DNA from: a virus
Length of the DNA stretch: 64,000 nt
Virus record (IMG/VR): IMGVR_UViG_3300032236_000443
Coordinates: 34,100-98,099 of that record
Direction: 5' to 3' (one strand)
Every line of letters starts with the position of its first letter. Positions within the stretch are counted from its first letter, which is position 1. The notes beneath the pieces are model-generated. The model worked only from the letters and a program-made list of their open reading frames with translations. It did no database searches and was not told the DNA's origin. This document shows positions 1-64,000 of this stretch, in pieces. The translations under genes were made by a program, and so were the position numbers.

Positions 1-316
1 AAAGGTGCAGTTCGCACACTGCTCTTCCAGCGTTTACGTCTGAAGACGTTAGCATATAAAGACTTGCTACTGCTCCAGTTTTACCTGAACCTCCTGCAGA
101 ACCATTTCCGTACAAAGATGTAGCAGAGTAGTTGCTTTGAGTGTCGCTATTGAACTGGACAAAAGCAGTTCTATCCCCATTACCTCCAGTTATGTTTCTG
201 TACAGATTTGTTTTAATAACTAAATCTGTATAATTTTGAGGTATGTTATTAAAAACAATAGATTTTGTGTTTACACCTAAAGTTTGACTAGCAATAAAAG
301 TGTACGTAGATGCCAT
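1..316 (-). CDS. Fibre/adhesin paralog, 3' end cut by window
   Basis: The gene starts with ATG at 316, overlapping the upstream stop as TAATG, and runs off the left edge, so only about 105 residues are visible. They carry the two signatures of the neighbouring fibre genes: an NNIPQNYTDL segment near residue 23 and a VQFNSDTQSNYS segment near residue 52. It is the fifth visible member of a tandem family that probably supplies receptor-binding or decoration subunits of the tail. No enzymatic motif is seen. The family assignment rests on internal similarity, and the tail role on context. Confidence 0.75.
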   Translation of the reverse strand, partial: MASTYTFIASQTLGVNTKSIVFNNIPQNYTDLVIKTNLYRNITGGNGDRTAFVQFNSDTQSNYSATSLYGNGSAGGSGKTGAVASLYMLTSSDVNAGRAVCELHL

Positions 317-915
317 TATTGAGCCACCTTAATTCCGTATAGCGCAACTTGTGAGTTTTGCTGAAAGTTTACTGCGTCTTTTGAGTAAACTTTTACGCTA
401 GTAATTGCGTCAGAGTTAACTCCAGTGCCCGCTTTAAACCAAAGTCCAGAGTTAAGCATTGCAAATCCACCTGTAACGTTATCTACGCCGTGAAGCGAAC
501 GTGTTACTTTATTTTTATTTACATTTGTATAATCTAATATATCCACAATAGCGCCAAAAAAAGCGTTGTTTCCGACAGAACCATACCCAGCATACGCACC
601 GTTAGCGCTGCTTGAGGCATAGGCAGAGACAGGGCTAGAACCTTGACCGTATAAAAGGTGGTAAGAGTAATTTGCTGAAGTATCGCCGTTAAATTGAAGG
701 TCTAAATCTCCAGTAGAGTTAAACTGTCCAAAAATTCTTAGTTGCAAATGTGTAAAGTTTTGCGGAATATTGCTGAAGGTAATGTTTGCTTGACCACCAG
801 AGGGTACAACCACTGTTGCGATAGATTGAAAGTCATTCTGAGTAGTGGTTTGGTCCCACACCTTAATAGACTTGGTGCTGGATAACCCAGCACCATTAAA
901 TCTTTTAATAGACAC
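316..915 (-). CDS. Fibre/adhesin paralog, single module
   Basis: This 199-residue protein is one complete copy of the module shared by the fibre genes here. It has an SNIPQNFTHLQLR segment near residue 48, FNGDTSANYSYH near 75, and ends in LYGIKVAQ. A short N-terminal stretch (VWDQTTTQNDF) is also present in the gene at 4323-4922 (VWDQVSQTAAM), so these two are the closest pair. The composition is Ser/Thr/Gly-rich, typical of beta-structured fibre proteins. It follows the small Ala-rich gene at 938-1174. The role as a virion surface protein is inferred. Confidence 0.7.
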   Translation of the reverse strand: MSIKRFNGAGLSSTKSIKVWDQTTTQNDFQSIATVVVPSGGQANITFSNIPQNFTHLQLRIFGQFNSTGDLDLQFNGDTSANYSYHLLYGQGSSPVSAYASSSANGAYAGYGSVGNNAFFGAIVDILDYTNVNKNKVTRSLHGVDNVTGGFAMLNSGLWFKAGTGVNSDAITSVKVYSKDAVNFQQNSQVALYGIKVAQ

Positions 916-937
916 GAATGACTCCCCTTTGGGAAAA

Positions 938-1174
938 TTAGAGAACTAGAACGGCGGCTTCTTCTGCTGTCAAAGGAGTACCAGCGATTAACTTAGCCTT
1001 GGCGCTTTCCTTGAGAGCAGCAGTTGCTTCAGCAGCAGCGTCAGCAGCAGCCTTTGCTTCAGCAGCGGCAGCAGCGTCTTGGTCACGCTGTGCAATTTCT
1101 TGTGCAGTTAGGGGAACAATACGTTGTTCTCCAGTTGTGCAATCAACAATAATCTTTGTAGGTGTATCAGACAT
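938..1174 (-). CDS. Small Ala-rich helical phage protein
   Basis: This 78-residue protein starts at ATG 1174 and overlaps the upstream stop. Residues 1-25 include DCTTGEQRIVPLTAQEIAQRD, the rest is an Ala/Glu/Lys helix, and the end is LTAEEAAVLVL. Small proteins of this layout commonly sit beside tail-fibre genes in environmental phages and may be helper or assembly proteins, but the role is not established. No membrane segment or catalytic motif is visible. Confidence 0.65.
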   Translation of the reverse strand: MSDTPTKIIVDCTTGEQRIVPLTAQEIAQRDQDAAAAAEAKAAADAAAEATAALKESAKAKLIAGTPLTAEEAAVLVL

Positions 1175-1539
1175 TACTTAACTTCCTTCCATGATGTAGT
1201 TGGTTCGTCCCATGAATAAATCTTGCCATCTGTAGGCATAGGTGTTGGGGCATCCCAAACACAGGTTTCTTCGTTCAATGTCCAAGAAGCAAATGGCTTT
1301 GGAGGAATGAATGCATCACGAACAGAGTCGTAAGTAAACCCAATTCCAGCATAGTTCTTGCGGAAAGGAGTACCGCCATTGCGATGCTCTCCAGCAATGG
1401 TGTTATAGGAAGTTTGCTTCCATGTACCACCCAAACCGAGTTCATCGGCTAAAAATGCTTGACCATCTTCCTTATCGTCTGCAACGACAAGTACACGAGT
1501 GACAATGTTGTCTTCGTCAATTTCGGCCCAATGTGCCAT
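1174..1539 (-). CDS. Conserved phage structural-region protein
   Basis: The start is ATG 1539, giving 121 residues, because AAGGAGA lies about 7 nt upstream; a longer reading to 1608 would overlap the upstream gene and lacks this site. The protein begins MAHWAEIDEDN and contains a repeated aromatic pattern near the C-terminus (FASWTLNEETCVWDAP, then YSWDEPTTSW). Short proteins starting with this kind of segment are frequent near tail genes of marine and freshwater phages. A virion or tail-accessory role is inferred; no enzymatic motif is seen. Confidence 0.7.
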   Translation of the reverse strand: MAHWAEIDEDNIVTRVLVVADDKEDGQAFLADELGLGGTWKQTSYNTIAGEHRNGGTPFRKNYAGIGFTYDSVRDAFIPPKPFASWTLNEETCVWDAPTPMPTDGKIYSWDEPTTSWKEVK

Positions 1540-1588
1540 AGATTTTCTCCTTGCTTGATTGTCTAATGATAAACAGTTGTTAGTTAAT

Positions 1589-2968
1589 TTATGCCTTATA
1601 CCGAACAATAACTACACCAGAACCGCCAGCAGCACCGCTGTCTGCTCCAGTTACGATAGGTAGGCTGTAGCCCCAAGTTGCTCCTCCACCGCCACCTCCA
1701 GTATTTGTAAGACCAGCAGTAGGTAAAGAAGCAGGATTTGAAGTGGGAAATTGACCTCCACCCCAACCTCCCCCACCTTTTGAGCGGTAAGTAGGAATGT
1801 AACCTTGGTAAGCGCCCCAGCCTCCATTAGTTCCAGTTCCTTCAGTACCACCGTTACCACCACCACCGTAATACGCCGATAAACCGTATACGTTTCCAAC
1901 TGGGTGTGAAAAACCGTCTCCACCAATAGAGCCAACAGTTCCTGTTGTAGCGCTGCTATTCAACCCGTTAGCACCTGCTCCCGCACCGCCGCCGCCTGCA
2001 AGGTGAGAATTGTCGTTACCATTTGCAGTCTGACCACCGATGTAGCCAGTAGAGGTACCATTTACAACGTTACCTGAAGAACCACCTCTATCTGGGTAGT
2101 AATAGTTAACTCCACCTACACCGCCACCAGAAGAAGTTAAGTTGTAAAACGTTGAAGATGTACCAGCAACAGCAGTAGCACCACCAGCAACTGCACCAGC
2201 GCCACCACCACCGATAGTTGCTACGTAGCCAACTCCTGGTGTAAAGGTAACTCCAGTAGTAACGCTTACGTAACCGCCACCACCACCAGTTCCTTGAGGT
2301 CCTCCTGCTTGTCCTCCACCTCCACCGCCAACAACCATGTAATCTGCTAATAGACGAGTAGAAGGTTGGAAAGACCCAGTTGAGTTAAAGATGTGGTAAA
2401 CATAAGTGCCATCAGTAGTGACAATTCCACCATTTGCTTTTAGTGAATTGCCAACTACTTTCGTCATATCTTTAATGCCGTATAAGGTGAACTCTGAGTT
2501 TTGAGCAAAGTTAGATGCAGAAATCATGGTAAAACTAATAGAGGTAATTGGCGAAGTATTTGACCAAGTTCCAGACATAATATTTTCATGCCCAGTTGAA
2601 GAAAGAGCATCTGCAACGTTGTTTACAGAAAAGTTTTTAGGGTAAGAAGATGTGTAATTAGGGATGTAAATTTCCGTACTGTTAAACGTGCTTGCAGTAC
2701 CGTTAGTGCCCCATACAGAGCCTACATACCTAGCAAGAGACGATGATGATTTGTTAGTTCCATCTGAGTACAGGTAGATGCCTGAAAAACCTGTAGTAGT
2801 CCCATTAAATGCAACGTTCATACCTTGCGCTGCGGAATCAGTGCTGCGTACAGATAGGTAAACCCTTAAATCAGTGTAATACGAAGGTATGTTAGAGAAG
2901 GTTACAGTAGTGTCTCCACCAGTTGCGCTTACAGTGTAAGAGCCAATTTTTGTCATTGTCTCATTCAT
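1589..2968 (-). CDS. Fibre protein: IP-YT module plus glycine-rich domain
   Basis: This 459-residue protein has two parts. Residues 1-170 are the fibre module (SNIPSYYTDLRVY; ends in LYGIKDM). The rest starts with a VYHIFNSTGSF hinge and DYMVVGGGGGG, runs through glycine-rich repeats and closes with GSGVVIVRYKA. Such glycine-rich domains with a terminal VIVRY strand occur in phage adhesins and may pack as polyglycine-II helices. It is the sister of 2968-4323. The start overlaps the upstream stop as TAATG. A receptor-binding role is inferred. Confidence 0.75.
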   Translation of the reverse strand: MNETMTKIGSYTVSATGGDTTVTFSNIPSYYTDLRVYLSVRSTDSAAQGMNVAFNGTTTGFSGIYLYSDGTNKSSSSLARYVGSVWGTNGTASTFNSTEIYIPNYTSSYPKNFSVNNVADALSSTGHENIMSGTWSNTSPITSISFTMISASNFAQNSEFTLYGIKDMTKVVGNSLKANGGIVTTDGTYVYHIFNSTGSFQPSTRLLADYMVVGGGGGGQAGGPQGTGGGGGYVSVTTGVTFTPGVGYVATIGGGGAGAVAGGATAVAGTSSTFYNLTSSGGGVGGVNYYYPDRGGSSGNVVNGTSTGYIGGQTANGNDNSHLAGGGGAGAGANGLNSSATTGTVGSIGGDGFSHPVGNVYGLSAYYGGGGNGGTEGTGTNGGWGAYQGYIPTYRSKGGGGWGGGQFPTSNPASLPTAGLTNTGGGGGGATWGYSLPIVTGADSGAAGGSGVVIVRYKA

Positions 2969-4323
2969 TAGCGTGCGTACCTCACAATGATTAGTCCAGA
3001 ACCACCAGTTCCACCTGCACCTGCCTGAGAGTTTCCACCAGCACCTCCACCAGTGTTAGCAAGTCCATTGGCTTCAGTCTGGAGGTTGTCGTTACCTCCA
3101 CCTTGGTTACCTGCACCACCGTTACCGCCTCCGCCATTACCTCCAAGGCCGTGACCGTCCCAAGTACCGTCTGAACCTCCGTTACCTAAGTTAGCAGCAC
3201 CTCCGCCACCACCTGCGTAGTAAACCGTTCCTGAAACATTCTGCCCTGTGTTGGTTGCAAGGCCCCATGAAGAGTACGCAGAAGTTCCTGCACCACCGTT
3301 ACCGCCATGATTAGCGTTACCAATTTCTCCAGCAACTCCAGCACCACCACCGCCACCGCCGTTGCGAACATTCGTAGCACCATTACCACCAGAATTACCT
3401 TGAGTACCAGTTCCTGTTCCACCTATGCCAGGAGTGTAACCACCACCACCACCTCCAGAACCACCATTGGCTCCGTTGTCACGGGATGAACCTCCTGCAG
3501 AACCTCCACCAACTGCAGCGGTTAGAGCACCAAACTGTGAGTTGCCACCATTACCGCCAATACTGCCTCCACCGTTAGCACCGCCTGCACCTACTGTGCA
3601 TGTGTACGAAGTACCACCTGTAAGAGATTGAGATGTAAGTGCTACTACACCGCCCGCACCACCGCCACCACCAAAACGCCAGGTAGAACCGCCACCTCCA
3701 GCAACTACAAGGATGTCAGCAGTAAGGTTACGGGTAGGTGTAAATGTACCTGTTCCATTAAACACGTGATAAACGTAAGAAGAGTCATAGGCAATAGAGG
3801 TTCCGCCAGAAGCCTGTGCAACTCTAGCGTTTACTGGGCTAATGCCGTATAAAGAAAAAGTAGAACCAGCAGCAAAAGTATCGGAGTCTAAGTTAATAGT
3901 TATAGATGTAATAGGTAAGAAGTTTCTCCACGTACCTGTATGAGCGTCAACTCCTCCACCGCCTCGGTCTGCTCGTGACATGATGGTTTTGTAGACAGTT
4001 GAGTTGGAATATTGAAAAATATCTACACGTCGCATACCCCACTCAGTGTTAGATGGAGTAGCGTAGTAGTCAATAGTTAAGTTGTTTCTGTTTGACCAAC
4101 GACTTGAGATAGGGCTACTTCCAGTTCCTGCCATAACTGTGCTGGAGTAATTTGCTCCAGTATCTCCGTTAAACTGAAGGTTTACGTAGTTAGTTGTAGT
4201 TGAAGAAGCAAGGCATGAAATGACTAAATACAAATCTGTATATGTTTGGTCAATGTTTGTAAAAGTTACACTAGCCGCTGATGAGTTTAACTTAATAGAC
4301 TGTAAAGGAGTATTTGTTGGCAT
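2968..4323 (-). CDS. Fibre protein: IP-YT module plus glycine-rich domain
   Basis: This 451-residue protein has the same two-part build as 1589-2968. The first module carries TNIDQTYTDLYLV and FNGDTGANYSS and ends at LYGISPV. A VYHVFNGTGTF hinge, ADILVVAGGGG and a long Gly/Ala/Asn repeat region follow, ending in GSGLIIVRYAR. The first modules of the two proteins differ clearly while the C-terminal edges are conserved, so the two fibres may differ in specificity. Start and stop both overlap neighbours by TAATG, which argues for translational coupling. Confidence 0.75.
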   Translation of the reverse strand: MPTNTPLQSIKLNSSAASVTFTNIDQTYTDLYLVISCLASSTTTNYVNLQFNGDTGANYSSTVMAGTGSSPISSRWSNRNNLTIDYYATPSNTEWGMRRVDIFQYSNSTVYKTIMSRADRGGGGVDAHTGTWRNFLPITSITINLDSDTFAAGSTFSLYGISPVNARVAQASGGTSIAYDSSYVYHVFNGTGTFTPTRNLTADILVVAGGGGSTWRFGGGGGAGGVVALTSQSLTGGTSYTCTVGAGGANGGGSIGGNGGNSQFGALTAAVGGGSAGGSSRDNGANGGSGGGGGGYTPGIGGTGTGTQGNSGGNGATNVRNGGGGGGAGVAGEIGNANHGGNGGAGTSAYSSWGLATNTGQNVSGTVYYAGGGGGAANLGNGGSDGTWDGHGLGGNGGGGNGGAGNQGGGNDNLQTEANGLANTGGGAGGNSQAGAGGTGGSGLIIVRYAR

Positions 4324-4922
4324 TATTTAATCCCATAGATAGATGCTATGCAACCTGAAACTAATGTTTGGCTACAGTTTAATGAGATAGTTCCTACTGC
4401 TTGTGTGCTATTCCATAGCCCCGATGCCAGTTGAATTTTACCTGAACCATTTACTTCCTGGGCTTCTAGCACTCTAATGTTTTTTGTTTTATTTGTATTT
4501 GAATAATCCAAGATATCAATAATGAAAGTGGTCCACATACCTGCGGTAGAACTTGAGCCGTTTACTTCTCCAACTCCCATAAAACTAACGCCCGTTTGTC
4601 CACCCGTAAAGACGCTTGAACCATCTCCACCAAGTAGGTGATATGAGTAGTTGTTTCCAGAGTCAATGCCTGATGCAGGACCCATCTGCATTTGCCAACC
4701 AATGCCTACCGCTTGGGCATAAGTAGAACGTACTAATCCACGAATTTGAAGGTGAGTGTATGTTGAAGGTATGTTATTGAACAAAAAAGCAGTTGAGTTT
4801 GTAGACAACTGTGCAGAAGTTATAGCATCCATCGCAGCAGTTTGAGATACTTGGTCCCAAACAGTTTGTTGCTTCGGAAAACCAGCCTGAATACTTTGAC
4901 GAGAAAGACGACTAACTGCCAT
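4323..4922 (-). CDS. Fibre/adhesin paralog, single module
   Basis: This 199-residue protein is a single module: NNIPSTYTHLQIR near residue 49, a GNNYSYHLLGGDGSS segment near 90, and IYGIK at the C-terminus. It has the same length and the same VWDQ N-terminal motif as 316-915. It lies just downstream of the small structural gene at 4936-5304. Its role as a virion surface protein is inferred from the family and position. Confidence 0.7.
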   Translation of the reverse strand: MAVSRLSRQSIQAGFPKQQTVWDQVSQTAAMDAITSAQLSTNSTAFLFNNIPSTYTHLQIRGLVRSTYAQAVGIGWQMQMGPASGIDSGNNYSYHLLGGDGSSVFTGGQTGVSFMGVGEVNGSSSTAGMWTTFIIDILDYSNTNKTKNIRVLEAQEVNGSGKIQLASGLWNSTQAVGTISLNCSQTLVSGCIASIYGIK

Positions 4923-4935
4923 GAGTTAGGTCTCC

Positions 4936-5304
4936 TTACGCTAGTTCAGAACCGAATGCTGAGAAAGAAAGAGTGGTTGCTGAGGCGTTAATGGTGATGA
5001 CATCTGTGGTCGCCAATGTAATGCCAAGTGTCAAAGCAATCGTATCGTTTCCAGCAATTGGGGTTCCGTAAGCAATGTAGTGACGAGTATCAAGAGTTGC
5101 ACCTGCTGGGCGCACAGCGATGTTGAATGTTGCCGCTGTTGAAGCCTGGTTGCAGATAGTCAATGTTGAAACAACAGTAGAAGTTGCTGCTGGAACTGTG
5201 TAAAGGTTGTAGTTGGTATTAGCGGCAGAAAGTTGCTGAGCACCGTTACCAGTTGCTCCTGCTGCGCCTGTCATACCTAAAACTTTGTAAGAGGCTGTTG
5301 CCAT
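4936..5304 (-). CDS. Small beta-rich virion protein
   Basis: This 122-residue protein is rich in Thr, Ala and Ser. It contains TLTICNQASTAATFNIAVRP and ends with LSFSAFGSELA. Proteins with this pattern are common in tail or decoration clusters of environmental phages, and the predicted fold is a beta-sandwich. It lies between the fibre array and the TPR/propeller pair. No motif gives a more precise function. Confidence 0.65.
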   Translation of the reverse strand: MATASYKVLGMTGAAGATGNGAQQLSAANTNYNLYTVPAATSTVVSTLTICNQASTAATFNIAVRPAGATLDTRHYIAYGTPIAGNDTIALTLGITLATTDVITINASATTLSFSAFGSELA

Positions 5305-5366
5305 TGAATAAACTCCTTGTGGCTGGTGATACCGTAATTATCTATGGTTAAAAGGCTTCTGTATTG

Positions 5367-5933
5367 TTAAAGCGCCCCTAGATTTTTAAGGTTAGAGGTT
5401 ACAGAGTTCCTGTATTCCTCAGTCAAACTAGGGTCTAGTAGGAGGTTCTTAAAGAGGTCTACCGACTCATCTTGGCGTCCCACCCACCAAGCGCTTACTG
5501 CCTTTTCAAAGATAAGACCATATCGTCCTGGGTAATCTACCCAGATAGGAAGTAGGTCATTTTTTGTTGCGGGCAAAGAAAGTCCAACTTCGGCGTAAGT
5601 GTAGGACTCTTGCCACTTCTTGTTCTGCTCAAAGTAACGTGAGAATAAGAACCATGCTTCAGGGCGGTTAGGCAGGTAAGCGATAGCCTTGTAGTACAAG
5701 TTCCGAACTGTGTGCTCACGGTTCTGCTGGGCGCTAAAACACTTGGCAGATTTCAGCAACGACGAGTAGACATAGGTGGGATGGGTGTAGTACCCGTACT
5801 CAGCAGTCCGTAGGTAGAAGGAAACGGCAGAAGCAGTCTGACCTATGCGGTCGTACTCTTCGGCAATCTGTAGGTTAAGTGCAGGACTAAAGGGGTCATT
5901 AGATAGTTGGACTATTAACTCTTTAATTTCCAT
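5367..5933 (-). CDS. TPR-like helical repeat protein
   Basis: This 188-residue protein consists of paired helices typical of tetratricopeptide repeats: LQIAEEYDRIGQTASAVSFY, a central LYYKAIAYLPNRPEAWFLFS and a C-terminal EKAVSAWWVGRQDESVDLF. Its start overlaps the end of the propeller protein at 5923-6924, so the two are translationally coupled and may form a complex. TPR proteins paired with carbohydrate-active enzymes are known in large phages. Whether it is in the virion or acts in the cell cannot be decided. Confidence 0.75.
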   Translation of the reverse strand: MEIKELIVQLSNDPFSPALNLQIAEEYDRIGQTASAVSFYLRTAEYGYYTHPTYVYSSLLKSAKCFSAQQNREHTVRNLYYKAIAYLPNRPEAWFLFSRYFEQNKKWQESYTYAEVGLSLPATKNDLLPIWVDYPGRYGLIFEKAVSAWWVGRQDESVDLFKNLLLDPSLTEEYRNSVTSNLKNLGAL

Positions 5934-6924
5934 AAAGAGCCTCCGAAATCATTGAGTCAACTGTTGACTTGGGTACTTCAAGGACAAATGCCGCATTGTC
6001 CTGAAATCCAAATGAGAGAAGTAAGTTGTCGTTGAGCACGGCAGCGCCGCAGACAAACTCAATCTTTGCATCTAGGAATGACCACTCTATTGGTGACACC
6101 CCAATTAATTTAAATGATTTGTTCCATACACATAAGCGATGGCGATAGACGCCATCTTTCTGTCCCATGTAGTTCTTAGTAAGCACAACTTCGTGTGTGA
6201 TGGCGATGTACATCTCGCCCCACTTAATGAGTTGAGAACCACCACGCAAATCAGCAGGAGCAGTAACGCCCTCTACAACCGCTAGTTGCTCACAGAATGC
6301 TGGGCGGTGTGGTTTAGTGCGAACAACCTCTGTCGGAGATGACCACTTAACGTATACATACGGCTTATCAAGTACAGGCATCCAGTTCTTTTCGCAGTAT
6401 GCGTTCTCATCAATTGGCGCAGGAATACGGATGCGTGAAACTTCTTTAGCAGTCCATTGTTCTTTATCAACTTCTAACTCCGATAGTTCCATACGGCCTT
6501 GACCAGTTGTAGTGGTATCTCTACGAACGCCTGTGCCGTAGTACTTTCCATCCCACTTAACTAAGCGGGCATCTTCTAACCCTACAAACTCCCAAATCGG
6601 CTCGTGAAGATTTTGCATTTCTATCTTGCAATAGTTGATGACATTAAAGTCTTTATCTAATCTACAGAAGTAATTCTCTGTACGTAACTTTTGGTCTTTC
6701 TCTGGATGCAAGTAAGAAAGAGGACCCCAGATACTGGGGAAGCGTTGGTCGTTTTCTGAGTGATAAAGAGTGTAATTGATATGACGCAAAATGCAGAGGA
6801 TATCTCCATCATCATCTATAAAGATAGATGGGTTCATTAAACCAGTTCCACCTGTAACTTCAGAAGGAATGATGAGAGGCGTTAACTTGCCGCCTTCTTG
6901 TACCGCCTTTTGCACCAGATTCAT
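5923..6924 (-). CDS. GH130-like five-bladed beta-propeller protein
   Basis: ATG 6924 is chosen as start (MNLVQKAV, 333 aa); GTG 6948 in frame would overlap the upstream gene. The protein shows MNPSIFIDDDGDILCILRH near residue 30 and WEFVGLEDARLVKWDGKYYG near 105, resembling the repeated blades and the GxEDxR signature of GH130 phosphorylases and related propellers. Later blades contain GGSQLIKWGEMYIAITHEV. It could act on mannose-type or other surface glycans. Position among fibre genes and coupling to a TPR protein suggest glycan recognition or modification. Substrate is unknown. Confidence 0.65.
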   Translation of the reverse strand: MNLVQKAVQEGGKLTPLIIPSEVTGGTGLMNPSIFIDDDGDILCILRHINYTLYHSENDQRFPSIWGPLSYLHPEKDQKLRTENYFCRLDKDFNVINYCKIEMQNLHEPIWEFVGLEDARLVKWDGKYYGTGVRRDTTTTGQGRMELSELEVDKEQWTAKEVSRIRIPAPIDENAYCEKNWMPVLDKPYVYVKWSSPTEVVRTKPHRPAFCEQLAVVEGVTAPADLRGGSQLIKWGEMYIAITHEVVLTKNYMGQKDGVYRHRLCVWNKSFKLIGVSPIEWSFLDAKIEFVCGAAVLNDNLLLSFGFQDNAAFVLEVPKSTVDSMISEALYGN

Positions 6925-6937
6925 GGGGCAAAGACTA

Positions 6938-7597
6938 CTACATACCACCTAGCATAAGTACTTGAGGTAGTGGGTCAGATGCTGCTGCCGCCCAAGCAAC
7001 ACCTGTACCTGTAGAGGTAAGAGCATAACCGCTAGTTCCTGCAGAACCACCAGCAGTCAATGTTCCAGTAAGAGTAAGGTTGGCAATAGAAGGACCTGTT
7101 GCAGCAACGATAGTTCCGCCAGTTCCTGTGATGAAGTCAAAGCCAGAAATTTGATAATCCCATGAGGCAGCGGTAGTTCCCGAAGTAGAGACAACTGTAA
7201 AGAAACCGCTAAAGCCAGTCTGCAGTGTAGCGACAAGATTTCCGCCAGAAGAGTTGATAGTCAAAGACTGTGTGCTGTTGTTGAGGATTTGGAAAGCAAA
7301 ACCAAGAGTTAAAGTGCTAACAACTGGAAGAACAATTGTCTGTGCAAGTGTTCCAGTGAAGTTTTGGGTAGTTTTGCTAGAGACTGTAAGGGTAGTAGTA
7401 GCACCAGCAGTTGCGGTTGTAGCGTAAGAAACACCACCACCTCCAGCATAAGACAAACCAGTCCACGCAGTAGAGCCATCACCGATTTTGAACTGGTTAG
7501 TATCTGACTCAAAGCCAATTTCGCCCGCTGCAAGAGTTGGGTTATTGGAAGTCCAGTTAGCCGCTGTATCACGGCGTTGCTGCATTCTAGATGTCAT
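6938..7597 (-). CDS. Tail fibre with Mtd-N-like domain
   Basis: This 219-residue protein starts at ATG 7597 behind an AGAGG site. Residues 5-50 (QQRRDTAANW, AAGEIGFESDTNQFKIGDGS) match the N-terminal attachment domain of phage fibres related to the major tropism determinant and hyaluronidase-like fibres. A Thr/Ala/Ser/Gly-rich beta region follows. The domain normally anchors fibres to the baseplate. It lies between the collagen-like fibre and the propeller gene. No chaperone domain is seen at its C-terminus. Confidence 0.75.
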   Translation of the reverse strand: MTSRMQQRRDTAANWTSNNPTLAAGEIGFESDTNQFKIGDGSTAWTGLSYAGGGGVSYATTATAGATTTLTVSSKTTQNFTGTLAQTIVLPVVSTLTLGFAFQILNNSTQSLTINSSGGNLVATLQTGFSGFFTVVSTSGTTAASWDYQISGFDFITGTGGTIVAATGPSIANLTLTGTLTAGGSAGTSGYALTSTGTGVAWAAAASDPLPQVLMLGGM

Positions 7598-7613
7598 TGA
7601 AGACCTCTCTCAA

Positions 7614-10600
7614 TTAGAAACTTACCGTTGATGCGCCTGCATCAATCGTGTAAGTCCACGTAGTGGTGTTACTTGAAGAAACTCCTGCGTCATAGATTAT
7701 ATCTGGCTTTATTGCTGAAGAACCGCCATCTAGATAATCAACTATGTATGCATTACCGCTAATGCCCTGGATACCTTGTGCACCTGTGGTTCCGATAGAA
7801 CCCTGAACACCTTGAGAACCTGTAAGTCCCTGTGTACCTGTTGAGCCTTGGGTTCCTGTAAATCCTTGTGCACCAGTGGCTCCTTGGGCACCTGTGGCTC
7901 CAGTAGCACCTGTGGCTCCTTGAAGACCAGTTGTACCTTGAGAACCTGTGGCTCCTGTTGTACCTGTAAAACCTTGTGCGCCCTGCGCTCCAGTGGCTCC
8001 AGCAGAACCTGTAGCACCAGTGGCTCCCTGTGCTCCTGTGGCTCCAGTAGTTCCCTGAACAGTTCCGCTAGTGATAAGCGTTGCTGAGAAATAAGTACCT
8101 TGACCGTTTGTATTACCGCCCCATTGCAAAACCTGTGATGTTGTGTTGCTTGTGTACGCAGTAAAGTCAATGTAATCAGTAGAACCGTTTAGGTAAACAA
8201 CCTTAGAACCACCCTGAGTGTAACCATTAGTGGTTGATACAGAGTTTTGGTAGATGGCGATTGTGCTGCCATTCTTCCTTACCTGGGTGTTGGTCTGAGC
8301 AGTACTCAGTGCGCCAGTTGCCCACCATGCATCAAAGTTAATAAGGTAGTAACCAGCAATAGTTGGTTGGAATCGCTTTGCTGTTGGGTCGTACCAGTTC
8401 TGTGGGTCAAAGTCATCAACAAACGCAATGAGTGCATCTGCGCCAGCAGTTACTGTTTGGTCGTTTGCTAATCGTCCATTTGCCGTGTAGTTAGCAGCGG
8501 TGAGCATTCCACCATTAAGACCTTGAATACCTTGCGTACCTTGTGAGCCTTGGGCTCCAGTAGTACCTGTTGTACCTTGGGCTCCAGTAGAGCCGATAGC
8601 GCCCTGTGTTCCAGTAAAGCCTTGGGTACCTGTCGCACCTTGGGCACCAGTAGCACCTGTTGTGCCTGTTGTGCCTTGTGCGCCCGTAGTTCCTACTGCG
8701 CCTTGAGTACCTGTAAATCCTTGAGCACCCGTAGTGCCTTGAGAGCCTGTTGCTCCTGTGGTTCCCTGTGCGCCAGTAAAGCCTTGCGTACCAGTAGCGC
8801 CTTGAGTTCCTGTGGCTCCCTGCAGTCCTTGTGTACCTTGAATTGCGTAAGCAACTTGGGTAGCAGTAAGGATAATTCCTGGGGTAATTGGTGTAGTTGG
8901 AGTTGTTCCTGCAGCAATTGTTTCAATAGAAACTGTTGTGCTTTCCGCTTGCCACATGAAGGTAACAACGTCATTGGCATTAAACGTGTAGACATAATTA
9001 ACGGTCTCAATGATTTGACCTGAAACGGAACCGTGCGATTGAGGTACAGTCATTTGACTGTTGGAGTATGGGGAATCTACTCCATTAACTCTTAGCCACA
9101 AGTTAGCGTTGTAAATCTGAGAAGAAGTGTTAACTAGTTGCACTGAGATAGTTATGCTGTAAGTTCCTTGGTTTAAGAACTTAATAGAGTTACCGCCCTG
9201 AGTTATTACGCCATTGTTCTCATAGGTGTTATTGATACTGATTGGATAAGCGGTTGTAGAGTTTGCAACAGTTTGAGTAGTTGTGTCGTAAAAAGAACCA
9301 TAGTAAGCAATTGTTCCACCAGCACCTTGAGCACCAGTGGCTCCTTGTGCTCCTACACCACTAGCCTGTGTCCATTGGATAGCGTCAGTACCAATACGGA
9401 TAGAGCCGTCTGAGTTAGAGCCGTTGGCATACATAAGCCATGCGGTCTTACCATAAACAGTTCCATCGGTTACAAATACGTAATCGCCTTCTTCTACCTG
9501 TGCTGCGACATGGTTATCAGCATCTGTAGCACGAGTAAGTTTCCACACAGAAGAAGAACTACCTGTCTGTGTTACTGTGTAAATACCATTTTGAACTTGA
9601 GTTGCTTGACCAGCAATAAGAACACGGTCACCAACTGCCATGTTTGGAGTGGTGTAACCATCAATAGAAAGAGTTCCGTTAGATGTAGCAATAATATAAG
9701 CGCCAATACCAGTACCGTTGCTAGCATCAGCAGAGCCAGCATAGTAAGTAGCACCATTACCAAGAGGCGTTGTCTGTACAGCCTCTACTGATTGGTGTGC
9801 GTTCTGAGAGGAGACAGGACCAACTGCTCCTTGAATACCCTGGGTTCCTTGTACGCCTTGGCTACCAGTTGTTCCCTGGGTTCCTTGCGCTCCAGTTGTT
9901 CCTTGAGCACCAGTGGTACCCTGAGAACCAGTTGTTCCTTGAGACCCCGTCGCTCCTTGAGAACCTGTTGTTCCTTGAGAACCAGTGGTTCCAGTCGTAC
10001 CTTGAGAACCTGTAGTTCCCTGACTACCTGTAGTGCCCTGAGAACCAGTAGTTCCTTGTGAACCTGTAGCGCCAACTGCGCCTTGAGCACCCGTTGAGCC
10101 AGTGTAGCCCTGAGTTCCCTGTGCGCCTTGTGCACCAGTTGTACCTGTAGTTCCCTGTGAACCTGTGGCTCCAGTAGCACCCTGTGCTCCTGTTGTTCCT
10201 TGGCTACCAGTTGGGCCAATGTCTCCAGTTAAACCTTGAGAACCAGTAAAACCTTGTGCTCCTGTAGTTCCTTGGGAACCAGTTGCTCCAGTAGTTCCTT
10301 GATTTCCTGTAGCACCTTGCGAACCTGTAGCACCTTGGCTACCCGTAGTTCCTTGAGAACCAGTTTGTCCAACAGCACCTTGGATACCAGTTGTACCTTG
10401 TGCACCGTCGTTACCTTGTGGTCCAGTAAATCCTTGCAGACCTTGAGCGCCAGTAGAACCAGTAGTTCCCTGTGAGCCAGTAGCGCCAGTGGTTCCTTGA
10501 GTTCCTACTGAACCTTGTGAACCTGTAGCACCTTGGCTTCCTGTTAATCCTTGAGAACCAGTTGCTCCCTGAGTTCCTGTTGAACCTGTGGTTCCTTGGG

Positions 10601-10751
10601 CTCCTTGTAGTCCAGCAGTAACCCACTCAGAGCCATCCCAAGTGTAAAGGGCATTATAAGTCGTATTGAAATAAACATCGCCAAGAGACGGACTGCTTGG
10701 CGGAGTCGCCAGATGCAGTACGTTAAGGGATGTTAAAAACCGACGGCTCAT
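7614..10751 (-). CDS. Giant collagen-like tail fibre with C1q-like domains
   Basis: This 1045-residue protein starts MSRRFLTSLNVLHLATPPSS and has an N-terminal YFNTTYNALYTWDGSEWV attachment motif. It alternates Gly-X-Y collagen-like tracts (mostly GAQ, GTT, GSQ, GAT) with globular domains: a DRVLIAG...NGIYTVTQ domain near 355-460, a C1q/TNF-like jelly roll near 490-640 and another near 735-870. Collagen-like triple helices are known as rods in phage fibres. The GXY tracts are near-identical DNA repeats that could shorten or lengthen by recombination. Likely a trimeric receptor-binding fibre. Confidence 0.85.
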   Translation of the reverse strand: MSRRFLTSLNVLHLATPPSSPSLGDVYFNTTYNALYTWDGSEWVTAGLQGAQGTTGSTGTQGATGSQGLTGSQGATGSQGSVGTQGTTGATGSQGTTGSTGAQGLQGFTGPQGNDGAQGTTGIQGAVGQTGSQGTTGSQGATGSQGATGNQGTTGATGSQGTTGAQGFTGSQGLTGDIGPTGSQGTTGAQGATGATGSQGTTGTTGAQGAQGTQGYTGSTGAQGAVGATGSQGTTGSQGTTGSQGTTGSQGTTGTTGSQGTTGSQGATGSQGTTGSQGTTGAQGTTGAQGTQGTTGSQGVQGTQGIQGAVGPVSSQNAHQSVEAVQTTPLGNGATYYAGSADASNGTGIGAYIIATSNGTLSIDGYTTPNMAVGDRVLIAGQATQVQNGIYTVTQTGSSSSVWKLTRATDADNHVAAQVEEGDYVFVTDGTVYGKTAWLMYANGSNSDGSIRIGTDAIQWTQASGVGAQGATGAQGAGGTIAYYGSFYDTTTQTVANSTTAYPISINNTYENNGVITQGGNSIKFLNQGTYSITISVQLVNTSSQIYNANLWLRVNGVDSPYSNSQMTVPQSHGSVSGQIIETVNYVYTFNANDVVTFMWQAESTTVSIETIAAGTTPTTPITPGIILTATQVAYAIQGTQGLQGATGTQGATGTQGFTGAQGTTGATGSQGTTGAQGFTGTQGAVGTTGAQGTTGTTGATGAQGATGTQGFTGTQGAIGSTGAQGTTGTTGAQGSQGTQGIQGLNGGMLTAANYTANGRLANDQTVTAGADALIAFVDDFDPQNWYDPTAKRFQPTIAGYYLINFDAWWATGALSTAQTNTQVRKNGSTIAIYQNSVSTTNGYTQGGSKVVYLNGSTDYIDFTAYTSNTTSQVLQWGGNTNGQGTYFSATLITSGTVQGTTGATGAQGATGATGSAGATGAQGAQGFTGTTGATGSQGTTGLQGATGATGATGAQGATGAQGFTGTQGSTGTQGLTGSQGVQGSIGTTGAQGIQGISGNAYIVDYLDGGSSAIKPDIIYDAGVSSSNTTTWTYTIDAGASTVSF

Positions 10752-10770
10752 GTACGCCCTTTGCTATTTG

Positions 10771-13020
10771 TTAGCCGATTACCACTACTCGGAATTGGTT
10801 GGTTCCTGGAGCAACCGCAAATGTTACGTTAACCTTTGAGGTTGTTGCGTGTGTAACGTCTGCAAAAACTTCTTCTCCAGAATCAGTATCATAAATAGTT
10901 ACAGATACATCTGTAGTTCCAAAGTTATGGTAGATATCAAACGAGGTGTTGTCAGCATCACCAATAGTCTGAGCCATCTTCTTGGTGATGTATGAATAGT
11001 CAATGATTTCAATAGCACCAGTGCCGTTGTTAATCTGAAGACCAGTTCCAAGGAGTGCAGCAAATCCATCACCGTCTAGTGAAAGTCCGCCATTTTCCTT
11101 GGCTACACCAGAGATAACTCCGCTTGAGATATTGATTCCGTTGCCTGCAGTGTATTCACCAGCGGCTGAGAACTGTGTCCAAGTAGATGCTCCAGCAGTA
11201 AACGCTGTGACAATCCAACCTTGAGCAGCGTAAGTTCCTTCTTCTACAAGGACGTAAGAACCTTCTTTAATGTCTGTATCTGAAGGGGTTGTAGAAGCAA
11301 CCAAGGTCTGTGAACCAGAGTTGTAAATATAGATTCCGTTTTCAGTTGCTGTGGTTTGTGCCTTAACAAGTACACGGTCACCATTTACAAGAGTAACTCC
11401 ACTGATTGGGTCAGAGGCATTTGCAGTGATGTCAATGTTTGTACTTGTTGCAGTACGAACTGAGCCAAGAACAGATAGTCCTTGTGCTGTAGAGTCTACG
11501 TAGCCTTTAGTTGCAGCATCACCAGGGTTTAGCGGAGTTGCCAAATTGCTGATGGTGTAACCCTCTGCGTTTAGGTCTGCGTCAAGGATGACACCAGACC
11601 CAAGGGTCTTGTTAGTAAAGGTCTGTGAAGTACCGACTGTTGCAATTTCACGTTGTGGGTATGCGTTAGCCGCATCATCGCCCCAGTGAATATACGCCTT
11701 ACCTGTGTGACCGCCAGCATCATTTCCTGGGTAAAGGATGATGTCGTTAATCGCACGGAGAGCAAGGTCATCTGCAGCAGTGATGCGTGCTGTTCCTGTA
11801 TAAGAACGGTAAATTTGAAGGTATTCAGTTTGTGAAGAATCACGGTAACTAATTCCGTTAGGAGTATCTACTCGTACTGTTCCATCGGCAGCGATTACTA
11901 CATCGCCGCTATTTGACTCAAGACCAAGGTCTCCAGTTGTAGCAACTACAGTAAATTCACCAGATGAAAGTGCGGCAATAATGCCACGTTGGTATCCAGT
12001 GTCATCTCCACCGTACCAGTACTCTGTTTTACGAGTATGAATTTCTTGGTTACGAGTAGTGATTACTCCGTTATCGGCTTGAAGAACAAGTGGTCCATCG
12101 TAAGTACCGATGGTTTGTTCTCCTGCTGCAGTTGTTATGTAAAGTTCTCCACCAAAAACTGTGCTATTTGTGGATGGGTTTACGTAAATATCACCGCTGT
12201 GTGACTCCAAAACCATTTGGTTGGATGCAACTACAGAAAGGCTTCCGTCTGATGGGTGAGCAAGAATTAATCCAAGACGAGAACCAGAAGTATCTCCACC
12301 GTTCCAAAGTTCAATCTTTGGTGTATGGAACTCAGAGGTATCTGTTGTTACAGTGCCGTTGTCTGCCGTAAGGTGAAGAGAATTAACATCAGTTGTGATA
12401 ATTCCGCCATCACCGTTAATTGTGAGATTACCATTAAAGATAGTAAGAGTTGTAGATGGCTCAATCTTGACGTTGCCATTGTTTGACTCCAAAGCAAGGT
12501 TGTTGATTGCAACAATCGCAAACTCACCTGCAGTGTAAGGGTTTGCGGTTACAATGCCGTACTGGTCGCCATCTTTCCAATACTCGGTCTTACGAAGGTG
12601 AAGTTCGCCGTTAGGAACGTCAATGTATGACGGAAGACTTACGGTTACATCACCAGTTGTTTGGTCAACAGAAATTTGATTTGTAGTACCGTTTACAGAG
12701 TTGACGTAAGTAGCGCTACCTGATGCGCCAATTTGCAACCAAGCATTATTGTAATCTAAGTAAAGAGTTTGTGTGTCAGTTGTAGCGTAGACACGTCCAT
12801 TGTTACCTGCTGTAGGAAGAGCAGAGTATGTACCGTACTCAATAGAGCCACCAACTGGAACCCAGTTAGTACCATCGTAGATACGGAGTTCTTTAGCAAC
12901 TGTGTTGTAGTAAGAGTGACCAGCACCGTATGGGGAAGGGTTATCTGGAAGGTTTTGAATCTTAAAGTTGGTTAACTCAAGACCAGTTAAACTAATTGGT
13001 GTGTAAAACTTACGGGCCAT
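10771..13020 (-). CDS. Long tail fibre / appendage protein
   Basis: ATG 13020 is preferred over the adjacent ATG 13023 because AAGGAG sits 5 nt before it. The protein is about 749 residues. Its N-terminus contains YYNTVAKELRIYDGTNWVPV, an attachment motif also seen in the collagen-like fibre. The middle has repeated strands of the type LESNNGNVKIEP, LESHSGDIYVNP and LESNSGDVVIAA, suggesting a beta-helical shaft. Near 530-620 lies a DRVLVKAQTTATENGIYIY domain shared with 7614-10751. The C-terminus is beta-rich. Confidence 0.8.
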   Translation of the reverse strand: MARKFYTPISLTGLELTNFKIQNLPDNPSPYGAGHSYYNTVAKELRIYDGTNWVPVGGSIEYGTYSALPTAGNNGRVYATTDTQTLYLDYNNAWLQIGASGSATYVNSVNGTTNQISVDQTTGDVTVSLPSYIDVPNGELHLRKTEYWKDGDQYGIVTANPYTAGEFAIVAINNLALESNNGNVKIEPSTTLTIFNGNLTINGDGGIITTDVNSLHLTADNGTVTTDTSEFHTPKIELWNGGDTSGSRLGLILAHPSDGSLSVVASNQMVLESHSGDIYVNPSTNSTVFGGELYITTAAGEQTIGTYDGPLVLQADNGVITTRNQEIHTRKTEYWYGGDDTGYQRGIIAALSSGEFTVVATTGDLGLESNSGDVVIAADGTVRVDTPNGISYRDSSQTEYLQIYRSYTGTARITAADDLALRAINDIILYPGNDAGGHTGKAYIHWGDDAANAYPQREIATVGTSQTFTNKTLGSGVILDADLNAEGYTISNLATPLNPGDAATKGYVDSTAQGLSVLGSVRTATSTNIDITANASDPISGVTLVNGDRVLVKAQTTATENGIYIYNSGSQTLVASTTPSDTDIKEGSYVLVEEGTYAAQGWIVTAFTAGASTWTQFSAAGEYTAGNGINISSGVISGVAKENGGLSLDGDGFAALLGTGLQINNGTGAIEIIDYSYITKKMAQTIGDADNTSFDIYHNFGTTDVSVTIYDTDSGEEVFADVTHATTSKVNVTFAVAPGTNQFRVVVIG

Positions 13021-13029
13021 CATGTCTCC

Positions 13030-13479
13030 TTATGACAAGTATGCAACGCCGCTAAACGCTGCTAGAAAAGTTATTTCCAAGTAGTTCGGGTCTCGGTAGT
13101 AAATTTCGCCCTCGCATATTGCACCAGTGGAGTCCATTGTAGTGACGTTTGGAAAGAAATTAAGGTTATGCGAGATACGCCATAAAGCAGATGAAACACC
13201 TTGGTTGTGTGTATACGCAATTGCACGGTTAGTTCCTTGTATACCTTGGATACCCTGAATTCCTTGAGTTCCAGTTGCTCCTTGTGCTCCAGTGCCAGTA
13301 GCGCCTTGTACACCTTGTGGACCACGAGCACCGCCCTGACCAGGGCCAACTACAACAGTTGATTGGGTAGATTGAGCAGCGCTAGGAGGTACTACAGTAA
13401 TAACTACAGGATTAGTTGCCTGTACTGTAATTCCCTGTGTGCCGCAAGAGCATGTGTTCTGGCAACCACAAGTTGTCAC
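13030..13479 (-). CDS. Short collagen-like fibre protein with Cys-rich N-terminus
   Basis: This 149-residue protein starts MTTCGCQNTCSCGTQG, a Cys-rich head with five cysteines in 12 residues. A beta segment, a short GXY tract (GPQGVQGATG...) and a C-terminal domain (HNLNFFPNVTTMDSTGAICE; AAFSGVAYLS) follow. That C-terminal domain recurs in environmental phage fibres. The start overlaps the end of 13476-14525. It may be a tip or collar fibre; the cysteine cluster could bind metal or form disulfides. Confidence 0.7.
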   Translation of the reverse strand: MTTCGCQNTCSCGTQGITVQATNPVVITVVPPSAAQSTQSTVVVGPGQGGARGPQGVQGATGTGAQGATGTQGIQGIQGIQGTNRAIAYTHNQGVSSALWRISHNLNFFPNVTTMDSTGAICEGEIYYRDPNYLEITFLAAFSGVAYLS

Positions 13480-14525
13480 ATCGTCACCTCACGGGTAACG
13501 AATACTGTTCCACGCATGTAAGTCTTTTGATAAGTTGGGTCACCATCAGTAGTTGCTTGGATATCCCAATAGCAACGTTCTGGCAGGTCTGTGGTCTGTG
13601 ACGGTGTGAGGGAAAGGGTCAACTTCTGGTTGTTGCCTGATACTGGTGTAACAGTCATGTTGGCAACAAGAGTTGGGTCTCCTGGTTGCATACGAATTTG
13701 AGAGGCAAATGTGTAGCCTGAGATATCGAATGGGAAATCAAGTTCGACAGAGAACGAATCTCCTTGGTACATAGTCAAGTCGTATGTAGGAACATCGGAA
13801 GGTGAGATAGCACTTCCGTAACTTGGCATTGAAAGAAGGGCACGGCTAGGCATAGAGCGGTCGTCCACTTCTTGTGGCAAGTAGATAGGTACATAACGGT
13901 TTGTGGTCTTAGAAGTGCGGCGAAGGGTGAATACGTCTATCTTGTAAAGACCGATGCCAAGCATTGAGCAAAGTTCCTTGTATTGATTCTTGCGCTCTTC
14001 AATCATCTGCATGAGTTGGCGGTAGCGCTCAGAACGTGGGATAGCAACTCCGTCAGGAGCAGTAATGTCAATATCAAATGAAGCGTCAGTAGCAAGTGTG
14101 TAAAGCGCCAAGGTAGAGGCGTACACAACTACTGGGTATTCTTCAATACCTGGAAGGCTTGTGTAGGTGTAGCCACGACCGTATGCGTCAGCGTGGTTAG
14201 CGATGTGTTGACCAAAGGCTGTATCAATGAACTGGCAGATTTCGCTATCTACAAAGTAACGGTAGTAGGTGCCAGAGAAAACAATGATAGCCCCAGAAGC
14301 AGGTACATCATGAAGAGTTACATACCCTGTTAGTTCCTCAACGACAGATGTGTCGGAGACGTCTGTGTTATTCACATAGACCATAAGGGAGGCACCATCA
14401 ACTGGTGAGTAAGGGATGAGGAAACGGTTAGTGGCGCCGTCTGCAACAATTTGATGGACAAAGGACTTGCCTGTGTCGCCTATTTCAAATCGTAGACGGT
14501 CTGCAAGACTGTTTAGTGTAGCCAC
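13476..14525 (-). CDS. Head-tail connector fused to BppU-like domain
   Basis: In this 349-residue protein the first half (SLADRLRFEIGDTGKSF, then a helical region to about 230) looks like the neck or head-completion proteins found after the capsid gene in many phages. Residues about 245-345 (YDLTMYQGDSFSVELDFPFD) resemble the N-terminal Ig-like domain of BppU baseplate proteins. The fusion would join a neck position to a fibre-attachment module, fitting its place between capsid and fibre genes. Both assignments are from pattern only. Confidence 0.6.
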   Translation of the reverse strand: MATLNSLADRLRFEIGDTGKSFVHQIVADGATNRFLIPYSPVDGASLMVYVNNTDVSDTSVVEELTGYVTLHDVPASGAIIVFSGTYYRYFVDSEICQFIDTAFGQHIANHADAYGRGYTYTSLPGIEEYPVVVYASTLALYTLATDASFDIDITAPDGVAIPRSERYRQLMQMIEERKNQYKELCSMLGIGLYKIDVFTLRRTSKTTNRYVPIYLPQEVDDRSMPSRALLSMPSYGSAISPSDVPTYDLTMYQGDSFSVELDFPFDISGYTFASQIRMQPGDPTLVANMTVTPVSGNNQKLTLSLTPSQTTDLPERCYWDIQATTDGDPTYQKTYMRGTVFVTREVTM

Positions 14526-14570
14526 ATAACCTCCGAAATACGTTTAAGCAATTATCGCTTAATACTCCAA

Positions 14571-14626
14571 AATAAAAAGGTCCAACCCCCAACTGGGAGG
14601 AGGGCGGGAACCAGTTGAGGGTCGGA
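14571..14626 (-). terminator. Intrinsic terminator downstream of the head genes
   Basis: On the minus strand a 16-bp stem (two G-U pairs) is followed directly by CCTTTTTATTTTGG. It lies after the gene at 14641-15012 and before the connector/fibre genes, so it separates head from tail transcription unless read through. Confidence 0.85.
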
Positions 14627-14640
14627 CTACTAGCGACGTC

Positions 14641-15012
14641 TTAGTTAGGACGCCAAATGTATCCAAGTTGTTCTAGATAGTTTGCGAGGTGTGAAGGTAC
14701 TCGGTACTTAACTCCTGCTTTAAAGGAGAATGTATTTCCGACTCCGTAAGTCATCTCGTCAATATCGGTGATTGTACGAATGATAACCATGTCATTCGCT
14801 ACTGATACTCCGACATCTTCAATTTCATCTAGTACAAGTGGAGCCTCTGGACGCTTCGGGTCGAATACGTCTTTCTCAAGACTCTCTGCCTCAATCTGGG
14901 CAGCAATTGAAATTTCATCTTTGCGCTTGCGTAGCGCTTCTGCGTTCTTCTTTGCTGCTGTTTCCGCTGCACGGCCTGTTGCGTCAAGCGGACTTGTTGG
15001 TGTATTTGCCAC
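14641..15012 (-). CDS. Head-region structural protein, unknown
   Basis: This 123-residue protein has an N-terminal helical, charged segment (AAETAAKKNAEALRKRKDE) and a C-terminal beta part (FSFKAGVKYRVPSHLANYLE, LGYIWRPN). It lies between the capsid gene and a strong terminator, the place where many phages encode head-completion or decoration proteins. I recognise no named family. Stem-loops flank it on both sides. Confidence 0.7.
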   Translation of the reverse strand: MANTPTSPLDATGRAAETAAKKNAEALRKRKDEISIAAQIEAESLEKDVFDPKRPEAPLVLDEIEDVGVSVANDMVIIRTITDIDEMTYGVGNTFSFKAGVKYRVPSHLANYLEQLGYIWRPN

Positions 15013-15046
15013 GGTGATAATTCTCCTAAGTTAGTTGTTTAGTTGT

Positions 15047-15087
15047 GATGGCTGTGGGCCCAGGAAGGAGTAGGGCCCACAGTCATC
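15047..15087 (-). terminator. Stem-loop after the capsid gene
   Basis: A 15-bp inverted repeat with an 11-nt loop ends 7 nt after the capsid stop. On the minus strand it has one A-C mismatch and no T-run, so it may be a weak terminator or an mRNA-stabilising or processing hairpin that keeps capsid mRNA abundant. Confidence 0.5.
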
Positions 15088-15094
15088 GGGTGTC

Positions 15095-16225
15095 TTAGTT
15101 TGTGTAAACCTTGACGATAGCCTGGTCGGTGATAACACCGAGGCCCCAGATTGCGTACCATGCAAGAGCGTGCTCACGACCGAAGTCGAGAACGCCACCG
15201 TCACGGAGTTCAACTGGAAGAGAGATTGCGTGTCCGAATGCGTTGTCACCAATCATGATTGATTCGTAGACAGTTGCACCGTTACCTGTTGCGTTGGTTA
15301 GGTAACCCTTTTCTGCTGTGTAATCAGCAGAGACTGGGTTTCCACCCTCACCTGGGTTGGTGTTAGCAAGAACGTCAGAGATTGAACCCTGGGTTGCTGG
15401 AGCACCGACGAGTGAAGAGGTTGTGTAACCAGCGTTAACAGAAAGTTGCTTAACCTGTGTTGTCTCAATGAAGACTACGTCGTAGAGACGACCGATTTCA
15501 CCGAGCATGAAGTTACCTGGAGCAGCGTACTTTGTAACTTCGATGAACTCTGGGTTCGAACGAATGTCACGAGACTGCTTTGGGTGGATGAATTGGACGT
15601 ATGTTTCGCCCAAACGAGGGATGTTCTTGCCAGCGAGGGTAAGAGCAGCATCCTTAACTGCACCTGTTGACAACTTGTAAGCGCCATCGAGGTCAGAGAA
15701 TTGTGTTGCCTTTGTACCTTCGTTGTACCAGTCGTTAACACCTTGAACACCTGTGCGGTCGTAACCGAACACTGCTGATGTTGCAGCAGAAAGGGTGTTG
15801 CGTGCCTGTACGTCGAGGTACTGAGCCATGTGGCGACCAAGAAGACGTGAAGCAGATGCCATAACGTCATCGAATGATGCGTTAAGAAGGAGTTCAGAAA
15901 CTGCTACTGCGTAGCCGTGTTCTGCAACTGTGATTGCAATTTGCTCTGCTGTAAGAGCGTTTGTTGTCATACGGACACCTTCTGTAAGTGGTGAAGGGTC
16001 TACAGCAAAGTTCTTGTAACGGAGGAAGTTCACACGAAGACCAGGAGCAACTCCTAGTTCAGTCTTCTTAACAGCGAACTGCTCGAAACGAAGAATTGGC
16101 ATTGCCTGGAACAAGATTTCCTTGGACCAGATTGTTTGGATTGCTTGATTCAAAGATGAATTAGCACCTGAGTAAGCGGTTGGGGCTCCTGCGAGTTGCC
16201 CTGTACCTGTAATTGCACTTGCCAT
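15095..16225 (-). CDS. Major capsid protein, N4-gp56 type
   Basis: ATG 16225 is chosen (376 aa) because AAAGGA lies about 10 nt upstream; TTG 16234 is too close to that site. The pattern FIHPKQSRDIRSNPEF ... APGNFMLGEIGRLYDV ... FIETT near residues 215-255 fits the N4-gp56 family of HK97-fold capsid proteins. It follows the scaffold gene and precedes a stable hairpin. No protease domain is present, and no clear prohead protease gene is adjacent. Confidence 0.88.
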   Translation of the reverse strand: MASAITGTGQLAGAPTAYSGANSSLNQAIQTIWSKEILFQAMPILRFEQFAVKKTELGVAPGLRVNFLRYKNFAVDPSPLTEGVRMTTNALTAEQIAITVAEHGYAVAVSELLLNASFDDVMASASRLLGRHMAQYLDVQARNTLSAATSAVFGYDRTGVQGVNDWYNEGTKATQFSDLDGAYKLSTGAVKDAALTLAGKNIPRLGETYVQFIHPKQSRDIRSNPEFIEVTKYAAPGNFMLGEIGRLYDVVFIETTQVKQLSVNAGYTTSSLVGAPATQGSISDVLANTNPGEGGNPVSADYTAEKGYLTNATGNGATVYESIMIGDNAFGHAISLPVELRDGGVLDFGREHALAWYAIWGLGVITDQAIVKVYTN

Positions 16226-16261
16226 GTAGGTCAAGTCCTTTCATTAGTTGTTTGGAGGGGA

Positions 16262-17011
16262 TTAACCGAACAGTCCCTGACCACGGTTGCTGGCTGCAGT
16301 GCCAAGTAGTTTGGCTCTTTGTTTCGCATAGTCTGCCAATGACATATCCCTGATTGAATCAGGTGTGTACGATTTTTGTTCCGAGTCATTATCGAGGGGT
16401 CCTGAAGCAGGAGCGGTAACACGTGCTCCTACCATTGATTGCTTTGCATTAGCAGTTGCCTGCTGAACATCCTGCATAATTCCTGCAGACTTGTCCTTGA
16501 GCGTTGCAATGCTTTGCTCAATTTCTTCTTGGCTGTTACCGTTAACAAGGTCAATGAGTTGAGGGACAATGCTGTCACGCTCTTCCTCAATACGCTGTGA
16601 ACGATACGCCATCAAATCTTGGAACTGACGTTCTCTTTCAAGGAGGGCAAAAGCCTTTTCTCTCTCAAGACGCTCGGACTCTAACTGAGTCTGCCATTCT
16701 TGCTCCTTCTTAGAAAGGAGTTCCTTGACGGAGAGTTCTTCTTCTTCTTTTGCTTTCGCTTTTGCAATACGCTCTGCTTCTTTTGCAGCACGCTTTGCTT
16801 CTTTTTCTGCTTGACGAGCGGCTTCTTCTGCTTGAGCCTTCTTTAGTGACTCAAGTTCTTGAGCCATCTTTTCCATCTGAGGATATAACTTAGCCTTCTC
16901 CTGTGCACGAGCCTTTGCAAGGTCGTCAGCAGTAAAGCCAGGCATAGTTGTCTCACTCACTTCCGAAACTTCAGCAACTGCTGGAGTCTCAATTACTTGG
17001 TTTTCATCCAT
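16262..17011 (-). CDS. Capsid scaffolding protein
   Basis: ATG 17011 is chosen because AGGTGA lies about 6 nt upstream (GTG 17020 is an alternative). The 249-residue protein is highly charged and coiled-coil, with a Lys/Glu/Ala helix from about 40 to 150, flanked by an acidic N-terminus and a C-terminal LADYAKQRAKLLGTAASN segment that may contact the capsid. Length, composition and position directly before the capsid gene are typical of scaffolds. No serine-protease motif is visible. Confidence 0.8.
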   Translation of the reverse strand: MDENQVIETPAVAEVSEVSETTMPGFTADDLAKARAQEKAKLYPQMEKMAQELESLKKAQAEEAARQAEKEAKRAAKEAERIAKAKAKEEEELSVKELLSKKEQEWQTQLESERLEREKAFALLERERQFQDLMAYRSQRIEEERDSIVPQLIDLVNGNSQEEIEQSIATLKDKSAGIMQDVQQATANAKQSMVGARVTAPASGPLDNDSEQKSYTPDSIRDMSLADYAKQRAKLLGTAASNRGQGLFG

Positions 17012-17115
17012 TGTAATCACCTATTTTTCTTATGTCGTTGTCCAAATGCCTTGCGGCGTGCCACTGAGTTATAATGAGATAATTGCATATCATTTCAACG
17101 CATTTGTCTCGTTAT

Positions 17116-17135
17116 ATTCTGATGTTTATCAGAAT
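17116..17135 (-). promoter_or_regulatory. Stem-loop and possible promoter before scaffold-capsid genes
   Basis: The 128-nt gap between portal and scaffold holds a perfect 8-bp stem (ATTCTGAT/ATCAGAAT) with a 4-nt loop just after the portal stop. A TTGAAA at 17098 and TATAAC at 17073 on the minus strand are spaced 19 nt, which is long, so a promoter for scaffold and capsid is only possible. Confidence 0.4.
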
Positions 17136-17139
17136 TCTT

Positions 17140-18876
17140 TTATTCCTTGTCTACAGTTCTCCTCTGTGGAATTTTCGTTCCATAGGCGTCAGTGACAAGT
17201 TTGTTTCGTATTTCTGCCTCAGCCATCTTTTCAGTATTCATCATCTGTTGGTTGGCTGGGTCCATAGCGTTTTCAGGAGTTTCTGGTCCAGACATTCCAT
17301 CGCCTAGAACATCTCCATCACCCATCGCTTGTGGTTGCATTGGAATTGCAGAGTTGCCATCAGGACCAGGCATCATGCCTGTCATATCCATAATAGCCTT
17401 CTGAATCTGAATCTTTACTAGTTGCAAAGCACCATCTGCTTGTGCATCTGCCATGAGTTCGTCACGGATTTCGTTCAACTTCTCTTCTGGGAATTCCTCA
17501 CCAAGAGTACGAAGTGCACCTTCCTTAGACTCAAGTCCCATTCCAAGTTTTGTCTGAATTTCGTTCAAAACAATCAACTTATCCAAAGGAAGAGGTTGTG
17601 GGAACTGTGCGTAGTTCATGAATGAGATTGGGTCATTAGGGTCAAGTTGTGGTAACTGACCTTCCTTGATTGGACCATCTACATCAGGGTTGTAAATCAT
17701 TGTCTCTGGCTCTTTAAAGAAGAGGGTACGAAGAGCGAGTTCGTTAATCTTCTCAAGACCCTTGCCATATTGTGCTACTTTTTGAGAGTAACGGTTCATC
17801 AATGGCTGATACTGAATAGAAAGAGCAACACCAGAGGTGTTAGAGATAGGTTGAACTTGACCCAGTGCGGTTTCTGGGATGTTCATGATTTCGTGCATAG
17901 AACGCTTCAAGAGTTCTAGGTACTGTAAAGCACCAGAAATTCCTGCAGCACCTCCCTCAAGGTTGAAGACTTGAGCATCTTTTGGAAGACCGCCCCAAAC
18001 CTTCTTTGCACCCTTTTCGAGATTAGAGGCTTTTGCACCAACAATAACTGTCACAGGGGAAGCGTGATAGTTAATGATGTCTGCAACGTCAGTTGATATT
18101 TCATTGTATGAGCGGTTTAGTGTGATGATGTCGTGTGCGTCTGCGAGACCCCACGGTGAACCTGAAACAGGAACATTAGGAATGTGAACCACTGGAATAA
18201 GACCAAGTGGATTCGGACGAGAATCAATCAACTCATCGTTGATGTATTCCTCGATTGTGTCGTCAGTAAGAATTTCAGTGTAAGTAAATACTTGGCGAGT
18301 ACCTTCTAGAGATGTACCCCAGAAACGGTACTTCTGCTTGAAACGTAGCAAACGTGTACGGTCATGTGGGTGGAACTCAGGGAAACAGAACGATGAGTTC
18401 ATTGGAAGAATACGAACACGACCTGGATGTTCTCCACCAGCAGAGTCTTGCCATGGTTCTTCATAAGCAATCTTGACGAATACATCGCCAGTGATTCCGC
18501 CTTGCTGTGCCATTTCAAGAAGCACACGCATCTTGTCGTTATCTACTTCCCAGATACGCTCTAAGCGGTCTGGAACGATTGCTTCCGTTGCTTTGGGGGA
18601 ACGGAAGTGAATCCCCTTGCCGAAAGTAAAGCGGGCTAGAAAGTCGTTGAATGCACGGTAGTAATTAACTGTGAGTTGCATTTCGCCAGTCTCACGGCGA
18701 TAACCCCAGTGATGTCCAAGATACATCGCCCAGTTAAGTGAGTAGCGATTTAGTCGAGGACCATGTACTTCGAATTCTTCGTCAGCAAGTTCGACCAAAC
18801 CAAGTGGTGAAACCGAAATGGTTAAGTCTGATGATGCAGCCCTGTATGACGGAGGACTGAAGTCCATGAATGACAT
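17140..18876 (-). CDS. Portal protein
   Basis: This 578-residue protein is predicted to form the dodecameric DNA-packaging portal. It has the usual build: an N-terminal part with NYYRAFNDFLARFTFGKG, a central DAHDIITLNRSYNEISTDVA helix followed by HASPVTVIVGAK, and NIPETALGQVQPISNTSGVA near 340-360 (the conserved clip/stem region of SPP1-gp6-like portals). The C-terminus is Met/Pro/Asp-rich. It lies between a small basic protein and the scaffold in standard head-gene order. The start overlaps the upstream stop by TAATG. Confidence 0.88.
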   Translation of the reverse strand: MSFMDFSPPSYRAASSDLTISVSPLGLVELADEEFEVHGPRLNRYSLNWAMYLGHHWGYRRETGEMQLTVNYYRAFNDFLARFTFGKGIHFRSPKATEAIVPDRLERIWEVDNDKMRVLLEMAQQGGITGDVFVKIAYEEPWQDSAGGEHPGRVRILPMNSSFCFPEFHPHDRTRLLRFKQKYRFWGTSLEGTRQVFTYTEILTDDTIEEYINDELIDSRPNPLGLIPVVHIPNVPVSGSPWGLADAHDIITLNRSYNEISTDVADIINYHASPVTVIVGAKASNLEKGAKKVWGGLPKDAQVFNLEGGAAGISGALQYLELLKRSMHEIMNIPETALGQVQPISNTSGVALSIQYQPLMNRYSQKVAQYGKGLEKINELALRTLFFKEPETMIYNPDVDGPIKEGQLPQLDPNDPISFMNYAQFPQPLPLDKLIVLNEIQTKLGMGLESKEGALRTLGEEFPEEKLNEIRDELMADAQADGALQLVKIQIQKAIMDMTGMMPGPDGNSAIPMQPQAMGDGDVLGDGMSGPETPENAMDPANQQMMNTEKMAEAEIRNKLVTDAYGTKIPQRRTVDKE

Positions 18877-19151
18877 TACTTCTTGCCTTTATCCTTCTTT
18901 GAAGACTTCTTCTTTGAGGTTGTCTCTTTATCAGTCTTGCTTAACTTTTCTGACTTCTCTTTTTCGTGCTTCTTTTTAGCAACACCCATTTTACGGTCTT
19001 GCTCTGTGGTTTCAATGAAGCGACCACCATGCTCAACATAAGTCTTGTGTACCCAGTGAGATGCTCCTGGGTTTGGATAGTTGGAGTACTTTGCTTTTGC
19101 CTGTGCGACAATCATCGCCCACATTTTGGGGTTTGCTGGTTTACTCGCCAT
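18876..19151 (-). CDS. Small basic head-region protein
   Basis: This 91-residue protein begins with MASKPANPKMWAMIVAQAKA and GASHWVHKTYVEHGGRF, then becomes a Lys-rich disordered tail (KKSSKKDKGKK). Proteins with the same N-terminal pattern are common next to portal or terminase genes in actinophages and environmental phages. The basic tail suggests DNA or RNA contact. Function is unknown. Confidence 0.7.
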   Translation of the reverse strand: MASKPANPKMWAMIVAQAKAKYSNYPNPGASHWVHKTYVEHGGRFIETTEQDRKMGVAKKKHEKEKSEKLSKTDKETTSKKKSSKKDKGKK

Positions 19152-19176
19152 ACTATCTCCTCTCTATAACCTAATA

Positions 19177-19198
19177 GCCCCCACACTAATGTGGGGGC
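19177..19198 (-). terminator. GC-rich hairpin between genes
   Basis: A perfect 9-bp stem (GCCCCCACA/TGTGGGGGC) with a 4-nt loop lies between 19219-19614 and 18876-19151. On the minus strand TATTAGG follows, without a T-run, so it may be a weak terminator or RNA-processing site before the portal genes. Confidence 0.5.
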
Positions 19199-19218
19199 GA
19201 CTAGATGTCTGTATGAAC

Positions 19219-19614
19219 TTAGTCGTTTACGACTGTTGCGGATGTACGTTGTTGACGTCCGCCTGAACGAGCCACTGTCTCAATTGTCTGAGCAGCGTAA
19301 TCGTTGTGAGAGCCGTGTGCGAACTCTCCGAGGAATGTTGGTGCTTCTACCCAAGCGGCAGAACCAACATGTGCACGCTCTGAAAGAGTTTCAGCAGCAG
19401 GCTTCTCGAAAACGTTTGCATTACGGTTAGGGCGTCCTGCTGCAGGAATGTAACCCTGCATCATGCCCTTCTGGAAATCGGTAGGCACATCGGTGTCTGT
19501 TGCGATTCCTTCTTCAAAGCGAAGAGGACCACGACGGACTGCGTTGTCTGCACCCTTACGCTCGTATACTTGTGGTGCACGCTCTGGAAATTGAGGTGCT
19601 GGTGAGATAGACAT
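19219..19614 (-). CDS. Head-region protein, unknown
   Basis: This 131-residue protein is rich in Pro, Arg, Ala and Gly (SPAPQFPERAPQVYERKG; GGRQQRTSATVVND) and probably largely disordered. It lies between terminase and portal and has its own GGAGACTCCT-type upstream region. No family is recognised; a virion or internal head role is inferred only from position. Confidence 0.65.
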   Translation of the reverse strand: MSISPAPQFPERAPQVYERKGADNAVRRGPLRFEEGIATDTDVPTDFQKGMMQGYIPAAGRPNRNANVFEKPAAETLSERAHVGSAAWVEAPTFLGEFAHGSHNDYAAQTIETVARSGGRQQRTSATVVND

Positions 19615-19690
19615 AGGAGTCTCCTTATTTCTTAGGGAAGGCCATTCCAGGTAATAGTTTCCTACCTTTTGCCCTACTTGTGTTGTTTAA

Positions 19691-21274
19691 CTAGAAAAAA
19701 GGATTTGAGGATGCCAGAACTTCAGGCATTACCAAAGATTCTGTCAAAGAACAGGCGATTGATAAAGAGTCCACAAAGTCATCGTGGGCATAGGCTTCAT
19801 CAGGGGCGGCTACAAGAAAGTTAGGTCCCTTGAACTGAACTTCTGCATCCGTCATCTGTTGGTAGAAGCGCTTCCAAGTACGAAGTCTGCGGGTTTTTGC
19901 ATGTGCAGGCCAAGAAATCATTTCTCGTTGAATCAAGGCTTGCAAGTGCTTCCAACGCTTTGACTGTTCGGAAGGAGAAGATGTCAATGAGGATACTTCT
20001 GCTCTAGGCATAAGTAACTTTAGACGTTGCGCTACTGCGTCTCCAACACCGTTGGCATCCACTCCGATGGCAAGAACATCATAGTTCTCCAAGAAGTTAA
20101 CAATTTGAAAGTATTGTTCTTCCCAATCGTCTCCCTGCAATTCCATCCAATTCAAGATGCGGTGTTCAAAGTAGCCAAACTCATCAGGTCGGTCCCAGTC
20201 AACCCACACAACTGTGACAACTGTTGAGTCAGTTTTACGTGCTGGGTCAATACCTACAACAACTGGTGTCTTGTGCCAAGACTTAACTAACTCAGAAGAT
20301 GTATCTCCTAGTTTGTCCATAACGCTTGAGGTTACAAACATACCTCTCTCAAGCAACCACTTGCAGTTATACGACATTTGGAACTCATCAGAGTCTTCAC
20401 CGATGCGAAGCATCTCTCTTTTAATGTGAGTTGCGTAGTTAGGGTTAATCTTTGCAACTTCTTTCCAGTCCCATTGGAAGTGATTTTGCCTAGAACTCTT
20501 ACCTGTTTGACGACGCTTGTTTAACTGAATAGCCTTATAGAAGTTGTTCTTAGAAGTAGTAGGTGTGCCAGTTTTAACCATAGTACCTGCGTAGTACGCA
20601 AGCATTGGAGAGATTGATTTAGAGACGGTAAAGTCATCGGCTTCTTGACACTCATCAATAACAATCAAATGGAATGACTTAGATTCAATCTTTGCACGAG
20701 GGTTAGCAGTCATCATCGTGATTGTTGAACCAGACTTCTTTAACTTAATCTGACGAGTAACGCCGCCTACACGAGCAGCAGCATCATCAATTTCTGGGTC
20801 ACCCATAATCTCGATAGCACGCTCAGAGGTAAGTCGGGTTACAGCACGACCAAAGAGTGTTTCTACCTGTCCTTCTGTAGGTGCAAATAGTCCTACCCAC
20901 AAACCATCTTTAAACTTGCCAAGTAGGTCTGGGTACAGTTTTGCAAGGCGTGGAAGAAGAACCATAAGTGTGGCTACTACGTCAGCAACAGTTTCTGACT
21001 TACCTGACTGACGTGCGGCAAGGGCTGTGATTTCTTCGCCATCGTTAATGATTACTGACTCAATGATGCGACGTGCTAATGGCTTTTGGTATGGGTGCAG
21101 GTCATGGCCTACAAGGACCTTTAAGAAGTCCATAATTTTGTCTACAAGTTTTTCAACAAACTGTTGAGACAGTTCGTCTAGTTCTTCAACTTTTTCTTCG
21201 GGTGCAGGCTCTTCATCCTGAAGGTAAAACTCAGGATTGATTTCTTCAAACTTCTCGTCGTCGTAACTATTCAT
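19691..21274 (-). CDS. terL: Terminase large subunit
   Basis: ATG 21274 (MNSYDDEKF, 527 aa) is preferred because GGAG lies 5-6 nt upstream. The motor ATPase domain has Walker A AARQSGKSE (residues 86-94) and Walker B LIVIDECQEAD (203-213), plus a TGTPTTS coupling motif near 235. The C-terminal RNase-H-like nuclease has acidic residues D343 (VVGIDPARKTD), D406 (GVDANGVGD) and the AHDDFVDSL motif near 497-504. All key residues appear intact, so it should package DNA into proheads. No small terminase is obvious; 21356-21589 is a candidate by position. Confidence 0.95.
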   Translation of the reverse strand: MNSYDDEKFEEINPEFYLQDEEPAPEEKVEELDELSQQFVEKLVDKIMDFLKVLVGHDLHPYQKPLARRIIESVIINDGEEITALAARQSGKSETVADVVATLMVLLPRLAKLYPDLLGKFKDGLWVGLFAPTEGQVETLFGRAVTRLTSERAIEIMGDPEIDDAAARVGGVTRQIKLKKSGSTITMMTANPRAKIESKSFHLIVIDECQEADDFTVSKSISPMLAYYAGTMVKTGTPTTSKNNFYKAIQLNKRRQTGKSSRQNHFQWDWKEVAKINPNYATHIKREMLRIGEDSDEFQMSYNCKWLLERGMFVTSSVMDKLGDTSSELVKSWHKTPVVVGIDPARKTDSTVVTVVWVDWDRPDEFGYFEHRILNWMELQGDDWEEQYFQIVNFLENYDVLAIGVDANGVGDAVAQRLKLLMPRAEVSSLTSSPSEQSKRWKHLQALIQREMISWPAHAKTRRLRTWKRFYQQMTDAEVQFKGPNFLVAAPDEAYAHDDFVDSLSIACSLTESLVMPEVLASSNPFF

Positions 21275-21355
21275 TTCACTCCGTAAATAGCGAGACCCAC
21301 TTGCGTGGGCCTTCGCCTGACCAAGAGAGAGGTAAAGCAAGTAAATGGTAACACA

Positions 21356-21589
21356 TTAGTTGCGTCGTCTCAACTCTTTAGCAATGGCATGGAATGCTTC
21401 TGCACCCATAACTACTTCGTCTAATAAGACGTCACTCGGATTCTTTTGCCAAGCGGTAATACACTTGCCAATCGTGTACATCGAGTGCTCCATCCACTGA
21501 ATCAAGTCGGGAGTAGAAATCTTCGCTACTCTCTTCTCTATCCGAGTCTGGGGCTGGTGTCCATCCTGCTTCTTCCGTAAAATCGTCAT
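21356..21589 (-). CDS. Small helical protein beside terminase
   Basis: This 77-residue protein starts at ATG 21589 with GGGAAG about 7 nt upstream. It is basic and helical, with RIEKRVAKISTPDLIQWMEH and AEAFHAIAKELRRRN, a pattern seen in small proteins near terminase genes of actinophages. It overlaps the 3' part of 21432-21827 by 158 bp in another frame, which is unusual for a phage. A small-terminase or regulator role is possible but not shown. Confidence 0.6.
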   Translation of the reverse strand: MTILRKKQDGHQPQTRIEKRVAKISTPDLIQWMEHSMYTIGKCITAWQKNPSDVLLDEVVMGAEAFHAIAKELRRRN

Positions 21590-21827
21590 AAGTAACTTCC
21601 CGTGTTTCTAATGCTCCTGATAGTGCTTCTTCTTCAGTTTTTACGCCAGTCCAACGTCCACACACTAGTGCTTTGTATTTTGGCAGTCTCAGTATAAAGG
21701 GTTTTGCTGTACGGAAGGGTTCTTCAATTTCTTGTGTCCATCCACGAACAGCAACCTTATGGCCCCAATCATAGGGGAATTTAGTAACTTGAACGAATAG
21801 TGGTCCGATGTTGTGTACCTTTGGCAT
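21432..21827 (-). CDS. Unknown protein overlapping the next gene
   Basis: This 131-residue protein contains PLFVQVTKFPYDWGHKVAVR, RLPKYKALVCGRWTGVKTEE and an acidic C-terminal third (PAPDSDREESSEDFYSRL). The N-terminal half looks like a folded beta domain. The acidic C-terminal third is the stretch that overlaps 21356-21589 in another frame. It starts two bases from the stop of 21829-22560, so it is part of the operon. No family is recognised. Confidence 0.6.
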   Translation of the reverse strand: MPKVHNIGPLFVQVTKFPYDWGHKVAVRGWTQEIEEPFRTAKPFILRLPKYKALVCGRWTGVKTEEEALSGALETREVTYDDFTEEAGWTPAPDSDREESSEDFYSRLDSVDGALDVHDWQVYYRLAKESE

Positions 21828-21828
21828 C

Positions 21829-22560
21829 TTATTGTTTTATCTTCCCTGTTCCTGTTGTACCTTTTCTTAGGCTTACGCCCTTCTGATATGCACGGCTAAT
21901 AGCGTACAACTTCTTACGTGTTCCAGCAGCCATACCAGCAGTATCGGCTACGCCACGAGGCTTGTAATCTAGGAAGTTATAAATGTACTTACCCTTTGAA
22001 ACAACGCCCTTAAAACTACGCCACTCATCTTCGGTAACTTCGTAATAGTTATACCAAGTACCATCTCTAAAGACTACTGTTAAAACGCCTCTCTCAGGGT
22101 CGTAGCCCGCAGCAACTGTGCGTGGGCGCTGAGTATTAGAGGTAGTTGTAGGAACGACTGTAATCTGTGCTGGAGCACTGCTTTCGCCCTCTTGTGGTCC
22201 TTTAAGACCAGGAACAATAAGTTCGCCCGACTCTTCATCTATATCGTAAGACTGACGGTAGATTGACTTATCTACATACTCACCGTTCTTATCGGTGTAA
22301 TAACCTTGCGCCTCATCAGAGACCCAAACATTTGCGCTGGTAGCAAGCGCTTCACCAGCCATGTTCTTATAAGTCTGTGGCTTATAGAACTCGCCAGCAA
22401 TCTCGTTAAGAGACCCAAATTCTCCCATTGCCGCAGCAACTGGGCGTGAACCAATAAGATTCAGTAACTCTTCGCTAGAAGGAAGTACTGGCTTACTGGA
22501 ACGAGAAGACGGTGAAGCCGTTCGTTTCCGACCGACTCCACCGCCTCTTGTACTAGCCAT
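21829..22560 (-). CDS. KTSC-domain protein
   Basis: This 243-residue protein has a basic, Ser-rich N-terminus and a middle part rich in Tyr. Residues about 148-205 (GYDPERGVLTVVFRDGTWYNYYEVTEDEW, quoted in two parts: GYDPERGVLTVVFRDG and TWYNYYEVTEDEW) match the KTSC fold, with the typical VSKGKYIYNF end. KTSC domains occur in phage and bacterial proteins near nucleic-acid enzymes, but their role is unclear. It lies upstream of terminase and may be a virion-associated protein. Confidence 0.65.
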   Translation of the reverse strand: MASTRGGGVGRKRTASPSSRSSKPVLPSSEELLNLIGSRPVAAAMGEFGSLNEIAGEFYKPQTYKNMAGEALATSANVWVSDEAQGYYTDKNGEYVDKSIYRQSYDIDEESGELIVPGLKGPQEGESSAPAQITVVPTTTSNTQRPRTVAAGYDPERGVLTVVFRDGTWYNYYEVTEDEWRSFKGVVSKGKYIYNFLDYKPRGVADTAGMAAGTRKKLYAISRAYQKGVSLRKGTTGTGKIKQ

Positions 22561-22565
22561 TTATA

Positions 22566-23216
22566 TTAGGAGGCTGCTGCCCAAGGAGTTGTGGTGACTG
22601 TTACACCGACTGCTACAGATGTTCCTGCTGCAGTTCCTTGTGACTTGATTGTTCCAGCAACACCAACTACTGTGCCTGAAAGACCAGTAAGTGAAAGTGC
22701 TGTTGTGGTTGTTGTAGCAACTGTGAATGTGTTAGTTGCGTTATCAACAACTGTCCAAGTACCGTTTACAGTTGCGTCAACAGATGCGACTGTAACCTTA
22801 GTTCCAATTGCATACGCTGCGCCTGCACCTGAAGCAGTAAGAACTGCAAGGCCGCCTGCTGCACGTGTGACTGCTGTAACTGTCTTAGCAGCGTTAGTTG
22901 CTGCTGTTTGTACTGAGGCAATAAGTGTTGAGTCAAGGAGTGTGTCAGTTGCGTCTGCTGTAAGTTGTCCAAGTACGTTTGGAACCTTTACATAGTCAAC
23001 TCCACCAGACTGTGTGCCTGTTGTGTTAGGTGTGTAAAGAGGATAGCCATTCCAGCCATCTTCTGCAATATTGTGTGAATCCTTGGTGTAATCAAGGTTG
23101 GTTCCACCATTGTCACGGCGAACATCGTTTGGTTGTAGTGGGAAGTTACCCCATACAAAATCAACGACGACGTTTCCTTTGTCATCTACGAGATGACCGT
23201 CTTGATTTGTAGCCAT
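22566..23216 (-). CDS. Thr/Val/Ala-rich virion-region protein
   Basis: This 216-residue protein begins MATNQDGHLVDDKGNVVVDF and contains VPNVLGQLTADATDTLLDS near residue 78, resembling the start of a PASTA domain. It then becomes a repetitive Thr/Ala/Val beta region ending in TTTPWAAAS. This composition is typical of decoration or surface proteins. The PASTA likeness is short and may be accidental. A stem-loop-like CCCC...GGGG lies just upstream. Confidence 0.6.
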   Translation of the reverse strand: MATNQDGHLVDDKGNVVVDFVWGNFPLQPNDVRRDNGGTNLDYTKDSHNIAEDGWNGYPLYTPNTTGTQSGGVDYVKVPNVLGQLTADATDTLLDSTLIASVQTAATNAAKTVTAVTRAAGGLAVLTASGAGAAYAIGTKVTVASVDATVNGTWTVVDNATNTFTVATTTTTALSLTGLSGTVVGVAGTIKSQGTAAGTSVAVGVTVTTTPWAAAS

Positions 23217-23309
23217 TTTTCTTCTTTCTCTAGAGAGGTGTTATTTTCCCCATGCGCTTAGGGGAACCCTGGTATGTAGTATCCAAGACTTCTTAAAGAA
23301 TGTCAGGGT

Positions 23310-23540
23310 TTAGTCCTCACACTCATGTTCGTCTAGTTCATTTTCTAAAAGGACTTCTTCACAGTCTCTACACTTAAAGAAACGGACATCATCAAGTCCA
23401 ACGTGCAAAGAATCTGCGTGGTACTCATCTACAGCCATTTCTGGCTGAGCCAAGATTTCTGGGGGAAATGGACCTCTAGGACTATGCGCTACAGAAGGGA
23501 CTGCGTGACCTTGAACTGCAAACTTACGAATTAGAGGCAT
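23310..23540 (-). CDS. Small zinc-finger-like protein
   Basis: This 76-residue protein has a C-terminal FKCRDCEEVLLENELDEHEC segment, a plausible C2HC zinc site. The N-terminal half is Pro/Ala/His-rich. Its start overlaps the end of 23524-23841. Small Cys proteins are frequent in this phage. Function unknown; a regulatory or scaffold role is only speculation. Confidence 0.65.
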   Translation of the reverse strand: MPLIRKFAVQGHAVPSVAHSPRGPFPPEILAQPEMAVDEYHADSLHVGLDDVRFFKCRDCEEVLLENELDEHECED

Positions 23541-23841
23541 TTTTTGTTGCGGCCTTCTTTACAGTTTTCTTAGCGGTTGTGGGAGTCGGTGTAGAATCTG
23601 TATCAGGAGCAACATCTTCGGCAACAGGTTCTGCTGCTGGCTCCTCAACGGGAGCAGCCTCTACTACTGGAGAGGTGTAGTTTGAAATAATAGCCTTGTA
23701 AGCGTCTGTTGTAGGAAGAAGTCCTGCATTCTTACGGTCGTTTAGGAATGCTGGAAGGTGCTTATCGCAGTAGAGAATCTCTGTTCCAAGAGTAATTTGA
23801 TAGACATATAGAGCATCCGAGTTGCAGTTAGCGCAATTCAT
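23524..23841 (-). CDS. Zn-ribbon protein with acidic/basic tail
   Basis: This 105-residue protein begins MNCANCNSDALYVYQITLGT and has a second pair in ILYCDKHLPAFL, giving a C2-CH zinc site like that of actinophage DUF7455-type proteins. After residue 60 it becomes Pro/Glu/Ala-rich and then Lys-rich (AKKTVKKAATKN), so the tail is probably disordered. Its start overlaps 23838-24146. Role unknown. Confidence 0.65.
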   Translation of the reverse strand: MNCANCNSDALYVYQITLGTEILYCDKHLPAFLNDRKNAGLLPTTDAYKAIISNYTSPVVEAAPVEEPAAEPVAEDVAPDTDSTPTPTTAKKTVKKAATKNASNS

Positions 23842-24146
23842 TTCTTTTTCCCTTTGTTAGCAGCCTGGATTGCTGCACCCTTTTTCTTAGCGTCAGCCTT
23901 AGAGGATGCACCCCATGCTTGGAGTGATAGAAGTAGGCGAGTAGGTGAGCCATCGGGCTTACGCTCTGGTCCTGGCATATTACCCATACGAGTAAGGAAT
24001 GCGCCACGACGTGGGTTATTACCAGACTTAACTGGTGCCTTTAAATCTGAACCAGGGTGAGCCTTCTCGTAAGACTTGCGACCCTTTTCGTTAAGACCGC
24101 CCTTGGAGTTCTTACCTTCTTTACGCTGCCATGCTTCGCTTGCCAT
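23838..24146 (-). CDS. Small basic phage protein (WxRKEG type)
   Basis: ATG 24146 overlaps the previous stop (TAATG), giving 102 residues. It contains AWQRKEGKNSKGGLNEKGRK, a pattern seen in small basic proteins of cyanophages and other environmental phages, and NNPRRGAFLTRMGNMPGPER. The C-terminus is Lys-rich. It may contact nucleic acid. Function is unknown. Confidence 0.65.
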   Translation of the reverse strand: MASEAWQRKEGKNSKGGLNEKGRKSYEKAHPGSDLKAPVKSGNNPRRGAFLTRMGNMPGPERKPDGSPTRLLLSLQAWGASSKADAKKKGAAIQAANKGKKK

Positions 24147-24370
24147 TACCACATCACCCCGTGACTAAATTGATTTGGATTAAGAATATCTGCGCCACCA
24201 GTCATTGGACCAGGTGTACTCATCTGCGATTCTAACCAATATGCTGGTGGTTGCATCCCAAAGTTACGGACAATTTGTCCTTCTACAACAGTCGCTGAGT
24301 TCATAGCGCCTACTACTCCGTCATTGAAGTTGGAGTATGCTCCATCAGTTCTGTTTAGCGCTACTGGCAT
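24146..24370 (-). CDS. Unknown small protein
   Basis: This 74-residue protein is rich in Gly, Asn, Met and Pro (YSNFNDGVVGAMNSATVVEG; ESQMSTPGPMTGGADILNPN). It lies in a tightly spaced run of small genes before terminase. No family or motif is recognised; the low-complexity composition suggests an unfolded or virion-associated peptide. Confidence 0.55.
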   Translation of the reverse strand: MPVALNRTDGAYSNFNDGVVGAMNSATVVEGQIVRNFGMQPPAYWLESQMSTPGPMTGGADILNPNQFSHGVMW

Positions 24371-24373
24371 AAA

Positions 24374-25039
24374 CTACTTCTTCTTTTTTTGAGCAGCCTT
24401 TTTAGCAGCCTCACGTGCTGTTGGGGTCTTTGTTGCTTTCTTAGCAGGCATAACTTGTGGCTGGTCTGCGTAGTGAGTAATTTTCTTTGTGACAGGGTCA
24501 CGGTGAGCATACTTCTGAACCTTTGCAGGCGCTTCCGTTGGTGCGGCTGGTGCAGGAGTTTCAGACTTTGCCTGTGGTGCTGAAGGCTTAACTGGAGACT
24601 TTGCAGGCATACCTAAATCAACAGGACCGCCCTTTGGTGCAGATGGAGTCTCTGATTGAGGAACGTTAGGAGAAGAAGGTGAACCCTTTGGTTTACTAGA
24701 CTTACGAGTAAATCCAAGTGACACATCGCCAAACTGTGCGTTAACTGGAGTTCCGCCTTCAGCGTGCTTTAGTACAGAACCAAGAAATTCTTTATGACGA
24801 CCGTGGTCGTTTTGCTTTGCTGCTTCACCAAGTACGTGATTTACAACAGCCATGCGCTCTTCGTGCGAGTTGTTTGTTACAGTCTTCCACTTATCGTGCT
24901 CAAGACTTGCAGAGTGCATACGAGCATTATTAATGCCGCTGAGCATTGAGCCCATGCGACCTCCGCTAGGTGTCAATCCCGAAAGCATTGAAAGGCCTTC
25001 GTTACCGTGGCCTGCTGTTGTACGACTCATCTCTGGCAT
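24374..25039 (-). CDS. Disordered Pro/Lys-rich protein
   Basis: ATG 25039 (MPEMSRTTAGHG, 221 aa) is preferred; AAGGGA lies about 10 nt upstream. After a Gly/Met-rich N-terminus and a helical part (HDKWKTVTNNSHEERMAVVN), it has a long Pro/Ala/Lys/Ser linker and a basic C-terminus (EAAKKAAQKKKK). The layout resembles proteins at 57463-58002 and 59100-59687, which share His/Lys/Pro-rich tracts. It may be packaged with DNA in the head; this is inference. Confidence 0.55.
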   Translation of the reverse strand: MPEMSRTTAGHGNEGLSMLSGLTPSGGRMGSMLSGINNARMHSASLEHDKWKTVTNNSHEERMAVVNHVLGEAAKQNDHGRHKEFLGSVLKHAEGGTPVNAQFGDVSLGFTRKSSKPKGSPSSPNVPQSETPSAPKGGPVDLGMPAKSPVKPSAPQAKSETPAPAAPTEAPAKVQKYAHRDPVTKKITHYADQPQVMPAKKATKTPTAREAAKKAAQKKKK

Positions 25040-25053
25040 AGTCTTATGGTCCC

Positions 25054-25410
25054 TTACTTTGTTTCGTCTGACTCTGTATTCGTCAAGCAATTTTCAATAG
25101 AAATTAGTCTTTCGCCCATCTCTACAAAGGCTTCCATAAGGATTGCTTGATTTGCGTAGAGTTTGTCTACCTTGTCCTTGGTGGTGCTTCCTCCGTTATT
25201 GCTGAGTTCTCCGTCAAGTTTGTTGAGGCGCTCCATAACTCCAGGAACACGGTCACGGCCTGGTTCTGCATCTTCGCCCTCCCAATCACGCATGAAACGT
25301 TCCATCCATGAGGACCAACGCTTTACCTTCTTACGAATAGGGTTGAGGAGAATCCCCAAACTGATGATGGCACCAGTAACGATGCCAAGAGTTGTAAAGA
25401 AAGTTGTCAT
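25054..25410 (-). CDS. Membrane protein with coiled coil (DUF2746-like)
   Basis: This 118-residue protein has one membrane segment at residues 5-23 (FTTLGIVTGAIISLGILLNP), a basic WMERFMRDWEGEDAEPGRDR stretch and a helical part with RLNKLDGELSNNGGSTTKDK. This matches small actinophage proteins in lysis regions. It lies next to two other short membrane proteins (25407-25625, 25627-25806), so it may take part in holin or spanin-like functions. The precise role is unknown. Confidence 0.65.
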   Translation of the reverse strand: MTTFFTTLGIVTGAIISLGILLNPIRKKVKRWSSWMERFMRDWEGEDAEPGRDRVPGVMERLNKLDGELSNNGGSTTKDKVDKLYANQAILMEAFVEMGERLISIENCLTNTESDETK

Positions 25411-25625
25411 TGATTAAACCCAATTACCTTTGTTTTGCACCCATCGGTCCAATATAAACCAGGTTTTCCTGGAATTGGAATTATAGCCTGGGTACAGAAG
25501 CGCACATTATTAAGTGAAGGTGAATATCCTGGAGGGGTAATAGGAATTGCATGAGGTACATAGCCTGGAAAGAAAGGCTTATGGATTGCAACAATAACTG
25601 CCACTACAAGAAGATACTTTTTCAT
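25407..25625 (-). CDS. Small secreted or membrane-anchored protein
   Basis: ATG 25625 is taken as start (72 aa). The N-terminus MKKYLLVVAVIVAIHKPFFP is a signal or anchor segment, followed by a Pro-rich part and two cysteines (FCTQAII, DGCKTKVIGFNQ) that could form a disulfide outside the membrane. It is coupled to 25054-25410 by a 4-nt overlap. It may be part of a lysis or surface module. Confidence 0.6.
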   Translation of the reverse strand: MKKYLLVVAVIVAIHKPFFPGYVPHAIPITPPGYSPSLNNVRFCTQAIIPIPGKPGLYWTDGCKTKVIGFNQ

Positions 25626-25626
25626 T

Positions 25627-25806
25627 TTATTCTTTTGGATTACGTAGTCGAAGTGTAAGAATCCACACAATAAACGACGCAAGAGTTACTTTGCCAATAA
25701 CTGTTTTGGCGCTTCCTGTAAGGACTAGCCATGCTGAGAAAAGACCTACAAAGGTCCAGATTTCGCTAAAGAAATCTTTTGAAACATCTTTAAAGAATTG
25801 CTTCAT
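25627..25806 (-). CDS. 59-residue two-segment membrane protein, holin candidate
   Basis: ATG 25806 to TAA 25627 encodes 59 residues with two hydrophobic segments: about 17-31 (WTFVGLFSAWLVLTG) and 36-52 (VIGKVTLASFIVWILTL), then a basic LRLRNPKE end. It is tucked between the PA14 protein (its ATG is one base after that gene's stop) and the secreted small protein. The size and two-helix topology fit a small holin or antiholin, but other membrane roles are possible. Confidence 0.65.
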   Translation of the reverse strand: MKQFFKDVSKDFFSEIWTFVGLFSAWLVLTGSAKTVIGKVTLASFIVWILTLRLRNPKE

Positions 25807-28134
25807 TTAGTTACCAAACTTTCTACGTACTGCAGCGATGACGGTTGTCAACACTAGGATTTTCTTTGCTTTCTTTCTTGTAACAGGAGACATGTCGTTA
25901 CCGATATTCGCCATAGCGACGAATGCGTGGTTTAATGCCTGTACACCAGGTACTGCTGCAATGGCGCCAGTAACTGGAGTTTCAATAACGGGTACTGCAA
26001 CGTCAGGTGCGTTAAATGTTGTACCGCCTGGTTGTCCGATAAATGTAGCCGCAACAGTGATTGCCTCTGGAGGAATAGGAAGTCCTGAACCTGGAGGTGG
26101 GGCTGGTGGAGTAAGTTTACCGTCTTCTCCAACTACCTGTGGCGCTGACTTTGTTCCAAAGAATTCAATGCCGCCGTTTTCAACTCCAGGCTTATCTACC
26201 TGAACGTGAGCGACTAACGCCTCTGCTGGAGCAACTTTAGGTGTAGTGTCTGATAATTGGTCAGGACTGTTAGATACAAGACCAGGAACTACTACAACAG
26301 GAGGTTGTGATGCAGGAGCAGGTGCGGGTTCTGGTGCAGTCGTTGGAGCAGGCGCAGGAGCGGGTTCAGGCGCTGGCACAGGAGCAGGTTCGGGTTTTGG
26401 GTCTGGTTGCGGCGCAGGTTGCGGGTCTGGTTGAGGTTGTGGGTCTGGCTGAGGTTGAGGCTGAGGTTGTGGGTCAGGAGCAGGTTGAGGTTGTGGGTCT
26501 GGTTCAGGCTGAGGAGCAGATTGAGGTTCTGGAGCCGTGGGCTGATTATCAGTTTGAGCACTCTGGTTGGCAGCCGCCTGAGCAGCGGCATCTGCTGCCG
26601 CCTTATCAGCAGCCGCTTTAGCAGCAGCGGCATCTGCAGCGGCCTTAGCATCTGCGATTGCCTTTGCAGCAGCAGCGTCAGCAGCAGCCTTTTCTGCAAT
26701 AGCGTTTTGAACTGTGGCTACTGCGTTATCTAACGCTTTTGCTGCATCATTTGCGGCTTGCTGTGCAACTGTTGCAGAATCATCTGCAGTAGCAAGGTCT
26801 GCGGTTGCAGTGTCTTGAACAACTTTGAGGACACCTTGTTGAGTGGTGAGGTTTTGCTGAGCAGTGGTGAGGTTTTGTTGGGCAATGGTGAGGTTTTCTT
26901 GTGCAGTAGTGAGGTTTTGCTGAGCATCTGCAACTGCTTGTTGAGCAGGTGGTATAGCCGCAATAGCATCAGCAGCCGCCTGCACTAACGCTGGGTCTTT
27001 AGTAGTAGTTGTTGTACCAAAAGCACTTGCTCCAGGAGTAGTGAAGTAACCTGTACCGTCTGCCCTAAAAATCATCCAACCAAGTGTGCAACTAGCACCA
27101 CCACCATTTTCGTAATACCAAATGATGAAGTCCTGTTGTTTGTCTGTTGTTGTGTTGTAGGTAGGTGAGTACTGACTCCAAGCAGTTCCTTGGTCTCTCC
27201 AATTATTTATTGCAAGAACACCGTCAATGTACATCTTAGAACCATCGTCAGATGAAACAGCGTACTTAACAGACACAGCGTCATTAGGGACAGTAATTGT
27301 TCCCTCGTATTTAACAATGACATGGTCTGATAGTCCAGAGTTAAGAATTTGACCACTTCCCCAGTTAGCGGCAATGTAGGGAAGAGTAAGTACCTCTACT
27401 GGAGTTTGGTTAGCAATTACTGGTGAAGAACCGTTCGTCGCACGATATACCGTTGCGGTTACTCCATTGGTGGTCACAGTCACTGTTGAGGAATCTGCCG
27501 CTGCTTGTGCTGCAGTTGCGGCATTTGTTACATCGCTCAATGTTTGTTGAGTTTGGGCAACTGTAACTGTGGCACCATCAACTGTTGATTGGGAAGAGGC
27601 TACTAATACGACGTTGTCTGAGACAACGGCAGTTGCCGAATCCACGCTAGATTGAGCAATTAGCACCAAAGCGGCTGAAACAGTGGCAGTTTCTAGGGCT
27701 TGTTGAGCAAGTTGAATCTTGGCTGCAGCGTCCTGTACGGCTACGGTAGCGCTATCTACAGCGGCTTGAGCCACGGGAAGTTCTGCAACTTTGGTCTGTA
27801 CATCAGGGATTGCCTGAAGAGTAGCGGTAGAGTTATCAACAGCAGTTTGCACTGTGGCTGTTGCTGTCTCTATCTTGGCTGCAACAGTCTCTAAAGTAAC
27901 GGAGGTAACCGTAGATGTATCAGACGATAAAGATGATTGGTTTGCTAATGGCGTGGCTAGTGATGGGTCTTGCGGTTGTACTACCACTTCTGTCGCTACT
28001 GAAGTAACGTCATCGGCTTGAGCAGTTTGCGCCAACGCTAAAGATAGGCAGAACAAAGCAGTTCCACCTAGACTTGCTTGTGTAATCCGTTTACGAACGT
28101 CAGATTGTGCTGCGAATGTACGCAGTGGTTTCAA
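25807..28134 (-). CDS. Secreted PA14-domain coiled-coil protein
   Basis: TTG 28134 is the start: GAGGGG lies 6 nt upstream and the next Met is far inside. The 775 residues begin with a signal peptide (hydrophobic to about 40, AQTAQA cut site). Next come an Ala/Thr/Val helical region, a PA14-like domain about 220-365 (VSSDDGSKMYIDGVLAINNW), a coiled coil with heptad QQNLTTAQ repeats, an Ala/Lys/Asp helix, and a PQPQPDPQ linker (about 530-620). The end (ILVLTTVIAAVRRKFGN) may be a weak anchor. PA14 domains usually bind glycans. Likely exported to the host surface or displayed on the virion. Confidence 0.75.
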   Translation of the reverse strand: MKPLRTFAAQSDVRKRITQASLGGTALFCLSLALAQTAQADDVTSVATEVVVQPQDPSLATPLANQSSLSSDTSTVTSVTLETVAAKIETATATVQTAVDNSTATLQAIPDVQTKVAELPVAQAAVDSATVAVQDAAAKIQLAQQALETATVSAALVLIAQSSVDSATAVVSDNVVLVASSQSTVDGATVTVAQTQQTLSDVTNAATAAQAAADSSTVTVTTNGVTATVYRATNGSSPVIANQTPVEVLTLPYIAANWGSGQILNSGLSDHVIVKYEGTITVPNDAVSVKYAVSSDDGSKMYIDGVLAINNWRDQGTAWSQYSPTYNTTTDKQQDFIIWYYENGGGASCTLGWMIFRADGTGYFTTPGASAFGTTTTTKDPALVQAAADAIAAIPPAQQAVADAQQNLTTAQENLTIAQQNLTTAQQNLTTQQGVLKVVQDTATADLATADDSATVAQQAANDAAKALDNAVATVQNAIAEKAAADAAAAKAIADAKAAADAAAAKAAADKAAADAAAQAAANQSAQTDNQPTAPEPQSAPQPEPDPQPQPAPDPQPQPQPQPDPQPQPDPQPAPQPDPKPEPAPVPAPEPAPAPAPTTAPEPAPAPASQPPVVVVPGLVSNSPDQLSDTTPKVAPAEALVAHVQVDKPGVENGGIEFFGTKSAPQVVGEDGKLTPPAPPPGSGLPIPPEAITVAATFIGQPGGTTFNAPDVAVPVIETPVTGAIAAVPGVQALNHAFVAMANIGNDMSPVTRKKAKKILVLTTVIAAVRRKFGN

Positions 28135-28185
28135 GTATTCCCCTCGGAATCCTTAGTGCCCCCTCAATGGGTTAATTAAATCAGA

Positions 28186-28401
28186 TTATGCTGGCTTACG
28201 GTTCTTAATTAATTGAGCCTTGCCTGAACCAGTTTGTGAGTTAACGCTTTCACCTTCAACACCTTTACCGTAACCATTCCAAGAAACAATACTTGGTTCT
28301 GCTACAGACTTGTATCCTCTATCTGGTGTGTAGATAAAACCTGTTGATACTTCTGTTCTGTTATTTACTTTTAATACTTTGCGGTTTAGTTGTTTGCTCA
28401 T
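28186..28401 (-). CDS. Unknown small protein
   Basis: This 71-residue basic protein begins MSKQLNRKVLKVNNRTEVST and continues GFIYTPDRGYKSVAEPSIVS. It is coupled to 28398-28736 by ATGA. The sequence resembles 57260-57466 in its size and Asn/Arg/Ser richness, but no firm relation is visible. No family is recognised. Confidence 0.55.
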   Translation of the reverse strand: MSKQLNRKVLKVNNRTEVSTGFIYTPDRGYKSVAEPSIVSWNGYGKGVEGESVNSQTGSGKAQLIKNRKPA

Positions 28402-28736
28402 GCGGACATTCCTGACGAAGCAGTTGCTGTACCACCAATACCGCCACCATCAGAAGTTGGTGCTGGCATTGCAGTGTCTGTAACTCCGTTAGTTGCTGCA
28501 CCCATTGATTCATCACCGTGTTGTTCAGCAGTTTCTTGTCCTGGTGTTTCTCCTTGCTCATGGTTAGCAGTGGTCATTCCACCAGTACCCATAGCACCGT
28601 ACATGTAAGGATAGTTTGCCCAGTTTGAGCCAAGACCAACATAGACACCAGAAAGACCACGACGTGCTTTCTTACGTCGCTCTTGCTCTGCTACGTCAGT
28701 TGCAGCAAGGAATTGCTGCGATAGGTTCTCATTCAC
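28398..28736 (-). CDS. Unknown Gly/Thr-rich protein
   Basis: This 112-residue protein has a short helical N-terminus (NENLSQQFLAATDVAEQERR), a basic RKKARRGLSGVYVGLG stretch and a Gly/Met/Thr/Ala-rich remainder (YPYMYGAMGTGGMTTAN; GGGIGGTATASSGMSA). Overlaps on both sides place it in the operon. A virion-associated disordered role is inferred from composition only. Confidence 0.55.
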   Translation of the reverse strand: MNENLSQQFLAATDVAEQERRKKARRGLSGVYVGLGSNWANYPYMYGAMGTGGMTTANHEQGETPGQETAEQHGDESMGAATNGVTDTAMPAPTSDGGGIGGTATASSGMSA

Positions 28737-28923
28737 CTGTTTGCCTCTGTCTTGGTTGGTTAAGTTCTAGTTGGGTCATATTGCCGATGTTGTAGTTGCC
28801 AAAGTCTCCGTTAGGACCACCAAAGATTCCATCAGCAACCTTCTCGTTTTGAGGGCGCTGCTGATAGTAGTAGGCAGTGGTTGTCAACGGCACGCTTGTT
28901 AGGGCTTTGTTATCCGTTGGCAT
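28729..28923 (-). CDS. Unknown small protein
   Basis: ATG 28923 (MPTDNKALTS, 64 aa) is preferred, with AAGGAT about 9 nt upstream; a longer start at 28947 would overlap the upstream gene further. It contains TTAYYYQQRPQNEKVADGIF and ends NQPRQRQTGE. Such short Gln/Asn-rich proteins are common in this block. No family recognised. Confidence 0.55.
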   Translation of the reverse strand: MPTDNKALTSVPLTTTAYYYQQRPQNEKVADGIFGGPNGDFGNYNIGNMTQLELNQPRQRQTGE

Positions 28924-29113
28924 AATCAAACAATCCTTCTGGGTCATAAACTTCTAAAGAAGTCTTTAATAGTGTGTAGCCAGTTTCCTTTGCGTGATGA
29001 CCGCAAAAGAACAATTCTCCTGTGCGTAGCGTTGCTCGTACCAGGGCTCTTGCGCTGCAACGGTCGCAACGGTCTTCTGCAGTAAGTTCTTTAGGACTGA
29101 CTGCGGTGTTCAT
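28910..29113 (-). CDS. DUF7455-like zinc-finger protein
   Basis: This 67-residue protein has a clear treble-clef-type pattern: DRCDRCSARALVRATLRTGE followed by LFFCGHHAKETG. The same arrangement is typical of small actinobacterial and actinophage zinc proteins (DUF7455). These are often cotranscribed with regulators, but their role is unknown. It overlaps genes on both sides, including TAATG with 29113-29283. Confidence 0.8.
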   Translation of the reverse strand: MNTAVSPKELTAEDRCDRCSARALVRATLRTGELFFCGHHAKETGYTLLKTSLEVYDPEGLFDYANG

Positions 29114-29283
29114 TATGAACTAAATCCTGGCTTAGCAAGGGGTTGAGAATTGTTAGCAGCAAACTTATTGTCGCTACCAGATGTATCTAACCCTGCTGGA
29201 CCATCGTACTTTGGGTTCTCAGGCATGGCTTGTTTGTTAGCCGTAATGTTTGGCTGACCACCAAACTGTGAGTTAGAAATCAT
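29113..29283 (-). CDS. Unknown 56-residue protein
   Basis: ATG 29283 to TAA 29113 gives a Gly/Asn/Pro-rich peptide (MISNSQFGGQPNITANKQAM; ends LAKPGFSS). The stop overlaps the next ATG as TAATG. There is no Shine-Dalgarno site, but TAGAAT followed by exactly six bases precedes the ATG, so it is probably the leaderless first gene of this part of the operon. Confidence 0.6.
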   Translation of the reverse strand: MISNSQFGGQPNITANKQAMPENPKYDGPAGLDTSGSDNKFAANNSQPLAKPGFSS

Positions 29284-29325
29284 GTGTTTATTCTACTCTC
29301 TCAAAGGATGGTGTATGCTCCAACC
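29284..29325. promoter_or_regulatory. Divergent leaderless promoter pair
   Basis: Only 42 bp separate the divergent ATGs. On the plus strand TATGCT is followed by six bases (CCAACC) and ATG 29326. On the minus strand TAGAAT is followed by six bases (AAACAC) and ATG 29283. Both fit the actinobacterial leaderless layout in which the -10 box TANNNT lies 6-7 nt before an mRNA that starts at the ATG. No good -35 box is seen. Confidence 0.6.
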
Positions 29326-29502
29326 ATGCCTAAGTATCAATACGCTTGTATCAACTGCGATAAGGACTACGAAAAAGAGCGTAGCATCCACGATGCAGAA
29401 CCTAAGTATGTCTGCGACGATTGCGGCTACGCTCTTCAACGAGTCTTTACATCCTTTGGCCTTCAGTTCAAAGGCTCAGGATTTTACTCAACTGGAAATT
29501 AG
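29326..29502 (+). CDS. FmdB-like zinc ribbon protein
   Basis: This 58-residue protein starts MPKYQYACINCDKDYEKERS, carries the second pair in YVCDDCGYALQRVF and ends GLQFKGSGFYSTGN, the full signature of the FmdB/CxxC regulatory family (putative zinc ribbon). Such proteins are regulators or assembly factors in bacteria; the role in phages is unknown. It is one of two plus-strand genes within the minus-strand late region and has a leaderless-type promoter. Its stop overlaps the stop of 29499-29891. Confidence 0.85.
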   Translation: MPKYQYACINCDKDYEKERSIHDAEPKYVCDDCGYALQRVFTSFGLQFKGSGFYSTGN

Positions 29503-29891
29503 TTGTAGTTAGGGTCTGCAGGAACCTCTGGTTCTGCAGGTGCTGCTGGTGCAGCAGGTGTAACTACTGAAGTTCCACCTTGTGCTGAGATAACGATATC
29601 TTGACCAGTCTGCTTTGCTTCGACCTGTAGGTCTGCTGCAGTCTTGGAGTTAACATCAACTGCTGCAAATGCTGCGTTGATTTCATCCATGTCAAGTTTT
29701 CCGTCATTCATAAAGCCACGAGCAAGTTTCTCAACTACTGCGGCAACTGCGGTAAGTCCAGCAACTGAAACTGCTTTGACAACAGAGATACCTGCTACAG
29801 AACCAGCACCAATTACTGATAGGCCTGAAGCGGCAAACACTGCGACAATACGCAAAAGGATGTTGCCAAATAACTTAAGTCCGTCTTTCAT
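29499..29891 (-). CDS. Membrane protein, holin candidate
   Basis: This 130-residue protein has a hydrophobic region from about 9 to 55 (ILLRIVAVFAASGLSVIGAG; VSVAGLTAVAAVVEKLARGF), able to form two membrane helices. An EF-hand-like DGKLDMDEINAAF and a Pro/Ala-rich C-terminus follow. Actinophage holins often have this layout. It is coupled to 29888-30040 and lies about 1.8 kb downstream of the endolysin, so it is one of two holin candidates. Confidence 0.6.
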   Translation of the reverse strand: MKDGLKLFGNILLRIVAVFAASGLSVIGAGSVAGISVVKAVSVAGLTAVAAVVEKLARGFMNDGKLDMDEINAAFAAVDVNSKTAADLQVEAKQTGQDIVISAQGGTSVVTPAAPAAPAEPEVPADPNYN

Positions 29892-30040
29892 TCTTCTTTA
29901 CTCCGTTCGATAGATTTCCGAAGTTGTGTCGAACGGTCACGATTACGTTTTGTGCGCCTGTCATTGAATATGGGTGCAGTTTGATTAACCTTTACTTCAG
30001 CACGTGCTTGAACGTACTTAGGTTGTTTTGGTTTAGTCAT
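29888..30040 (-). CDS. Unknown 50-residue basic protein
   Basis: ATG 30040 to TGA 29888, with ATGA overlaps on both sides, encodes a strongly basic peptide (MTKPKQPKYVQARAEVKVNQ; then NDRRTKRNRDRSTQLRKSIE). The composition suggests nucleic-acid binding. No family recognised. The paired overlaps make it a likely real gene despite its size. Confidence 0.6.
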   Translation of the reverse strand: MTKPKQPKYVQARAEVKVNQTAPIFNDRRTKRNRDRSTQLRKSIERSKEE

Positions 30041-30399
30041 TTGACCCTCTTAGCCTTGATGCCCTCGCTACGTAACATTTTAACATTAGAAGGCTTATCG
30101 TCATAGGCTTTCTCAACCTTATATTTGCCCTTAATCTTCTTCTCGAACTGGTCTTTCTTTTCAACCGAGTCTTTGCGCTTATCACCTTTGGGACGCATGA
30201 TTAGAGCGTCGTCAGGGATATTGTTGCTTCTCAAGAAGTCTTTGGTGCTCTTACGCTGGTCTGAAGCACGGGAAGTAAGGACGAGAACTTTCTCGCCCTT
30301 CTTCTTGTCCTTGCGTGCTTTGTCAGCAATTGGCTTCTTTGTAAGAGTCTTATCTAAATCAAAGATTACTGCTTTAGGTTTAGAGGCCTTTTTCTTCAT
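30037..30399 (-). CDS. HAD-superfamily phosphatase
   Basis: This 120-residue protein has the HAD nucleophile motif FDLDKTLT (D14, D16), a second motif LVLTSRASDQRK near 38-50 and a third AYDDKPSNVKMLRSEGIK near 99-116. This is the layout of the phosphatase domain of polynucleotide kinase-phosphatase and related phage repair enzymes. It probably removes 3' phosphates from nucleic acid, but a small-molecule substrate cannot be excluded. No kinase domain is fused. It overlaps both neighbours. Confidence 0.8.
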   Translation of the reverse strand: MKKKASKPKAVIFDLDKTLTKKPIADKARKDKKKGEKVLVLTSRASDQRKSTKDFLRSNNIPDDALIMRPKGDKRKDSVEKKDQFEKKIKGKYKVEKAYDDKPSNVKMLRSEGIKAKRVK

Positions 30400-30719
30400 T
30401 ACTCAAGTATGACGCCATTTTCAGGATTCGTCTCAAGAACCGATGGGTCAACCCCACGAATGACGACAGTAGTAAGTGGAACACCAGACTGAACAACAGC
30501 ACTAAGACGATGCTGTCCGTTAAGGAGTCGTCCGTTTGAATCGAAGATGAGGGCTTTTCCATTGAGCCTCCATTTTCCATCCTGCATCTCGTTCTTGTAA
30601 GCATCAACTTTCTTCTGCTTTATTTTTCGGTGCATAGCGTTGTTAGTTAGATACGCTTGTGCTTCTTCTGGGTTAATTACGTCTACTGTAACTGTTAGTC
30701 CGAAATCTTCTGGATTCAT
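30399..30719 (-). CDS. ParB/sulfiredoxin-like nuclease domain protein
   Basis: This 106-residue protein has a helical part (RKIKQKKVDAYKNEMQDGKW) and then LNGKALIFDSNGRLLNGQHR and LSAVVQSGVPLTTVVIRGV. NGQHRLSA is the hallmark of the ParB N-terminal/Srx fold. Stand-alone copies are common in actinophages and may be nucleases or NTP-binding proteins. No HTH domain follows, so it is not a full ParB. Confidence 0.8.
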   Translation of the reverse strand: MNPEDFGLTVTVDVINPEEAQAYLTNNAMHRKIKQKKVDAYKNEMQDGKWRLNGKALIFDSNGRLLNGQHRLSAVVQSGVPLTTVVIRGVDPSVLETNPENGVILE

Positions 30720-31025
30720 TTAGTCTGCCTGTATTCCCATCGCTTCTAGGTATGCGTCTTTTTCTGCCATTAGGAACGTCTCGATTTCACTTTGACGTTC
30801 TTTAATCATTTCTTCTGTTTTAGTAATCACTTCTTCTTCTAATTCTTCCTTGTGTTCGCTGTACTGCTCTACTGCGTAGTCCAATACTGATTGAAAACCA
30901 GCAGCCTTAATCTGAGCATTTGTCCAACGCTCTTCTGCTGCATGGCGCTTTTTTTCTAGAATAGTCTCTAGTTGAAGGGCTTTGCGCTCTTCTATCTTCT
31001 TCTGACGATTTGATGTGTATTCCAT
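30720..31025 (-). CDS. Coiled-coil protein
   Basis: This 101-residue protein is Glu/Lys-rich and almost wholly helical (RQKKIEERKALQLETILEKK; EEVITKTEEMIKERQSEIET). It lies between the ParB-like gene and the proteasome-like gene with a 17-nt gap to the latter. It could be an adaptor or partner of either neighbour, but no direct evidence shows this. Confidence 0.6.
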   Translation of the reverse strand: MEYTSNRQKKIEERKALQLETILEKKRHAAEERWTNAQIKAAGFQSVLDYAVEQYSEHKEELEEEVITKTEEMIKERQSEIETFLMAEKDAYLEAMGIQAD

Positions 31026-31042
31026 GTCTTGACCCTATCAGA

Positions 31043-31594
31043 TTACTTGTATTGCTCCATAGTTAGTAAAGGTCCTGATGAGTAGACACTAAACTTAATT
31101 GCGGCTTCTACCGCTTCTTCAGGGGTAGCACCCATGTACAAAGCGCCCAATGCGTACTCTGCCCCAGAACCTACGGCATACCAATTCTCATCGGTACGGC
31201 AGACTGAGAGGTCATCGCCAATATCAAAGAGTTCTCCACCTACTGCGATGAGGAAGTGGAAGCGTTGTTCTCCGTCATCCTTACCTTCACCCTTACTTTC
31301 GTTGAAGTCATAACCATTATCGGTTAAACACTTTCTCATAGAAGGCATAGCCTTAGTAATGATAAAGTGATAAATGTCTTTTTTAGCAGTTGCAGTTAAC
31401 TTAGGTGGATTCCAGAAGTGCTGGACGATATCGCACGGACTTACCTCACCACTGCCTGCAATTATGAAGTCGCCTCTTTCAGCAATCTTCTTCATGTCAG
31501 GATGGTTGAAACGGCGACCATGCTCATCAGTTACTTGGTTATCAGCAACAATGACGCATTTATCTGTGTATTGCACTCCAACGATTGTGGTCAT
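31043..31594 (-). CDS. HslV/proteasome-beta-like Ntn hydrolase
   Basis: This 183-residue protein starts at ATG 31594 with AAGGAGCGG upstream. Removal of Met would expose Thr1 of TTIVGVQY; Asp17 is exactly where HslV has it (VIVADNQVT), and Lys34/35 (DMKKIAE) and an AVGSGAEYALGALYMGAT segment near 143-160 follow. The end has AVEAAIKFSVYSSG. The build equals HslV, a threonine protease that forms hexameric rings, without a propeptide. No HslU or Mpa ATPase is adjacent. Possible roles are capsid protein maturation or degradation of host proteins. Confidence 0.85.
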   Translation of the reverse strand: MTTIVGVQYTDKCVIVADNQVTDEHGRRFNHPDMKKIAERGDFIIAGSGEVSPCDIVQHFWNPPKLTATAKKDIYHFIITKAMPSMRKCLTDNGYDFNESKGEGKDDGEQRFHFLIAVGGELFDIGDDLSVCRTDENWYAVGSGAEYALGALYMGATPEEAVEAAIKFSVYSSGPLLTMEQYK

Positions 31595-31613
31595 ATCCGC
31601 TCCTTGATAGAAG

Positions 31614-31646
31614 AACCCCCCTAGCCTACCAGAGGCTAGAGGGGTT
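31614..31646 (-). terminator. Terminator-like hairpin after endolysin
   Basis: On the minus strand a 14-bp stem (one G-U pair, 5-nt loop) is followed by CTTCTATC, between the endolysin stop and the protease gene. It probably reduces read-through from the lysis gene into the protease operon; the T-run is weak. Confidence 0.6.
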
Positions 31647-31661
31647 GTGTTCGATGTCCGA

Positions 31662-32474
31662 TTAGTCCAAATGCTTCATAATCTCTGTCCAAGTAGCAGG
31701 ACCTACGATTCCGTTAGAATCTAGGTGGTCATGGCTGTCTTGGATAGCAATAATCGCTTTTTTTGTGGCGGGACCGTAGTCGCCGTCAGCATCAAGGTCA
31801 AGCGCTTGCTGAATCAACTTAACGCCATCGTTCTTATCGCCAGGCTTAATTTGACCTGGGAATGGTGGAACTGCCTTTGGAGCAGCAGGAGTTGCTGGGT
31901 GTGAGTCTGTGGCAGCGTCAGCATAGTCTGGGCGGCCGAATCCGACGATAGAAGCCCAGAGGTGACGCTTGTTATCCACCTTGTAGCCACGGACGTTCAT
32001 AGCGCATTCTCCGCCGTTATTAGGGGAACCCTTTGGCTTTGAGTCAGGAGTGGTGTTTCCTTCTACAGTTGTGACTGTGCCGTCTCCATTGTCCTTGACT
32101 ACGATGCCAACGTGCTGGATTGGGCTAGAAGGAAGTGCATGAGGGATAAATGAGAAGTAAACCAAGTCTCCTGGTTGTGGGTGAGCAACTGCTGCGTCTG
32201 CCCACTTGCCAGCCTTCTTAAATGCTGCAGCACCTGTTGGGGTGTAAACAGTGTTAGGAATCTTTACGCCAGCCTTGTTAGCGCACCACATCATGAGCGA
32301 ACCGCACCATGCTTGGAAATTAGCGCCAGTGAAAGCGCCGTAGATTGTCTCGTTGTCCTTTGGACCTTCGATAACGCCAACCTGTGACTTAGCAACTTCG
32401 AGCATACGTGCTGCTGTACCTGGTTGTGCGGTTGTTACTGGAGGAACTGGATTTCCTACATTACCTAATGCCAT
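31662..32474 (-). CDS. Endolysin: CHAP plus peptidoglycan-binding domain
   Basis: This 270-residue protein lyses the cell wall at the end of infection. The N-terminal CHAP domain has Cys57 (FQAWCGSLMMWC) and His121 (SPIQHVGIVVKDNGDGT), the expected catalytic pair, with TTVEGNT close behind. An Ala/Pro-rich linker near 190-208 leads to a PG_binding_1 domain (QIKPGDKNDGVKLIQQALDL; ends GIVGPATWTEIMKHLD). There is no signal peptide, so export depends on a holin; candidates are at 25627-25806 and 29499-29891. Confidence 0.9.
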   Translation of the reverse strand: MALGNVGNPVPPVTTAQPGTAARMLEVAKSQVGVIEGPKDNETIYGAFTGANFQAWCGSLMMWCANKAGVKIPNTVYTPTGAAAFKKAGKWADAAVAHPQPGDLVYFSFIPHALPSSPIQHVGIVVKDNGDGTVTTVEGNTTPDSKPKGSPNNGGECAMNVRGYKVDNKRHLWASIVGFGRPDYADAATDSHPATPAAPKAVPPFPGQIKPGDKNDGVKLIQQALDLDADGDYGPATKKAIIAIQDSHDHLDSNGIVGPATWTEIMKHLD

Positions 32475-32759
32475 TTACTTCTTCTTTCTGTTTTGGTTAC
32501 CCTTACCAATATTTTTGGAGGCTTTCATTACTTGAAGGTTCTTTGAACTTTCATTCTTCTTGTTGTTGTCCTTATGGTCCACATGCTCGTCCTTAGACAA
32601 CTTTCGCCCTAATTCTTTTTCCTTCTTATCACGAGCAGCGTTCTTGCTCGTCATCTTTTGGGTCTTTGGGTCATACTCGACCACAATCTTGCGACCACCG
32701 TTTTGCTTGCTGCCCTTATAGGGACCGTAGGTCTTTTTTGCCTTTGACGGTAAAGTCAT
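32475..32759 (-). CDS. Small HNH-like protein
   Basis: This 94-residue Lys-rich protein contains the HNH core LSKDEHVDHKDNNKKNESSK followed by NLQVMKAS, which fits the second part of the HNH fold (H-D/H-N-L pattern). There is no Cys pair. It may be a small DNA-binding nuclease, perhaps involved in packaging, but the very basic termini also fit a disordered DNA-binding protein. It follows the endolysin gene immediately upstream. Confidence 0.65.
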   Translation of the reverse strand: MTLPSKAKKTYGPYKGSKQNGGRKIVVEYDPKTQKMTSKNAARDKKEKELGRKLSKDEHVDHKDNNKKNESSKNLQVMKASKNIGKGNQNRKKK

Positions 32760-32851
32760 TTGTATTCCCTTTCAGAACAGACGCATGTGCAAGCGTCATC
32801 CGTGCAGATGCCGTATTCAATCTCGTGGTTGCACTTAACGCATTTAGACAT
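32756..32851 (-). CDS. 31-residue Cys-rich peptide
   Basis: ATG 32851 to TGA 32756 encodes a tiny protein with six cysteines (MSKCVKCNHEIEYGICTDD, ACTCVCSER) that probably binds zinc. AAGGAAAG lies 8 nt upstream of the ATG, and both ends overlap neighbours (ATGA at the 3' end), which supports translation. Function unknown. Confidence 0.6.
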   Translation of the reverse strand: MSKCVKCNHEIEYGICTDDACTCVCSEREYK

Positions 32852-32975
32852 TACTTAATCTTTCCTTGGCCTCGTCGTGATGCTTCTTTTCGCATCCACG
32901 AGCCAAACTGCTGACTACGTAATACTTTCCGCATACTTTGCATTGCCACGCATCGTAACGATGGTTCGTTTGCAT
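32844..32975 (-). CDS. 43-residue zinc-finger-like protein
   Basis: ATG 32975 to TAA 32844. The peptide has WQCKVCGKYYVVSSLARGCE followed by KKHHDE, a C2-C-H pattern resembling a single C2H2-type finger. The stop overlaps the next start by 8 nt. No strong ribosome site is seen. It belongs to the series of small zinc proteins in this phage. Confidence 0.6.
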   Translation of the reverse strand: MQTNHRYDAWQCKVCGKYYVVSSLARGCEKKHHDEAKERLSNV

Positions 32976-33012
32976 TAAGCCTATTATCGCAAAGACGGGT
33001 CAGAGAGGAGGC

Positions 33013-33375
33013 CTATTCGTCCCAGAGAGTTTCTTCTAGTGCTTGGTCAGCATCAATTACATACTGTCTAGGAACTTGCACATACCATCCAACCTGTTGA
33101 ATACGGCGAAGTGAGTCAACAGCAGGGCTCACCCTTATCTCTGGGATACCTTCCCATCCAGGAAAGTTTTCAGCCTTTGCTTTGAAGAAATCATCTAACG
33201 CCATTTGGTAAACAGTTTTTACAGTAATGTCGTTAATTGCAATAGCAGAAACGGATATGTCAAATGCTTTCCCAAACTCAACTACATCTGGGAAAGGGAT
33301 TGTGTGGGTACCTGTTGAGGTAGTGACAGTAGGGTTGTTGTAGCCACTTGTGTTTGTTGTGTAAATGTTACTCAT
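33013..33375 (-). CDS. Unknown protein with LWDE tail
   Basis: This 120-residue protein has a Thr/Asn-rich N-terminus, a central segment (PFPDVVEFGKAFDISVSAIA) and ends ADQALEETLWDE. The end repeats the DSLWDE end of the adjacent gene at 33368-33580, although the rest is unrelated. The C-terminal acidic-LWD tail may be a docking peptide. No family recognised. Confidence 0.6.
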   Translation of the reverse strand: MSNIYTTNTSGYNNPTVTTSTGTHTIPFPDVVEFGKAFDISVSAIAINDITVKTVYQMALDDFFKAKAENFPGWEGIPEIRVSPAVDSLRRIQQVGWYVQVPRQYVIDADQALEETLWDE

Positions 33376-33580
33376 CCCACAAACTATCTTCGAACATCTG
33401 GTCCTCTTTGGTCCATTCCTTCTTTTTGTACATCTTCTCGTAATCTTTGGATGGGTAACCAGTAATGTTAGGAATGCGGTGTGGATTCTTTTCTGTCTTT
33501 GAAATCTCCTTCATGGTATGGACATGATGCTCATACTCTTTGATGGACTTGTAATCATTGGAGAATTGCTTAGTGTTCAT
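33368..33580 (-). CDS. Small helical protein with LWDE tail
   Basis: ATG 33580 (MNTKQFSND, 70 aa) is preferred because it follows the upstream stop as TAATATG; ATG 33595 is possible. It is Lys/Glu/His-rich, contains HHVHTMKEISKTEKNPHRIP and ends EDQMFEDSLWDE. The LWDE end is shared with 33013-33375. It overlaps that gene by 8 nt. Role unknown. Confidence 0.55.
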   Translation of the reverse strand: MNTKQFSNDYKSIKEYEHHVHTMKEISKTEKNPHRIPNITGYPSKDYEKMYKKKEWTKEDQMFEDSLWDE

Positions 33581-33581
33581 A

Positions 33582-33728
33582 TTACTTACCTTCATTTATC
33601 TTCTCTTGTGTCTCACGGACAAGGTTCTCTAGGATAGAGAGTTGCATGGCTAGATAGACTTCCTTTTCAAAGGGAATATCTACATAGCGGACAAAGGGTT
33701 TGCGGATTTCATAGCGACCAAGTTTCAT
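33582..33728 (-). CDS. Unknown 48-residue protein, leaderless start
   Basis: ATG 33728 to TAA 33582 encodes MKLGRYEIRKPFVRYVDIPF followed by a helix (EKEVYLAMQLSILENLVRET). There is no Shine-Dalgarno site. The box TAGGTT lies exactly six bases before ATG 33728, matching the divergent gene at 33786. An in-frame ATG at 33734 directly abuts the box and is less likely. Confidence 0.6.
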   Translation of the reverse strand: MKLGRYEIRKPFVRYVDIPFEKEVYLAMQLSILENLVRETQEKINEGK

Positions 33729-33734
33729 GCCCAT

Positions 33735-33785
33735 AACCTATACCCAAGGGTTTCGAAACACAACTTGGTGTGGTAGGTTCTTCCC
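33735..33785. promoter_or_regulatory. Symmetrical divergent leaderless promoter
   Basis: TAGGTT faces outward at both ends: 33740-33735 on the minus strand and 33774-33779 on the plus strand. Each is followed by exactly six bases and then ATG. The flanking AACCTA..ACCCAAG and CTTGGTGTGGTAGGTT form an imperfect inverted repeat, so one regulator could control both genes. The start codons lack ribosome sites. Confidence 0.6.
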
Positions 33786-34166
33786 ATGCCATACAAAGAC
33801 CCAGATGTCCGCAAGGCCTATCAAAAGGCTTACTCCAACAATCACTACGAGGCTAACAAGGAAATCTACAAGTCTCGAAGCGCCGCCTACAACATCAAGG
33901 CCCGCAAGCGCAACGCAGAGTACATCCAAAACATCAAGTCCAATACGCCATGTACAGACTGCGGCAAGAAGTATCCCTACTACGTCATGCAGTTTGACCA
34001 CATCTATGAGAAGAACGGCGCAGTAGCAGACTTGGCACGAGCATCTGTCTCCATCGCTCGACTACAGAGAGAGATTGATGGTTGCGAATTAGTGTGCTCT
34101 AACTGCCATGCGGAACGCACATACTCACGCAAGTTTGATGATGAAGGACTAAGTGAATGGATTTAG
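33786..34166 (+). CDS. HNH endonuclease
   Basis: This 126-residue protein has a basic, Tyr/Ala/Arg-rich N-terminal part (YSNNHYEANKEIYKSRSAAY) that probably binds DNA. The treble-clef HNH domain follows: CTDCGKKYPYYVMQFDHIYE and LVCSNCHAERTYSRK. Cys pairs for zinc and the FDH catalytic His are intact. It stands alone on the plus strand behind a leaderless promoter, so it may be a free-standing homing-type nuclease or a late packaging nuclease. Confidence 0.85.
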   Translation: MPYKDPDVRKAYQKAYSNNHYEANKEIYKSRSAAYNIKARKRNAEYIQNIKSNTPCTDCGKKYPYYVMQFDHIYEKNGAVADLARASVSIARLQREIDGCELVCSNCHAERTYSRKFDDEGLSEWI

Positions 34167-34171
34167 CACAA

Positions 34172-34207
34172 AGCCCCTGCAACGTATTCGCCGTATAAAC
34201 AGGGGCT
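34172..34207. terminator. Stem-loop between HNH gene and tRNAs
   Basis: Perfect 8-bp arms (AGCCCCTG/CAGGGGCT) with a 20-nt loop lie in the convergent gap between the plus-strand HNH gene and the minus-strand tRNA cluster. On the minus strand TTTGTG follows the stem, so it may end the tRNA transcript. Confidence 0.45.
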
Positions 34208-34219
34208 AAGGCTACAGGT

Positions 34220-34260
34220 GTTTTTAACGACGTGACCTAGGTCGGAGAGGTTTGCACACT
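34220..34260. repeat. tRNA-spacer repeat, copy 1
   Basis: On the plus strand GTTTTTAACGACG at 34220 and GTTTGCACACT at 34250 recur in the spacer between tRNA-Trp and tRNA-Asn (34598 and 34640). The element lies just 3' of tRNA-Gln on the minus strand. It may be a processing signal or part of a small structured RNA. Confidence 0.45.
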
Positions 34261-34291
34261 GGTACGCCACTCTCAAGTAAAACTATACACG

Positions 34292-34362
34292 CTCCCTGGC
34301 CTGGATTCGAACCAAGATAACCACCTCCAAAGGGTGGCGTCCTACCGTTAGACGACCTGGGA
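34292..34362 (-). tRNA. tRNA-Gln(UUG)
   Basis: 71 nt. A cloverleaf can be drawn: acceptor TCCCAGG/CCAGGGA with one A-A mismatch at pair 5, anticodon stem CCACC/GGTGG with loop CTTTGGA (anticodon TTG), and a TTCGAAT T-loop. CCA is not encoded. It may assist decoding of CAA, frequent in these genes. Confidence 0.85.
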
Positions 34363-34516
34363 TTGGTTGGCAGCCACGGTTAAGCCTGCTGCCTGTTACC
34401 ACCTAGTGAGTTAGCAGAGCAATCTCCATCGGCCTGAACACCTTCGTATGATGCGCTCACAGGTTAGGTTTCAGTGGTAACGAACTTGTACAAGTTGTTC
34501 AGACTCATACTTCGTG

Positions 34517-34589
34517 CTGGTCTGGGAGGGCTCGAACCTCCGACTTAGGCATTAACAGTGCCTCACTCTGCCAACTGAGTTACAGACCA
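34517..34589 (-). tRNA. tRNA-Asn(GUU)
   Basis: 73 nt. Acceptor stem TGGTCTG/CAGACCA is perfect, the anticodon loop is CTGTTAA (anticodon GTT) on the stem AGGCA/TGCCT, and the T-arm is GGAGG TTCGAGC CCTCC. CCA is not encoded. This is the best conserved of the three tRNAs. Confidence 0.92.
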
Positions 34590-34597
34590 TAGTGGGC

Positions 34598-34650
34598 GTT
34601 TTTAACGTCGAAGCCCAAGACGGAAGATAGGCGCTTTAAGTTTGCACACT
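34598..34650. repeat. tRNA-spacer repeat, copy 2
   Basis: Second copy of the spacer element: GTTTTTAACGTCG at 34598 and GTTTGCACACT at 34640. On the minus strand a GTGGGC/GCCCAC pair encloses it and an inner 9-bp hairpin (GCTTTGAGT/ACTTAAAGC) can form, so the spacer is likely folded RNA. Confidence 0.45.
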
Positions 34651-34692
34651 CAAAGCATTCTGCAGGCATAGTGCACTAGCCCACCTTCTTCG

Positions 34693-34763
34693 CAGAGTCT
34701 CTAGGAGTCGAACCTAGGCTTACCGCTTTGGAGACGGCAGTGCTTCCGTAACACTTAGACCCT
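34693..34763 (-). tRNA. tRNA-Trp(CCA)
   Basis: 71 nt. Acceptor AGGGTCT/AGACTCT has one G-U pair. The anticodon stem GCCGT/GCGGT includes two wobble pairs, with loop CTCCAAA (anticodon CCA). T-arm is CTAGG TTCGACT CCTAG. CCA tail not encoded. It is the first tRNA of the cluster in transcription order. Confidence 0.88.
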
Positions 34764-34806
34764 TTATGCAGTTTTTGTAACGGACTCATACTGCCAACCG
34801 TCAGGA

Positions 34807-35304
34807 CTAACCTATCATTGATTTATCGAACTGGTCTTGCGGAATACGCCACGAACCTTCAACCGCATACTTCCACTCATTATGCGGTGGAATCTCTTCC
34901 ATCTTTAACCAACCGAAGATTTCCACTTGCGAGTAGTAGTCACGGTCCAACACTCGTGCGCCAACAAGTAGCCACCCTGGACGAATGTCTTTAGGAAAGA
35001 CAGGTATCGCATCTTTAGTGCGGATGGTCTTGACTTCGATGTTTGTGCCTACCTCAGCAATGTCTTTGCGGTAGCCGTGCTCTGAGTTGGGGTAGAACGG
35101 GAAGGTGAATGACTTCTTGTACAACTTAGCCACTGCGTACTCAGCGACGATAGTTCTGACGTTGGCAGCAATCTCTGGCTCTAGTTTTGATTTATCCTTG
35201 TAATTGTCACGGTCTTCTGAACCCCACTTCATCATCCAGCGATTTAGCGCAGCATCGGCGCAGGCACGCACTTCCTCTTTAGTTAAATTGACGATGTGAC
35301 TCAT
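34807..35304 (-). CDS. PD-(D/E)XK nuclease-like protein
   Basis: This 165-residue protein has E55 in a helix (RTIVAEYAVAKLY), D81 and then GTNIEVKT with E90 and K92, matching the PD-(D/E)XK core. It goes on to GWLLVGARVLDR and ends in a FGWLKMEEIP ... SWRIPQDQF segment. The same order of motifs occurs in the adjacent gene at 35301-35825, so they are diverged tandem paralogs. Actinophages often carry such genes; role is unproven but DNA cleavage is plausible. Start overlaps by ATGA. Confidence 0.7.
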   Translation of the reverse strand: MSHIVNLTKEEVRACADAALNRWMMKWGSEDRDNYKDKSKLEPEIAANVRTIVAEYAVAKLYKKSFTFPFYPNSEHGYRKDIAEVGTNIEVKTIRTKDAIPVFPKDIRPGWLLVGARVLDRDYYSQVEIFGWLKMEEIPPHNEWKYAVEGSWRIPQDQFDKSMIG

Positions 35305-35825
35305 AACTCCTCCATTGAGTGTAACGACGCTCTAGGAACGTAAAACGTCTTGTTGTTGAAACGCCACGCCTCGTTTTTGCACTCGTGACCATACATCCAT
35401 CCTACAGCAACGTAAGGAGCGCCCTTCCAGTCAGGAGCAACACGGCGGGTCTTTTTTGCAAGCCCGCCCGCCAATAAAACGTACTTCAACTCTGGGTCAT
35501 CATGCGTTGTGAACCTCAAGCCTCGTATCTCATTGGTGTACTCAGGAAACTTTGGTGGAAAGGCATAGCGCACCTCGCCAAAGCCAGGGATATCTAACTC
35601 GGTCTTCCACTTGTTGACGTGTGGAACGAACTCGGTATCTCCCATCATGCGGGCAAAGGCCAATTCGCTACCTGCAGCAATCATGTGCTGCATAGACTCC
35701 CAGACATCTCCCTCTGAGTAGTTCATGTTCTTCTCAGGTTGTCCGAGATACGGTAGTTGTCTATCCCAACCTACTTGAGCGCAGATGGCTTCTTCTTCAA
35801 TTGTTAATGCGTATTCGGTAATCAT
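35301..35825 (-). CDS. PD-(D/E)XK-like paralog with K-to-R change
   Basis: This 174-residue protein shows the same order as 34807-35304: E54 in AGSELAFARMMG, D78, then FGEVRYAFP with E84 and R86, and a VAVGWMYGHECKNEAWRF ... FYVPRASL end. The catalytic Lys of the ExK motif is replaced by Arg, so it may be inactive or altered. Coupled to both neighbours by ATGA overlaps. Confidence 0.65.
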   Translation of the reverse strand: MITEYALTIEEEAICAQVGWDRQLPYLGQPEKNMNYSEGDVWESMQHMIAAGSELAFARMMGDTEFVPHVNKWKTELDIPGFGEVRYAFPPKFPEYTNEIRGLRFTTHDDPELKYVLLAGGLAKKTRRVAPDWKGAPYVAVGWMYGHECKNEAWRFNNKTFYVPRASLHSMEEL

Positions 35826-35986
35826 TTGATGTCCTTTTCAATAGCCGTTACTGCTGCCTGTGCAATACAGAGGATGCAATTGCTTTTAGTACGGGGAGGT
35901 ACTTCCTCATGCCTCATGTGTGGACATAAACCGTGAAGCATACGAATGGCTTGCTCTGCCTTCTCAACCATCTGCTCGTGGGTCAT
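35822..35986 (-). CDS. Small Cys/His protein, paralog group
   Basis: ATG 35986 to TGA 35822 encodes 54 residues: MTHEQMVEKAEQAIRMLHGL, CPHMRHEE, NCILCIAQAA and the end AIEKDIK. Start and end resemble those of 36183-36407 (MTHEELLAK ... AIEKELK), and the end that of 35983-36183 (IIEKELE). The Cys/His positions could bind zinc. Overlaps on both sides support it. Confidence 0.65.
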   Translation of the reverse strand: MTHEQMVEKAEQAIRMLHGLCPHMRHEEVPPRTKSNCILCIAQAAVTAIEKDIK

Positions 35987-36183
35987 TCCAACTCCTTCTC
36001 AATAATCGTCACTGTTGGTAACCAAGTAGCAGGACTAAAGTACATATACTCCTTGCCACATCCACCACATTCCCAGAGGGAACCTAGACCTACAATGATA
36101 TACGGGCGTTGACGAGAGCCATTTGGGTAGTCACATTCGTGAACGGCCTTATTTTCTATCGGAACGATATGTGATAGCCCCAT
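35983..36183 (-). CDS. Small zinc-ribbon-like protein, paralog group
   Basis: This 66-residue protein has a CDYPNGSRQRPYIIVG segment, the Cys pair WECGGCGKEYMY and the end TIIEKELE. It is linked by its end and location to the two neighbouring small proteins. The single CxxC plus upstream His/Cys could make a zinc site. Function unknown; overlap of start and stop with both neighbours. Confidence 0.65.
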   Translation of the reverse strand: MGLSHIVPIENKAVHECDYPNGSRQRPYIIVGLGSLWECGGCGKEYMYFSPATWLPTVTIIEKELE

Positions 36184-36407
36184 TACTTCAACTCTTTCTC
36201 TATGGCTTGAATAGTAGGGCAGGGATACGGCGTTAATAGGTCAGGGCAACAAGCCAAACAAACATCGCCTCTCTCGTCTAATGGCTCTGGCTTATGCAAT
36301 TCCACCACCGCACGAAGAGCGGAAGCGGAAGGTGTGGATGTCTTGATGCGATTCCATTTTCTTTTTGGTAAAGCATCAATCTTTGCCAGCAATTCTTCGT
36401 GAGTCAT
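36183..36407 (-). CDS. Small Cys protein, paralog group
   Basis: ATG 36407 is used (74 aa), with AAGGACA 7 nt upstream; a longer start at 36431 lacks this. It has MTHEELLAKIDALPKRKWNR, ALRAVVELHKPE and a Cys cluster (VCLACCPDLLTPYPCPT), ending IQAIEKELK. This pattern is a common type of short actinophage protein. Function unknown; the Cys residues may bind a metal. Confidence 0.7.
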   Translation of the reverse strand: MTHEELLAKIDALPKRKWNRIKTSTPSASALRAVVELHKPEPLDERGDVCLACCPDLLTPYPCPTIQAIEKELK

Positions 36408-36511
36408 TTGGTGTCCTTGCATCGTGGGCACTGCTTTGTGGGATTTGGTGTGCCGTCAGGGACGATGAACATCCCCCCGCACTTGTAACACAAGACTGTG
36501 AGGGTACTCAT
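36404..36511 (-). CDS. 35-residue rubredoxin-like zinc ribbon
   Basis: ATG 36511 to TGA 36404, with ATGA overlaps on both sides. The protein is little more than two CxxC knuckles (VLCYKCGGMFIVPDG, KQCPRCKDTK) 20 residues apart, a minimal zinc ribbon. It is directly coupled to WhiB (36508-36753), so it may work with that regulator; this is only inference. Confidence 0.7.
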   Translation of the reverse strand: MSTLTVLCYKCGGMFIVPDGTPNPTKQCPRCKDTK

Positions 36512-36753
36512 GCTGCGCTCCTTTGGTAACGTGGTCGGTGTTTCCAGATTCTTCTCTGCTTATCATTCATGCCACCCCAGATACCGTGGATGATGTTGTT
36601 ATCTATTGCGTATGTCAGACAGTCAAGTTGTACTGGGCATCCCATACATGTCTTCTTGGCGTACTCCGCCGTATCACCTTGTTCTGGAAAGAATGCATCT
36701 CCATCCGTTCCTGCACAACTAGCCTCTGCCATCCACTCTGGCGAGTTCCCCAT
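36508..36753 (-). CDS. whiB: WhiB-family transcription regulator
   Basis: This 81-residue protein has the four Fe-S cysteines in standard spacing, C13, C36, C39 and C45 (KTCMGCPVQLDCLTYA), then the GIWGGMNDKQRR motif and a basic RPRYQRSAA end that can bind DNA. WhiB proteins occur almost only in Actinobacteria and their phages and act with sigma-A; phage copies can inhibit host WhiB. It heads the run of small genes on the left of the control region behind AAGGGGGG. Confidence 0.93.
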   Translation of the reverse strand: MGNSPEWMAEASCAGTDGDAFFPEQGDTAEYAKKTCMGCPVQLDCLTYAIDNNIIHGIWGGMNDKQRRIWKHRPRYQRSAA

Positions 36754-36774
36754 TTCTTTCCCCCCTTGTAACCG

Positions 36775-36849
36775 CTATTTGATGATGTGAAGAATGATAA
36801 CCACTATCGTGACAATGCTCAACAGGGGCCAAAAGACTCTATCGCTCAC
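36775..36849 (-). CDS. 24-residue membrane peptide
   Basis: GTG 36849 overlaps the upstream TGA (GTGA) and the upstream gene's GAGGAG is about 11 nt away. The peptide MSDRVFWPLLSIVTIVVIIL plus HIIK is one hydrophobic helix. The stop is 21 bases before the WhiB start. It could be a tiny regulatory membrane protein. Support is positional and compositional, so it may also be chance. Confidence 0.45.
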   Translation of the reverse strand: MSDRVFWPLLSIVTIVVIILHIIK

Positions 36850-37127
36850 GATTCCCACAACTCCTCTTCCTTATGCTGCTCTAATAGTTCAATATTGTGT
36901 TCTGTAACCGTAATAAAGACTTGGAAGCGGCGACCATCTTCCAAAATGACCTCATGCTCAATTTTGTAACCCTTGTTATTAGTTATTTCGACGATATCTT
37001 TATAGGTAACTTGTTCAGCAACGGTCTCTTTACCATCTGAGAACAAAATTATTGCTTTGCGGTTTGGTCCAAAGAAGAAAGTTTTACCATCTTGGGTGTA
37101 TCCAGCAGTATGTGGCTTTAGTTCCAT
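36846..37127 (-). CDS. Small unknown protein with LWES tail
   Basis: This 93-residue protein has KTFFFGPNRKAIILFSDGKE, VEITNNKGYKIEHEVILEDG and the end EQHKEEELWES. It looks like a compact beta-fold. It is the first gene of the leftward block next to the control region and has AGGAGGG 8 nt upstream, one of the strongest sites here. The acidic-LW tail resembles those at 33013-33580 and 45063-45404. Confidence 0.65.
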   Translation of the reverse strand: MELKPHTAGYTQDGKTFFFGPNRKAIILFSDGKETVAEQVTYKDIVEITNNKGYKIEHEVILEDGRRFQVFITVTEHNIELLEQHKEEELWES

Positions 37128-37737
37128 CTTTCCCTCCTGGCTTTAGGCTACTGCCTTTACAAGGAAAAGTGAAATTTTAGTTGAGTAGGGGAGGTAGGCG
37201 GCATTTTGGCTATCCGCACCCCCCTGGCAACCTGACAACCTGGCAAATTGGCCTTTCGGCTACTGCCTAGGCTGCCACCTCGCAACCATTCCTCTCACCT
37301 GGCTGGTCATATAGCGAAACACGCTTAACTGTGGGGGTGTTGTGCGCTGGAAAATTTTTAGTTATGTCGCTACTTGTTTTAGAAACTTGTATTAGTTGTT
37401 CTATCTACGCACGAAATAGTTATTTATTAATTGTTTGATAGCGAAATTGATAGCGTGATTAAATAACTTTTGGCTACTGCATTTATTTATTCGTTTGTTT
37501 GTATCAGTAACACCAGACTACGACTATCACTTCGGCGTTGTAATCATGTAATAAATCATTATGTATCACTAGTTATTTACATTGTTAATCACTTACTAAA
37601 TACATTGTTATTAACTTGCATTGTGTATCAATAACTATATGAAACACATTCACTATCAATAATCACAATCAATACTTATATCTATCTATATCTATTCTCT
37701 CTATTAGTTATTGATAAACATTCATTATTAAAAGATA

Positions 37738-37756
37738 AAGGGGGCGTTGCCCCCTT
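37738..37756 (-). terminator. Short GC hairpin with T-rich flank
   Basis: AAGGGGGC/GCCCCCTT 8-bp arms with a 3-nt loop; on the minus strand TATCTTTTAAT follows. It could stop leftward read-through from the control region. On the plus strand no T-run follows. Confidence 0.45.
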
Positions 37757-38289
37757 AAACCCCCTGCGCCTTCTATCTATTGTTATGTAATCATATTTAT
37801 TTAATCTTGTTAATTATCTTTTACATTACTTGCGAATTGTTATTGTCCTGCACTTATATTCTTTTACATATATCTATCTTCTTTTACATATATTTTTCGT
37901 ATCTATCATTCGGATTATTTACTTGCCAAATACAAATCCAAATACCTAATACCAACTTGCTATTGTTATTTAATTGTTTTAGTAATGGATAAACATTGAT
38001 AACTTCTTTATCTTTATTATTCATATTCATTCCAATCGCAATAACATTCATTTAGTTTTTTCATTCCGCAATTTTCACACTCTATTGAAAACTCATTCAT
38101 TCCTTCCCCTTCCTACTGGGATTACTCTCTCTTGGCGAAAATTGTGTTAATACCTGCGCTGAAATAGGCGTGAAATACTGCGTGTTGCCGACTTGCATAC
38201 TTGCCCCCTTATGCCCCATAATTGAGCCATGCCACCGAGAGGTGCGCTAAGTCCGAAAGAAGTTTGAGATTTATTTACAACTTCATCTC

Positions 38290-38578
38290 GTTACGAAAAA
38301 TTATTTACGAACGACTTGAAACTAATCTTGAAATTAAAAACTTCTTTACAAAATAACTTTCGGCTCTAAGAATTCTTACGACTTCTTAATGAGTGGCAAC
38401 TTGCCTAAAACATTCTCATTAAGTCGAGGTAATGGAATTCAATAAGTGAAAAAACTTTCAACGACTTTTCGCCGTTGCAGTATCTAGTTACGAAAAATAA
38501 TTTACGAACTACTTACTTCACAACTTGATTACTTGTTGATAGTAAAAACTTATACGCAAAATAATTTACTAAATACTT
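38290..38578. repeat. Iteron-like direct repeats
   Basis: GTTACGAAAAATTATTTACG (38290, continuing AACGACTT) recurs at 38487 with one T-to-A and one G-to-T change, and at about 38553 with three differences from that copy. All are in the same orientation, just upstream of the early operon. Such repeats are typical of initiator or repressor binding sites. Confidence 0.6.
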
Positions 38579-38587
38579 TTAGTCAAT

Positions 38588-38610
38588 CACTTGCATTAAT
38601 CGTGCAAGTG
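38588..38610. promoter_or_regulatory. Operator-like palindrome before early operon
   Basis: Perfect inverted repeat CACTTGCA-N7-TGCAAGTG, 59 bp before the first early ATG. The ACTTGCAT half-site also occurs at 37613 and 38193. Size and spacing fit a dimeric repressor site. A -10 box cannot be placed with confidence. Confidence 0.55.
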
Positions 38611-38668
38611 GTTGGCTATGAGTAGTTAAACAATTACTCAACAACAACAACGAAACGGAGTAACAACA

Positions 38669-38914
38669 ATGGCAACTGCAACTACACAACGCAAAACAAA
38701 GTACGAGCGCAATTACGAAAACAATTTGCGTGATGTTGAAATGACTATCAATGTGTTTCGCAAAACTGACAATGTTGAACGCCTTGTTCATATCTTGGCG
38801 CAATCACTTTCGCCAAATGAATTCAGAATGTTGTTCGCAACTGAATTCGCAAATGTTCCACTCACAGTTCGTTATGTTGATGAGAACGGCGTTGAGATTA
38901 AGGAGAACAACTAA
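38669..38914 (+). CDS. First early-operon protein, unknown
   Basis: This 81-residue protein starts at ATG 38669 behind the ACGGAG site that recurs before several early genes. It contains ERLVHILAQSLSPNEFRMLF and ends VRYVDENGVEIKENN. The DENGV motif is also found in 39286-39405. No family is recognised. As the first gene after the operator region it is probably expressed early. The stop overlaps the next start. Confidence 0.7.
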   Translation: MATATTQRKTKYERNYENNLRDVEMTINVFRKTDNVERLVHILAQSLSPNEFRMLFATEFANVPLTVRYVDENGVEIKENN

Positions 38915-39114
38915 TGCAATACAACTTCTACAAGTTGTCAAAAGATGAACGCTACGACTTTACATTCGACTTCTTACTTACTTTCAAGAAGTTCTGCTTT
39001 CAACCTATTCACTTATGTATCCAATCTGATGAACTAACAATTTCAATCGGTTGGATATTCGTTCGTGCAACTATCCGCTTAACGAAATGGGGAACAGATG
39101 AAACTAATTCGTAA
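38914..39114 (+). CDS. Unknown small early protein
   Basis: This 66-residue protein is rich in Phe, Ile and Lys (YDFTFDFLLTFKKFCFQPIH; LTISIGWIFVRATIRLTKWG). It may have a beta-strand core or associate with membranes, although no clean membrane helix is present. The start overlaps the previous stop as TAATG. No family recognised. Confidence 0.6.
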   Translation: MQYNFYKLSKDERYDFTFDFLLTFKKFCFQPIHLCIQSDELTISIGWIFVRATIRLTKWGTDETNS

Positions 39115-39241
39115 CTTCTTTATCACTATCGTTGTTCTTTACATTCTTTACAAGTTGTTTGATGTAACAACACCTCAACAATGCAAAGTGCCAGTTGAAC
39201 AAATGTCACAGTTCTGCAAAGACCTTCTTTATCCTCACTAA
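39098..39241 (+). CDS. 47-residue membrane-anchored peptide
   Basis: ATG 39098 to TAA 39241. The N-terminal MKLIRNFFITIVVLYILYKL is a membrane anchor or signal segment, followed by an external part with two cysteines (QQCKVPVEQMSQFCKDLL). The start overlaps the previous gene by 17 nt. Single-helix early proteins often alter the host envelope, for example to block superinfection, but no evidence shows that here. Confidence 0.6.
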   Translation: MKLIRNFFITIVVLYILYKLFDVTTPQQCKVPVEQMSQFCKDLLYPH

Positions 39242-39285
39242 CAATCAATTCAATTCATTATCAACTAACGAAACGGAGAATGTAA

Positions 39286-39405
39286 ATGTCAGTATCAAAT
39301 GCAACAATCGCAACAGTAGATGAGAACGGCGTAACACTTCTTATTGATGATGATTACGAAATGAACTTCTTATCTCTTGTATCACTTCTAAGAAAAGGAA
39401 ACTAA
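39286..39405 (+). CDS. Unknown 39-residue protein
   Basis: ATG 39286 to TAA 39405, behind GAAACGGAG. The peptide has TVDENGVTLLIDDDYEMNFL and ends SLLRKGN. The DENGV motif is shared with 38669-38914. Support is the ribosome site and tight spacing to the next gene (39409). No function known. Confidence 0.55.
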   Translation: MSVSNATIATVDENGVTLLIDDDYEMNFLSLVSLLRKGN

Positions 39406-39408
39406 ATC

Positions 39409-39684
39409 ATGCGAATTAAAATCAATCGCCAAAAGAAGTTAGACCTGCCAAGTAAATTGCAATCGGTGTTTGAGATTAAAGAAGCAATCGCCTTCTTAGA
39501 ACCCGAACGCACAAGTGACGAAGTGAAAGATAAACTGCTATTCATTCTTACGACAATCGCTGATAGCGAGAAGTTGCAGTTGTTATGGAATAGCACCAAC
39601 GCACTTGCCAATAAGAAGGTTGATGAAGTGTCCGACCTTTACTGCAATTTCTTTAGCCAAGACCACACCGACAACAACAACTAA
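39409..39684 (+). CDS. Unknown helical early protein
   Basis: This 91-residue protein has a basic start (MRIKINRQKKLDLPSKLQSV), then helices (EIKEAIAFLEPERTSDEVKD; LLFILTTIADSEKLQLLWNS). It lies directly before the AAA+ gene, and may be a cofactor of it, but no motif shows this. No named family. Confidence 0.6.
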   Translation: MRIKINRQKKLDLPSKLQSVFEIKEAIAFLEPERTSDEVKDKLLFILTTIADSEKLQLLWNSTNALANKKVDEVSDLYCNFFSQDHTDNNN

Positions 39685-39708
39685 CAACGAAACGAAACGG
39701 AGAACTAA

Positions 39709-41028
39709 ATGTCATACGCAATTCTTATTACTGGTGAAACTTCGGTAGCAGATACTCTCGTACAAATTCTTATCGCCAATCACAACGGAAGCAATCACGC
39801 ATGGACACGAACAACAAATGGTGGTCGTGGTGAAGCGAACGCATGGTTCGACAATGACTATGCAGATGTAATTGCAACTGCAAATGTCACACATATTGTT
39901 GGTGAAGTTCTTTCATCACCACTTACTGATGTTGATGTAAGTGCAATCGAGAATGGAGAGCGACCAACAGTTCTCATTCAGAAACTTACAAAGCAGTTTG
40001 GTTTGCGACATAAGAATGTTGATACAAATAAAACTATTGCTGATGTATTAGTTGAGGTTGATACCATTCTAAAGAACAATCCAAATGATTTAGACAAGTA
40101 TCGTTCAGACGGAAGGAAGGATAAAAGCGTGACCGCAACAAAAACTTTCACACCAACAACGCAGACACCTGCACCACTAATCAAAGTAGAACGAGCAGAG
40201 CCAACAAGTGAAGTAATCGGTAACTACTCAATCAATGTACCTACTAAAGAACAAATCGGTCACTACATAGAGCGCACTCTTATCGGTGGCGTTAATGAAG
40301 TGACAATGTATGACACCGCAAAGAAGTTGAAACTCAATGTTCTTTTAGAAGGCGGTGCAGGTAGTGGTAAGACTTCATCACCAATCAACTATGGATACAA
40401 GCGCAATCAAGGCGTTGTTGTTGTATCAATGTCTGCTGGTATCGAAGTCGGTCACTTCGTAGGCAAGACAATCATTAAGAACAATGGAGAAGTCGGTTGG
40501 GTTGATGGCGTACTTGTTCAATCAATGAAGCGTGGTGACATTCTTGTTATTGATGAACTTGATTTCGCAACGCCAAAGATTATGCAACGACTACAAGATG
40601 TTCTTGCTAATCGCACTCTCACACTTGTTGAGAATGAAGGCGAGGTCATTCATGCACACCCCGACTTCCTTGTTGTTGCAACTTACAACAACGGATACCG
40701 AGGTTCGCAGAAGGTCAATCAAGCAGTTCTTGACCGCTTTAAGATTAAGTTGATGTTCGACTATGACAACACAATCGAGAAGCAACTAATCAAATCACCA
40801 ACACTTCTAACTCTCGCAGAACAAATGCGTGCAGACAGTATTGCTGGTATCTATGAAACACCAATCTCACTTCGCTTGTTGCTTGCGTTCCAAGAACTTA
40901 CAAGCGAAATCAACTACGAGTTCGCAGTAGAGAACTTCTTAATGGGCTTTACTACTGATGAACGAGCAAGTGTGAAACTTCTTTTAGAAGCACACCGCTA
41001 CAACTTGGAAGCAGAACTAACAAAGTAA
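39709..41028 (+). CDS. MoxR/CobS-like AAA+ ATPase
   Basis: In this 439-residue protein, residues 1-130 form a separate N-terminal domain (VLIQKLTKQFGLRHK near 88-102), then a Thr/Pro linker. The AAA+ core has Walker A GGAGSGKT (215-222), Walker B ILVIDELD (278-285), a sensor asparagine in VVATYNNGY and an arginine finger in AVLDRFK (R343). This matches MoxR and CobS. These ATPases work with VWA partners as chaperones or metal chelatases; the partner is the next gene. Confidence 0.88.
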   Translation: MSYAILITGETSVADTLVQILIANHNGSNHAWTRTTNGGRGEANAWFDNDYADVIATANVTHIVGEVLSSPLTDVDVSAIENGERPTVLIQKLTKQFGLRHKNVDTNKTIADVLVEVDTILKNNPNDLDKYRSDGRKDKSVTATKTFTPTTQTPAPLIKVERAEPTSEVIGNYSINVPTKEQIGHYIERTLIGGVNEVTMYDTAKKLKLNVLLEGGAGSGKTSSPINYGYKRNQGVVVVSMSAGIEVGHFVGKTIIKNNGEVGWVDGVLVQSMKRGDILVIDELDFATPKIMQRLQDVLANRTLTLVENEGEVIHAHPDFLVVATYNNGYRGSQKVNQAVLDRFKIKLMFDYDNTIEKQLIKSPTLLTLAEQMRADSIAGIYETPISLRLLLAFQELTSEINYEFAVENFLMGFTTDERASVKLLLEAHRYNLEAELTK

Positions 41029-41068
41029 TCCGCAACAAAAATTCGCACACCAACTAGAGAGGGAACAA

Positions 41069-43090
41069 ATGACAACAGTAATTCCTAACTTCTTGCAAGA
41101 GAAGTCTGATGTTGCAAAGCAAGCAGAACAACAGAAGCGCAATCGTCTTAATGGACTTGCAAATGTATTCGCTAGAGCCAATAGCGTTCTTACTGGTCGC
41201 AAGGTAAGTGTCAATGTTGTATCCAAGCCCGATTACAAAGCACCTGCTTGGTCTAGCACAACAGAAGTGTGGCTTAATCTTGCAGAGATTAAAGATGACT
41301 TCTCTGCAAGAAGTTTGGTATCTCATCAAGGTCTTAACTTCCATGAGTTGTCACACCTTCTTTACACACCTCGTAATGGTCATGCACTTGTTAAGTGGGT
41401 TAAAGAAAATAACTATTGGGAAGTATTCAATGCGCTAGAGGATAGTCGTATTGAGAACTTGCTAGTTGGTTACCTTCCAACAACTGCAAATTGGCTTACT
41501 GCAACAATCGCTGATTACTTAATGTCAGACCCAAGTGCAATCGAAACTGCATTACCACTTGTTGCTGGTCGTAAGTATCTGCCAATCGAAGTGCAACAAC
41601 TTGCAGTTGATAACTACAAGTTGCCCGAACAAATTGATGAGATTTATTCAATCGTTAATGAATATATCGGATTAATTTTCGAGGGTGGTTCTGCAAGTGC
41701 TGATGATGTTGAGAAGGCAAAGCAGTGCATTATTGACTTCTCAAATCTAATCAATCAACTTCCACCACTTCCAAATAACGGCGGTAGTGGCGAGGGCGAA
41801 GGTGAAGGCGAAGTTACAACAGTTGTCTATCGCATTAAAAACCCTAATGGTCACAACAACCGACCAGTTGAAGGTTGGGAGAGCAGTAGCGCACGCCCTA
41901 AGAAGCGTGCAGACCAAGAGCGTGACCGCAACAATTCGCCAGAGTGCCCACCAAGAGTGAAGCGAAATGTAAAAGTTGTTGATGTTGAAACAGAAGCAGA
42001 CATTCCCGATACTTCTAAAGAAGGTTCATCAACAACACCAAGCAACAACAAATCAGATGACAAGTCAGATGACAATTCAGAAAGCAACGAAGTTGCGTTT
42101 GATGAATTGCAGTTTGATGATACCGAGTTTGATGATGATGACTTCGACTTCGGTGATGATTACTCAGAAGCAGGTTCTAAAGAAGTTGTGGGCAATCAAA
42201 GCGGAACAACTGGTGACAACAATCAAGTCACAGATGTTCTCAATGATGTTCTCAATGATGTTGTTAAAGAACTTGCTAAAGAAGTTAATCAAATTGCAAA
42301 GCAGTTAGGTATATCTATTGACCTTGACGGCGGTAATGCAATCACACCAAAGAAGGCTAGTTACAACGAAGTTAATTGCCCTGCTGATTTAGTTCTACTT
42401 GCTAAGTCATTCGGTAAAGAGTTAGAGCGTTTGCGTGCTAACTACGAACCTGCATGGGAGAACGAGGTTGATACTGGTCGCTTGAATGTCAATCGTTATC
42501 TACAAGGCGAGGACTTCGATACTTGTTTTGATGAGTGGCACGAAGGCAAGTCTGATGTAACTGCAATCGAAGCAGTTATTCTTTTAGACAAGTCGGGTTC
42601 AATGTCGGGTCGTAATGCTGACGAAGCATACAAATCAATGTACGCAATCAAGAAGGCGTTAGAGAATGTCGAAGCACGCACAAGCGTTGTTCTTTTCGAT
42701 TACTCAACAACACTTCTTTATGGTGCAGATGAGAAGGCTGGTACAACAATTCGTGACGGCGGTGCGAGTGGTGGTACTAATCCCGAACAAGCAATTCTCT
42801 ATGCAAAGCGTGTCCTTGCTGAAACCGATAAGCCAATCAAAGTTCTATTCATGATTACTGACGGCGCATGGGATACCAAAGTTGGTGAGGAAGCAATCGT
42901 TGAAATGCGTAACGCTGGTGTTCTTACTTGCCAAGCATACTTATCACAGTATGACGAACGAGCAGAGAGCGTTGAGAGTTATCGCCACTCATTCGAGTTG
43001 CTTACTCAGATTAAGTCTGCAAAAGACATTCTCACACTAGGCAAAGACTTAGTGCGACTTGCAATCAATCGCAATCTAGTAGTTCGCTAA
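41069..43090 (+). CDS. CobT-like VWA protein with HExxH motif
   Basis: This 673-residue protein has an N-terminal metallopeptidase-like domain with HELSH (92-96) and ALEDSRIE (122-129), a pattern found in CobT and VWA-like predicted metallopeptidases. A long acidic linker (about 330-395, Asp/Glu/Ser-rich) follows, then a VWA domain from about 501 with MIDAS residues D507-S509-S511, T570 and D598 all present. It is the natural partner of the upstream AAA+ ATPase. Substrate unknown; cobalt insertion and chaperoning are the main alternatives. Confidence 0.85.
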   Translation: MTTVIPNFLQEKSDVAKQAEQQKRNRLNGLANVFARANSVLTGRKVSVNVVSKPDYKAPAWSSTTEVWLNLAEIKDDFSARSLVSHQGLNFHELSHLLYTPRNGHALVKWVKENNYWEVFNALEDSRIENLLVGYLPTTANWLTATIADYLMSDPSAIETALPLVAGRKYLPIEVQQLAVDNYKLPEQIDEIYSIVNEYIGLIFEGGSASADDVEKAKQCIIDFSNLINQLPPLPNNGGSGEGEGEGEVTTVVYRIKNPNGHNNRPVEGWESSSARPKKRADQERDRNNSPECPPRVKRNVKVVDVETEADIPDTSKEGSSTTPSNNKSDDKSDDNSESNEVAFDELQFDDTEFDDDDFDFGDDYSEAGSKEVVGNQSGTTGDNNQVTDVLNDVLNDVVKELAKEVNQIAKQLGISIDLDGGNAITPKKASYNEVNCPADLVLLAKSFGKELERLRANYEPAWENEVDTGRLNVNRYLQGEDFDTCFDEWHEGKSDVTAIEAVILLDKSGSMSGRNADEAYKSMYAIKKALENVEARTSVVLFDYSTTLLYGADEKAGTTIRDGGASGGTNPEQAILYAKRVLAETDKPIKVLFMITDGAWDTKVGEEAIVEMRNAGVLTCQAYLSQYDERAESVESYRHSFELLTQIKSAKDILTLGKDLVRLAINRNLVVR

Positions 43091-43099
43091 AGAAGTATC

Positions 43100-43125
43100 G
43101 GGGGCAGATACGGAAGTCTGCCCCC
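43100..43125 (+). terminator. Hairpin after the VWA gene
   Basis: Perfect 9-bp stem GGGGGCAGA/TCTGCCCCC with an 8-nt loop, 10 bp after the stop. GCAACAAAAATT follows, not a T-run, so it is more likely an RNA-processing or partial termination site within the early operon. Confidence 0.5.
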
Positions 43126-43165
43126 GCAACAAAAATTATCAATCAATCAAAAGGAGTATTACCAA

Positions 43166-43747
43166 ATGAAACTATCCGAACTCACAGTTGGCACAGAGTA
43201 CGCAATCGTTCCGTCATGGACTTACAACAACAAGTCTGCAAGAGATGTAGATACAGTTCGAGAAAATGATGTAGTCAAAGCAACACTTCTTTCGCTTGAT
43301 AAGTACGAGTACGAGCCAAGCAATCGCAAATACAACGCTAGTGACTTTACTAAAGCACAATCAGGTAATCGTTCAGTTGGTGTCCTTGTCAAAGCAGTTG
43401 ATAACAACGGCAAAGATATTTATTGGACTTCACGACTTGCAGACATTATTGCGCCTTACGCAATTCTTGAACCTAAGTGGTCACAAGCCAAGCAAGCACA
43501 GGCAGACCAAGAGCGTGTATGGCGTGAGCAACAACAGAAGGAATACGAACACCAAAAGAAAATTGAAGCGGAGATAGAACGCTCACGCAATTCAGTAATC
43601 GCAACTTCTAAAGAACTATTAGGCGTTGGCACTTATGTATCAGTTGATACAGAAGGTCGTGGCGTTGATATGAAGGGAATTGTAAAACTATCCCTTACCG
43701 AGTTTGAGGCACTAATCGAAATGGCATACGCAGGAAAGGATAACTAA
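43166..43747 (+). CDS. Unknown early protein with coiled coil
   Basis: This 193-residue protein starts MKLSELTVGTEYAIVPSW behind AAAGGAG. The N-terminal half looks like a beta-barrel domain (VKATLLSLDKYEYEP). Residues about 115-150 are a Gln/Glu/Lys coiled coil, and a second beta part (VGTYVSVDTEGRGVDMKGIV) follows. No family is recognised; the start resembles other actinophage early proteins. Confidence 0.65.
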   Translation: MKLSELTVGTEYAIVPSWTYNNKSARDVDTVRENDVVKATLLSLDKYEYEPSNRKYNASDFTKAQSGNRSVGVLVKAVDNNGKDIYWTSRLADIIAPYAILEPKWSQAKQAQADQERVWREQQQKEYEHQKKIEAEIERSRNSVIATSKELLGVGTYVSVDTEGRGVDMKGIVKLSLTEFEALIEMAYAGKDN

Positions 43748-43915
43748 ATGAAAATTGAACTAACAGATGAGCAGTACGCATTACTCATTCGCTCAGTAGG
43801 TAATGAGAAAATGAAATTACAAAATGGTGGGTTCTTTTCAAGCGCACACTTAGTTAGCAATCTACTTGCACACCTAAAGAACAATGTTGAAAAAGGAGTA
43901 ACAACAAATGGGTAA
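43748..43915 (+). CDS. Unknown 55-residue helical protein
   Basis: ATG 43748 (right after the previous stop) to TAA 43915. It contains MKIELTDEQYALLIRSVGNE and SSAHLVSNLLAHLKNNVEKG. Its 3' end contains the AAAGGAG ribosome site and start of the next gene, an 8-nt overlap. Probably a small helical partner protein; function unknown. Confidence 0.6.
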   Translation: MKIELTDEQYALLIRSVGNEKMKLQNGGFFSSAHLVSNLLAHLKNNVEKGVTTNG

Positions 43916-44330
43916 CGAACTACTAGATGTAAATACGAACTATTCATACAAGCCACGCACTTACTACCATGCACTTGCAAGCAACGGCGCACAAGCGGTG
44001 CGTGGTAGCCATGACGATAGATACACGCACGCAGTTGTTATGACTTCGATTAGTTATCCGAACCAACTAAGTTGGGCTACCTTTCATGGAAGCGAACAAC
44101 TTGCCAAGCGACAGATAACTTCTAATCGCAACTATCAAAAGAAGGCTGGAGATAGTCATTACTGGAACAATCGAGAGTGGGAAGTAGTACCACTTGTAAA
44201 GATAACTGCACAACAGTACCGAGCCATAAAGAAGGTTGATAGTAAAGCAAATACAGAATGGACTAAGAAGCAAGTGCAATTCTCAACAGGCTTATTCGTA
44301 GAACAAGAGGGAGAACTATCTAATGTCTAA
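43908..44330 (+). CDS. Unknown early protein
   Basis: This 140-residue Tyr/Asn/Lys-rich protein has YKPRTYYHALASNGAQAVRG, HAVVMTSISYPNQLSWATFH and NNREWEVVPLVKITAQQYRA. It appears to be a compact alpha/beta domain. Overlap with the next start is 8 nt. No family is recognised. Confidence 0.6.
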   Translation: MGNELLDVNTNYSYKPRTYYHALASNGAQAVRGSHDDRYTHAVVMTSISYPNQLSWATFHGSEQLAKRQITSNRNYQKKAGDSHYWNNREWEVVPLVKITAQQYRAIKKVDSKANTEWTKKQVQFSTGLFVEQEGELSNV

Positions 44331-45051
44331 TACAACAACTCACAGAAAAGGTGGAAGCACAGGTGCTAACGGATACGGAGAATATAAAGTGCGTTACGCA
44401 AGCGATAAGCAAAAGAAGTTTATCGAGCAGTTGCTCGCCACAAAAAATCACAGTTACGACAATCTCAATCTCAACGAACTCAATGTTCAAGGGGCAGGTG
44501 AGATTATCAACGCACTTCTCAGTTGTGATAACAAAGCAGGTGTTGTCACACCACCAACAGAGCGACAAGTATCTTTCGCTCAATCACTAGTAACTTCTAA
44601 AGAAGGTGGGCAGGAGTTACTAGCAAATGTTTTGCAATCAAGAGGCGTTCATTCTTTAGAGCAACTTAGTCGTGGTGATGTATCTGCAATCATTAATTCA
44701 CTAAAGACATACAAGGCTAAAGAAGTACCAATCAAGATTAAAGAAGTTGGTGCGTACTTAGTAGATGAAACTATCTATTCAATTCGCCAAGCACAGGAAA
44801 GCAAGAAGTGGCAAGTGTGGTCTTACAACGCCGAAGCCGAGAAGTATCTACGCAACCCTAAAGAAGTTGAGAAGAATGTTCTTGAAAAGGTAGATGAAGG
44901 CAATCGCTTAACACTTGAACAAGCGATTAAGTATTCTGCACAGACAGGGTTGTGTTGCCATTGTGGTCGCACACTCACAGTATTAAAGAGTGTTGCTGGT
45001 GGTATCGGACCGATATGCGCCAAGCGTTACAAGTCAGTTGCTAGTGTCTAA
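44323..45051 (+). CDS. DUF6011-type zinc protein with KQ repeats
   Basis: This 242-residue protein has two repeats of the kind seen in many phage single-strand-binding or unknown proteins: ASDKQKKFIEQLLATKNH (26-43) and PTERQVSFAQSLVTSKEG (78-95). The C-terminus carries LCCHCGRTLTVLKSVAGGIG and PICAKRY, the CxxCGR...GxGPxCA signature of DUF6011, a small zinc domain frequent in actinobacteria and phages. Nucleic-acid binding is likely; role unknown. Confidence 0.75.
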   Translation: MSNTTTHRKGGSTGANGYGEYKVRYASDKQKKFIEQLLATKNHSYDNLNLNELNVQGAGEIINALLSCDNKAGVVTPPTERQVSFAQSLVTSKEGGQELLANVLQSRGVHSLEQLSRGDVSAIINSLKTYKAKEVPIKIKEVGAYLVDETIYSIRQAQESKKWQVWSYNAEAEKYLRNPKEVEKNVLEKVDEGNRLTLEQAIKYSAQTGLCCHCGRTLTVLKSVAGGIGPICAKRYKSVASV

Positions 45052-45062
45052 GGAGTAACCAA

Positions 45063-45404
45063 ATGAAGGCTAAAGAACTTGCTGAAAGATTTTCTGCTAT
45101 GAACCCTAATGATGAAGTGTGGATTTCTTACATTACTAAAGATGATATTGCTGAAAACTTTAGTGAATGTGAATTCACAGATGAGAATGACAACTTAATT
45201 GAAACAGACCAATTCGTTACAGATGATGTCGTTAAAGAAATTGTAAATTCTTTAGACAATGACGATTATCTATGGGAACGATTTAACGAGAACTACACCG
45301 ACACTTGCCGAGAAGTGTTGGCACGACTAATAGATGAAAAGAAAGAAGCCGAGCAAGACACCGACCTATGGGATACAGAAGGAAAACCAAATGACAACAG
45401 TTAA
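45063..45404 (+). CDS. Acidic early protein with LWD tail
   Basis: This 113-residue, strongly acidic protein starts MKAKELAERFSAMNPNDEVW and ends DTDLWDTEGKPNDNS. The first part resembles short phage proteins that begin with ELAxxL...EVW. The acidic composition and size could fit a DNA mimic, which is speculative. The LWD tail recurs in other small proteins here. Overlaps the HTH gene by 14 nt. Confidence 0.6.
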   Translation: MKAKELAERFSAMNPNDEVWISYITKDDIAENFSECEFTDENDNLIETDQFVTDDVVKEIVNSLDNDDYLWERFNENYTDTCREVLARLIDEKKEAEQDTDLWDTEGKPNDNS

Positions 45405-45972
45405 AACACAAGTAGGAAAAAGAAATCAGAAAACTAAATTGAACCTGCCAAATGAAACGGCAGAACTTCTAAAGAACTTATCAATGGCAGACCGCAAGGC
45501 ATACACAAAGCGGTTGTGTGAAGCAGGTTGGACTTACCAATCAATCGCTGATGTATTTAAGGTGAGCCGACAAGCCATAGAGCAGTACCTAAAGAAGTGT
45601 GATGTTGTTAGTGATGAAGTTCTTGCACTACCAATTCCCGAACTTCCTAGCGAACCTATCTATCGAATGAAGCGATTAGAAGTAAGTGCTGATGTTCTAG
45701 CAGAACTAAAAGAACTTCATGCTAAGGCAAGTTTAGTTAGAGGTAAAAGCCCTAAGTACCGAGCAGAAGCAGAGCAATTCACTAAGTTGGCATGGGAACA
45801 GACACAACAAGGTATAAGCACTTATTCTTTAGCAAAGTCTTTAGGAGTTACACATGGCGCATTGTTATTTAGGTTCGTGCGTTATGGGTACATGACAACA
45901 AATGGCAAATCAAAAGTATTCAGACAACTAACACACCGAGAGGGAACACCAAATGTCAGTAGCGGTAATTGA
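45391..45972 (+). CDS. Double HTH regulator
   Basis: ATG 45391 (MTTVKTQVGKRN, 193 aa) is chosen over 45334, with AGAAGGAAA upstream. It has two helix-turn-helix segments: GWTYQSIADVFKVSRQAIEQ near 55-75 and STYSLAKSLGVTHGALLFRF near 155-175. The N-terminus is basic. It is probably the DNA-binding regulator of the early operon and a candidate to bind the palindrome at 38588. Overlaps both neighbours. Confidence 0.75.
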   Translation: MTTVKTQVGKRNQKTKLNLPNETAELLKNLSMADRKAYTKRLCEAGWTYQSIADVFKVSRQAIEQYLKKCDVVSDEVLALPIPELPSEPIYRMKRLEVSADVLAELKELHAKASLVRGKSPKYRAEAEQFTKLAWEQTQQGISTYSLAKSLGVTHGALLFRFVRYGYMTTNGKSKVFRQLTHREGTPNVSSGN

Positions 45973-46375
45973 GCAAGCAGAAGTAAAGATAGGTGGTTGG
46001 GAACGAATTGAATTCCATGTTCAACTTCCCGACCTAGAGCAAATCATTATCACCGCAAATCAAGGTGGCTATTACTACGACACCACAACAAGCAGTTGGC
46101 AGACAAAGCAAGACTTAAAGAAGTTTCGTTTGACAGGTTTCGATTACGAACTTGATGAAGGAACTATTAAGTTAAAGACGATTAGGGGTAACTTCTTTAC
46201 CAAAGCAAATCGTGTAGGGGCTAGAGAAGCATGGCTAAGGTTGTTTGACCAAGCAACGCTAGACCAAATCCCCGACACACTTCACGACTACGCAAGAAAT
46301 TACTTCGCTAAAGAAATTAGCACCATGTTGCAAAAGGTAATTGATACAGGGTTGGTGGTGAAGGCAAGTGCCTAA
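45953..46375 (+). CDS. Unknown early protein
   Basis: This 140-residue protein has WERIEFHVQLPDLEQIIITA, GYYYDTTTSSWQTKQDLKKF and LRLFDQATLDQIPDTLHDYA. The first half is beta-rich, the second helical. It starts behind GAGAGGG and overlaps both neighbours. No known family or catalytic motif. Confidence 0.6.
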   Translation: MSVAVIEQAEVKIGGWERIEFHVQLPDLEQIIITANQGGYYYDTTTSSWQTKQDLKKFRLTGFDYELDEGTIKLKTIRGNFFTKANRVGAREAWLRLFDQATLDQIPDTLHDYARNYFAKEISTMLQKVIDTGLVVKASA

Positions 46376-47006
46376 CTGGTGTTATCAGAAGTTAGAAATT
46401 TCAGGTGAGCCAAAACAATTAAATAAACTTCTAAAGAAAATAGAAGTCACTAAGAACGAAGCCACAGATGTAGATGATGAAACACCATTCTCATTCGACA
46501 ATGTAATACCTATGCCAAAGCACTTGCACAACAATCAAGGCTGGTATGACTGGCGTGTTACTAACTGGGGAACTAAATGGCAACCTAGAATAAATAACGA
46601 TAGCGTTAGCGAATGGGAAAGTGGTTCAATACATTTTGACTTCGATACCGCATGGTCACCGCCTTACCCAATCATTGAAGCCCTAGTTAAAGAGTTTAAG
46701 AAGTTAGAGTTTCATTGGGAGTATTACGAGGAAAGTTATGAGTTCTGGGGTATTCATAACTTTAAGGGTGGTAAAGAAGTTTCTTATGAAGGCGGTAAGT
46801 TTGACAGTTGTAATCAATACAATCACTTCGGATTAGACCACCATTGGTGCGCTAGTTGTGGAGAGAGTTTAGAGTGCGACAAAGAATTAACCGAAACTTC
46901 TTTATGTGAAACTTGCGATAAAGAAATGATAGAAACAGATACAGAACTATGGGATACAACAACAGAGGGAGTAGTACCAAATGGCAATCAAGCATTACTT
47001 AGTTGA
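46368..47006 (+). CDS. DUF1281/Api92-like protein with zinc ribbon
   Basis: GTG 46368 overlaps the previous stop by 8 nt. The 212-residue protein starts MPNWCYQKLEISGEPKQLNK and contains YDWRVTNWGTKW and FDFDTAWSPPYPIIEALVKE, the signature of the DUF1281/Api92-like ferredoxin-fold family found on plasmids and phages. It then has a zinc ribbon (WCASCGESLECDKELTE, LCETCDKEM) and a DTELWDTTTEG segment. The family's function is unknown. The extra ribbon and tail are unusual additions. Confidence 0.8.
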   Translation: MPNWCYQKLEISGEPKQLNKLLKKIEVTKNEATDVDDETPFSFDNVIPMPKHLHNNQGWYDWRVTNWGTKWQPRINNDSVSEWESGSIHFDFDTAWSPPYPIIEALVKEFKKLEFHWEYYEESYEFWGIHNFKGGKEVSYEGGKFDSCNQYNHFGLDHHWCASCGESLECDKELTETSLCETCDKEMIETDTELWDTTTEGVVPNGNQALLS

Positions 47007-47160
47007 ACTCACTACACAAATCGGTGTAGTGGTAGATGATAAAGAAGTATCCGCAACAAAAAGTCTTTATCAGTTGGTTGTAGATAAAACGCAATCGCTG
47101 ATGAATGACCAAGACTTAAACGATAAGAACTATAACCTAAAACTAATAGCGGAAGGATAA
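46981..47160 (+). CDS. Unknown 59-residue early protein
   Basis: ATG 46981, with AGAGGGAG upstream, to TAA 47160. It contains MAIKHYLVELTTQIGVVVDD and SLYQLVVDKTQSLMNDQDLN, resembling a small beta-alpha fold. It overlaps the 3' end of the previous gene by 26 nt. Tight spacing and a good ribosome site support it. No function known. Confidence 0.6.
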   Translation: MAIKHYLVELTTQIGVVVDDKEVSATKSLYQLVVDKTQSLMNDQDLNDKNYNLKLIAEG

Positions 47161-47166
47161 AGAACA

Positions 47167-47355
47167 ATGAAGTGCATAGTACGAGGTTGCGATAGTGACG
47201 AGTTAGTTTATTCAGGAACAGACGCTTTCATGTTAGGAGTACCAACAGAGAAGGTCTGCTATGACCATGCTAACTCTTATGCCCAAGTTTCTGCATTAAC
47301 ACAAGTAGTTCATATTACGGATAACGGAAACTTATACTTAGGAGATAAGTTGTGA
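47167..47355 (+). CDS. Small zinc protein
   Basis: This 62-residue protein starts MKCIVRGCDSDELVYSGTDA and has VCYDHANSYAQVS, a C-x4-C and C-x2-H arrangement like other treble-clef mini proteins. It has an AAGGATAAAGA region upstream. The end overlaps the next GTG start (GTGA). Role unknown. Confidence 0.65.
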   Translation: MKCIVRGCDSDELVYSGTDAFMLGVPTEKVCYDHANSYAQVSALTQVVHITDNGNLYLGDKL

Positions 47356-47525
47356 AGTTAGTTGCAAGTGACCCTACAAGTCTTTACCAATGGAATGAGG
47401 GTGCAGGGGAATACGAAGTTGTATGCCCTAGATGTAGCGCAGAGTTGTTTGCGCCTACTCTCGGCACTATGAGGGATAGTTACTTATCCCATTACAAAAC
47501 AAAAGAGTGCAAAGCGCACTATTAG
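47352..47525 (+). CDS. Small C2-HC zinc protein
   Basis: GTG 47352 to TAG 47525 (57 aa), coupled by GTGA. It has VVCPRCSAELFAPTLGTMRD followed by SHYKTKECKAHY, which fits a zinc finger. The start has no better alternative. It is followed by AGAAGGAGAG, the ribosome site of the next gene. Function unknown. Confidence 0.65.
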   Translation: MKLVASDPTSLYQWNEGAGEYEVVCPRCSAELFAPTLGTMRDSYLSHYKTKECKAHY

Positions 47526-47537
47526 AAGGAGAGCAAA

Positions 47538-47705
47538 ATGGGTTATGTAACCGCTAGACGAATTACGCCATACGACAGAATTGAAGTTTGCGATAGTTGC
47601 GAACAACAAGGCGTATATGCGAATGGTAAAGAAGTTAAAGATACGCATAACGAAGTTGTGATGTGGTTCTGCTTTAACTGCGCCAACAAAGTTGTCAATG
47701 GCTAA
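47538..47705 (+). CDS. Small zinc-ribbon protein, last early gene
   Basis: ATG 47538, with AAGGAGAG 7 nt upstream, to TAA 47705 (55 aa). It has EVCDSCEQQGVYANGKEV and MWFCFNCANKVVNG, two CxxC knuckles. It is the last gene before the strong terminator at 47748. Function unknown. Confidence 0.7.
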   Translation: MGYVTARRITPYDRIEVCDSCEQQGVYANGKEVKDTHNEVVMWFCFNCANKVVNG

Positions 47706-47747
47706 AGAAGGTTAAGTAACTTCTTTAGGTTCATCAGTTAGCACTCA

Positions 47748-47787
47748 GGGGGGTAGGTTGCCAATCGGCAATCTGCCCCCCTTTTTT
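47748..47787 (+). terminator. Strong intrinsic terminator of early operon
   Basis: A 15-bp stem (GGGGGGTAGGTTGCC paired with GGCAATCTGCCCCCC through two G-U pairs, 4-nt loop) followed by TTTTTT. This separates the early operon from the integrase unit. Confidence 0.93.
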
Positions 47788-47791
47788 GCAT

Positions 47792-47820
47792 TTGCTAAGT
47801 TACTCACTAGTAGGTATTGT
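47792..47820 (+). promoter_or_regulatory. Integrase promoter
   Basis: TTGCTA and TATTGT are separated by exactly 17 bp, immediately after the early terminator and 28 bp before the integrase ATG. This fits a vegetative-sigma promoter and implies separate control of the integrase. Confidence 0.55.
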
Positions 47821-47848
47821 TCTATCCCTAGCCGAGAGGGGCAGAACA

Positions 47849-49177
47849 ATGGCGTATGTAATCAAGCGCAACGGGCGTTATACGGGCTATTACCGCAACG
47901 CAGACACAGGCAAAGCAAAGTCAGTAGGAACTTTCCCAAGCAGGGCTAAGGCTCTCAATGCTGGTCTGCTGGCAGAGGAAGGCGAACTCTTAACCCTGCC
48001 CGAATACCAAGACACAGTAGCAAAATATGTTGAACAACTTATGAAACGAACTGATGTCCGACTAAGTACCAAAAGACATTACTCAATCCTTCTAAAGAAG
48101 TATGCCCTACCTGCTATCGGCAGCAAGAAGATAACGAGCATAAAGAAGCAAGACATACGCAAGATGTTTGATACCTTGCAAAGCGAAGGCATAAGCCCTT
48201 CCACTATCTCCCACCTCAAGACGGCGTTAGGTTACCTATTTAGGCAAGCCGTAGATGATGAGGTAATCCCAACCAATCCCACGCACCGCATAAAGACCCC
48301 CTTGTCAAAGCCCGACCCTACATACACACTAGAAGCAAAAGACTTTAGCCTTATCCTAAAGAACTTACCCACAGACGGCTCACGCTTATTTGCCAGATTT
48401 CTCATAGGTTCTGGGTTGCGATATGGAGAAGCAACAGAACTACGGGTTAAAGACTTTAACTTTCAATCAAAAGAAGTCTATGTTCGCAGAAGCGTAAGTG
48501 ATGTTGGTAAAGAATTAAACAATGGAGAAAGGTTCTTAGTAGTGCCCGCCACAAAAAATGGGCGAAAGCGCACAGTAACCATAAGCACAAGCCTCATAGC
48601 GGAAGTAAAAGCCTTTGTCAAAGCAAAAGACCTATCAAAAGACGACTTAATCTTCTCGAAGCACCTCGTCTTAGATGGGGGTAGAATAAATGTCCCAAGC
48701 GAAAGCAAGGGAAAGCAAAAGCCTTACACGAAGGGAAGCAGAATATTCCAACACGCCACAGCGTATTCATACAATGTGGGTGGGTGTAGGTGTAATCAAT
48801 GCAAGCAAGCGGTTAAGGAATACCGCAGTCAATACAGAAAGGAGAAAGGCAAGGTAGAAAGCCCTAGCCAAAGCAAAAGCCTTAGCAAAAGCGAAAGCAA
48901 TAGCAAAAGCCTTAGCAGAAGCGAGAGTCATCTACCTCGTGACAGGTGGAGAATCACTTGGAACGGCGCCATAACCAAGTCAGGTATTGGCTGGTATCCC
49001 AAGACGCACGACTTACGGCACGCTAACGCCACACTTCTTTTGAAGGGTGGGGTAGATGTTCACGAAGTCAAAGAGCGTCTAGGTCATCAGTCAATCACAA
49101 CGACGGAAAGGTATCTGCACCGAATTCGTCACCAGCAGTCAGAGGCAGCCGAGGTTGTCAATGGCTATTTGGAGTGA
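47849..49177 (+). CDS. int: Tyrosine integrase with unusual insertion
   Basis: ATG 47849 (MAYVIKRNGR, 442 aa) follows AGAGGGG by 8 nt. It has an N-terminal arm-binding-like part, a core-binding domain about 55-145, and catalytic residues R191 (GSGLRYGEATEL), K236, H387/R390 (THDLRH), H413 and Y422 (TTTERY). All are present, so it should be active in site-specific recombination. Residues about 295-365 are an insertion with a GGCRCNQCKQ zinc-like motif and a Ser/Lys/Glu repeat. No excisionase or attachment site is recognised. Confidence 0.93.
   Translation: MAYVIKRNGRYTGYYRNADTGKAKSVGTFPSRAKALNAGLLAEEGELLTLPEYQDTVAKYVEQLMKRTDVRLSTKRHYSILLKKYALPAIGSKKITSIKKQDIRKMFDTLQSEGISPSTISHLKTALGYLFRQAVDDEVIPTNPTHRIKTPLSKPDPTYTLEAKDFSLILKNLPTDGSRLFARFLIGSGLRYGEATELRVKDFNFQSKEVYVRRSVSDVGKELNNGERFLVVPATKNGRKRTVTISTSLIAEVKAFVKAKDLSKDDLIFSKHLVLDGGRINVPSESKGKQKPYTKGSRIFQHATAYSYNVGGCRCNQCKQAVKEYRSQYRKEKGKVESPSQSKSLSKSESNSKSLSRSESHLPRDRWRITWNGAITKSGIGWYPKTHDLRHANATLLLKGGVDVHEVKERLGHQSITTTERYLHRIRHQQSEAAEVVNGYLE
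48872..48927 (+). repeat. Two 26-bp direct repeats inside integrase
   Basis: Units starting AGCAAAAGCCTTAGC at 48872 and 48902, 30 bp apart, differ at two positions and encode the KSLSKSES/KSLSRSES peptide repeat. Similar AGCAAAAGC words recur to about 49890. Confidence 0.75.
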
Positions 49178-49180
49178 AAG

Positions 49181-49801
49181 ATGAAACTAACAAAGAAAGC
49201 ACGAGTGTTCTTAGGAACTCTCACAACAATGCCTTTCTTGGCGGCTTTACTAATAGGGTTTGCAGCCCCAGCAGTAGCCCCAAGCAAAGCAGAAGCACAA
49301 ACGCTAGCCCTAAGAAAGTACCAGAATGAAGCGGTTCTTCCAGCGAAGGACTTAGTCGGACTTTTGAGTATCGTAGGCTTTAAGGGAGAACACCTTAAAG
49401 AAGCATGGGCAATAGCGATGAAAGAATCACATGGAAACGCTCTCGATTACAATGGCAATGTCCATACAGGAGATAACTCCTATGGCTTGTTCCAAGTAAA
49501 TATGTTGGGTCAAATGGGACCCGATAGACGAGCCCAATTCGGTTTAGCATACAACGCTGAACTGCTTAACCCTGTGAAGAATGCCCAAGTTGCTTATTAC
49601 ATGAGCGGTGCAGGCAAAAATTGGAGTGCATGGAAGGGCGTTCACACGCCAGTAGTCAAATACTGGCTAGCGAAGTACCCATACAAGGCACACACTCAGG
49701 CAAACAAAGCCGTAGCAAAAGCAAAGGTCAAAATCAAAGCGGTTGGTTCTAAGACCAAAGCAGTCCGTAAGATAAAGCCTAAGCAAAAGCCAAAGCAATA
49801 G
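49181..49801 (+). CDS. Secreted lysozyme-like transglycosylase
   Basis: This 206-residue protein has a signal peptide (MKLTKKARVFLGTLTTMPFL; hydrophobic to about 32; cut after SKAEA). The domain from about 70 shows E82 in AWAIAMKESHGNALDYNG, then DNSYGLFQVNMLGQMG and AYYMSGAGKNWSAWKG, the pattern of soluble lytic transglycosylases. The C-terminus is Lys-rich. It follows the integrase by 3 bp with GGAG inside the integrase end, so the two are coexpressed. A role in DNA entry, lysis or lysogenic conversion is possible. Confidence 0.85.
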   Translation: MKLTKKARVFLGTLTTMPFLAALLIGFAAPAVAPSKAEAQTLALRKYQNEAVLPAKDLVGLLSIVGFKGEHLKEAWAIAMKESHGNALDYNGNVHTGDNSYGLFQVNMLGQMGPDRRAQFGLAYNAELLNPVKNAQVAYYMSGAGKNWSAWKGVHTPVVKYWLAKYPYKAHTQANKAVAKAKVKIKAVGSKTKAVRKIKPKQKPKQ

Positions 49802-49813
49802 CAGAAGGCGAAG

Positions 49814-49848
49814 GAAGCCCCATCAGAAATGGTGGGGCTTTCTCTTTT
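49814..49848 (+). terminator. Terminator after lysozyme-like gene
   Basis: AAGCCCCA...TGGGGCTT stem with an inner CCAT/ATGG pairing, followed by TCTCTTTTGT on the plus strand. Confidence 0.8.
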
Positions 49849-49887
49849 GTGATAGAGTAAAAGCATTAGCAGAAGGGAGGGAAAGCA

Positions 49888-50031
49888 ATGGGAGCAAAGA
49901 AGAATCAAATGAAAATTGATGCAGCCCTAGCAGTTCGCCAGGCAGCACACAAAGGTCCAGGAGGTAAGTTACCTGGTTCAAGAAACAAAAAGAAGACTGG
50001 ATACGTAAAAGTAGCCGCAATTCAGAAGTAA
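49888..50031 (+). CDS. Unknown 47-residue basic protein
   Basis: ATG 49888, with GGGAGGG 8 nt upstream, to TAA 50031. It is basic (MGAKKNQMKIDAALAVRQAA; GSRNKKKTGYVKVAAIQK) and lies between two terminators, so it probably has its own promoter. Nucleic-acid binding is likely from composition; an excisionase-like role is conceivable from its place next to int but it lacks a clear HTH. Confidence 0.6.
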   Translation: MGAKKNQMKIDAALAVRQAAHKGPGGKLPGSRNKKKTGYVKVAAIQK

Positions 50032-50044
50032 AAGAAGTTAGTAG

Positions 50045-50077
50045 CCCCGATAGCCCAAAACTATCGGGGTTTTTCTT
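50045..50077 (+). terminator. Strong intrinsic terminator
   Basis: Perfect 9-bp stem CCCCGATAG/CTATCGGGG, 7-nt loop, followed by TTTTTCTTT on the plus strand. Confidence 0.93.
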
Positions 50078-50090
50078 TATCCTTATACCT
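50078..50090 (+). promoter_or_regulatory. Leaderless-type -10 box
   Basis: TATCCT at 50078-50083 lies seven bases before ATG 50091, directly after a terminator and without a ribosome site. This matches the leaderless layout at 29284-29325 and 33735-33785. Confidence 0.5.
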
Positions 50091-50459
50091 ATGTCACTTC
50101 CTCTTGACCCTTCATACCACGCTGGTGACCGTTCTTTTCAGCGCAACATTGACTACCGACTAGCAACTCACGTAGTCAAGCATGGTGGTCAAACAATTCA
50201 AGACAATGGCAATATCCTTCACGAAGCACGTGACCCAGACAATCCAGACCATGTCATCAAGGTAGTCACAACACCTCACCCAAAGAAGATTGTTACAGTT
50301 ATTAGAGATACAAGCCGTCCTTTTAAAGACGTTCAATTAGCAAAGCAAAAGGACAAAGAAAAGAAAACCGAAGAAGTGCAAAGTGCTAATCGGTCAAAGC
50401 GCAATCAAAAGGCGCAACTTGCTAAGAAGCGGTTGAGGAACCCTCCTAAAGAGAAGTAA
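50091..50459 (+). CDS. Small basic protein, DUF4258-like N-terminus
   Basis: In this 122-residue protein residues 1-80 (YRLATHVVKHGGQTIQDNGN, DHVIKVVTTPHPKKIVTVI) resemble the DUF4258 or RelE-like toxin fold in order of strands, though the match is weak. The last 40 residues are Lys-rich. It is monocistronic, between two terminators, with a leaderless-type promoter, so it may be expressed in lysogeny. No antitoxin is adjacent. Confidence 0.6.
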   Translation: MSLPLDPSYHAGDRSFQRNIDYRLATHVVKHGGQTIQDNGNILHEARDPDNPDHVIKVVTTPHPKKIVTVIRDTSRPFKDVQLAKQKDKEKKTEEVQSANRSKRNQKAQLAKKRLRNPPKEK

Positions 50460-50462
50460 AAG

Positions 50463-50494
50463 AAAAAGCCCCCCAGTAATTTGGGGGGCTTTCT
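50463..50494. terminator. Bidirectional terminator between convergent genes
   Basis: AAAAAGCCCCCCA...TGGGGGGCTTTCTT: a 10-bp-class stem with A/T runs on both sides, between the plus-strand gene ending at 50459 and the minus-strand RNR ending at 50505. Confidence 0.9.
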
Positions 50495-50504
50495 TATTTA
50501 GAAC

Positions 50505-52520
50505 TTATTGATTGTCTTTAATCAACTTAACTTCACAAGCATCGGTGGTGCAATAAGCCTCACCAATTGCGTCTGAAGCCATACCTGCATAGACACCACT
50601 GAAGTCAATAGGGAACAACTTCATTGTGTAGTCCTCATACTCCTCAGCAGTAATCTGCGTGTAAGGCATTTGAGGATAAACTGTGTTACCCATTGGAAGG
50701 AATGAGATTGTCTTTAGTTGTCCGTCATACATGTGAAGGACTGACTCAATGCTCTCTGCTTCTTTCTCAGCGTCAAAGGTAACGGTTACTGATACAGAGT
50801 TATCTGACCAATAACGTTGAGCCGCTGATGCCAAGGCAACTTTCTCATAGATAGAGACTTCTTTTTCAGCACGCTTAGCGTCAGTCTCTACTGGGAAGAA
50901 CACAACGCTAGTTGTATCAGGAGATTCACTTGCTGGCTCAATTCGGTATTGCGCCATTTGGAATAACGGAAGCATTGGGTCTCCGTTGCTAAAGCGAATA
51001 GCACGAAGGAAGTGCTTACCACCAGAAGCCCAGTGAACTCCAGGAGATTCACCTGCAAGGATAGACACAGTTCCTGATGGCTTAACAGTTGTTGTTTTAA
51101 TTGATTCACGAATGCCAAGCCACTCAGAGTAAGTTACATCGTGACCCTTGATAACTCGGTAGCCCTCATCCATCCATGTACGCAATACAGACCAACCATT
51201 GTTATCTGCAAAGTTTGCTACACCAGAGATTGAAGTTCCGATACGGCGATTGCGTTGCATGATTGCGTTGGTCTCTTGCCAGTGAGTAGGGATAAGAGTC
51301 ACAGTCTTGGCGTAGAGGTAAGCGAACTTTAGTGTTCTCTTGAAATCTTCTAATGAGTCATGGCGATTCAAGTATGTTTCAACCAAAGTACAACACTCGT
51401 ATGATTCAAGTGACTGCTCAGCACAAGGGTTGTAACCTGCAATGCGCCAATCCTTGTTATTGATTGGGTCTGCAAGACGACCATACTGGCGAGATACATC
51501 CATCCAAATAACTCCAGGCTCACCGTTACGGGCAATGCCGTCAATGATTGGAGATAGGTCTTGACCTACTGCAACTTCAACAGAGTTGTTAGACATCCAA
51601 CCATGAGACATACGCTCAGGGTTCTTGTCATAGTTCTTTAGGTCTAAGAAGTCTTGGTCATCTAGGCGTCCCATAAGAAGTTCTGCGGAACGGCGAACAT
51701 TGCCCGATACAACGCAGACGCCAATGACGTTGCCAATATCTGCAATGTCACGACGGGTTAACTTCTGACCAGAACGACCAGAGAACATCCCGTTAATGAA
51801 GTCGTGTAACTTCTCTAGCGGTTCGTGTCCTGCTGCAGTGCCTCCAAAGGTTTTAATCGGAGCACCTGCTGGACGGATTTGCGAGTAGTCAAAGATTGGC
51901 TTCTTCGTATCTGGCTTAAGGTAAGAATTGATGAGGGAGGCTGTTGACTCGACCCATCCCTCACGTGTGTCTGGGATGACATAGGTATCACCTTCTTGTG
52001 GCTCATAGATGTTGAAGTCCTTGTCTGCACCCTTGTCATCAAAGCCAACGCCCACTCCGAGCATTGAGGCTTCCATGAGGAATGCGAATGGTTTGGCAGG
52101 GTCAGTCTTGGTCATTGAGCCTGTGGATACAAAGGCGCAATTTTGTAGAGCAGCGGAGTTGCGTTGCTCGTTAACTAGTGGGGTGCCCATTACCCATAGT
52201 CCTCGTCCTGGTGGTGTCCACTTCAAGTTGAACAGGCGGTCAAAGGCTTCTTTAGCCGAGGCTGCTGCCTTGGCGTCTGACCATGGAAGGCGGTTTAGTT
52301 TGGCGTGGTCCTTCTGAAGGGAGTACATACCGTTGATGACTCGCTGGCATACATCTACCCATGTCTCCTTAGTACCATCTGCCTTCAGGCGAGAATAGGT
52401 GCGTAGGAAAGTAATCTCTCCTACTGAATTGCCCCCAGCATCTCTATACCCGAATGGTGCCTTCTTACCCTTGTAGGACTCTACAAATTCGTTTGCTAGT
52501 TCAAAAGAGAACAAGCCCAT
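50505..52520 (-). CDS. nrdJ: Adenosylcobalamin-dependent (class II) ribonucleotide reductase
   Basis: This 671-residue protein makes deoxyribonucleotides with B12 as radical source. Cysteines match monomeric RTPR: C128 (LQNCAF), thiyl C366 in NPCAEQS with E368, C377 eleven residues on as in the Lactobacillus enzyme, and the C-terminal pair C657/C662 (AYCTTDACEVK). TTVKPSGTVSILAG (477-490) is the phosphate-binding loop. There is no N-terminal ATP cone. Phage class II RNRs provide dNTPs for replication. A palindrome lies upstream. Confidence 0.95.
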   Translation of the reverse strand: MGLFSFELANEFVESYKGKKAPFGYRDAGGNSVGEITFLRTYSRLKADGTKETWVDVCQRVINGMYSLQKDHAKLNRLPWSDAKAAASAKEAFDRLFNLKWTPPGRGLWVMGTPLVNEQRNSAALQNCAFVSTGSMTKTDPAKPFAFLMEASMLGVGVGFDDKGADKDFNIYEPQEGDTYVIPDTREGWVESTASLINSYLKPDTKKPIFDYSQIRPAGAPIKTFGGTAAGHEPLEKLHDFINGMFSGRSGQKLTRRDIADIGNVIGVCVVSGNVRRSAELLMGRLDDQDFLDLKNYDKNPERMSHGWMSNNSVEVAVGQDLSPIIDGIARNGEPGVIWMDVSRQYGRLADPINNKDWRIAGYNPCAEQSLESYECCTLVETYLNRHDSLEDFKRTLKFAYLYAKTVTLIPTHWQETNAIMQRNRRIGTSISGVANFADNNGWSVLRTWMDEGYRVIKGHDVTYSEWLGIRESIKTTTVKPSGTVSILAGESPGVHWASGGKHFLRAIRFSNGDPMLPLFQMAQYRIEPASESPDTTSVVFFPVETDAKRAEKEVSIYEKVALASAAQRYWSDNSVSVTVTFDAEKEAESIESVLHMYDGQLKTISFLPMGNTVYPQMPYTQITAEEYEDYTMKLFPIDFSGVYAGMASDAIGEAYCTTDACEVKLIKDNQ

Positions 52521-52558
52521 TTATCTACCACCATTTCTGTAATTGTATAAATACCCCT

Positions 52559-52576
52559 CAATAGGGAACCCTATTG
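52559..52576. promoter_or_regulatory. Perfect palindrome upstream of RNR
   Basis: CAATAGGG-AA-CCCTATTG, about 40 bp before the RNR start and upstream of a TATACAAT that could be the -10 box. It may be an operator; it does not look like the known NrdR box. The 184-bp gap otherwise shows no gene. Confidence 0.5.
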
Positions 52577-52704
52577 TGACGGAGGAAAACCTACCATGCA
52601 CTTGTTAACTTCAAGGACTTGGAATCAAACAGTTCGTGTGCTAAACGCCACTCCACTGTCCTCCACCTTGTTCCATACTTACCCACCCGCTGTTATCAGA
52701 TAAG

Positions 52705-54210
52705 TTATTCTTCTATAGAAGTCTGAATAATCTTAGTAACGGCGTCTTCCTTTAGAGCCTCTGGCAGTTCTCGAAGTGCTTGTGCCCTGTCTCCAAAGAT
52801 GGCAGAGAGAACTCCACCTGACGATTGACGGCTGGCAGTAATCTGAATGAACTCTTTATTCTGGTCCATCTCGTTGACGTTGCCCACCAGTTTTAGGAGT
52901 CGGTCAATTTCTTGGGAAAGGTTAGGGTCTGCGTATCCACCGTTCATTTCTTCAGCAAAACGCATAAAAGCAACTCTTTGGCCCTGCATTTCAATGATTG
53001 CAGTAAGTAACGCCTTCAACTGTTCTTTAGTCTTTACCTCAACTGGAAGGTTAAAGGCGCACATGTTTGAGGGCTTGAAGGCTGGGCAGTTCGCTGCAAC
53101 AAAGCAGGTATCGCATTGGCGAAGAGAAGAAGACTGGTTGTTGATGACGGGAACTTCTTTAAGGACATCACGACCATTGTCGTCTTGCTCGACTACCGTC
53201 TTCATCTTGTACCCAAAAACAGGTAGGTTTTGTATCTCTTCTGGCGCTCTTTGGACTAGTTCAGTGGGCTCTTTTTTCCGCATCTCAACATCACTGTTAT
53301 CAGAAAGGTACCCCCCTAATTCCCCTAAACCTGATAGTAGAGGGGTATCGCTGTTATCAGATACTTGGGAGTTTTTACCGCCCTCAATGATGTGTAAGTC
53401 AGGTGTCTTCTTGTCCATGGATGCCTCTAGTTTCTTGTATGACCAGACTGCCACTCTAGTGGCTTCTAACGTACTATCTTGGCTAAACGCCGAATAGTCC
53501 AGTCCTGCCTTCTCCACTACGGACTTGTAGCGGGGTCTTGCTTGGTCCTTCATCTTCTTTGGGTAACGTACTAACTTGGTGCCATCCCAGATGATTGTCT
53601 CGCCTCGGCGCATGGGGGATAGCCACGACAATGTGCTGGCAGTCGTAAATGGTACCTGCCGTAGGTTGTCGGGCTTGGCGCAGGCAAGGGCGTGGAACCG
53701 TGTTCCATACTGGCGCTCATACGACCTTGTAAGGGCTGAGAGGCTGGTTACAGACTCAATCTCAGCGTTGGGTATGACCACGTTCTGATGGGCCTCACAG
53801 AGGGCTTTGAGGGCTGGTAAGCCGTACTCCTCATGCCAGACCACCCATAACTTAGGGTCGTTCTCGAAGAAGGGGCGTTGGGCTTCTACCCAGTTCTTTC
53901 CTAGAACTAGGGAGTCGAACTCTGTAAATGCCAGGGCCCTGTCAGCATTGTTCACCAGGAACTCCTGGTACTCAGCGGCTAAAGAAGTTAGTTCTTCTTT
54001 AGATAGCCCAGCCTTATCTGCCTGGGCCGCTCCAGACTCAATGACAACCAGGGTATCTGAGTCGAAATGCTCAGAGATGAGCCAGTTCTTATTCTTGGGC
54101 AAACCTCTTTTGCGTAACCCCCAAAAGTTGAGTCCCATCAACTCAACTTTCTGACCCTCTAGGAGGGTACGGTTACTTCCAACTTCGGCGCCACTAAAGA
54201 TGATTCTCAT
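52705..54210 (-). CDS. TGT/DpdA-like TIM-barrel protein with Cys cluster
   Basis: In this 501-residue protein, residues 1-240 look like a TIM barrel: VVIESGAAQADK near 55-67, LVLGKNWVEAQRPF, FHALACAKPDNLRQVPF and TTASTLSWLSP near 170-200. The order resembles phage tRNA-guanine-transglycosylase paralogs (DpdA) that insert deazaguanine into DNA. The C-terminal half has QCDTCFVAANCPAFKPSNMC, a four-Cys metal site, then helices. No queuosine-precursor genes are in the window. The TGT link is from pattern only. Confidence 0.55.
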   Translation of the reverse strand: MRIIFSGAEVGSNRTLLEGQKVELMGLNFWGLRKRGLPKNKNWLISEHFDSDTLVVIESGAAQADKAGLSKEELTSLAAEYQEFLVNNADRALAFTEFDSLVLGKNWVEAQRPFFENDPKLWVVWHEEYGLPALKALCEAHQNVVIPNAEIESVTSLSALTRSYERQYGTRFHALACAKPDNLRQVPFTTASTLSWLSPMRRGETIIWDGTKLVRYPKKMKDQARPRYKSVVEKAGLDYSAFSQDSTLEATRVAVWSYKKLEASMDKKTPDLHIIEGGKNSQVSDNSDTPLLSGLGELGGYLSDNSDVEMRKKEPTELVQRAPEEIQNLPVFGYKMKTVVEQDDNGRDVLKEVPVINNQSSSLRQCDTCFVAANCPAFKPSNMCAFNLPVEVKTKEQLKALLTAIIEMQGQRVAFMRFAEEMNGGYADPNLSQEIDRLLKLVGNVNEMDQNKEFIQITASRQSSGGVLSAIFGDRAQALRELPEALKEDAVTKIIQTSIEE

Positions 54211-54704
54211 TCGTCTTTTTCAGACCAGAAGTCTTGTTCTTTAGGGCGTTGGGCTTCTTTAGCCTTAGCCATGTTTACACGAGTTACTGCAGCCTCAATG
54301 TCAGACCACTTACGAACCTTGCTTGGGGCATCTGGGCGATTCTCTACCCTTGTGTAACCAGGGTGGCTAAATAACAACGCAGTTACATTCTGCTCTTCGA
54401 ATGCCCAGGCACACATGGCTGGGTCGCTGTCAACATACATCTCTAGGGGTGACTTAGACCGTGCCAAAAGAAACTGTCTCTTCTTTAGGTCATCGCCTTC
54501 TAGCCCTACCTTGACGTCAATCAGTTCGTCATAATTAATGATTCCATGACCCTGCAACCATTGCTCTGCGTCATCAGTCTTACGACTGGTCATAATCGCT
54601 ACACGATGGGCATTGGCTAGGGCGTAGTACAGGATGACTCCTGCTCGGATTGGCTCCCCTGATTCCGAACTAAGTACTCCATCTAAGTTCAACAATATGT
54701 TCAA
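54207..54704 (-). CDS. HAD-like protein with altered nucleophile
   Basis: This 165-residue protein begins MNILLNLDGVLSSESGEPIR. In HAD enzymes the first Asp of DxD is the nucleophile, but here it is Asn6 (NLD). The second motif (VAIMTSRKTDDAEQ) and third (MYVDSDPAMCAWAFEEQN) are present. It is therefore either inactive, a binding protein, or a divergent enzyme. The C-terminal EQDFWSEKDE is acidic. Coupled to the TGT-like gene by ATGA. Confidence 0.75.
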   Translation of the reverse strand: MNILLNLDGVLSSESGEPIRAGVILYYALANAHRVAIMTSRKTDDAEQWLQGHGIINYDELIDVKVGLEGDDLKKRQFLLARSKSPLEMYVDSDPAMCAWAFEEQNVTALLFSHPGYTRVENRPDAPSKVRKWSDIEAAVTRVNMAKAKEAQRPKEQDFWSEKDE

Positions 54705-54707
54705 CGT

Positions 54708-55640
54708 TTATCCTTTTGCTCGGTATGTCGCCGCTCTTCTAATTAGGGTCTGAGTATCTGGCAGTTCAATGCCATAGGTGTCTTTTGATTCTTGCGCTTT
54801 GTATGCTGACCAGTACTCAGACATCTTCTTTAGGGCAGCCACTGTTCCGTACTTTTTACCAGCCTGCCATCTGTAGTTGTAGAAATCTCCGTAACCTTCG
54901 CCCTCTTTGCGAAACGCTAAGCGGCGTCCAGCATGAATGTCATCGAACAATGCATGGGCCTGCATGAGTGCGGCTTGCATAGCAGCCTCGGCGTTACGGC
55001 GTGCTGCATCGTTCTGTGCAGCGTTTAACTTGGATACTGCAGATGAATAGCGGGTAACTATGTCAGTTGCCATGGTCAAATCACGTTGGGCCATAATGTC
55101 CCAGACCTTGTTGTGTGGTGCACCTTCTTTAGAAGGTTGAACTGTCCACTCGTCATGGGTTAGGTCATAGGCTGCGTATGGGTTAATACTACGAATGTCT
55201 GTGGCACCTGGGTTTACATAGAAGGTAACTTCGTACCCATTCCAATTTTCTGTGTCGGGCTGCAAATGCTCACGGAAGTCTTCGTTCAGCATCTTGCTAA
55301 TCTCTACATCAGATAGGCCGTTGTACTCAGGGTGAACTTTGCGGAACTGGACGTAATCCACACCAATCAAAACATCTAAGTCACCTGGCTCACGAGCAGC
55401 AGACCATTGGTATGAAACTCCTGAACCTGCTAACCATACGTGTGCCCATAGGTCTGGGTGACGGTATTGTTCATTCAAGAACCCAAACAACAATTGCAAG
55501 ATACCGTTGCGTATCCATCCATTGAGGTGGTTACTAGTAAATAATTGTGGGTCTAGTTCTGTCTCAGGGGCAGAAAAATAGGAAGTAGGCGAACCCTGAA
55601 TGTGGATGGGTTGTGCCGTACTTCCTAGGTTTCTAAACAT
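54708..55640 (-). CDS. Nucleotidyltransferase (Pol-beta fold)
   Basis: This 310-residue protein has the minimal NTase motif GSGVSYQWS (72-80) followed by REPGDLDVLIGVDY with D87 and D89. Then come NGYEVTFYVNP, INPYAAYDLTHDEW and a helical C-terminal half (AARRNAEAAMQAALMQAHAL). The same order occurs in widespread actinophage nucleotidyltransferases of unknown target. Target could be RNA, protein or antibiotic-like small molecules. Active residues appear intact. Confidence 0.8.
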   Translation of the reverse strand: MFRNLGSTAQPIHIQGSPTSYFSAPETELDPQLFTSNHLNGWIRNGILQLLFGFLNEQYRHPDLWAHVWLAGSGVSYQWSAAREPGDLDVLIGVDYVQFRKVHPEYNGLSDVEISKMLNEDFREHLQPDTENWNGYEVTFYVNPGATDIRSINPYAAYDLTHDEWTVQPSKEGAPHNKVWDIMAQRDLTMATDIVTRYSSAVSKLNAAQNDAARRNAEAAMQAALMQAHALFDDIHAGRRLAFRKEGEGYGDFYNYRWQAGKKYGTVAALKKMSEYWSAYKAQESKDTYGIELPDTQTLIRRAATYRAKG

Positions 55641-55644
55641 AGAA

Positions 55645-55920
55645 CTAGTTTACGGTTGGATTAATACCTCTATCGCTTAAAGCATCAATAATCTTTGACT
55701 TAATTTCAGCAGAGGCATCAACTGGCTGCAAAAGGCGTGCAACAGCACCTGCTACACGGTCTGCCAACAGACGCTGCTCAATCTCTGACACCAACTCTTT
55801 GCTGGTCTGATAGATGTCAAATGTGGTGGCTTGACGAGTAATACCTTCTGTAACCTCTGTTGGTTCAGTTGTGATACTTCCGTCATCTTGGATAGTTACT
55901 ACATACTTTGCTTGTGCCAT
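55645..55920 (-). CDS. Unknown helical protein
   Basis: This 91-residue protein starts MAQAKYVVTIQDDGSITTEP and has a helical remainder (DIYQTSKELVSEIEQRLLAD, VAGAVARLLQPVDASAEIKS). It is coupled to 55920-56474 by TAATG and precedes the nucleotidyltransferase. No named family. Confidence 0.65.
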   Translation of the reverse strand: MAQAKYVVTIQDDGSITTEPTEVTEGITRQATTFDIYQTSKELVSEIEQRLLADRVAGAVARLLQPVDASAEIKSKIIDALSDRGINPTVN

Positions 55921-56474
55921 TATGGTCTTCCTCCTAGGAGTTTCTGCTTGCGTTGGTTTACTGCGATGGATACTGGACAGAAATTGCAGAGATAGGTCTT
56001 TGGACCTGCCTCATCTTGATAACGTGCCATACCTTCGGCTTTACGTTCCTTGATGGTGTTAGGGATGAGCAACTTGCTTTTGTCTTGCCAATCAGCGCAA
56101 CCTTCTTTTGGCTTGTTGTGTCGTTGGTAGCACTCCATCGCACCTTCCATGAAGGTAGAACGTGAGTCGTAGAACGAGTCATCAATCTCTGCAAGACCCA
56201 TAGAACCTCCGCCTTTAATCTGGCGAATGATTTCCTTCTTTGACTCAGCCTTTGCCCATGCACGAAGAGGTAACGAGAACAATTTACCCTTGTGTGGCTC
56301 ACCTGATGGGAATACGTGTGGCTCACATGCAATCGTGAGTAGATGGTCTAACTCTGGGTCACCATCGTATGGTGGTAATTCTTCTAATGTTTGGCATACA
56401 AGACAGTACAGCAAACGAAACATTGGCTCGTTTGCGGGGGTGTTCTTCTGCCCTAGTAATGGGACGTTACTCAT
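55920..56474 (-). CDS. Cys-rich metal-binding protein
   Basis: This 184-residue protein has Cys24/Cys27 (LLYCLVCQTLEELP), CEPHVFPSGEPH, two further Cys near 115-125 (MECYQRHN, EGCADW) and CNFCPVSIAV near 163. The layout with a GDPELDHLLTIACEPHVF segment occurs in actinophage replication regions. It may bind zinc or an Fe-S cluster. Function unknown. It lies beside the nucleotidyltransferase and the small virion-type block. Confidence 0.65.
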   Translation of the reverse strand: MSNVPLLGQKNTPANEPMFRLLYCLVCQTLEELPPYDGDPELDHLLTIACEPHVFPSGEPHKGKLFSLPLRAWAKAESKKEIIRQIKGGGSMGLAEIDDSFYDSRSTFMEGAMECYQRHNKPKEGCADWQDKSKLLIPNTIKERKAEGMARYQDEAGPKTYLCNFCPVSIAVNQRKQKLLGGRP

Positions 56475-56509
56475 TGTGCTCCTTGTTGTAGTCCGATTAT
56501 CCTAACGTA

Positions 56510-56701
56510 TTAGTCTTGTACTTCCCAACCTGAATTAGTACCGTAATTCTTCATGTTCTTCTTGATGTCACCTGCATGAGGCTTTTGGTTTTTCTTTCCT
56601 ACCCAGCGAACGTCAGCAGTGTGTGACTTACCGCTTTTTTCGTCGTAAAAACGAACTTTACGCTTTGGATTATCTCCACGGTCTGGGACCATTGTTGGCA
56701 T
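56510..56701 (-). CDS. Small basic protein
   Basis: This 63-residue protein has NPKRKVRFYDEKSGKSHTAD and VGKKNQKPHAGDIKKNMKNY. It is basic and Lys/Asn-rich and starts the run of short genes 56.5-60.4 kb read leftward. Overlap with its neighbour is TAATG. Nucleic-acid or virion association is inferred. Confidence 0.6.
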   Translation of the reverse strand: MPTMVPDRGDNPKRKVRFYDEKSGKSHTADVRWVGKKNQKPHAGDIKKNMKNYGTNSGWEVQD

Positions 56702-57021
56702 TACTTACGTGCTCCATCATGACCGCTAACAAAGTGACCAATTGCTCCACGAACTACGCTTTGGTGACGTGAAGTTGTTGAAGAGTGCTTATCCTTTGCC
56801 ATGCTCCAACCCTTTTCTCCATGCCAGGCAATTGGAGTTGCGTATGACTTAACTACATAGTTTGGCTTTTCAGATGCCATACGGTCTGCTTCATCACGTG
56901 ACATGCGACCGCTATCAGGTGTGTAACTTACGCTTTGACCAGAAAGGTTTGAACCTTCGAAATCTTCTTTAGCAGCAATTGATGGTCCTGCTTTAGCGTT
57001 AGAAACTTTCTTTTTTGCCAT
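56701..57021 (-). CDS. Unknown small protein
   Basis: This 106-residue Ser/Lys-rich protein has a KKKVSNAKAGPSIAAKEDFE start, YVVKSYATPIAWHGEKGWSM and a His/Ser/Gly-rich end (HQSVVRGAIGHFVSGHDGAR). It belongs to the chain of TAATG-linked genes. No family recognised; probably partly disordered. Confidence 0.55.
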   Translation of the reverse strand: MAKKKVSNAKAGPSIAAKEDFEGSNLSGQSVSYTPDSGRMSRDEADRMASEKPNYVVKSYATPIAWHGEKGWSMAKDKHSSTTSRHQSVVRGAIGHFVSGHDGARK

Positions 57022-57260
57022 TAGAGAAGGTTACCCTTTCCTGCAGTCATACGGTTACCACCCATTTGAGGAGTTGGTGTCATACCTCGGTCTTGCAATC
57101 CACCTGGACGTGATAGACCTGGGTTAATCTGGTTTGGGTTCATCGTTGCTGGCTGAATTGGCTTGGATGGAGTACGCATTGAGTTTTGGCTCATAGATTG
57201 TGAACCAACTCCTGGTGTCATCTTTCCGCTGCCAAACTGATTGGCTGATAAATTAAACAT
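57021..57260 (-). CDS. Disordered Met/Pro/Gly/Asn-rich protein
   Basis: This 79-residue low-complexity protein (SANQFGSGKMTPGVGSQSMS; GGLQDRGMTPTPQMGGNRMT) shows no folded domain. TAATG links on both sides support translation. Such peptides in a virion-type block may be packaged internal proteins, but no direct sign is visible. Confidence 0.55.
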   Translation of the reverse strand: MFNLSANQFGSGKMTPGVGSQSMSQNSMRTPSKPIQPATMNPNQINPGLSRPGGLQDRGMTPTPQMGGNRMTAGKGNLL

Positions 57261-57466
57261 TACTTACCTGGATTCACTTTTGCTGGGTAGTCAGAAGTTA
57301 GAAAACCATAACCGTAAAATGGGTGAAGTGATTGACGATTGTCAATAGTCGCTTCATCTCCAAGACCAGCAATAACTTCAGTATCAGGACGGACCTTACG
57401 ATACTTACCGTCTGTTGCGCCTTCGTCTAGGGAACGGTTCATCGAACGTGATGAATTAACTGTCAT
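57260..57466 (-). CDS. Unknown small protein
   Basis: This 68-residue protein has NSSRSMNRSLDEGATDGKYR and DNRQSLHPFYGYGFLTSDYP. The HPFYGYGFLTSDYPAK segment looks conserved-type and may bind a partner. Overlap ATGA with 57463-58002. No family recognised. Confidence 0.55.
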   Translation of the reverse strand: MTVNSSRSMNRSLDEGATDGKYRKVRPDTEVIAGLGDEATIDNRQSLHPFYGYGFLTSDYPAKVNPGK

Positions 57467-58002
57467 TTCTTATCTCCTTCGGCTGCACGCTTCAGATTGT
57501 CGGTATGAACGGCTCTACCAATAGCAAGTCTAGAGGTTATTGCCTTGTGAATCAGGGCTAAATTTCCATCAGTTTTGTCACTTGGGTGCATAACTTCATG
57601 TCGTGCTTGCCCCAATGAAAGGTGTAACTCTGGTGACATTTTGCCGATGTTGGCATGAATGGCGTTAAACGCCTCATGATGGTGGTGGAACTCATCAGTT
57701 CCGTGGGTAGCACGCATCTGACCAATATGGTGCATGGCTGCGTGTACGGCTTTCTCAACTACTGGATAGGCAACTGCAAATCCCTTTTTAATAGGGGATG
57801 CTCCCATTGCCATACGACCTTCTGGCTTAGCAGTCTTCTTAGGACCTGCTTTAGGAAGAACGGTAGTTCTTGCTGCACGCTTTTCTTCTTCGGTAGTTCC
57901 ACGTAATTTTCCACTTTCGTCACGGGTAACTGTTGGAACAGCAACTTTGCCTTCGGCAGTTAGTTTCTTTCCAGTACGAGTTGTCTTACGTGGCTTTGCC
58001 AT
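57463..58002 (-). CDS. Lys-rich protein with His-rich helix
   Basis: ATG 58002 (MAKPRKTTRT, 179 aa) overlaps the upstream stop by TAATG. The N-terminal 70 residues are Lys/Arg/Thr-rich. The rest is a helical bundle with many His (AAMHHIGQMRATHGTDEFHH, HHEAFNAIHANIGKMSPELH). A related His/helix pattern is seen at 24374-25039 (NNSHEERMAVVNHVLGEAAK). It may be a packaged DNA-binding protein. Role unproven. Confidence 0.6.
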   Translation of the reverse strand: MAKPRKTTRTGKKLTAEGKVAVPTVTRDESGKLRGTTEEEKRAARTTVLPKAGPKKTAKPEGRMAMGASPIKKGFAVAYPVVEKAVHAAMHHIGQMRATHGTDEFHHHHEAFNAIHANIGKMSPELHLSLGQARHEVMHPSDKTDGNLALIHKAITSRLAIGRAVHTDNLKRAAEGDKK

Positions 58003-58205
58003 TAACGTGACATCCTGTTCTTGGCACGGCGAGTACGCTCCTGTGTAACGCAATTAAGGCAGCGTCCGTTATTGCTAAGAAATTCAACTGGGTTCATAAT
58101 GATGCCGCATGTTGGGCATGGGTGTGAGCCCTTGTACTGAGTTGCGTTTTCGGCAATCTTCTTTGCCTGCAACTCCATTGTAATCATGCCGTCGCCATCA
58201 TCCAT
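58002..58205 (-). CDS. Small zinc-ribbon protein
   Basis: This 67-residue protein has HPCPTCGIIMNPVEFLSNNG and RCLNCVTQERTRRAKNRMSR: two CxxC pairs and a basic end. It resembles small zinc ribbons that bind nucleic acid. TAATG overlaps on both sides. Function unknown. Confidence 0.7.
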   Translation of the reverse strand: MDDGDGMITMELQAKKIAENATQYKGSHPCPTCGIIMNPVEFLSNNGRCLNCVTQERTRRAKNRMSR

Positions 58206-58567
58206 TAGAGGTTACCCAAGTCATTTCTACTAGAACCACTGAATCCGCCGACTCCACCTGAATACCATGATACACGAGGCTCTGTGTAAACTCTGTCTAC
58301 ACTCACGATGTCTTCGATGGTTGGCTCAATTCTTGCGCCATAACCAAAACGGTCAGGGAACAATTGAATCTGTGGCAGAGGTGGACGAACCATTGCCTGG
58401 ATATCTGCTCCAGGAATGTTCATTACCATCAACGCTTGAGAAGTTAGGCGCTCCATGTTTGATGCCCATGGGCCCTGGTATTGCCAACGCTTTGCTACCT
58501 GGTCTGGCTGTACGGGTGCACGCCATGGCTTGGTGTAATCGTAGTTACCGTCAAATGTCTGTGTCAT
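58205..58567 (-). CDS. Virion-type protein, unknown
   Basis: ATG 58567 (MTQTFDGNYD, 120 aa) overlaps the upstream stop. It is rich in Pro, Trp, Gln and Arg (YTKPWRAPVQPDQVAKRWQY; QLFPDRFGYGARIEPTIEDI) and ends in a Gly/Ser stretch. It lies in the block of small proteins that probably belong to the virion. No family is recognised. Confidence 0.6.
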   Translation of the reverse strand: MTQTFDGNYDYTKPWRAPVQPDQVAKRWQYQGPWASNMERLTSQALMVMNIPGADIQAMVRPPLPQIQLFPDRFGYGARIEPTIEDIVSVDRVYTEPRVSWYSGGVGGFSGSSRNDLGNL

Positions 58568-59100
58568 TATCGCCACGCTGGTTTCAAGTACGCAAGCATT
58601 GCTTGACGGCGTTCGTTGATTTCTCCTGGGCTTGTTGCGATGGTGTTTGCTTTACCGTCGTTAACTAGGTGAGGAGCAGGGGTAAGTTGTACTTGTGGGG
58701 CATTACGCAATGTGCGGTAAACAGTTGCACCACTTGATGAATCCAACACTGCAGACATTTGGCGTTGGATACCTGACATGTCAGATAATCCTTCAGGCCA
58801 AAAGTACATGGATGGCTCAATACGCTCACCCTTGTGTACGCCACGTTGGTACGACTTCTGGTTAACACGAGACTTGATGCTATCCAGCAAACGGTCATCA
58901 CGACGTGAGCGGATAGTACCAAGGTAACCATCTGGATACTCTGCAGATGGAACACGTCCCACACCAATACGTGTGGCATCCATTGAGTCACGGGCTACAG
59001 GTGTGCCTGCACCGCCTTGATTGTTATACCCGTAGAAACCGTTGCCACCAAGTGACTGCCAGTTCTGCTGTGGCGATAAGTTGTTAACTCCACCAGCCAT
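58567..59100 (-). CDS. Virion-type protein, unknown
   Basis: This 177-residue protein has VPSAEYPDGYLGTIRSRRDD and RLLDSIKSRVNQKSYQRGVH, then SMYFWPEGLSDMSGIQRQMS. Patterns with YPDGYLGT are found in minor structural proteins of related-looking actinophages, by my recollection of the type only. Linked to neighbours by TAATG. Confidence 0.6.
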   Translation of the reverse strand: MAGGVNNLSPQQNWQSLGGNGFYGYNNQGGAGTPVARDSMDATRIGVGRVPSAEYPDGYLGTIRSRRDDRLLDSIKSRVNQKSYQRGVHKGERIEPSMYFWPEGLSDMSGIQRQMSAVLDSSSGATVYRTLRNAPQVQLTPAPHLVNDGKANTIATSPGEINERRQAMLAYLKPAWR

Positions 59101-59687
59101 TAGACGCCTCTGTTTCGACGGTTCTTAGAGATTGTTCCTAAAACTTCATTGATAGTAATTGGCTTACCCTTGTATGTGGCGCCACGATTTGTGCTCTTCA
59201 AATCTTTACGGTCTTGCTTTGTTGGCTTTGGGCTCAAACGTTCTGCAACACTTGTGGAGTCTTTTGTTGCATTCCACTTTGGGTCACTATCGTGTCCAGG
59301 CAATCTGCGGTCAAAGAAAATCTCTCCGCCTTCTGGACGTGCCTTATCTGTACCGCCTAAATCGTATCCAGCAATTTGCTTACCTTCTGAACCTGACTTA
59401 CGGGCAGCATCTAGCGTTGGTTCTTTTCTAGAAATATCTTGAAAAACTTTATCGCCTGATTTCCATGCGCCATGGTACTCGTCTTTAGCGGCGGCATTAC
59501 CGTGCTCATCACGAAATTCTTTTGCTTGCTTGGCAGTTAGTGGTGCCTTTGTAATCTTTTCTGCGCCAGGAACAGACACCATAACGCCTGGGCCTGATGC
59601 AGGCTCAGACGTTTTGACGTTATGACTTGCTCCACCTTCGGTGTTTACGATGTGTGCAAACGCCTCATGGCTAAGAGGATTAGACAT
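59100..59687 (-). CDS. Unknown charged protein
   Basis: This 195-residue protein has a long charged middle (TAKQAKEFRDEHGNAAAKDE; HGAWKSGDKVFQDISRKEPT), then GGEIFFDRRLPGHDSDPKWN and a basic end (LGTISKNRRNRGV). It seems largely disordered, with some folded elements. Member of the TAATG-linked block. No family recognised. Confidence 0.6.
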   Translation of the reverse strand: MSNPLSHEAFAHIVNTEGGASHNVKTSEPASGPGVMVSVPGAEKITKAPLTAKQAKEFRDEHGNAAAKDEYHGAWKSGDKVFQDISRKEPTLDAARKSGSEGKQIAGYDLGGTDKARPEGGEIFFDRRLPGHDSDPKWNATKDSTSVAERLSPKPTKQDRKDLKSTNRGATYKGKPITINEVLGTISKNRRNRGV

Positions 59688-59950
59688 TACTTGCCTCCGA
59701 AACTAGCGCCCTTATCAGATGTTGGTACTTGGGTTGGCTGTGCGTCATCCCAGTTAAGCGTAGTTCCCCGTGTCTTTGACGAGTATGCAGCAGGGCTGCT
59801 TCCTCGGTCGTTACTGCGCCATGCAGTGCGTGCGGCAACGCTACCTGTGGTATTGGCGCTTAGTGACAATGGAGTTGGAACATCTGCGTGTTCTTCAACA
59901 CCTGCAGGTATTACTTCATCTCCAAATTGGGAAGATGATAGCGATGACAT
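59687..59950 (-). CDS. Unknown small protein
   Basis: This 87-residue Ser/Thr/Pro-rich protein has EVIPAGVEEHADVPTPLSLS and AAYSSKTRGTTLNWDDAQPT and probably lacks a compact fold. TAATG overlaps on both sides. No family recognised; virion association is inferred from context. Confidence 0.5.
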   Translation of the reverse strand: MSSLSSSQFGDEVIPAGVEEHADVPTPLSLSANTTGSVAARTAWRSNDRGSSPAAYSSKTRGTTLNWDDAQPTQVPTSDKGASFGGK

Positions 59951-60405
59951 TATCGAACGCTTTTCATCCCGCTATCGAAGTTAGGTGCTTGACGTCCTGA
60001 AACTGAAGGAATTGTCTTTGCGTTTGCCATTGTTGGCGCTGCTTCTGGAGCAACTGATGGGGCGAAGTTTACCTTTGTACGGTAACGAGCACCCATGCGC
60101 TCTGATGCTGCTGCGTCTCCAGCGGAAACATTCTTCTTGTTTGCTTTTCCGCCAGCAGTTGGGTTAGATGCTTGTGTGTTCTTCTTACCCATGAGCGTAC
60201 CCTTTGCAGGCTTTGCGCTTGGTGAAGTGAACGATGCAGTCTGACCAACATACTTGCGTGGTGAGTTAGCGTGTTCTGCAGAGGCAATTACTTCCTCTGG
60301 TGTCAAAATATTTCTAGCCATGCTTTTACCTGCCGCTTCGTGATGGTTGGAAGGTGCGCCAATGCGACGACGCATTGCGTGACCTAGTGATGTCCAAGAT
60401 GCCAT
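59950..60405 (-). CDS. Unknown basic protein
   Basis: This 151-residue protein starts MASWTSLGHAMRRRIGAPSN and is Ala/Lys/Ser-rich and basic (TLMGKKNTQASNPTAGGKAN; RMGARYRTKVNFAPSVAPEA). It is the first gene in transcription order of the small-protein block and follows the SpoVS-like gene after a 37-bp gap. Possibly a packaged DNA-binding protein. Confidence 0.55.
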   Translation of the reverse strand: MASWTSLGHAMRRRIGAPSNHHEAAGKSMARNILTPEEVIASAEHANSPRKYVGQTASFTSPSAKPAKGTLMGKKNTQASNPTAGGKANKKNVSAGDAAASERMGARYRTKVNFAPSVAPEAAPTMANAKTIPSVSGRQAPNFDSGMKSVR

Positions 60406-60442
60406 GGTGACTCCTTAATCTATATCCAAGGATAAGTCTTAT

Positions 60443-60736
60443 TTAACTTGCTGTAATGGCGAATACAATGGCGGAAATTTCTCCGTCACGGGATTCGATG
60501 GTTGTAAATCCTGGCTTACAGGTTAAATCTAGGCCTCTAGGGGCTACATAACCTCGTGCGATTGCCAGTGCTTTGACGGCTTGGTTTACGGCGCCAGCAC
60601 CTACGGCACGGAGTTTAACCTCACGCTTGTCGTAAATGGCGTGGGCGATTGCCGAGGCTACGCTCTGAGGGTTTGAACTTGCACTCACTCGGAGGAATGG
60701 CTCTTCGGTTGATAATACTTCTGGTGTGTCAGTCAA
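60443..60736 (-). CDS. SpoVS-like (Alba-fold) protein
   Basis: This 97-residue protein shows the SpoVS signature nearly complete: RVSASSNPQSVASAIAHAIY, KLRAVGAGAVNQAVKALAIA and GYVAPRGLDLTCKPGFTTIE. SpoVS is a small Alba-like nucleic-acid-binding regulator from Bacillus sporulation, and homologs occur in phages. Here it probably binds nucleic acid and may regulate the neighbouring replication genes. Confidence 0.9.
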   Translation of the reverse strand: MTDTPEVLSTEEPFLRVSASSNPQSVASAIAHAIYDKREVKLRAVGAGAVNQAVKALAIARGYVAPRGLDLTCKPGFTTIESRDGEISAIVFAITAS

Positions 60737-60789
60737 TTGTTAGTCCTTTGGTTCGGTTTGGTGTGCCACTCCCGAACTAAAGGATAAGG

Positions 60790-61374
60790 CTAAATACGTG
60801 GTTGGTCTCTGTATTTAGCGTCTGACATTTGCTCAATGATTGCTTTTTCAACATCGTTTATATGGTTCCCAGAGGCTAAACGTGCCAACGCATACGAATC
60901 CGCTGCATTATCGTCGTTGAACTCTAGTCCCCAACGCTTGTATATCTGCAACAGCATCTCTTGTTTCTTGGCGTTTCCCTTGCCTGCTGCAAACTTCTTC
61001 AGGGTCATTGGAGGAACTTTAAGTGGGTACTTACGTGCGTCATCAAACATGTCGTAGATTGCTAGTCGAACTGTGGCTGACAACTCTCCCAACACTAACG
61101 CTGCTTGGCTGGCTAATACTGTGCCTTCCATGGCTATGTCTTCGATATCCAACTCTAACTCTTCTTCAACATAGTTGAGAGTGTCGAACAACCATTGGCG
61201 AATATCTACCAATCGTTCAATTCCAAAATAAGGGGACTTGTATACCCAAGTGATGTGCTTAGTTGGTTCTTTGACGGACATAACAGTAAGTGCAAAACCT
61301 GTTAATGACTGGTCAATACCTATGGTTACGTTACCTTCTTTAGGCAATCCACCATCAATGAGTTTAGTTGGCAT
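60790..61374 (-). CDS. RuvC-like Holliday junction resolvase
   Basis: ATG 61374 (MPTKLIDGGL, 194 aa) is preferred over TTG 61383. RNase-H-fold acidic residues are visible: D21 in VTIGIDQSLTGFALT, E83 in IEDIAMEGTV, and FNDDNAADSYALARL with D154-D159. It probably cuts branched DNA before packaging. The end is basic and variable. It overlaps the dNMP kinase gene by 11 nt. Confidence 0.85.
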   Translation of the reverse strand: MPTKLIDGGLPKEGNVTIGIDQSLTGFALTVMSVKEPTKHITWVYKSPYFGIERLVDIRQWLFDTLNYVEEELELDIEDIAMEGTVLASQAALVLGELSATVRLAIYDMFDDARKYPLKVPPMTLKKFAAGKGNAKKQEMLLQIYKRWGLEFNDDNAADSYALARLASGNHINDVEKAIIEQMSDAKYRDQPRI

Positions 61375-61900
61375 TTGAGGCAAACTCCATACGTCTGCGA
61401 ACTAATTGCCGTAGGTCGTCTAGTGTGCCGTTGTTTGTCAAAATCATATCCACTGAGTAACCATCCAAATCATGTTCAGAAATGTGGGAGTTAACTGCTT
61501 CTACTCCTTGGCGCTTTATGCGCCACAGTTGGGAATTGTCGTACTGCTTAATTCTGTCTGCTTCGTTAACGAATCTTACATCTGTGATAACCCAGTTCTC
61601 TTCAAAATGAACTTGGCTCAACGCTTGCGCTACCCAAAACTCATCGCCAAATACTTTACGAGCACCTACACCTAAGTTCTGCAACATACGGCGAACAGTT
61701 GCATCTTGCTTTACTTCTTCCCAACCAAAGTTGTCCACTGCTTGCTGCAACAGTGTGTCTCTGAAGTTAGGGTTCATCTCGTACAACAGTTCACGAATCT
61801 TGTCTGCAAACGCTACTCGTGTGTACCCGTATTCTTCCACCAGAATCTTTGCAACTTCATCTTTACCTGACCTTGCATAACCTGATAGTCCAATAATCAC
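61364..61900 (-). CDS. Deoxynucleoside monophosphate kinase
   Basis: This 178-residue protein has the P-loop GLSGYARSGKDEVAK (residues 4-18), FADKIRELLYEMNP in the NMP-binding region, VRRMLQNLGVGARKVFGDEF and WVITDVRFVNEADRI with an Arg. This resembles T4 gp1-type dNMP kinases. It should convert dNMPs to dNDPs, complementing the class II RNR at 50.5 kb. Coupled to 61897-62358 by ATGA. Confidence 0.85.
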   Translation of the reverse strand: MIIGLSGYARSGKDEVAKILVEEYGYTRVAFADKIRELLYEMNPNFRDTLLQQAVDNFGWEEVKQDATVRRMLQNLGVGARKVFGDEFWVAQALSQVHFEENWVITDVRFVNEADRIKQYDNSQLWRIKRQGVEAVNSHISEHDLDGYSVDMILTNNGTLDDLRQLVRRRMEFASNAN

Positions 61901-62358
61901 ATGAAGTCCTTTCGCAATGCTCGTTGGTCTGAAGTACGGCGAGTAATCTCACGAGATACCAATGTAATATCACGCTCTTGATTCCCCAACATTACTTCCC
62001 ACGCTTTGCGTTGTACATAGGCTTGGTGATGTTTATCTTCTAAATCTTGTACATCTTCATCCATTGAGATTTGCGCCTTAACAAGGGTAACTCTGTCTCC
62101 CTTTTCTTTGGCGCCCATCTTCTCAACCAAAAGGGATGCAACCTTTCGGTCTAACTTCTTTTCGCATGTGCGTTCTTGAATCTGTGCACTGGCTAATTGA
62201 GTTGCAATGTAATCTGCCCAACCAGTCAAGATGGTAAACATCTCTGCTAACTGCTCACTGGATAGCGCAGTAATGTCTGGCGGCAACTTAACCATCTCAT
62301 AGTTAGGCTGCTTTGCAGTTGTTAGTTGGTCATAGACTGTTAAGGAATCAAGTTGCAT
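61897..62358 (-). CDS. Coiled-coil recombination-region protein
   Basis: This 153-residue helical protein (LTGWADYIATQLASAQIQER; DVQDLEDKHHQAYVQRKAWE) overlaps the nuclease gene by 19 nt and so is coexpressed. Small helical proteins next to Cas4/RecB-like nucleases are often single-strand-binding or mediator factors in actinophages, but no motif proves this. Confidence 0.6.
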   Translation of the reverse strand: MQLDSLTVYDQLTTAKQPNYEMVKLPPDITALSSEQLAEMFTILTGWADYIATQLASAQIQERTCEKKLDRKVASLLVEKMGAKEKGDRVTLVKAQISMDEDVQDLEDKHHQAYVQRKAWEVMLGNQERDITLVSREITRRTSDQRALRKDFM

Positions 62359-63179
62359 GACTTACATCCATCCTCTGGGTTGATGTTGCACTCAGGCATA
62401 ATACCCGCCTTGATTGCGTCAGTAACTTTTTTAGCCTTAAAGAAGATACGGTCTACAATCTCGTAGTCTGCTTTAACAGTGAACTCTTTATATGACTGGT
62501 CAGCCTTGAGTTCATACAAGAACACAATCTCATTCGGCGCTTCATCGCCAAACATGCGCTTTGCCAATTCAAGGTACATCTGTCCCTGAAGTAGGTGACC
62601 TCTGAATGGGCGCTTAATACTGTTGAAGGCTTTAAAGACGTCTCCATCGTTGTCCAAAAGAAGTTCTGGCGCTTCAAAACGGAATGTGCCAGTACCAATG
62701 GACTTGATTTCAATTAGGCAATCATTTCCGATTCCCTTAATCCACCCATCTGTATGGCCTGCAATACGCAGTTCATCATCAACGAGGGTAACTTCTTTAT
62801 ACTCCATACGGGTATCACCGCACTTCTCACACGCTGCTGGAGAAATCCCTGTTACTGAATCTCCACAGTGCATACATTGGAAACGACCGTACAGAACGCC
62901 CATCTCATGGAACCAGTTCTGCCACTTGTGGTGAATTGCGTGTCCTTCATCAAAGATAGATTGCAAACGAAGATTTGGCTTCTCCTTCTTTGACTCTCCA
63001 CCAGTCATCAAGTAGTACGAATACTTGTAACAGAAATCTGCCTTGATGATTTCAGATGGGTGCAAAACCGTTGTTGAACGGTCTCCTAGGGGACGGCGCA
63101 TGAGGTGTCGCTCAATATCACCAATCAGACGTGGTTCACGCTTCTTAGCATCTAAGAAACGTTTTAGGTCGTTTTCCAT
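62340..63179 (-). CDS. Cas4/RecB-like PD-(D/E)XK exonuclease
   Basis: This 279-residue protein has C50 and then C264, C272, C275 (PECNINPEDGCKSCNLIP), the arrangement of the Fe-S clasp in Cas4/AddB-type nucleases. The catalytic core shows EGHAIHHKWQ, D144 (IAGHTDGWI) and E157/K159 (CLIEIKSIG). Between them is an added zinc ribbon (FQCMHCGDS, ACEKCGD; C102, C105, C117, C120). It is probably a 5' or 3' exonuclease for recombination-dependent replication. No Cas1 or Cas2 is near. Confidence 0.88.
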   Translation of the reverse strand: MENDLKRFLDAKKREPRLIGDIERHLMRRPLGDRSTTVLHPSEIIKADFCYKYSYYLMTGGESKKEKPNLRLQSIFDEGHAIHHKWQNWFHEMGVLYGRFQCMHCGDSVTGISPAACEKCGDTRMEYKEVTLVDDELRIAGHTDGWIKGIGNDCLIEIKSIGTGTFRFEAPELLLDNDGDVFKAFNSIKRPFRGHLLQGQMYLELAKRMFGDEAPNEIVFLYELKADQSYKEFTVKADYEIVDRIFFKAKKVTDAIKAGIMPECNINPEDGCKSCNLIP

Positions 63180-63182
63180 GTA

Positions 63183-63515
63183 TTAGTCCTTCATTAGTAT
63201 GAATTCTTGCAGTGTCATTTTCTTGCGGTAACTCTTTTGCCACTTACGAATCAGTGCGTTTCGTTCTCGGTGGCTTAAACCACCCCAAATGCCATGGGGT
63301 TCTTCACGGCTAACCGCATCCCATAAACACTCTTTACGAACTGGACAATGATTCTTCTTGTTCTCTCCAAAACAATACTGCTTTGCTTTGGCTGCAATAA
63401 TTCGGTACTGCTCTTTGTCTCTAGGAGGATAGAAGATATCTTCATCATCCCGTGACTTAGGTGCAGCGCCTTTGCAGTTTGCATAGGACCACCAGGGGTC
63501 TTCATCGTTGTACAT
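63183..63515 (-). CDS. Divergent WhiB-like protein
   Basis: This 110-residue protein starts MYNDEDPWWSYANCKGAAPK, has FYPPRDKEQY and ends the cluster region with GIWGGLSHRERNALIRKWQK. The cysteines are C14, C48, C57 and C63, so the usual CxxC is replaced by C-x8-C (QYCFGENKKNHCPVRKEC). It may still hold a cluster with changed geometry. It is the second WhiB-type gene here and lies between two nuclease genes. Confidence 0.85.
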   Translation of the reverse strand: MYNDEDPWWSYANCKGAAPKSRDDEDIFYPPRDKEQYRIIAAKAKQYCFGENKKNHCPVRKECLWDAVSREEPHGIWGGLSHRERNALIRKWQKSYRKKMTLQEFILMKD

Positions 63516-63518
63516 GTA

Positions 63519-63836
63519 TTAGGCATCCTTTAGTTTCTCCCTCATTTCTAAGAAATCATGCTCGGAAAGAATCACGTAATTCTCTCCATCCAGGTGAATG
63601 CCAAGTACTGCCATTCTCCCGTCAAGGATTGCCTCTCTCGTAATTTTTTTGAGGACATCGGATTTTACAGTGCACTGTTTTTTACCAGTCCACTTGTGCT
63701 CAATCAAGAGGTCGCTTGACCGCACATCTCCTTTTCGTGACCAGAATGCTCCAGATGCTGCAGTACGTGACCCGCCTACTTCCTTTGCTAGGCGGTCCTC
63801 ATGCTTTCTGGATTGCTTCTGTCCTTCTGTCTTCAA
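63519..63836 (-). CDS. Small PD-(D/E)XK (resolvase-type) nuclease
   Basis: This 105-residue protein has a basic N-terminus (KQSRKHEDRLAKEVGGSRTA), then SGAFWSRKGDVRSSDLLIEH and KWTGKKQCTV, with D41, E45 and K47 as the likely catalytic set (DLLIEHK), and a C-terminal beta part. The layout fits VRR-NUC or archaeal-Hjc-like nucleases common in phages. Together with the RuvC-like gene it suggests two branch-cutting enzymes. Confidence 0.75.
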   Translation of the reverse strand: MKTEGQKQSRKHEDRLAKEVGGSRTAASGAFWSRKGDVRSSDLLIEHKWTGKKQCTVKSDVLKKITREAILDGRMAVLGIHLDGENYVILSEHDFLEMREKLKDA

Positions 63837-63845
63837 ACTTAGTTC

Positions 63846-64000
63846 CTACTCTTCTTCGATTAGTGCGGTAGGTGTTTCATGGTTCTCAAGAACCTTCTTT
63901 CGCAAATCTTCCATTAAATCAAGTTCCTCTCGGATACTTGCAATAACGGTTTCCATACCTTGCCACTTACGTTCACCGTAGTAGAACCAACCACCACGAC
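63846..64000 (-). CDS. Partial protein at right edge
   Basis: Only the last 50 residues are in the window (RGGWFYYGERKWQGMETVIA, then a helical ELDLMEDLRKKVLENHETPT and LIEEE). TAG is at 63846. The upstream part lies outside, so no function can be given; position next to nuclease genes suggests DNA metabolism. Confidence 0.6.
   Translation of the reverse strand, partial: RGGWFYYGERKWQGMETVIASIREELDLMEDLRKKVLENHETPTALIEEE

What the first reader, a model, noticed from the sequence alone, without database searches (positions are those of the whole stretch)
31043..31594. Phage-encoded HslV/proteasome-beta homolog without an unfoldase
Thr1 and Asp17 of HslV are at the same positions after Met removal, there is no propeptide, and no HslU, ClpX or Mpa gene is near. 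It is read just after the endolysin and no prohead protease is visible near the capsid. It could mature virion proteins or redirect host proteolysis.
Basis: partly seen in the sequence, partly recalled or inferred. Interest (0 to 1): 0.8.

Follow-up and report, generated by a model that had tools for sequence, protein, structure and literature searches.

The report
Phage proteasome-like peptidase with conserved neighbour
A virus of freshwater actinobacteria carries a real relative of the proteasome's cutting subunit; such genes are already known in phages, but here it sits beside a new small helical gene that was never seen without it, and close relatives have swapped in a very different peptidase of the same kind at exactly this spot.

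Summary
The ORF at 31043-31594 lies on the minus strand, 183 aa. It is a genuine proteasome-fold protein: PHROG 1040 'peptidase HslV family' E=2e-33; AlphaFold pLDDT 89; best fold match the bacterial homolog BPH, then HslV. Thr1, Asp17 and the Lys33 equivalent are invariant in 81 close relatives and in a 31-protein diverse set. dN/dS is 0.06-0.10; no propeptide. It is not HslV proper (18 bits against a cut-off of 158) but one of the 'group I' proteasome homologs already reported from phages (Fuchs, Alva and Lupas 2021). The kind is known; its function is not. A capsid-maturation role is poorly supported. No HslU is encoded, but a CobS-type AAA+ lies 8 kb away. New here: the next gene (30720-31025), a helical hairpin ending in GIQxD, matches none of 50,697 phage records. 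Searched on its own in IMG/VR, it has an HslV-type gene upstream in 78 of 80 contigs; the other two are cut at a contig end. In a sibling phage the HslV gene alone is replaced by a 37%-identical HslV of another subfamily, flanking DNA staying 78-83% identical to the gene borders. Most likely a self-compartmentalising threonine peptidase with a helical co-factor.

The parts
31043..31594 (-). HslV/proteasome-type N-terminal-Thr peptidase homolog, 183 aa
31589..31591 (-). Thr1 nucleophile codon (residue 2 of the ORF, after Met)
   Evidence: position; invariant 81/81 and 31/31
31541..31543 (-). Asp17 codon
   Evidence: invariant
31487..31489 (-). Lys35 codon (Lys33 equivalent)
   Evidence: invariant
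31262..31318 (-). Low-confidence charged loop between helix 2 and the next strand (pore-loop position), rich in Asp/Glu
   Evidence: pLDDT about 48; 5-7 acidic residues, net charge -2 to -5 in 81 relatives
31163..31171 (-). GSG motif (Ser129-region equivalent)
30720..31025 (-). 101-aa helical-hairpin protein with conserved C-terminal GIQxD; putative co-factor of the peptidase
31662..32474 (-). Endolysin (CHAP/NlpC-P60 plus peptidoglycan-binding domain), directly upstream
30399..30719 (-). ParB-like small protein, downstream neighbour
30037..30399 (-). HAD/polynucleotide-kinase-phosphatase-like protein, downstream neighbour
29499..29891 (-). Conserved hydrophobic (holin-like?) protein, used as an HslV-independent probe of this phage group
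   Evidence: the holin assignment is inference
39709..41028 (+). CobS-like AAA_5 ATPase (considered and rejected as a dedicated unfoldase)
41069..43090 (+). CobT-like VWA protein next to the AAA_5 ATPase

Best explanation
The gene encodes a catalytically competent N-terminal-threonine peptidase of the proteasome-like family (group I). Removal of Met exposes Thr1 directly, so no propeptide processing is needed. Like BPH it most likely forms a closed homo-oligomeric double ring with inward-facing active sites and a charged pore loop, and works without an AAA+ unfoldase of its own on unstructured proteins or peptides during infection. In this phage group it is one half of a two-gene accessory module: the helical protein encoded just downstream is most likely its co-factor (adaptor, activator or assembly partner), perhaps docking through its conserved C-terminal GIQxD tail. 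Shown by sequence or computation: family, fold, intact active site, purifying selection, absence of HslU/ClpP, co-conservation with the helical gene, gene-precise swap. Inferred: ring assembly, proteolytic activity, physical interaction, role in infection.
For: PHROG 1040 E=2.2e-33 and Pfam Proteasome. AlphaFold pLDDT 89 with BPH as top fold and sequence relative. Thr1/Asp17/Lys invariant 81/81 and 31/31. dN/dS 0.06-0.10. Long Asp/Glu-rich pore-position loop, the feature described for unfoldase-independent BPH (PMC5777263). No HslU over cut-off in the homolog-bearing phage records searched. hslU over cut-off in only 1 of 199 genomes of the phylum of Streptomyces halstedii, so host HslU is an unlikely partner. 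The helical gene has an HslV-type gene upstream in 78/80 contigs, the other two being contig ends. It also lies beside a divergent HslV subfamily in 11 contigs. In-place swap with DNA identity of 83% and 78% ending 18 nt before and resuming 4 nt after the gene. Presence of the helical gene requires at least 6 changes on the tree of that second subfamily.
Against: No activity, oligomer or interaction was measured. BPH itself showed no activity on standard substrates (PMC5777263). Synteny around the helical gene is generally conserved (endolysin 48/52 against HslV 52/52), so part of the linkage is shared ancestry. HslV homologs occur without the helical gene in most lineages (67 of 78 scorable second-subfamily contigs and 16 window-type contigs). 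The helical protein has no significant structural match, and a minority of its members lack the GIQxD end.
Confidence: 0.58

Rival explanations
1. It plugs into a host AAA+ unfoldase (ClpX, ClpC, ARC/Mpa) and redirects host proteolysis.
For: Host unfoldases are available: ClpX-like HslU relatives were found in all 199 genomes sampled. Accessory gene in an actinophage carrying WhiB.
Against: Per PMC11953334, ARC/Mpa dock through GQYL tails into alpha-subunit pockets, which a beta-only protein lacks. No docking feature was tested. Relatives occur in phages of very different hosts.
Confidence: 0.13
2. It is a capsid or scaffold maturation protease.
For: No S78 or ClpP-type prohead protease found in the record.
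Against: LuckySocke has a 62%-identical capsid protein, the same head gene order and no HslV homolog. Homologs elsewhere lie in early or DNA-metabolism regions. DSL-LC01 has an S78 match as well. Of 58 contigs sampled with the holin-like gene, 34 lack the gene locally. Many phages need no head protease (general knowledge).
Confidence: 0.06
3. It keeps the Ntn active site but is not a peptidase: a ligase (as connectase), amidase or other hydrolase.
For: The proteasome-like family includes the monomeric ligase connectase (PMC8665760); BPH was inactive on model substrates.
Against: All proteasome catalytic residues are conserved; no connectase-type insertion in the model.
Confidence: 0.12
4. The CobS/CobT-like AAA+/VWA pair at 39709-43090 is its unfoldase.
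For: Related AAA+/VWA pairs occur in the same phage group: G000 and four of five relatives tested.
Against: This AAA+ is common in phages of Staphylococcus, Synechococcus, Listeria and Gordonia, a spread largely unlike that of the HslV homologs. It lies 8 kb away in a separate operon on the opposite strand. The subtype is not a known HslV or proteasome partner (general knowledge).
Confidence: 0.04
5. The helical neighbour is only a syntenic passenger with no link to the peptidase.
For: The endolysin is nearly as constant a neighbour (48/52); most HslV homologs of the second subfamily lack the helical gene.
Against: It stays with HslV-type genes of two subfamilies about 37% identical and in two different upstream contexts; never found without HslV where sequence suffices; at least 6 changes on the second subfamily's tree.
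Confidence: 0.4

Closest known systems
PHROG 1040 'peptidase HslV family' (phage annotation family)
   Same: Full-length match, E=2.2e-33; the same family is annotated in Jerseyvirus, Phapecoctavirus, Epseptimavirus and others
   Different: An annotation family only; it gives no function and no partner gene
[quoted passage not shown]
   Same: Phage-borne, group I, no AAA+ partner; GSGxxYALGAL..GATPEEA motif shared with phAPEC8, Ent1 and CcrBL9 homologs (that these are PPH is inferred from length and motif)
   Different: Not about 140 aa and has a long second helix (70-92); grouping with these members p-AU 0.09
[quoted passage not shown]
   Same: Similar length and active site; rhizobial and Streptomyces plasmid homologs are about 27-31% identical (calling these AAH is inferred)
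   Different: Those homologs form a 100/100 clade that leaves the window family outside; a sister relation is not rejected (p-AU 0.41)
BPH (5ovs, 5ovt, 5ovu)
   Same: Best solved sequence and fold relative; Asp/Glu-rich pore loop; no unfoldase
   Different: About 20-24% identity in the fold alignment; separate, well supported branch
HslV (HslVU)
   Same: Fold, Thr1, Asp17, Lys, GSG
   Different: 18 bits against a cut-off of 157.75; no HslU; long pore loop
Bpa/PafE, ATP-independent proteasome activator (analogy for the neighbour only)
   Same: All-helical protein with a flexible tail and a conserved extreme C-terminal motif, a working analogy
   Different: Two-helix hairpin instead of four-helix bundle, GIQxD instead of GQYL, Bpa not among the listed structural matches

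Membership tests
Proteasome-like (T1/PF00227) superfamily | Recognisable family profile and proteasome fold | tested here: met
   PF00227 24.0 bits against cut-off 22.4; pLDDT 89, Foldseek to BPH/HslV/20S beta
Proteasome-like (T1/PF00227) superfamily | Thr1/Ser1, Asp17, Lys33 catalytic residues | tested here: met
   invariant 81/81 and 31/31
Proteasome-like (T1/PF00227) superfamily | Closed oligomeric ring and peptidase activity | not testable with these tools
   needs expression, EM and assays
HslV | Curated HslV family cut-off | tested here: not met
   TIGR03692 18.3 against 157.75; NF003964 19.3 against 137
HslV | Partner ATPase HslU in the same genome | tested here: not met
   AAA_2 not over cut-off in G000; no hslU match in five other phage records searched, four of them with homologs
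20S proteasome beta | Curated beta-subunit cut-off and alpha partner | tested here: not met
   TIGR03634 26 against 224, TIGR03690 14.7 against 191.9; no second match to this protein in the record; alpha subunit not searched separately
PPH (Fuchs 2021) | About 140 residues, lacks helix H2 | tested here: not met
   183 aa with helix 70-92
PPH (Fuchs 2021) | Phage-borne group I homolog clustering with PPH | tested here: inconclusive
   tree unresolved; p-AU 0.09 for joining the presumed members; reference alignments not held here
AAH (Fuchs 2021) | Clusters with actinobacterial/alpha-proteobacterial homologs | tested here: inconclusive
   outside a 100/100 clade, sister relation not rejected p-AU 0.41
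CPH (Fuchs 2021) | Clusters with the cyanobacterial homolog | not testable with these tools
BPH | Groups with BPH sequences | tested here: not met
   the two BPH rows form their own 99/96 pair apart from the window family
BPH | Elongated acidic pore loop, no unfoldase | tested here: met
   14-21 residue segment with 5-7 Asp/Glu, net -2 to -5, milder than BPH's run of five; no HslU
Phage prohead protease (S77/S78/ClpP-like) | Profile match or position in the head cluster | tested here: not met
   different fold; about 10 kb of other genes between it and terminase/portal/capsid

The most novel reading that the evidence does not exclude
The phage carries a two-gene, ATP-independent proteasome: an interchangeable group I Thr peptidase plus a dedicated helical activator or adaptor that docks through its C-terminal GIQxD tail, an independent analogue of Bpa/11S activation, with whole peptidase genes exchanged between phages at one fixed slot.
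Probability: 0.2. Interest if true: 0.8.

Novelty: new member of a known kind. Interest (0 to 1): 0.47.

Why it matters
Phage proteasome homologs have been listed since 2021 with no function, partner or genomic-context clue (PMC8665760). A conserved neighbour and a gene-precise exchange between two subfamilies give a concrete handle: which proteins a phage proteasome cuts, and whether a phage has its own unfoldase-free activator. The paper also found no actinobacterial phage with AAH; here, phages of one actinophage group carry three different HslV-type subfamilies, one of them AAH-like.

Tried and rejected
Virion maturation protease. CobS-like AAA+ as partner. True HslV. LuckySocke 'peptidase' gp42 as a missed homolog: a different protein. 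Direct lysis function from adjacency to the endolysin: adjacent or close in the window clade, Ent1 and phAPEC8, but not in DSL-LC01, Hum25, CcrBL9, Tunturi_5, D'Alembert and most others, so treated as position, not function. Recurrent neighbourhood to thyA/DHFR/RNR/MazG/PhoH in other phages was seen but not tested against a baseline and does not apply to the window. S77 prohead search uninformative. Helical neighbour: Pfam Tox-PLDMTX hit below cut-off treated as chance; no significant fold match. Literature searches for phage HslV function found only the 2021 survey and annotation mentions.

Full report
What is there. The window is positions 34100-98099 of a 98,099-base IMG/VR virus record. 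The ORF is on the minus strand at 31043-31594, 183 aa, starting M-TTIVGVQYTDKCVIVADNQVTD, with a good ribosome-binding site. After Met, Thr is residue 1 and Asp residue 17; the Lys33 equivalent is Lys35. It matches PHROG 1040 'peptidase HslV family' at 2.2e-33 over nearly its whole length and Pfam Proteasome above the gathering score. It fails the curated HslV, archaeal beta and bacterial beta cut-offs by a wide margin. A profile of 31 relatives finds BPH first among solved structures (7e-10), then HslV and 20S beta subunits. AlphaFold gives pLDDT 89, and Foldseek again puts BPH first (3.4e-11), then HslV.

Is it a working enzyme? By sequence, yes. Thr1, Asp17, Lys35 and the GSG motif are invariant in 81 close relatives. 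Thr1, Asp17 and Lys are invariant in 31 diverse proteins from phages, Streptomyces, Actinomadura, rhizobial and Bacillus plasmids. dN/dS against the window gene is 0.06-0.10. In the diverse set the Thr directly follows the start codon, so there is no propeptide. The segment at the pore-loop position is long and rich in Asp/Glu (14-21 residues, net charge -2 to -5) and poorly ordered in the model. An elongated acidic pore loop and lack of an unfoldase are the described features of BPH (PMC5777263). That paper also found no activity on standard substrates, so activity here is an inference.

Whose virus? A WhiB gene and a capsid protein 60-62% identical to Streptomyces phages such as BRock and LuckySocke point to an actinobacterial host. 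Many relatives are IMG/VR contigs; that they come mainly from fresh water is my reading, not a tool result.

Known kind. Fuchs, Alva and Lupas (PMC8665760) described group I homologs PPH, AAH and CPH in phages, without context or function. My tree puts the window family in its own clade (98/98), outside the 100/100 clade of homologs from Streptomyces, rhizobia, T5-like and Firmicute phages, which I take to be AAH. Joining the two as sisters is not rejected (p-AU 0.41), and joining presumed PPH members is borderline (0.09). By length and helix 2 it is not a typical PPH. CPH could not be tested. I therefore call it a new member of a known kind.

What it is not. Virion maturation: LuckySocke has the same terminase-portal-scaffold-capsid order and no homolog. 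Other phages keep the gene among accessory or DNA-metabolism genes. DSL-LC01 has an S78 match as well. Of 58 contigs of this phage group sampled through another gene, 34 have no HslV-type gene nearby, so it is accessory. HslU partner: none encoded, and hslU passes its cut-off in 1 of 199 genomes of the phylum of Streptomyces halstedii. The phage's CobS-like AAA+ (39709-41028) is not specific to HslV carriers.

The neighbour. Directly downstream (17-nt gap in the window; start and stop overlapping in some relatives) is a 101-aa protein. AlphaFold predicts a helical hairpin, pLDDT 92.5, with a loose tail. The last residues are GIQxD in 66 and G-x-x-x-D in 74 of 80 members. It matches no phage record of 50,697, no PHROG family, no Pfam family above cut-off and no PDB fold significantly. 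Searching IMG/VR with this gene alone gave 80 contigs. In 78 an HslV-type gene lies upstream on the same strand, 63 of them within 400 nt; the other two contigs end too close to tell. In the HslV-independent sample of 58 contigs, it occurs in 16 with and 0 without HslV; that contrast is partly a clade effect, because gene order differs between the two groups. General synteny is also high (endolysin 48/52).

The swap. In contig L128 the HslV gene is only 37% identical to the window's and belongs to a second subfamily related to DSL-LC01. The endolysin (92%), helical protein (79%) and ParB-like protein (88%) are conserved. DNA identity of 83% stops 18 nt before the HslV start and resumes at 78% four nt after its stop. 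L141 shows the same arrangement with lower identity. The helical gene stands beside this second subfamily in 11 contigs, some with quite different upstream genes, and its presence needs at least 6 changes on that subfamily's tree. Such a clean exchange suggests that the activity, rather than one particular protein, is kept at this position, and that the helical protein tolerates either enzyme.

Mechanism. Shown by sequence or computation: fold, active site, constraint, operon, lack of HslU/ClpP, linkage, swap. Inferred: Thr1-dependent ring peptidase acting on unstructured polypeptides during infection, helped by the helical protein, possibly through its tail as GQYL tails do for Mpa and Bpa (PMC11953334). 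I put the peptidase-plus-co-factor model at about 0.58 and the specific tail-docking activator at about 0.2.

Limits. The virus record may be incomplete, contigs are not independent samples, some gene calls are mechanical, and no interaction or activity was measured.

Noticed in passing
L092:8001-8546 (Sinorhizobium fredii pSfreGR64b): A proteasome homolog of the AAH-like clade lies between nifQ and a nif/fix cluster (iscA-like, nifU-like, nifS, homocitrate synthase, nifW, fixAB) on a symbiotic plasmid; homologs occur on many rhizobial plasmids.
   Followed up: partly
L115, L116, L119, L121, L123, L093, L084, L071: In unrelated phages the HslV homolog is often near thymidylate synthase, DHFR, ribonucleotide reductase, MazG or PhoH genes; not tested against a baseline.
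   Followed up: partly
L165:7794-8348, L166, L200:8975-9541, L205: AAH-like (MTCIV...) homologs at another position in phages of the same group, so three HslV-type subfamilies circulate there.
   Followed up: partly
window 25807-28134 (-): 775-aa probably secreted protein with a PA14 domain and long Pro/Gln/Ala repeats, between the lysis region and the head genes.
   Followed up: no
window 39709-43090 (+): CobS-like AAA_5 ATPase and CobT-like VWA pair, widespread in large phages, function unknown.
   Followed up: partly
window 47786-49801 (+): Tyrosine integrase followed by a secreted SLT lysozyme-like protein, suggesting a temperate history.
   Followed up: no
window 36508-36753 (-); 52705-54210 (-): WhiB regulator and a queuine tRNA-ribosyltransferase-like protein (possible DNA modification).
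   Followed up: no
L061:625-1209 and 2264-2857: Two HslV-type copies facing each other on one short contig; possibly an assembly artefact.
   Followed up: no
L092:1-2422: Multiubiquitin, ThiF and Mov34/JAB genes close to the proteasome homolog on the rhizobial plasmid.
   Followed up: no
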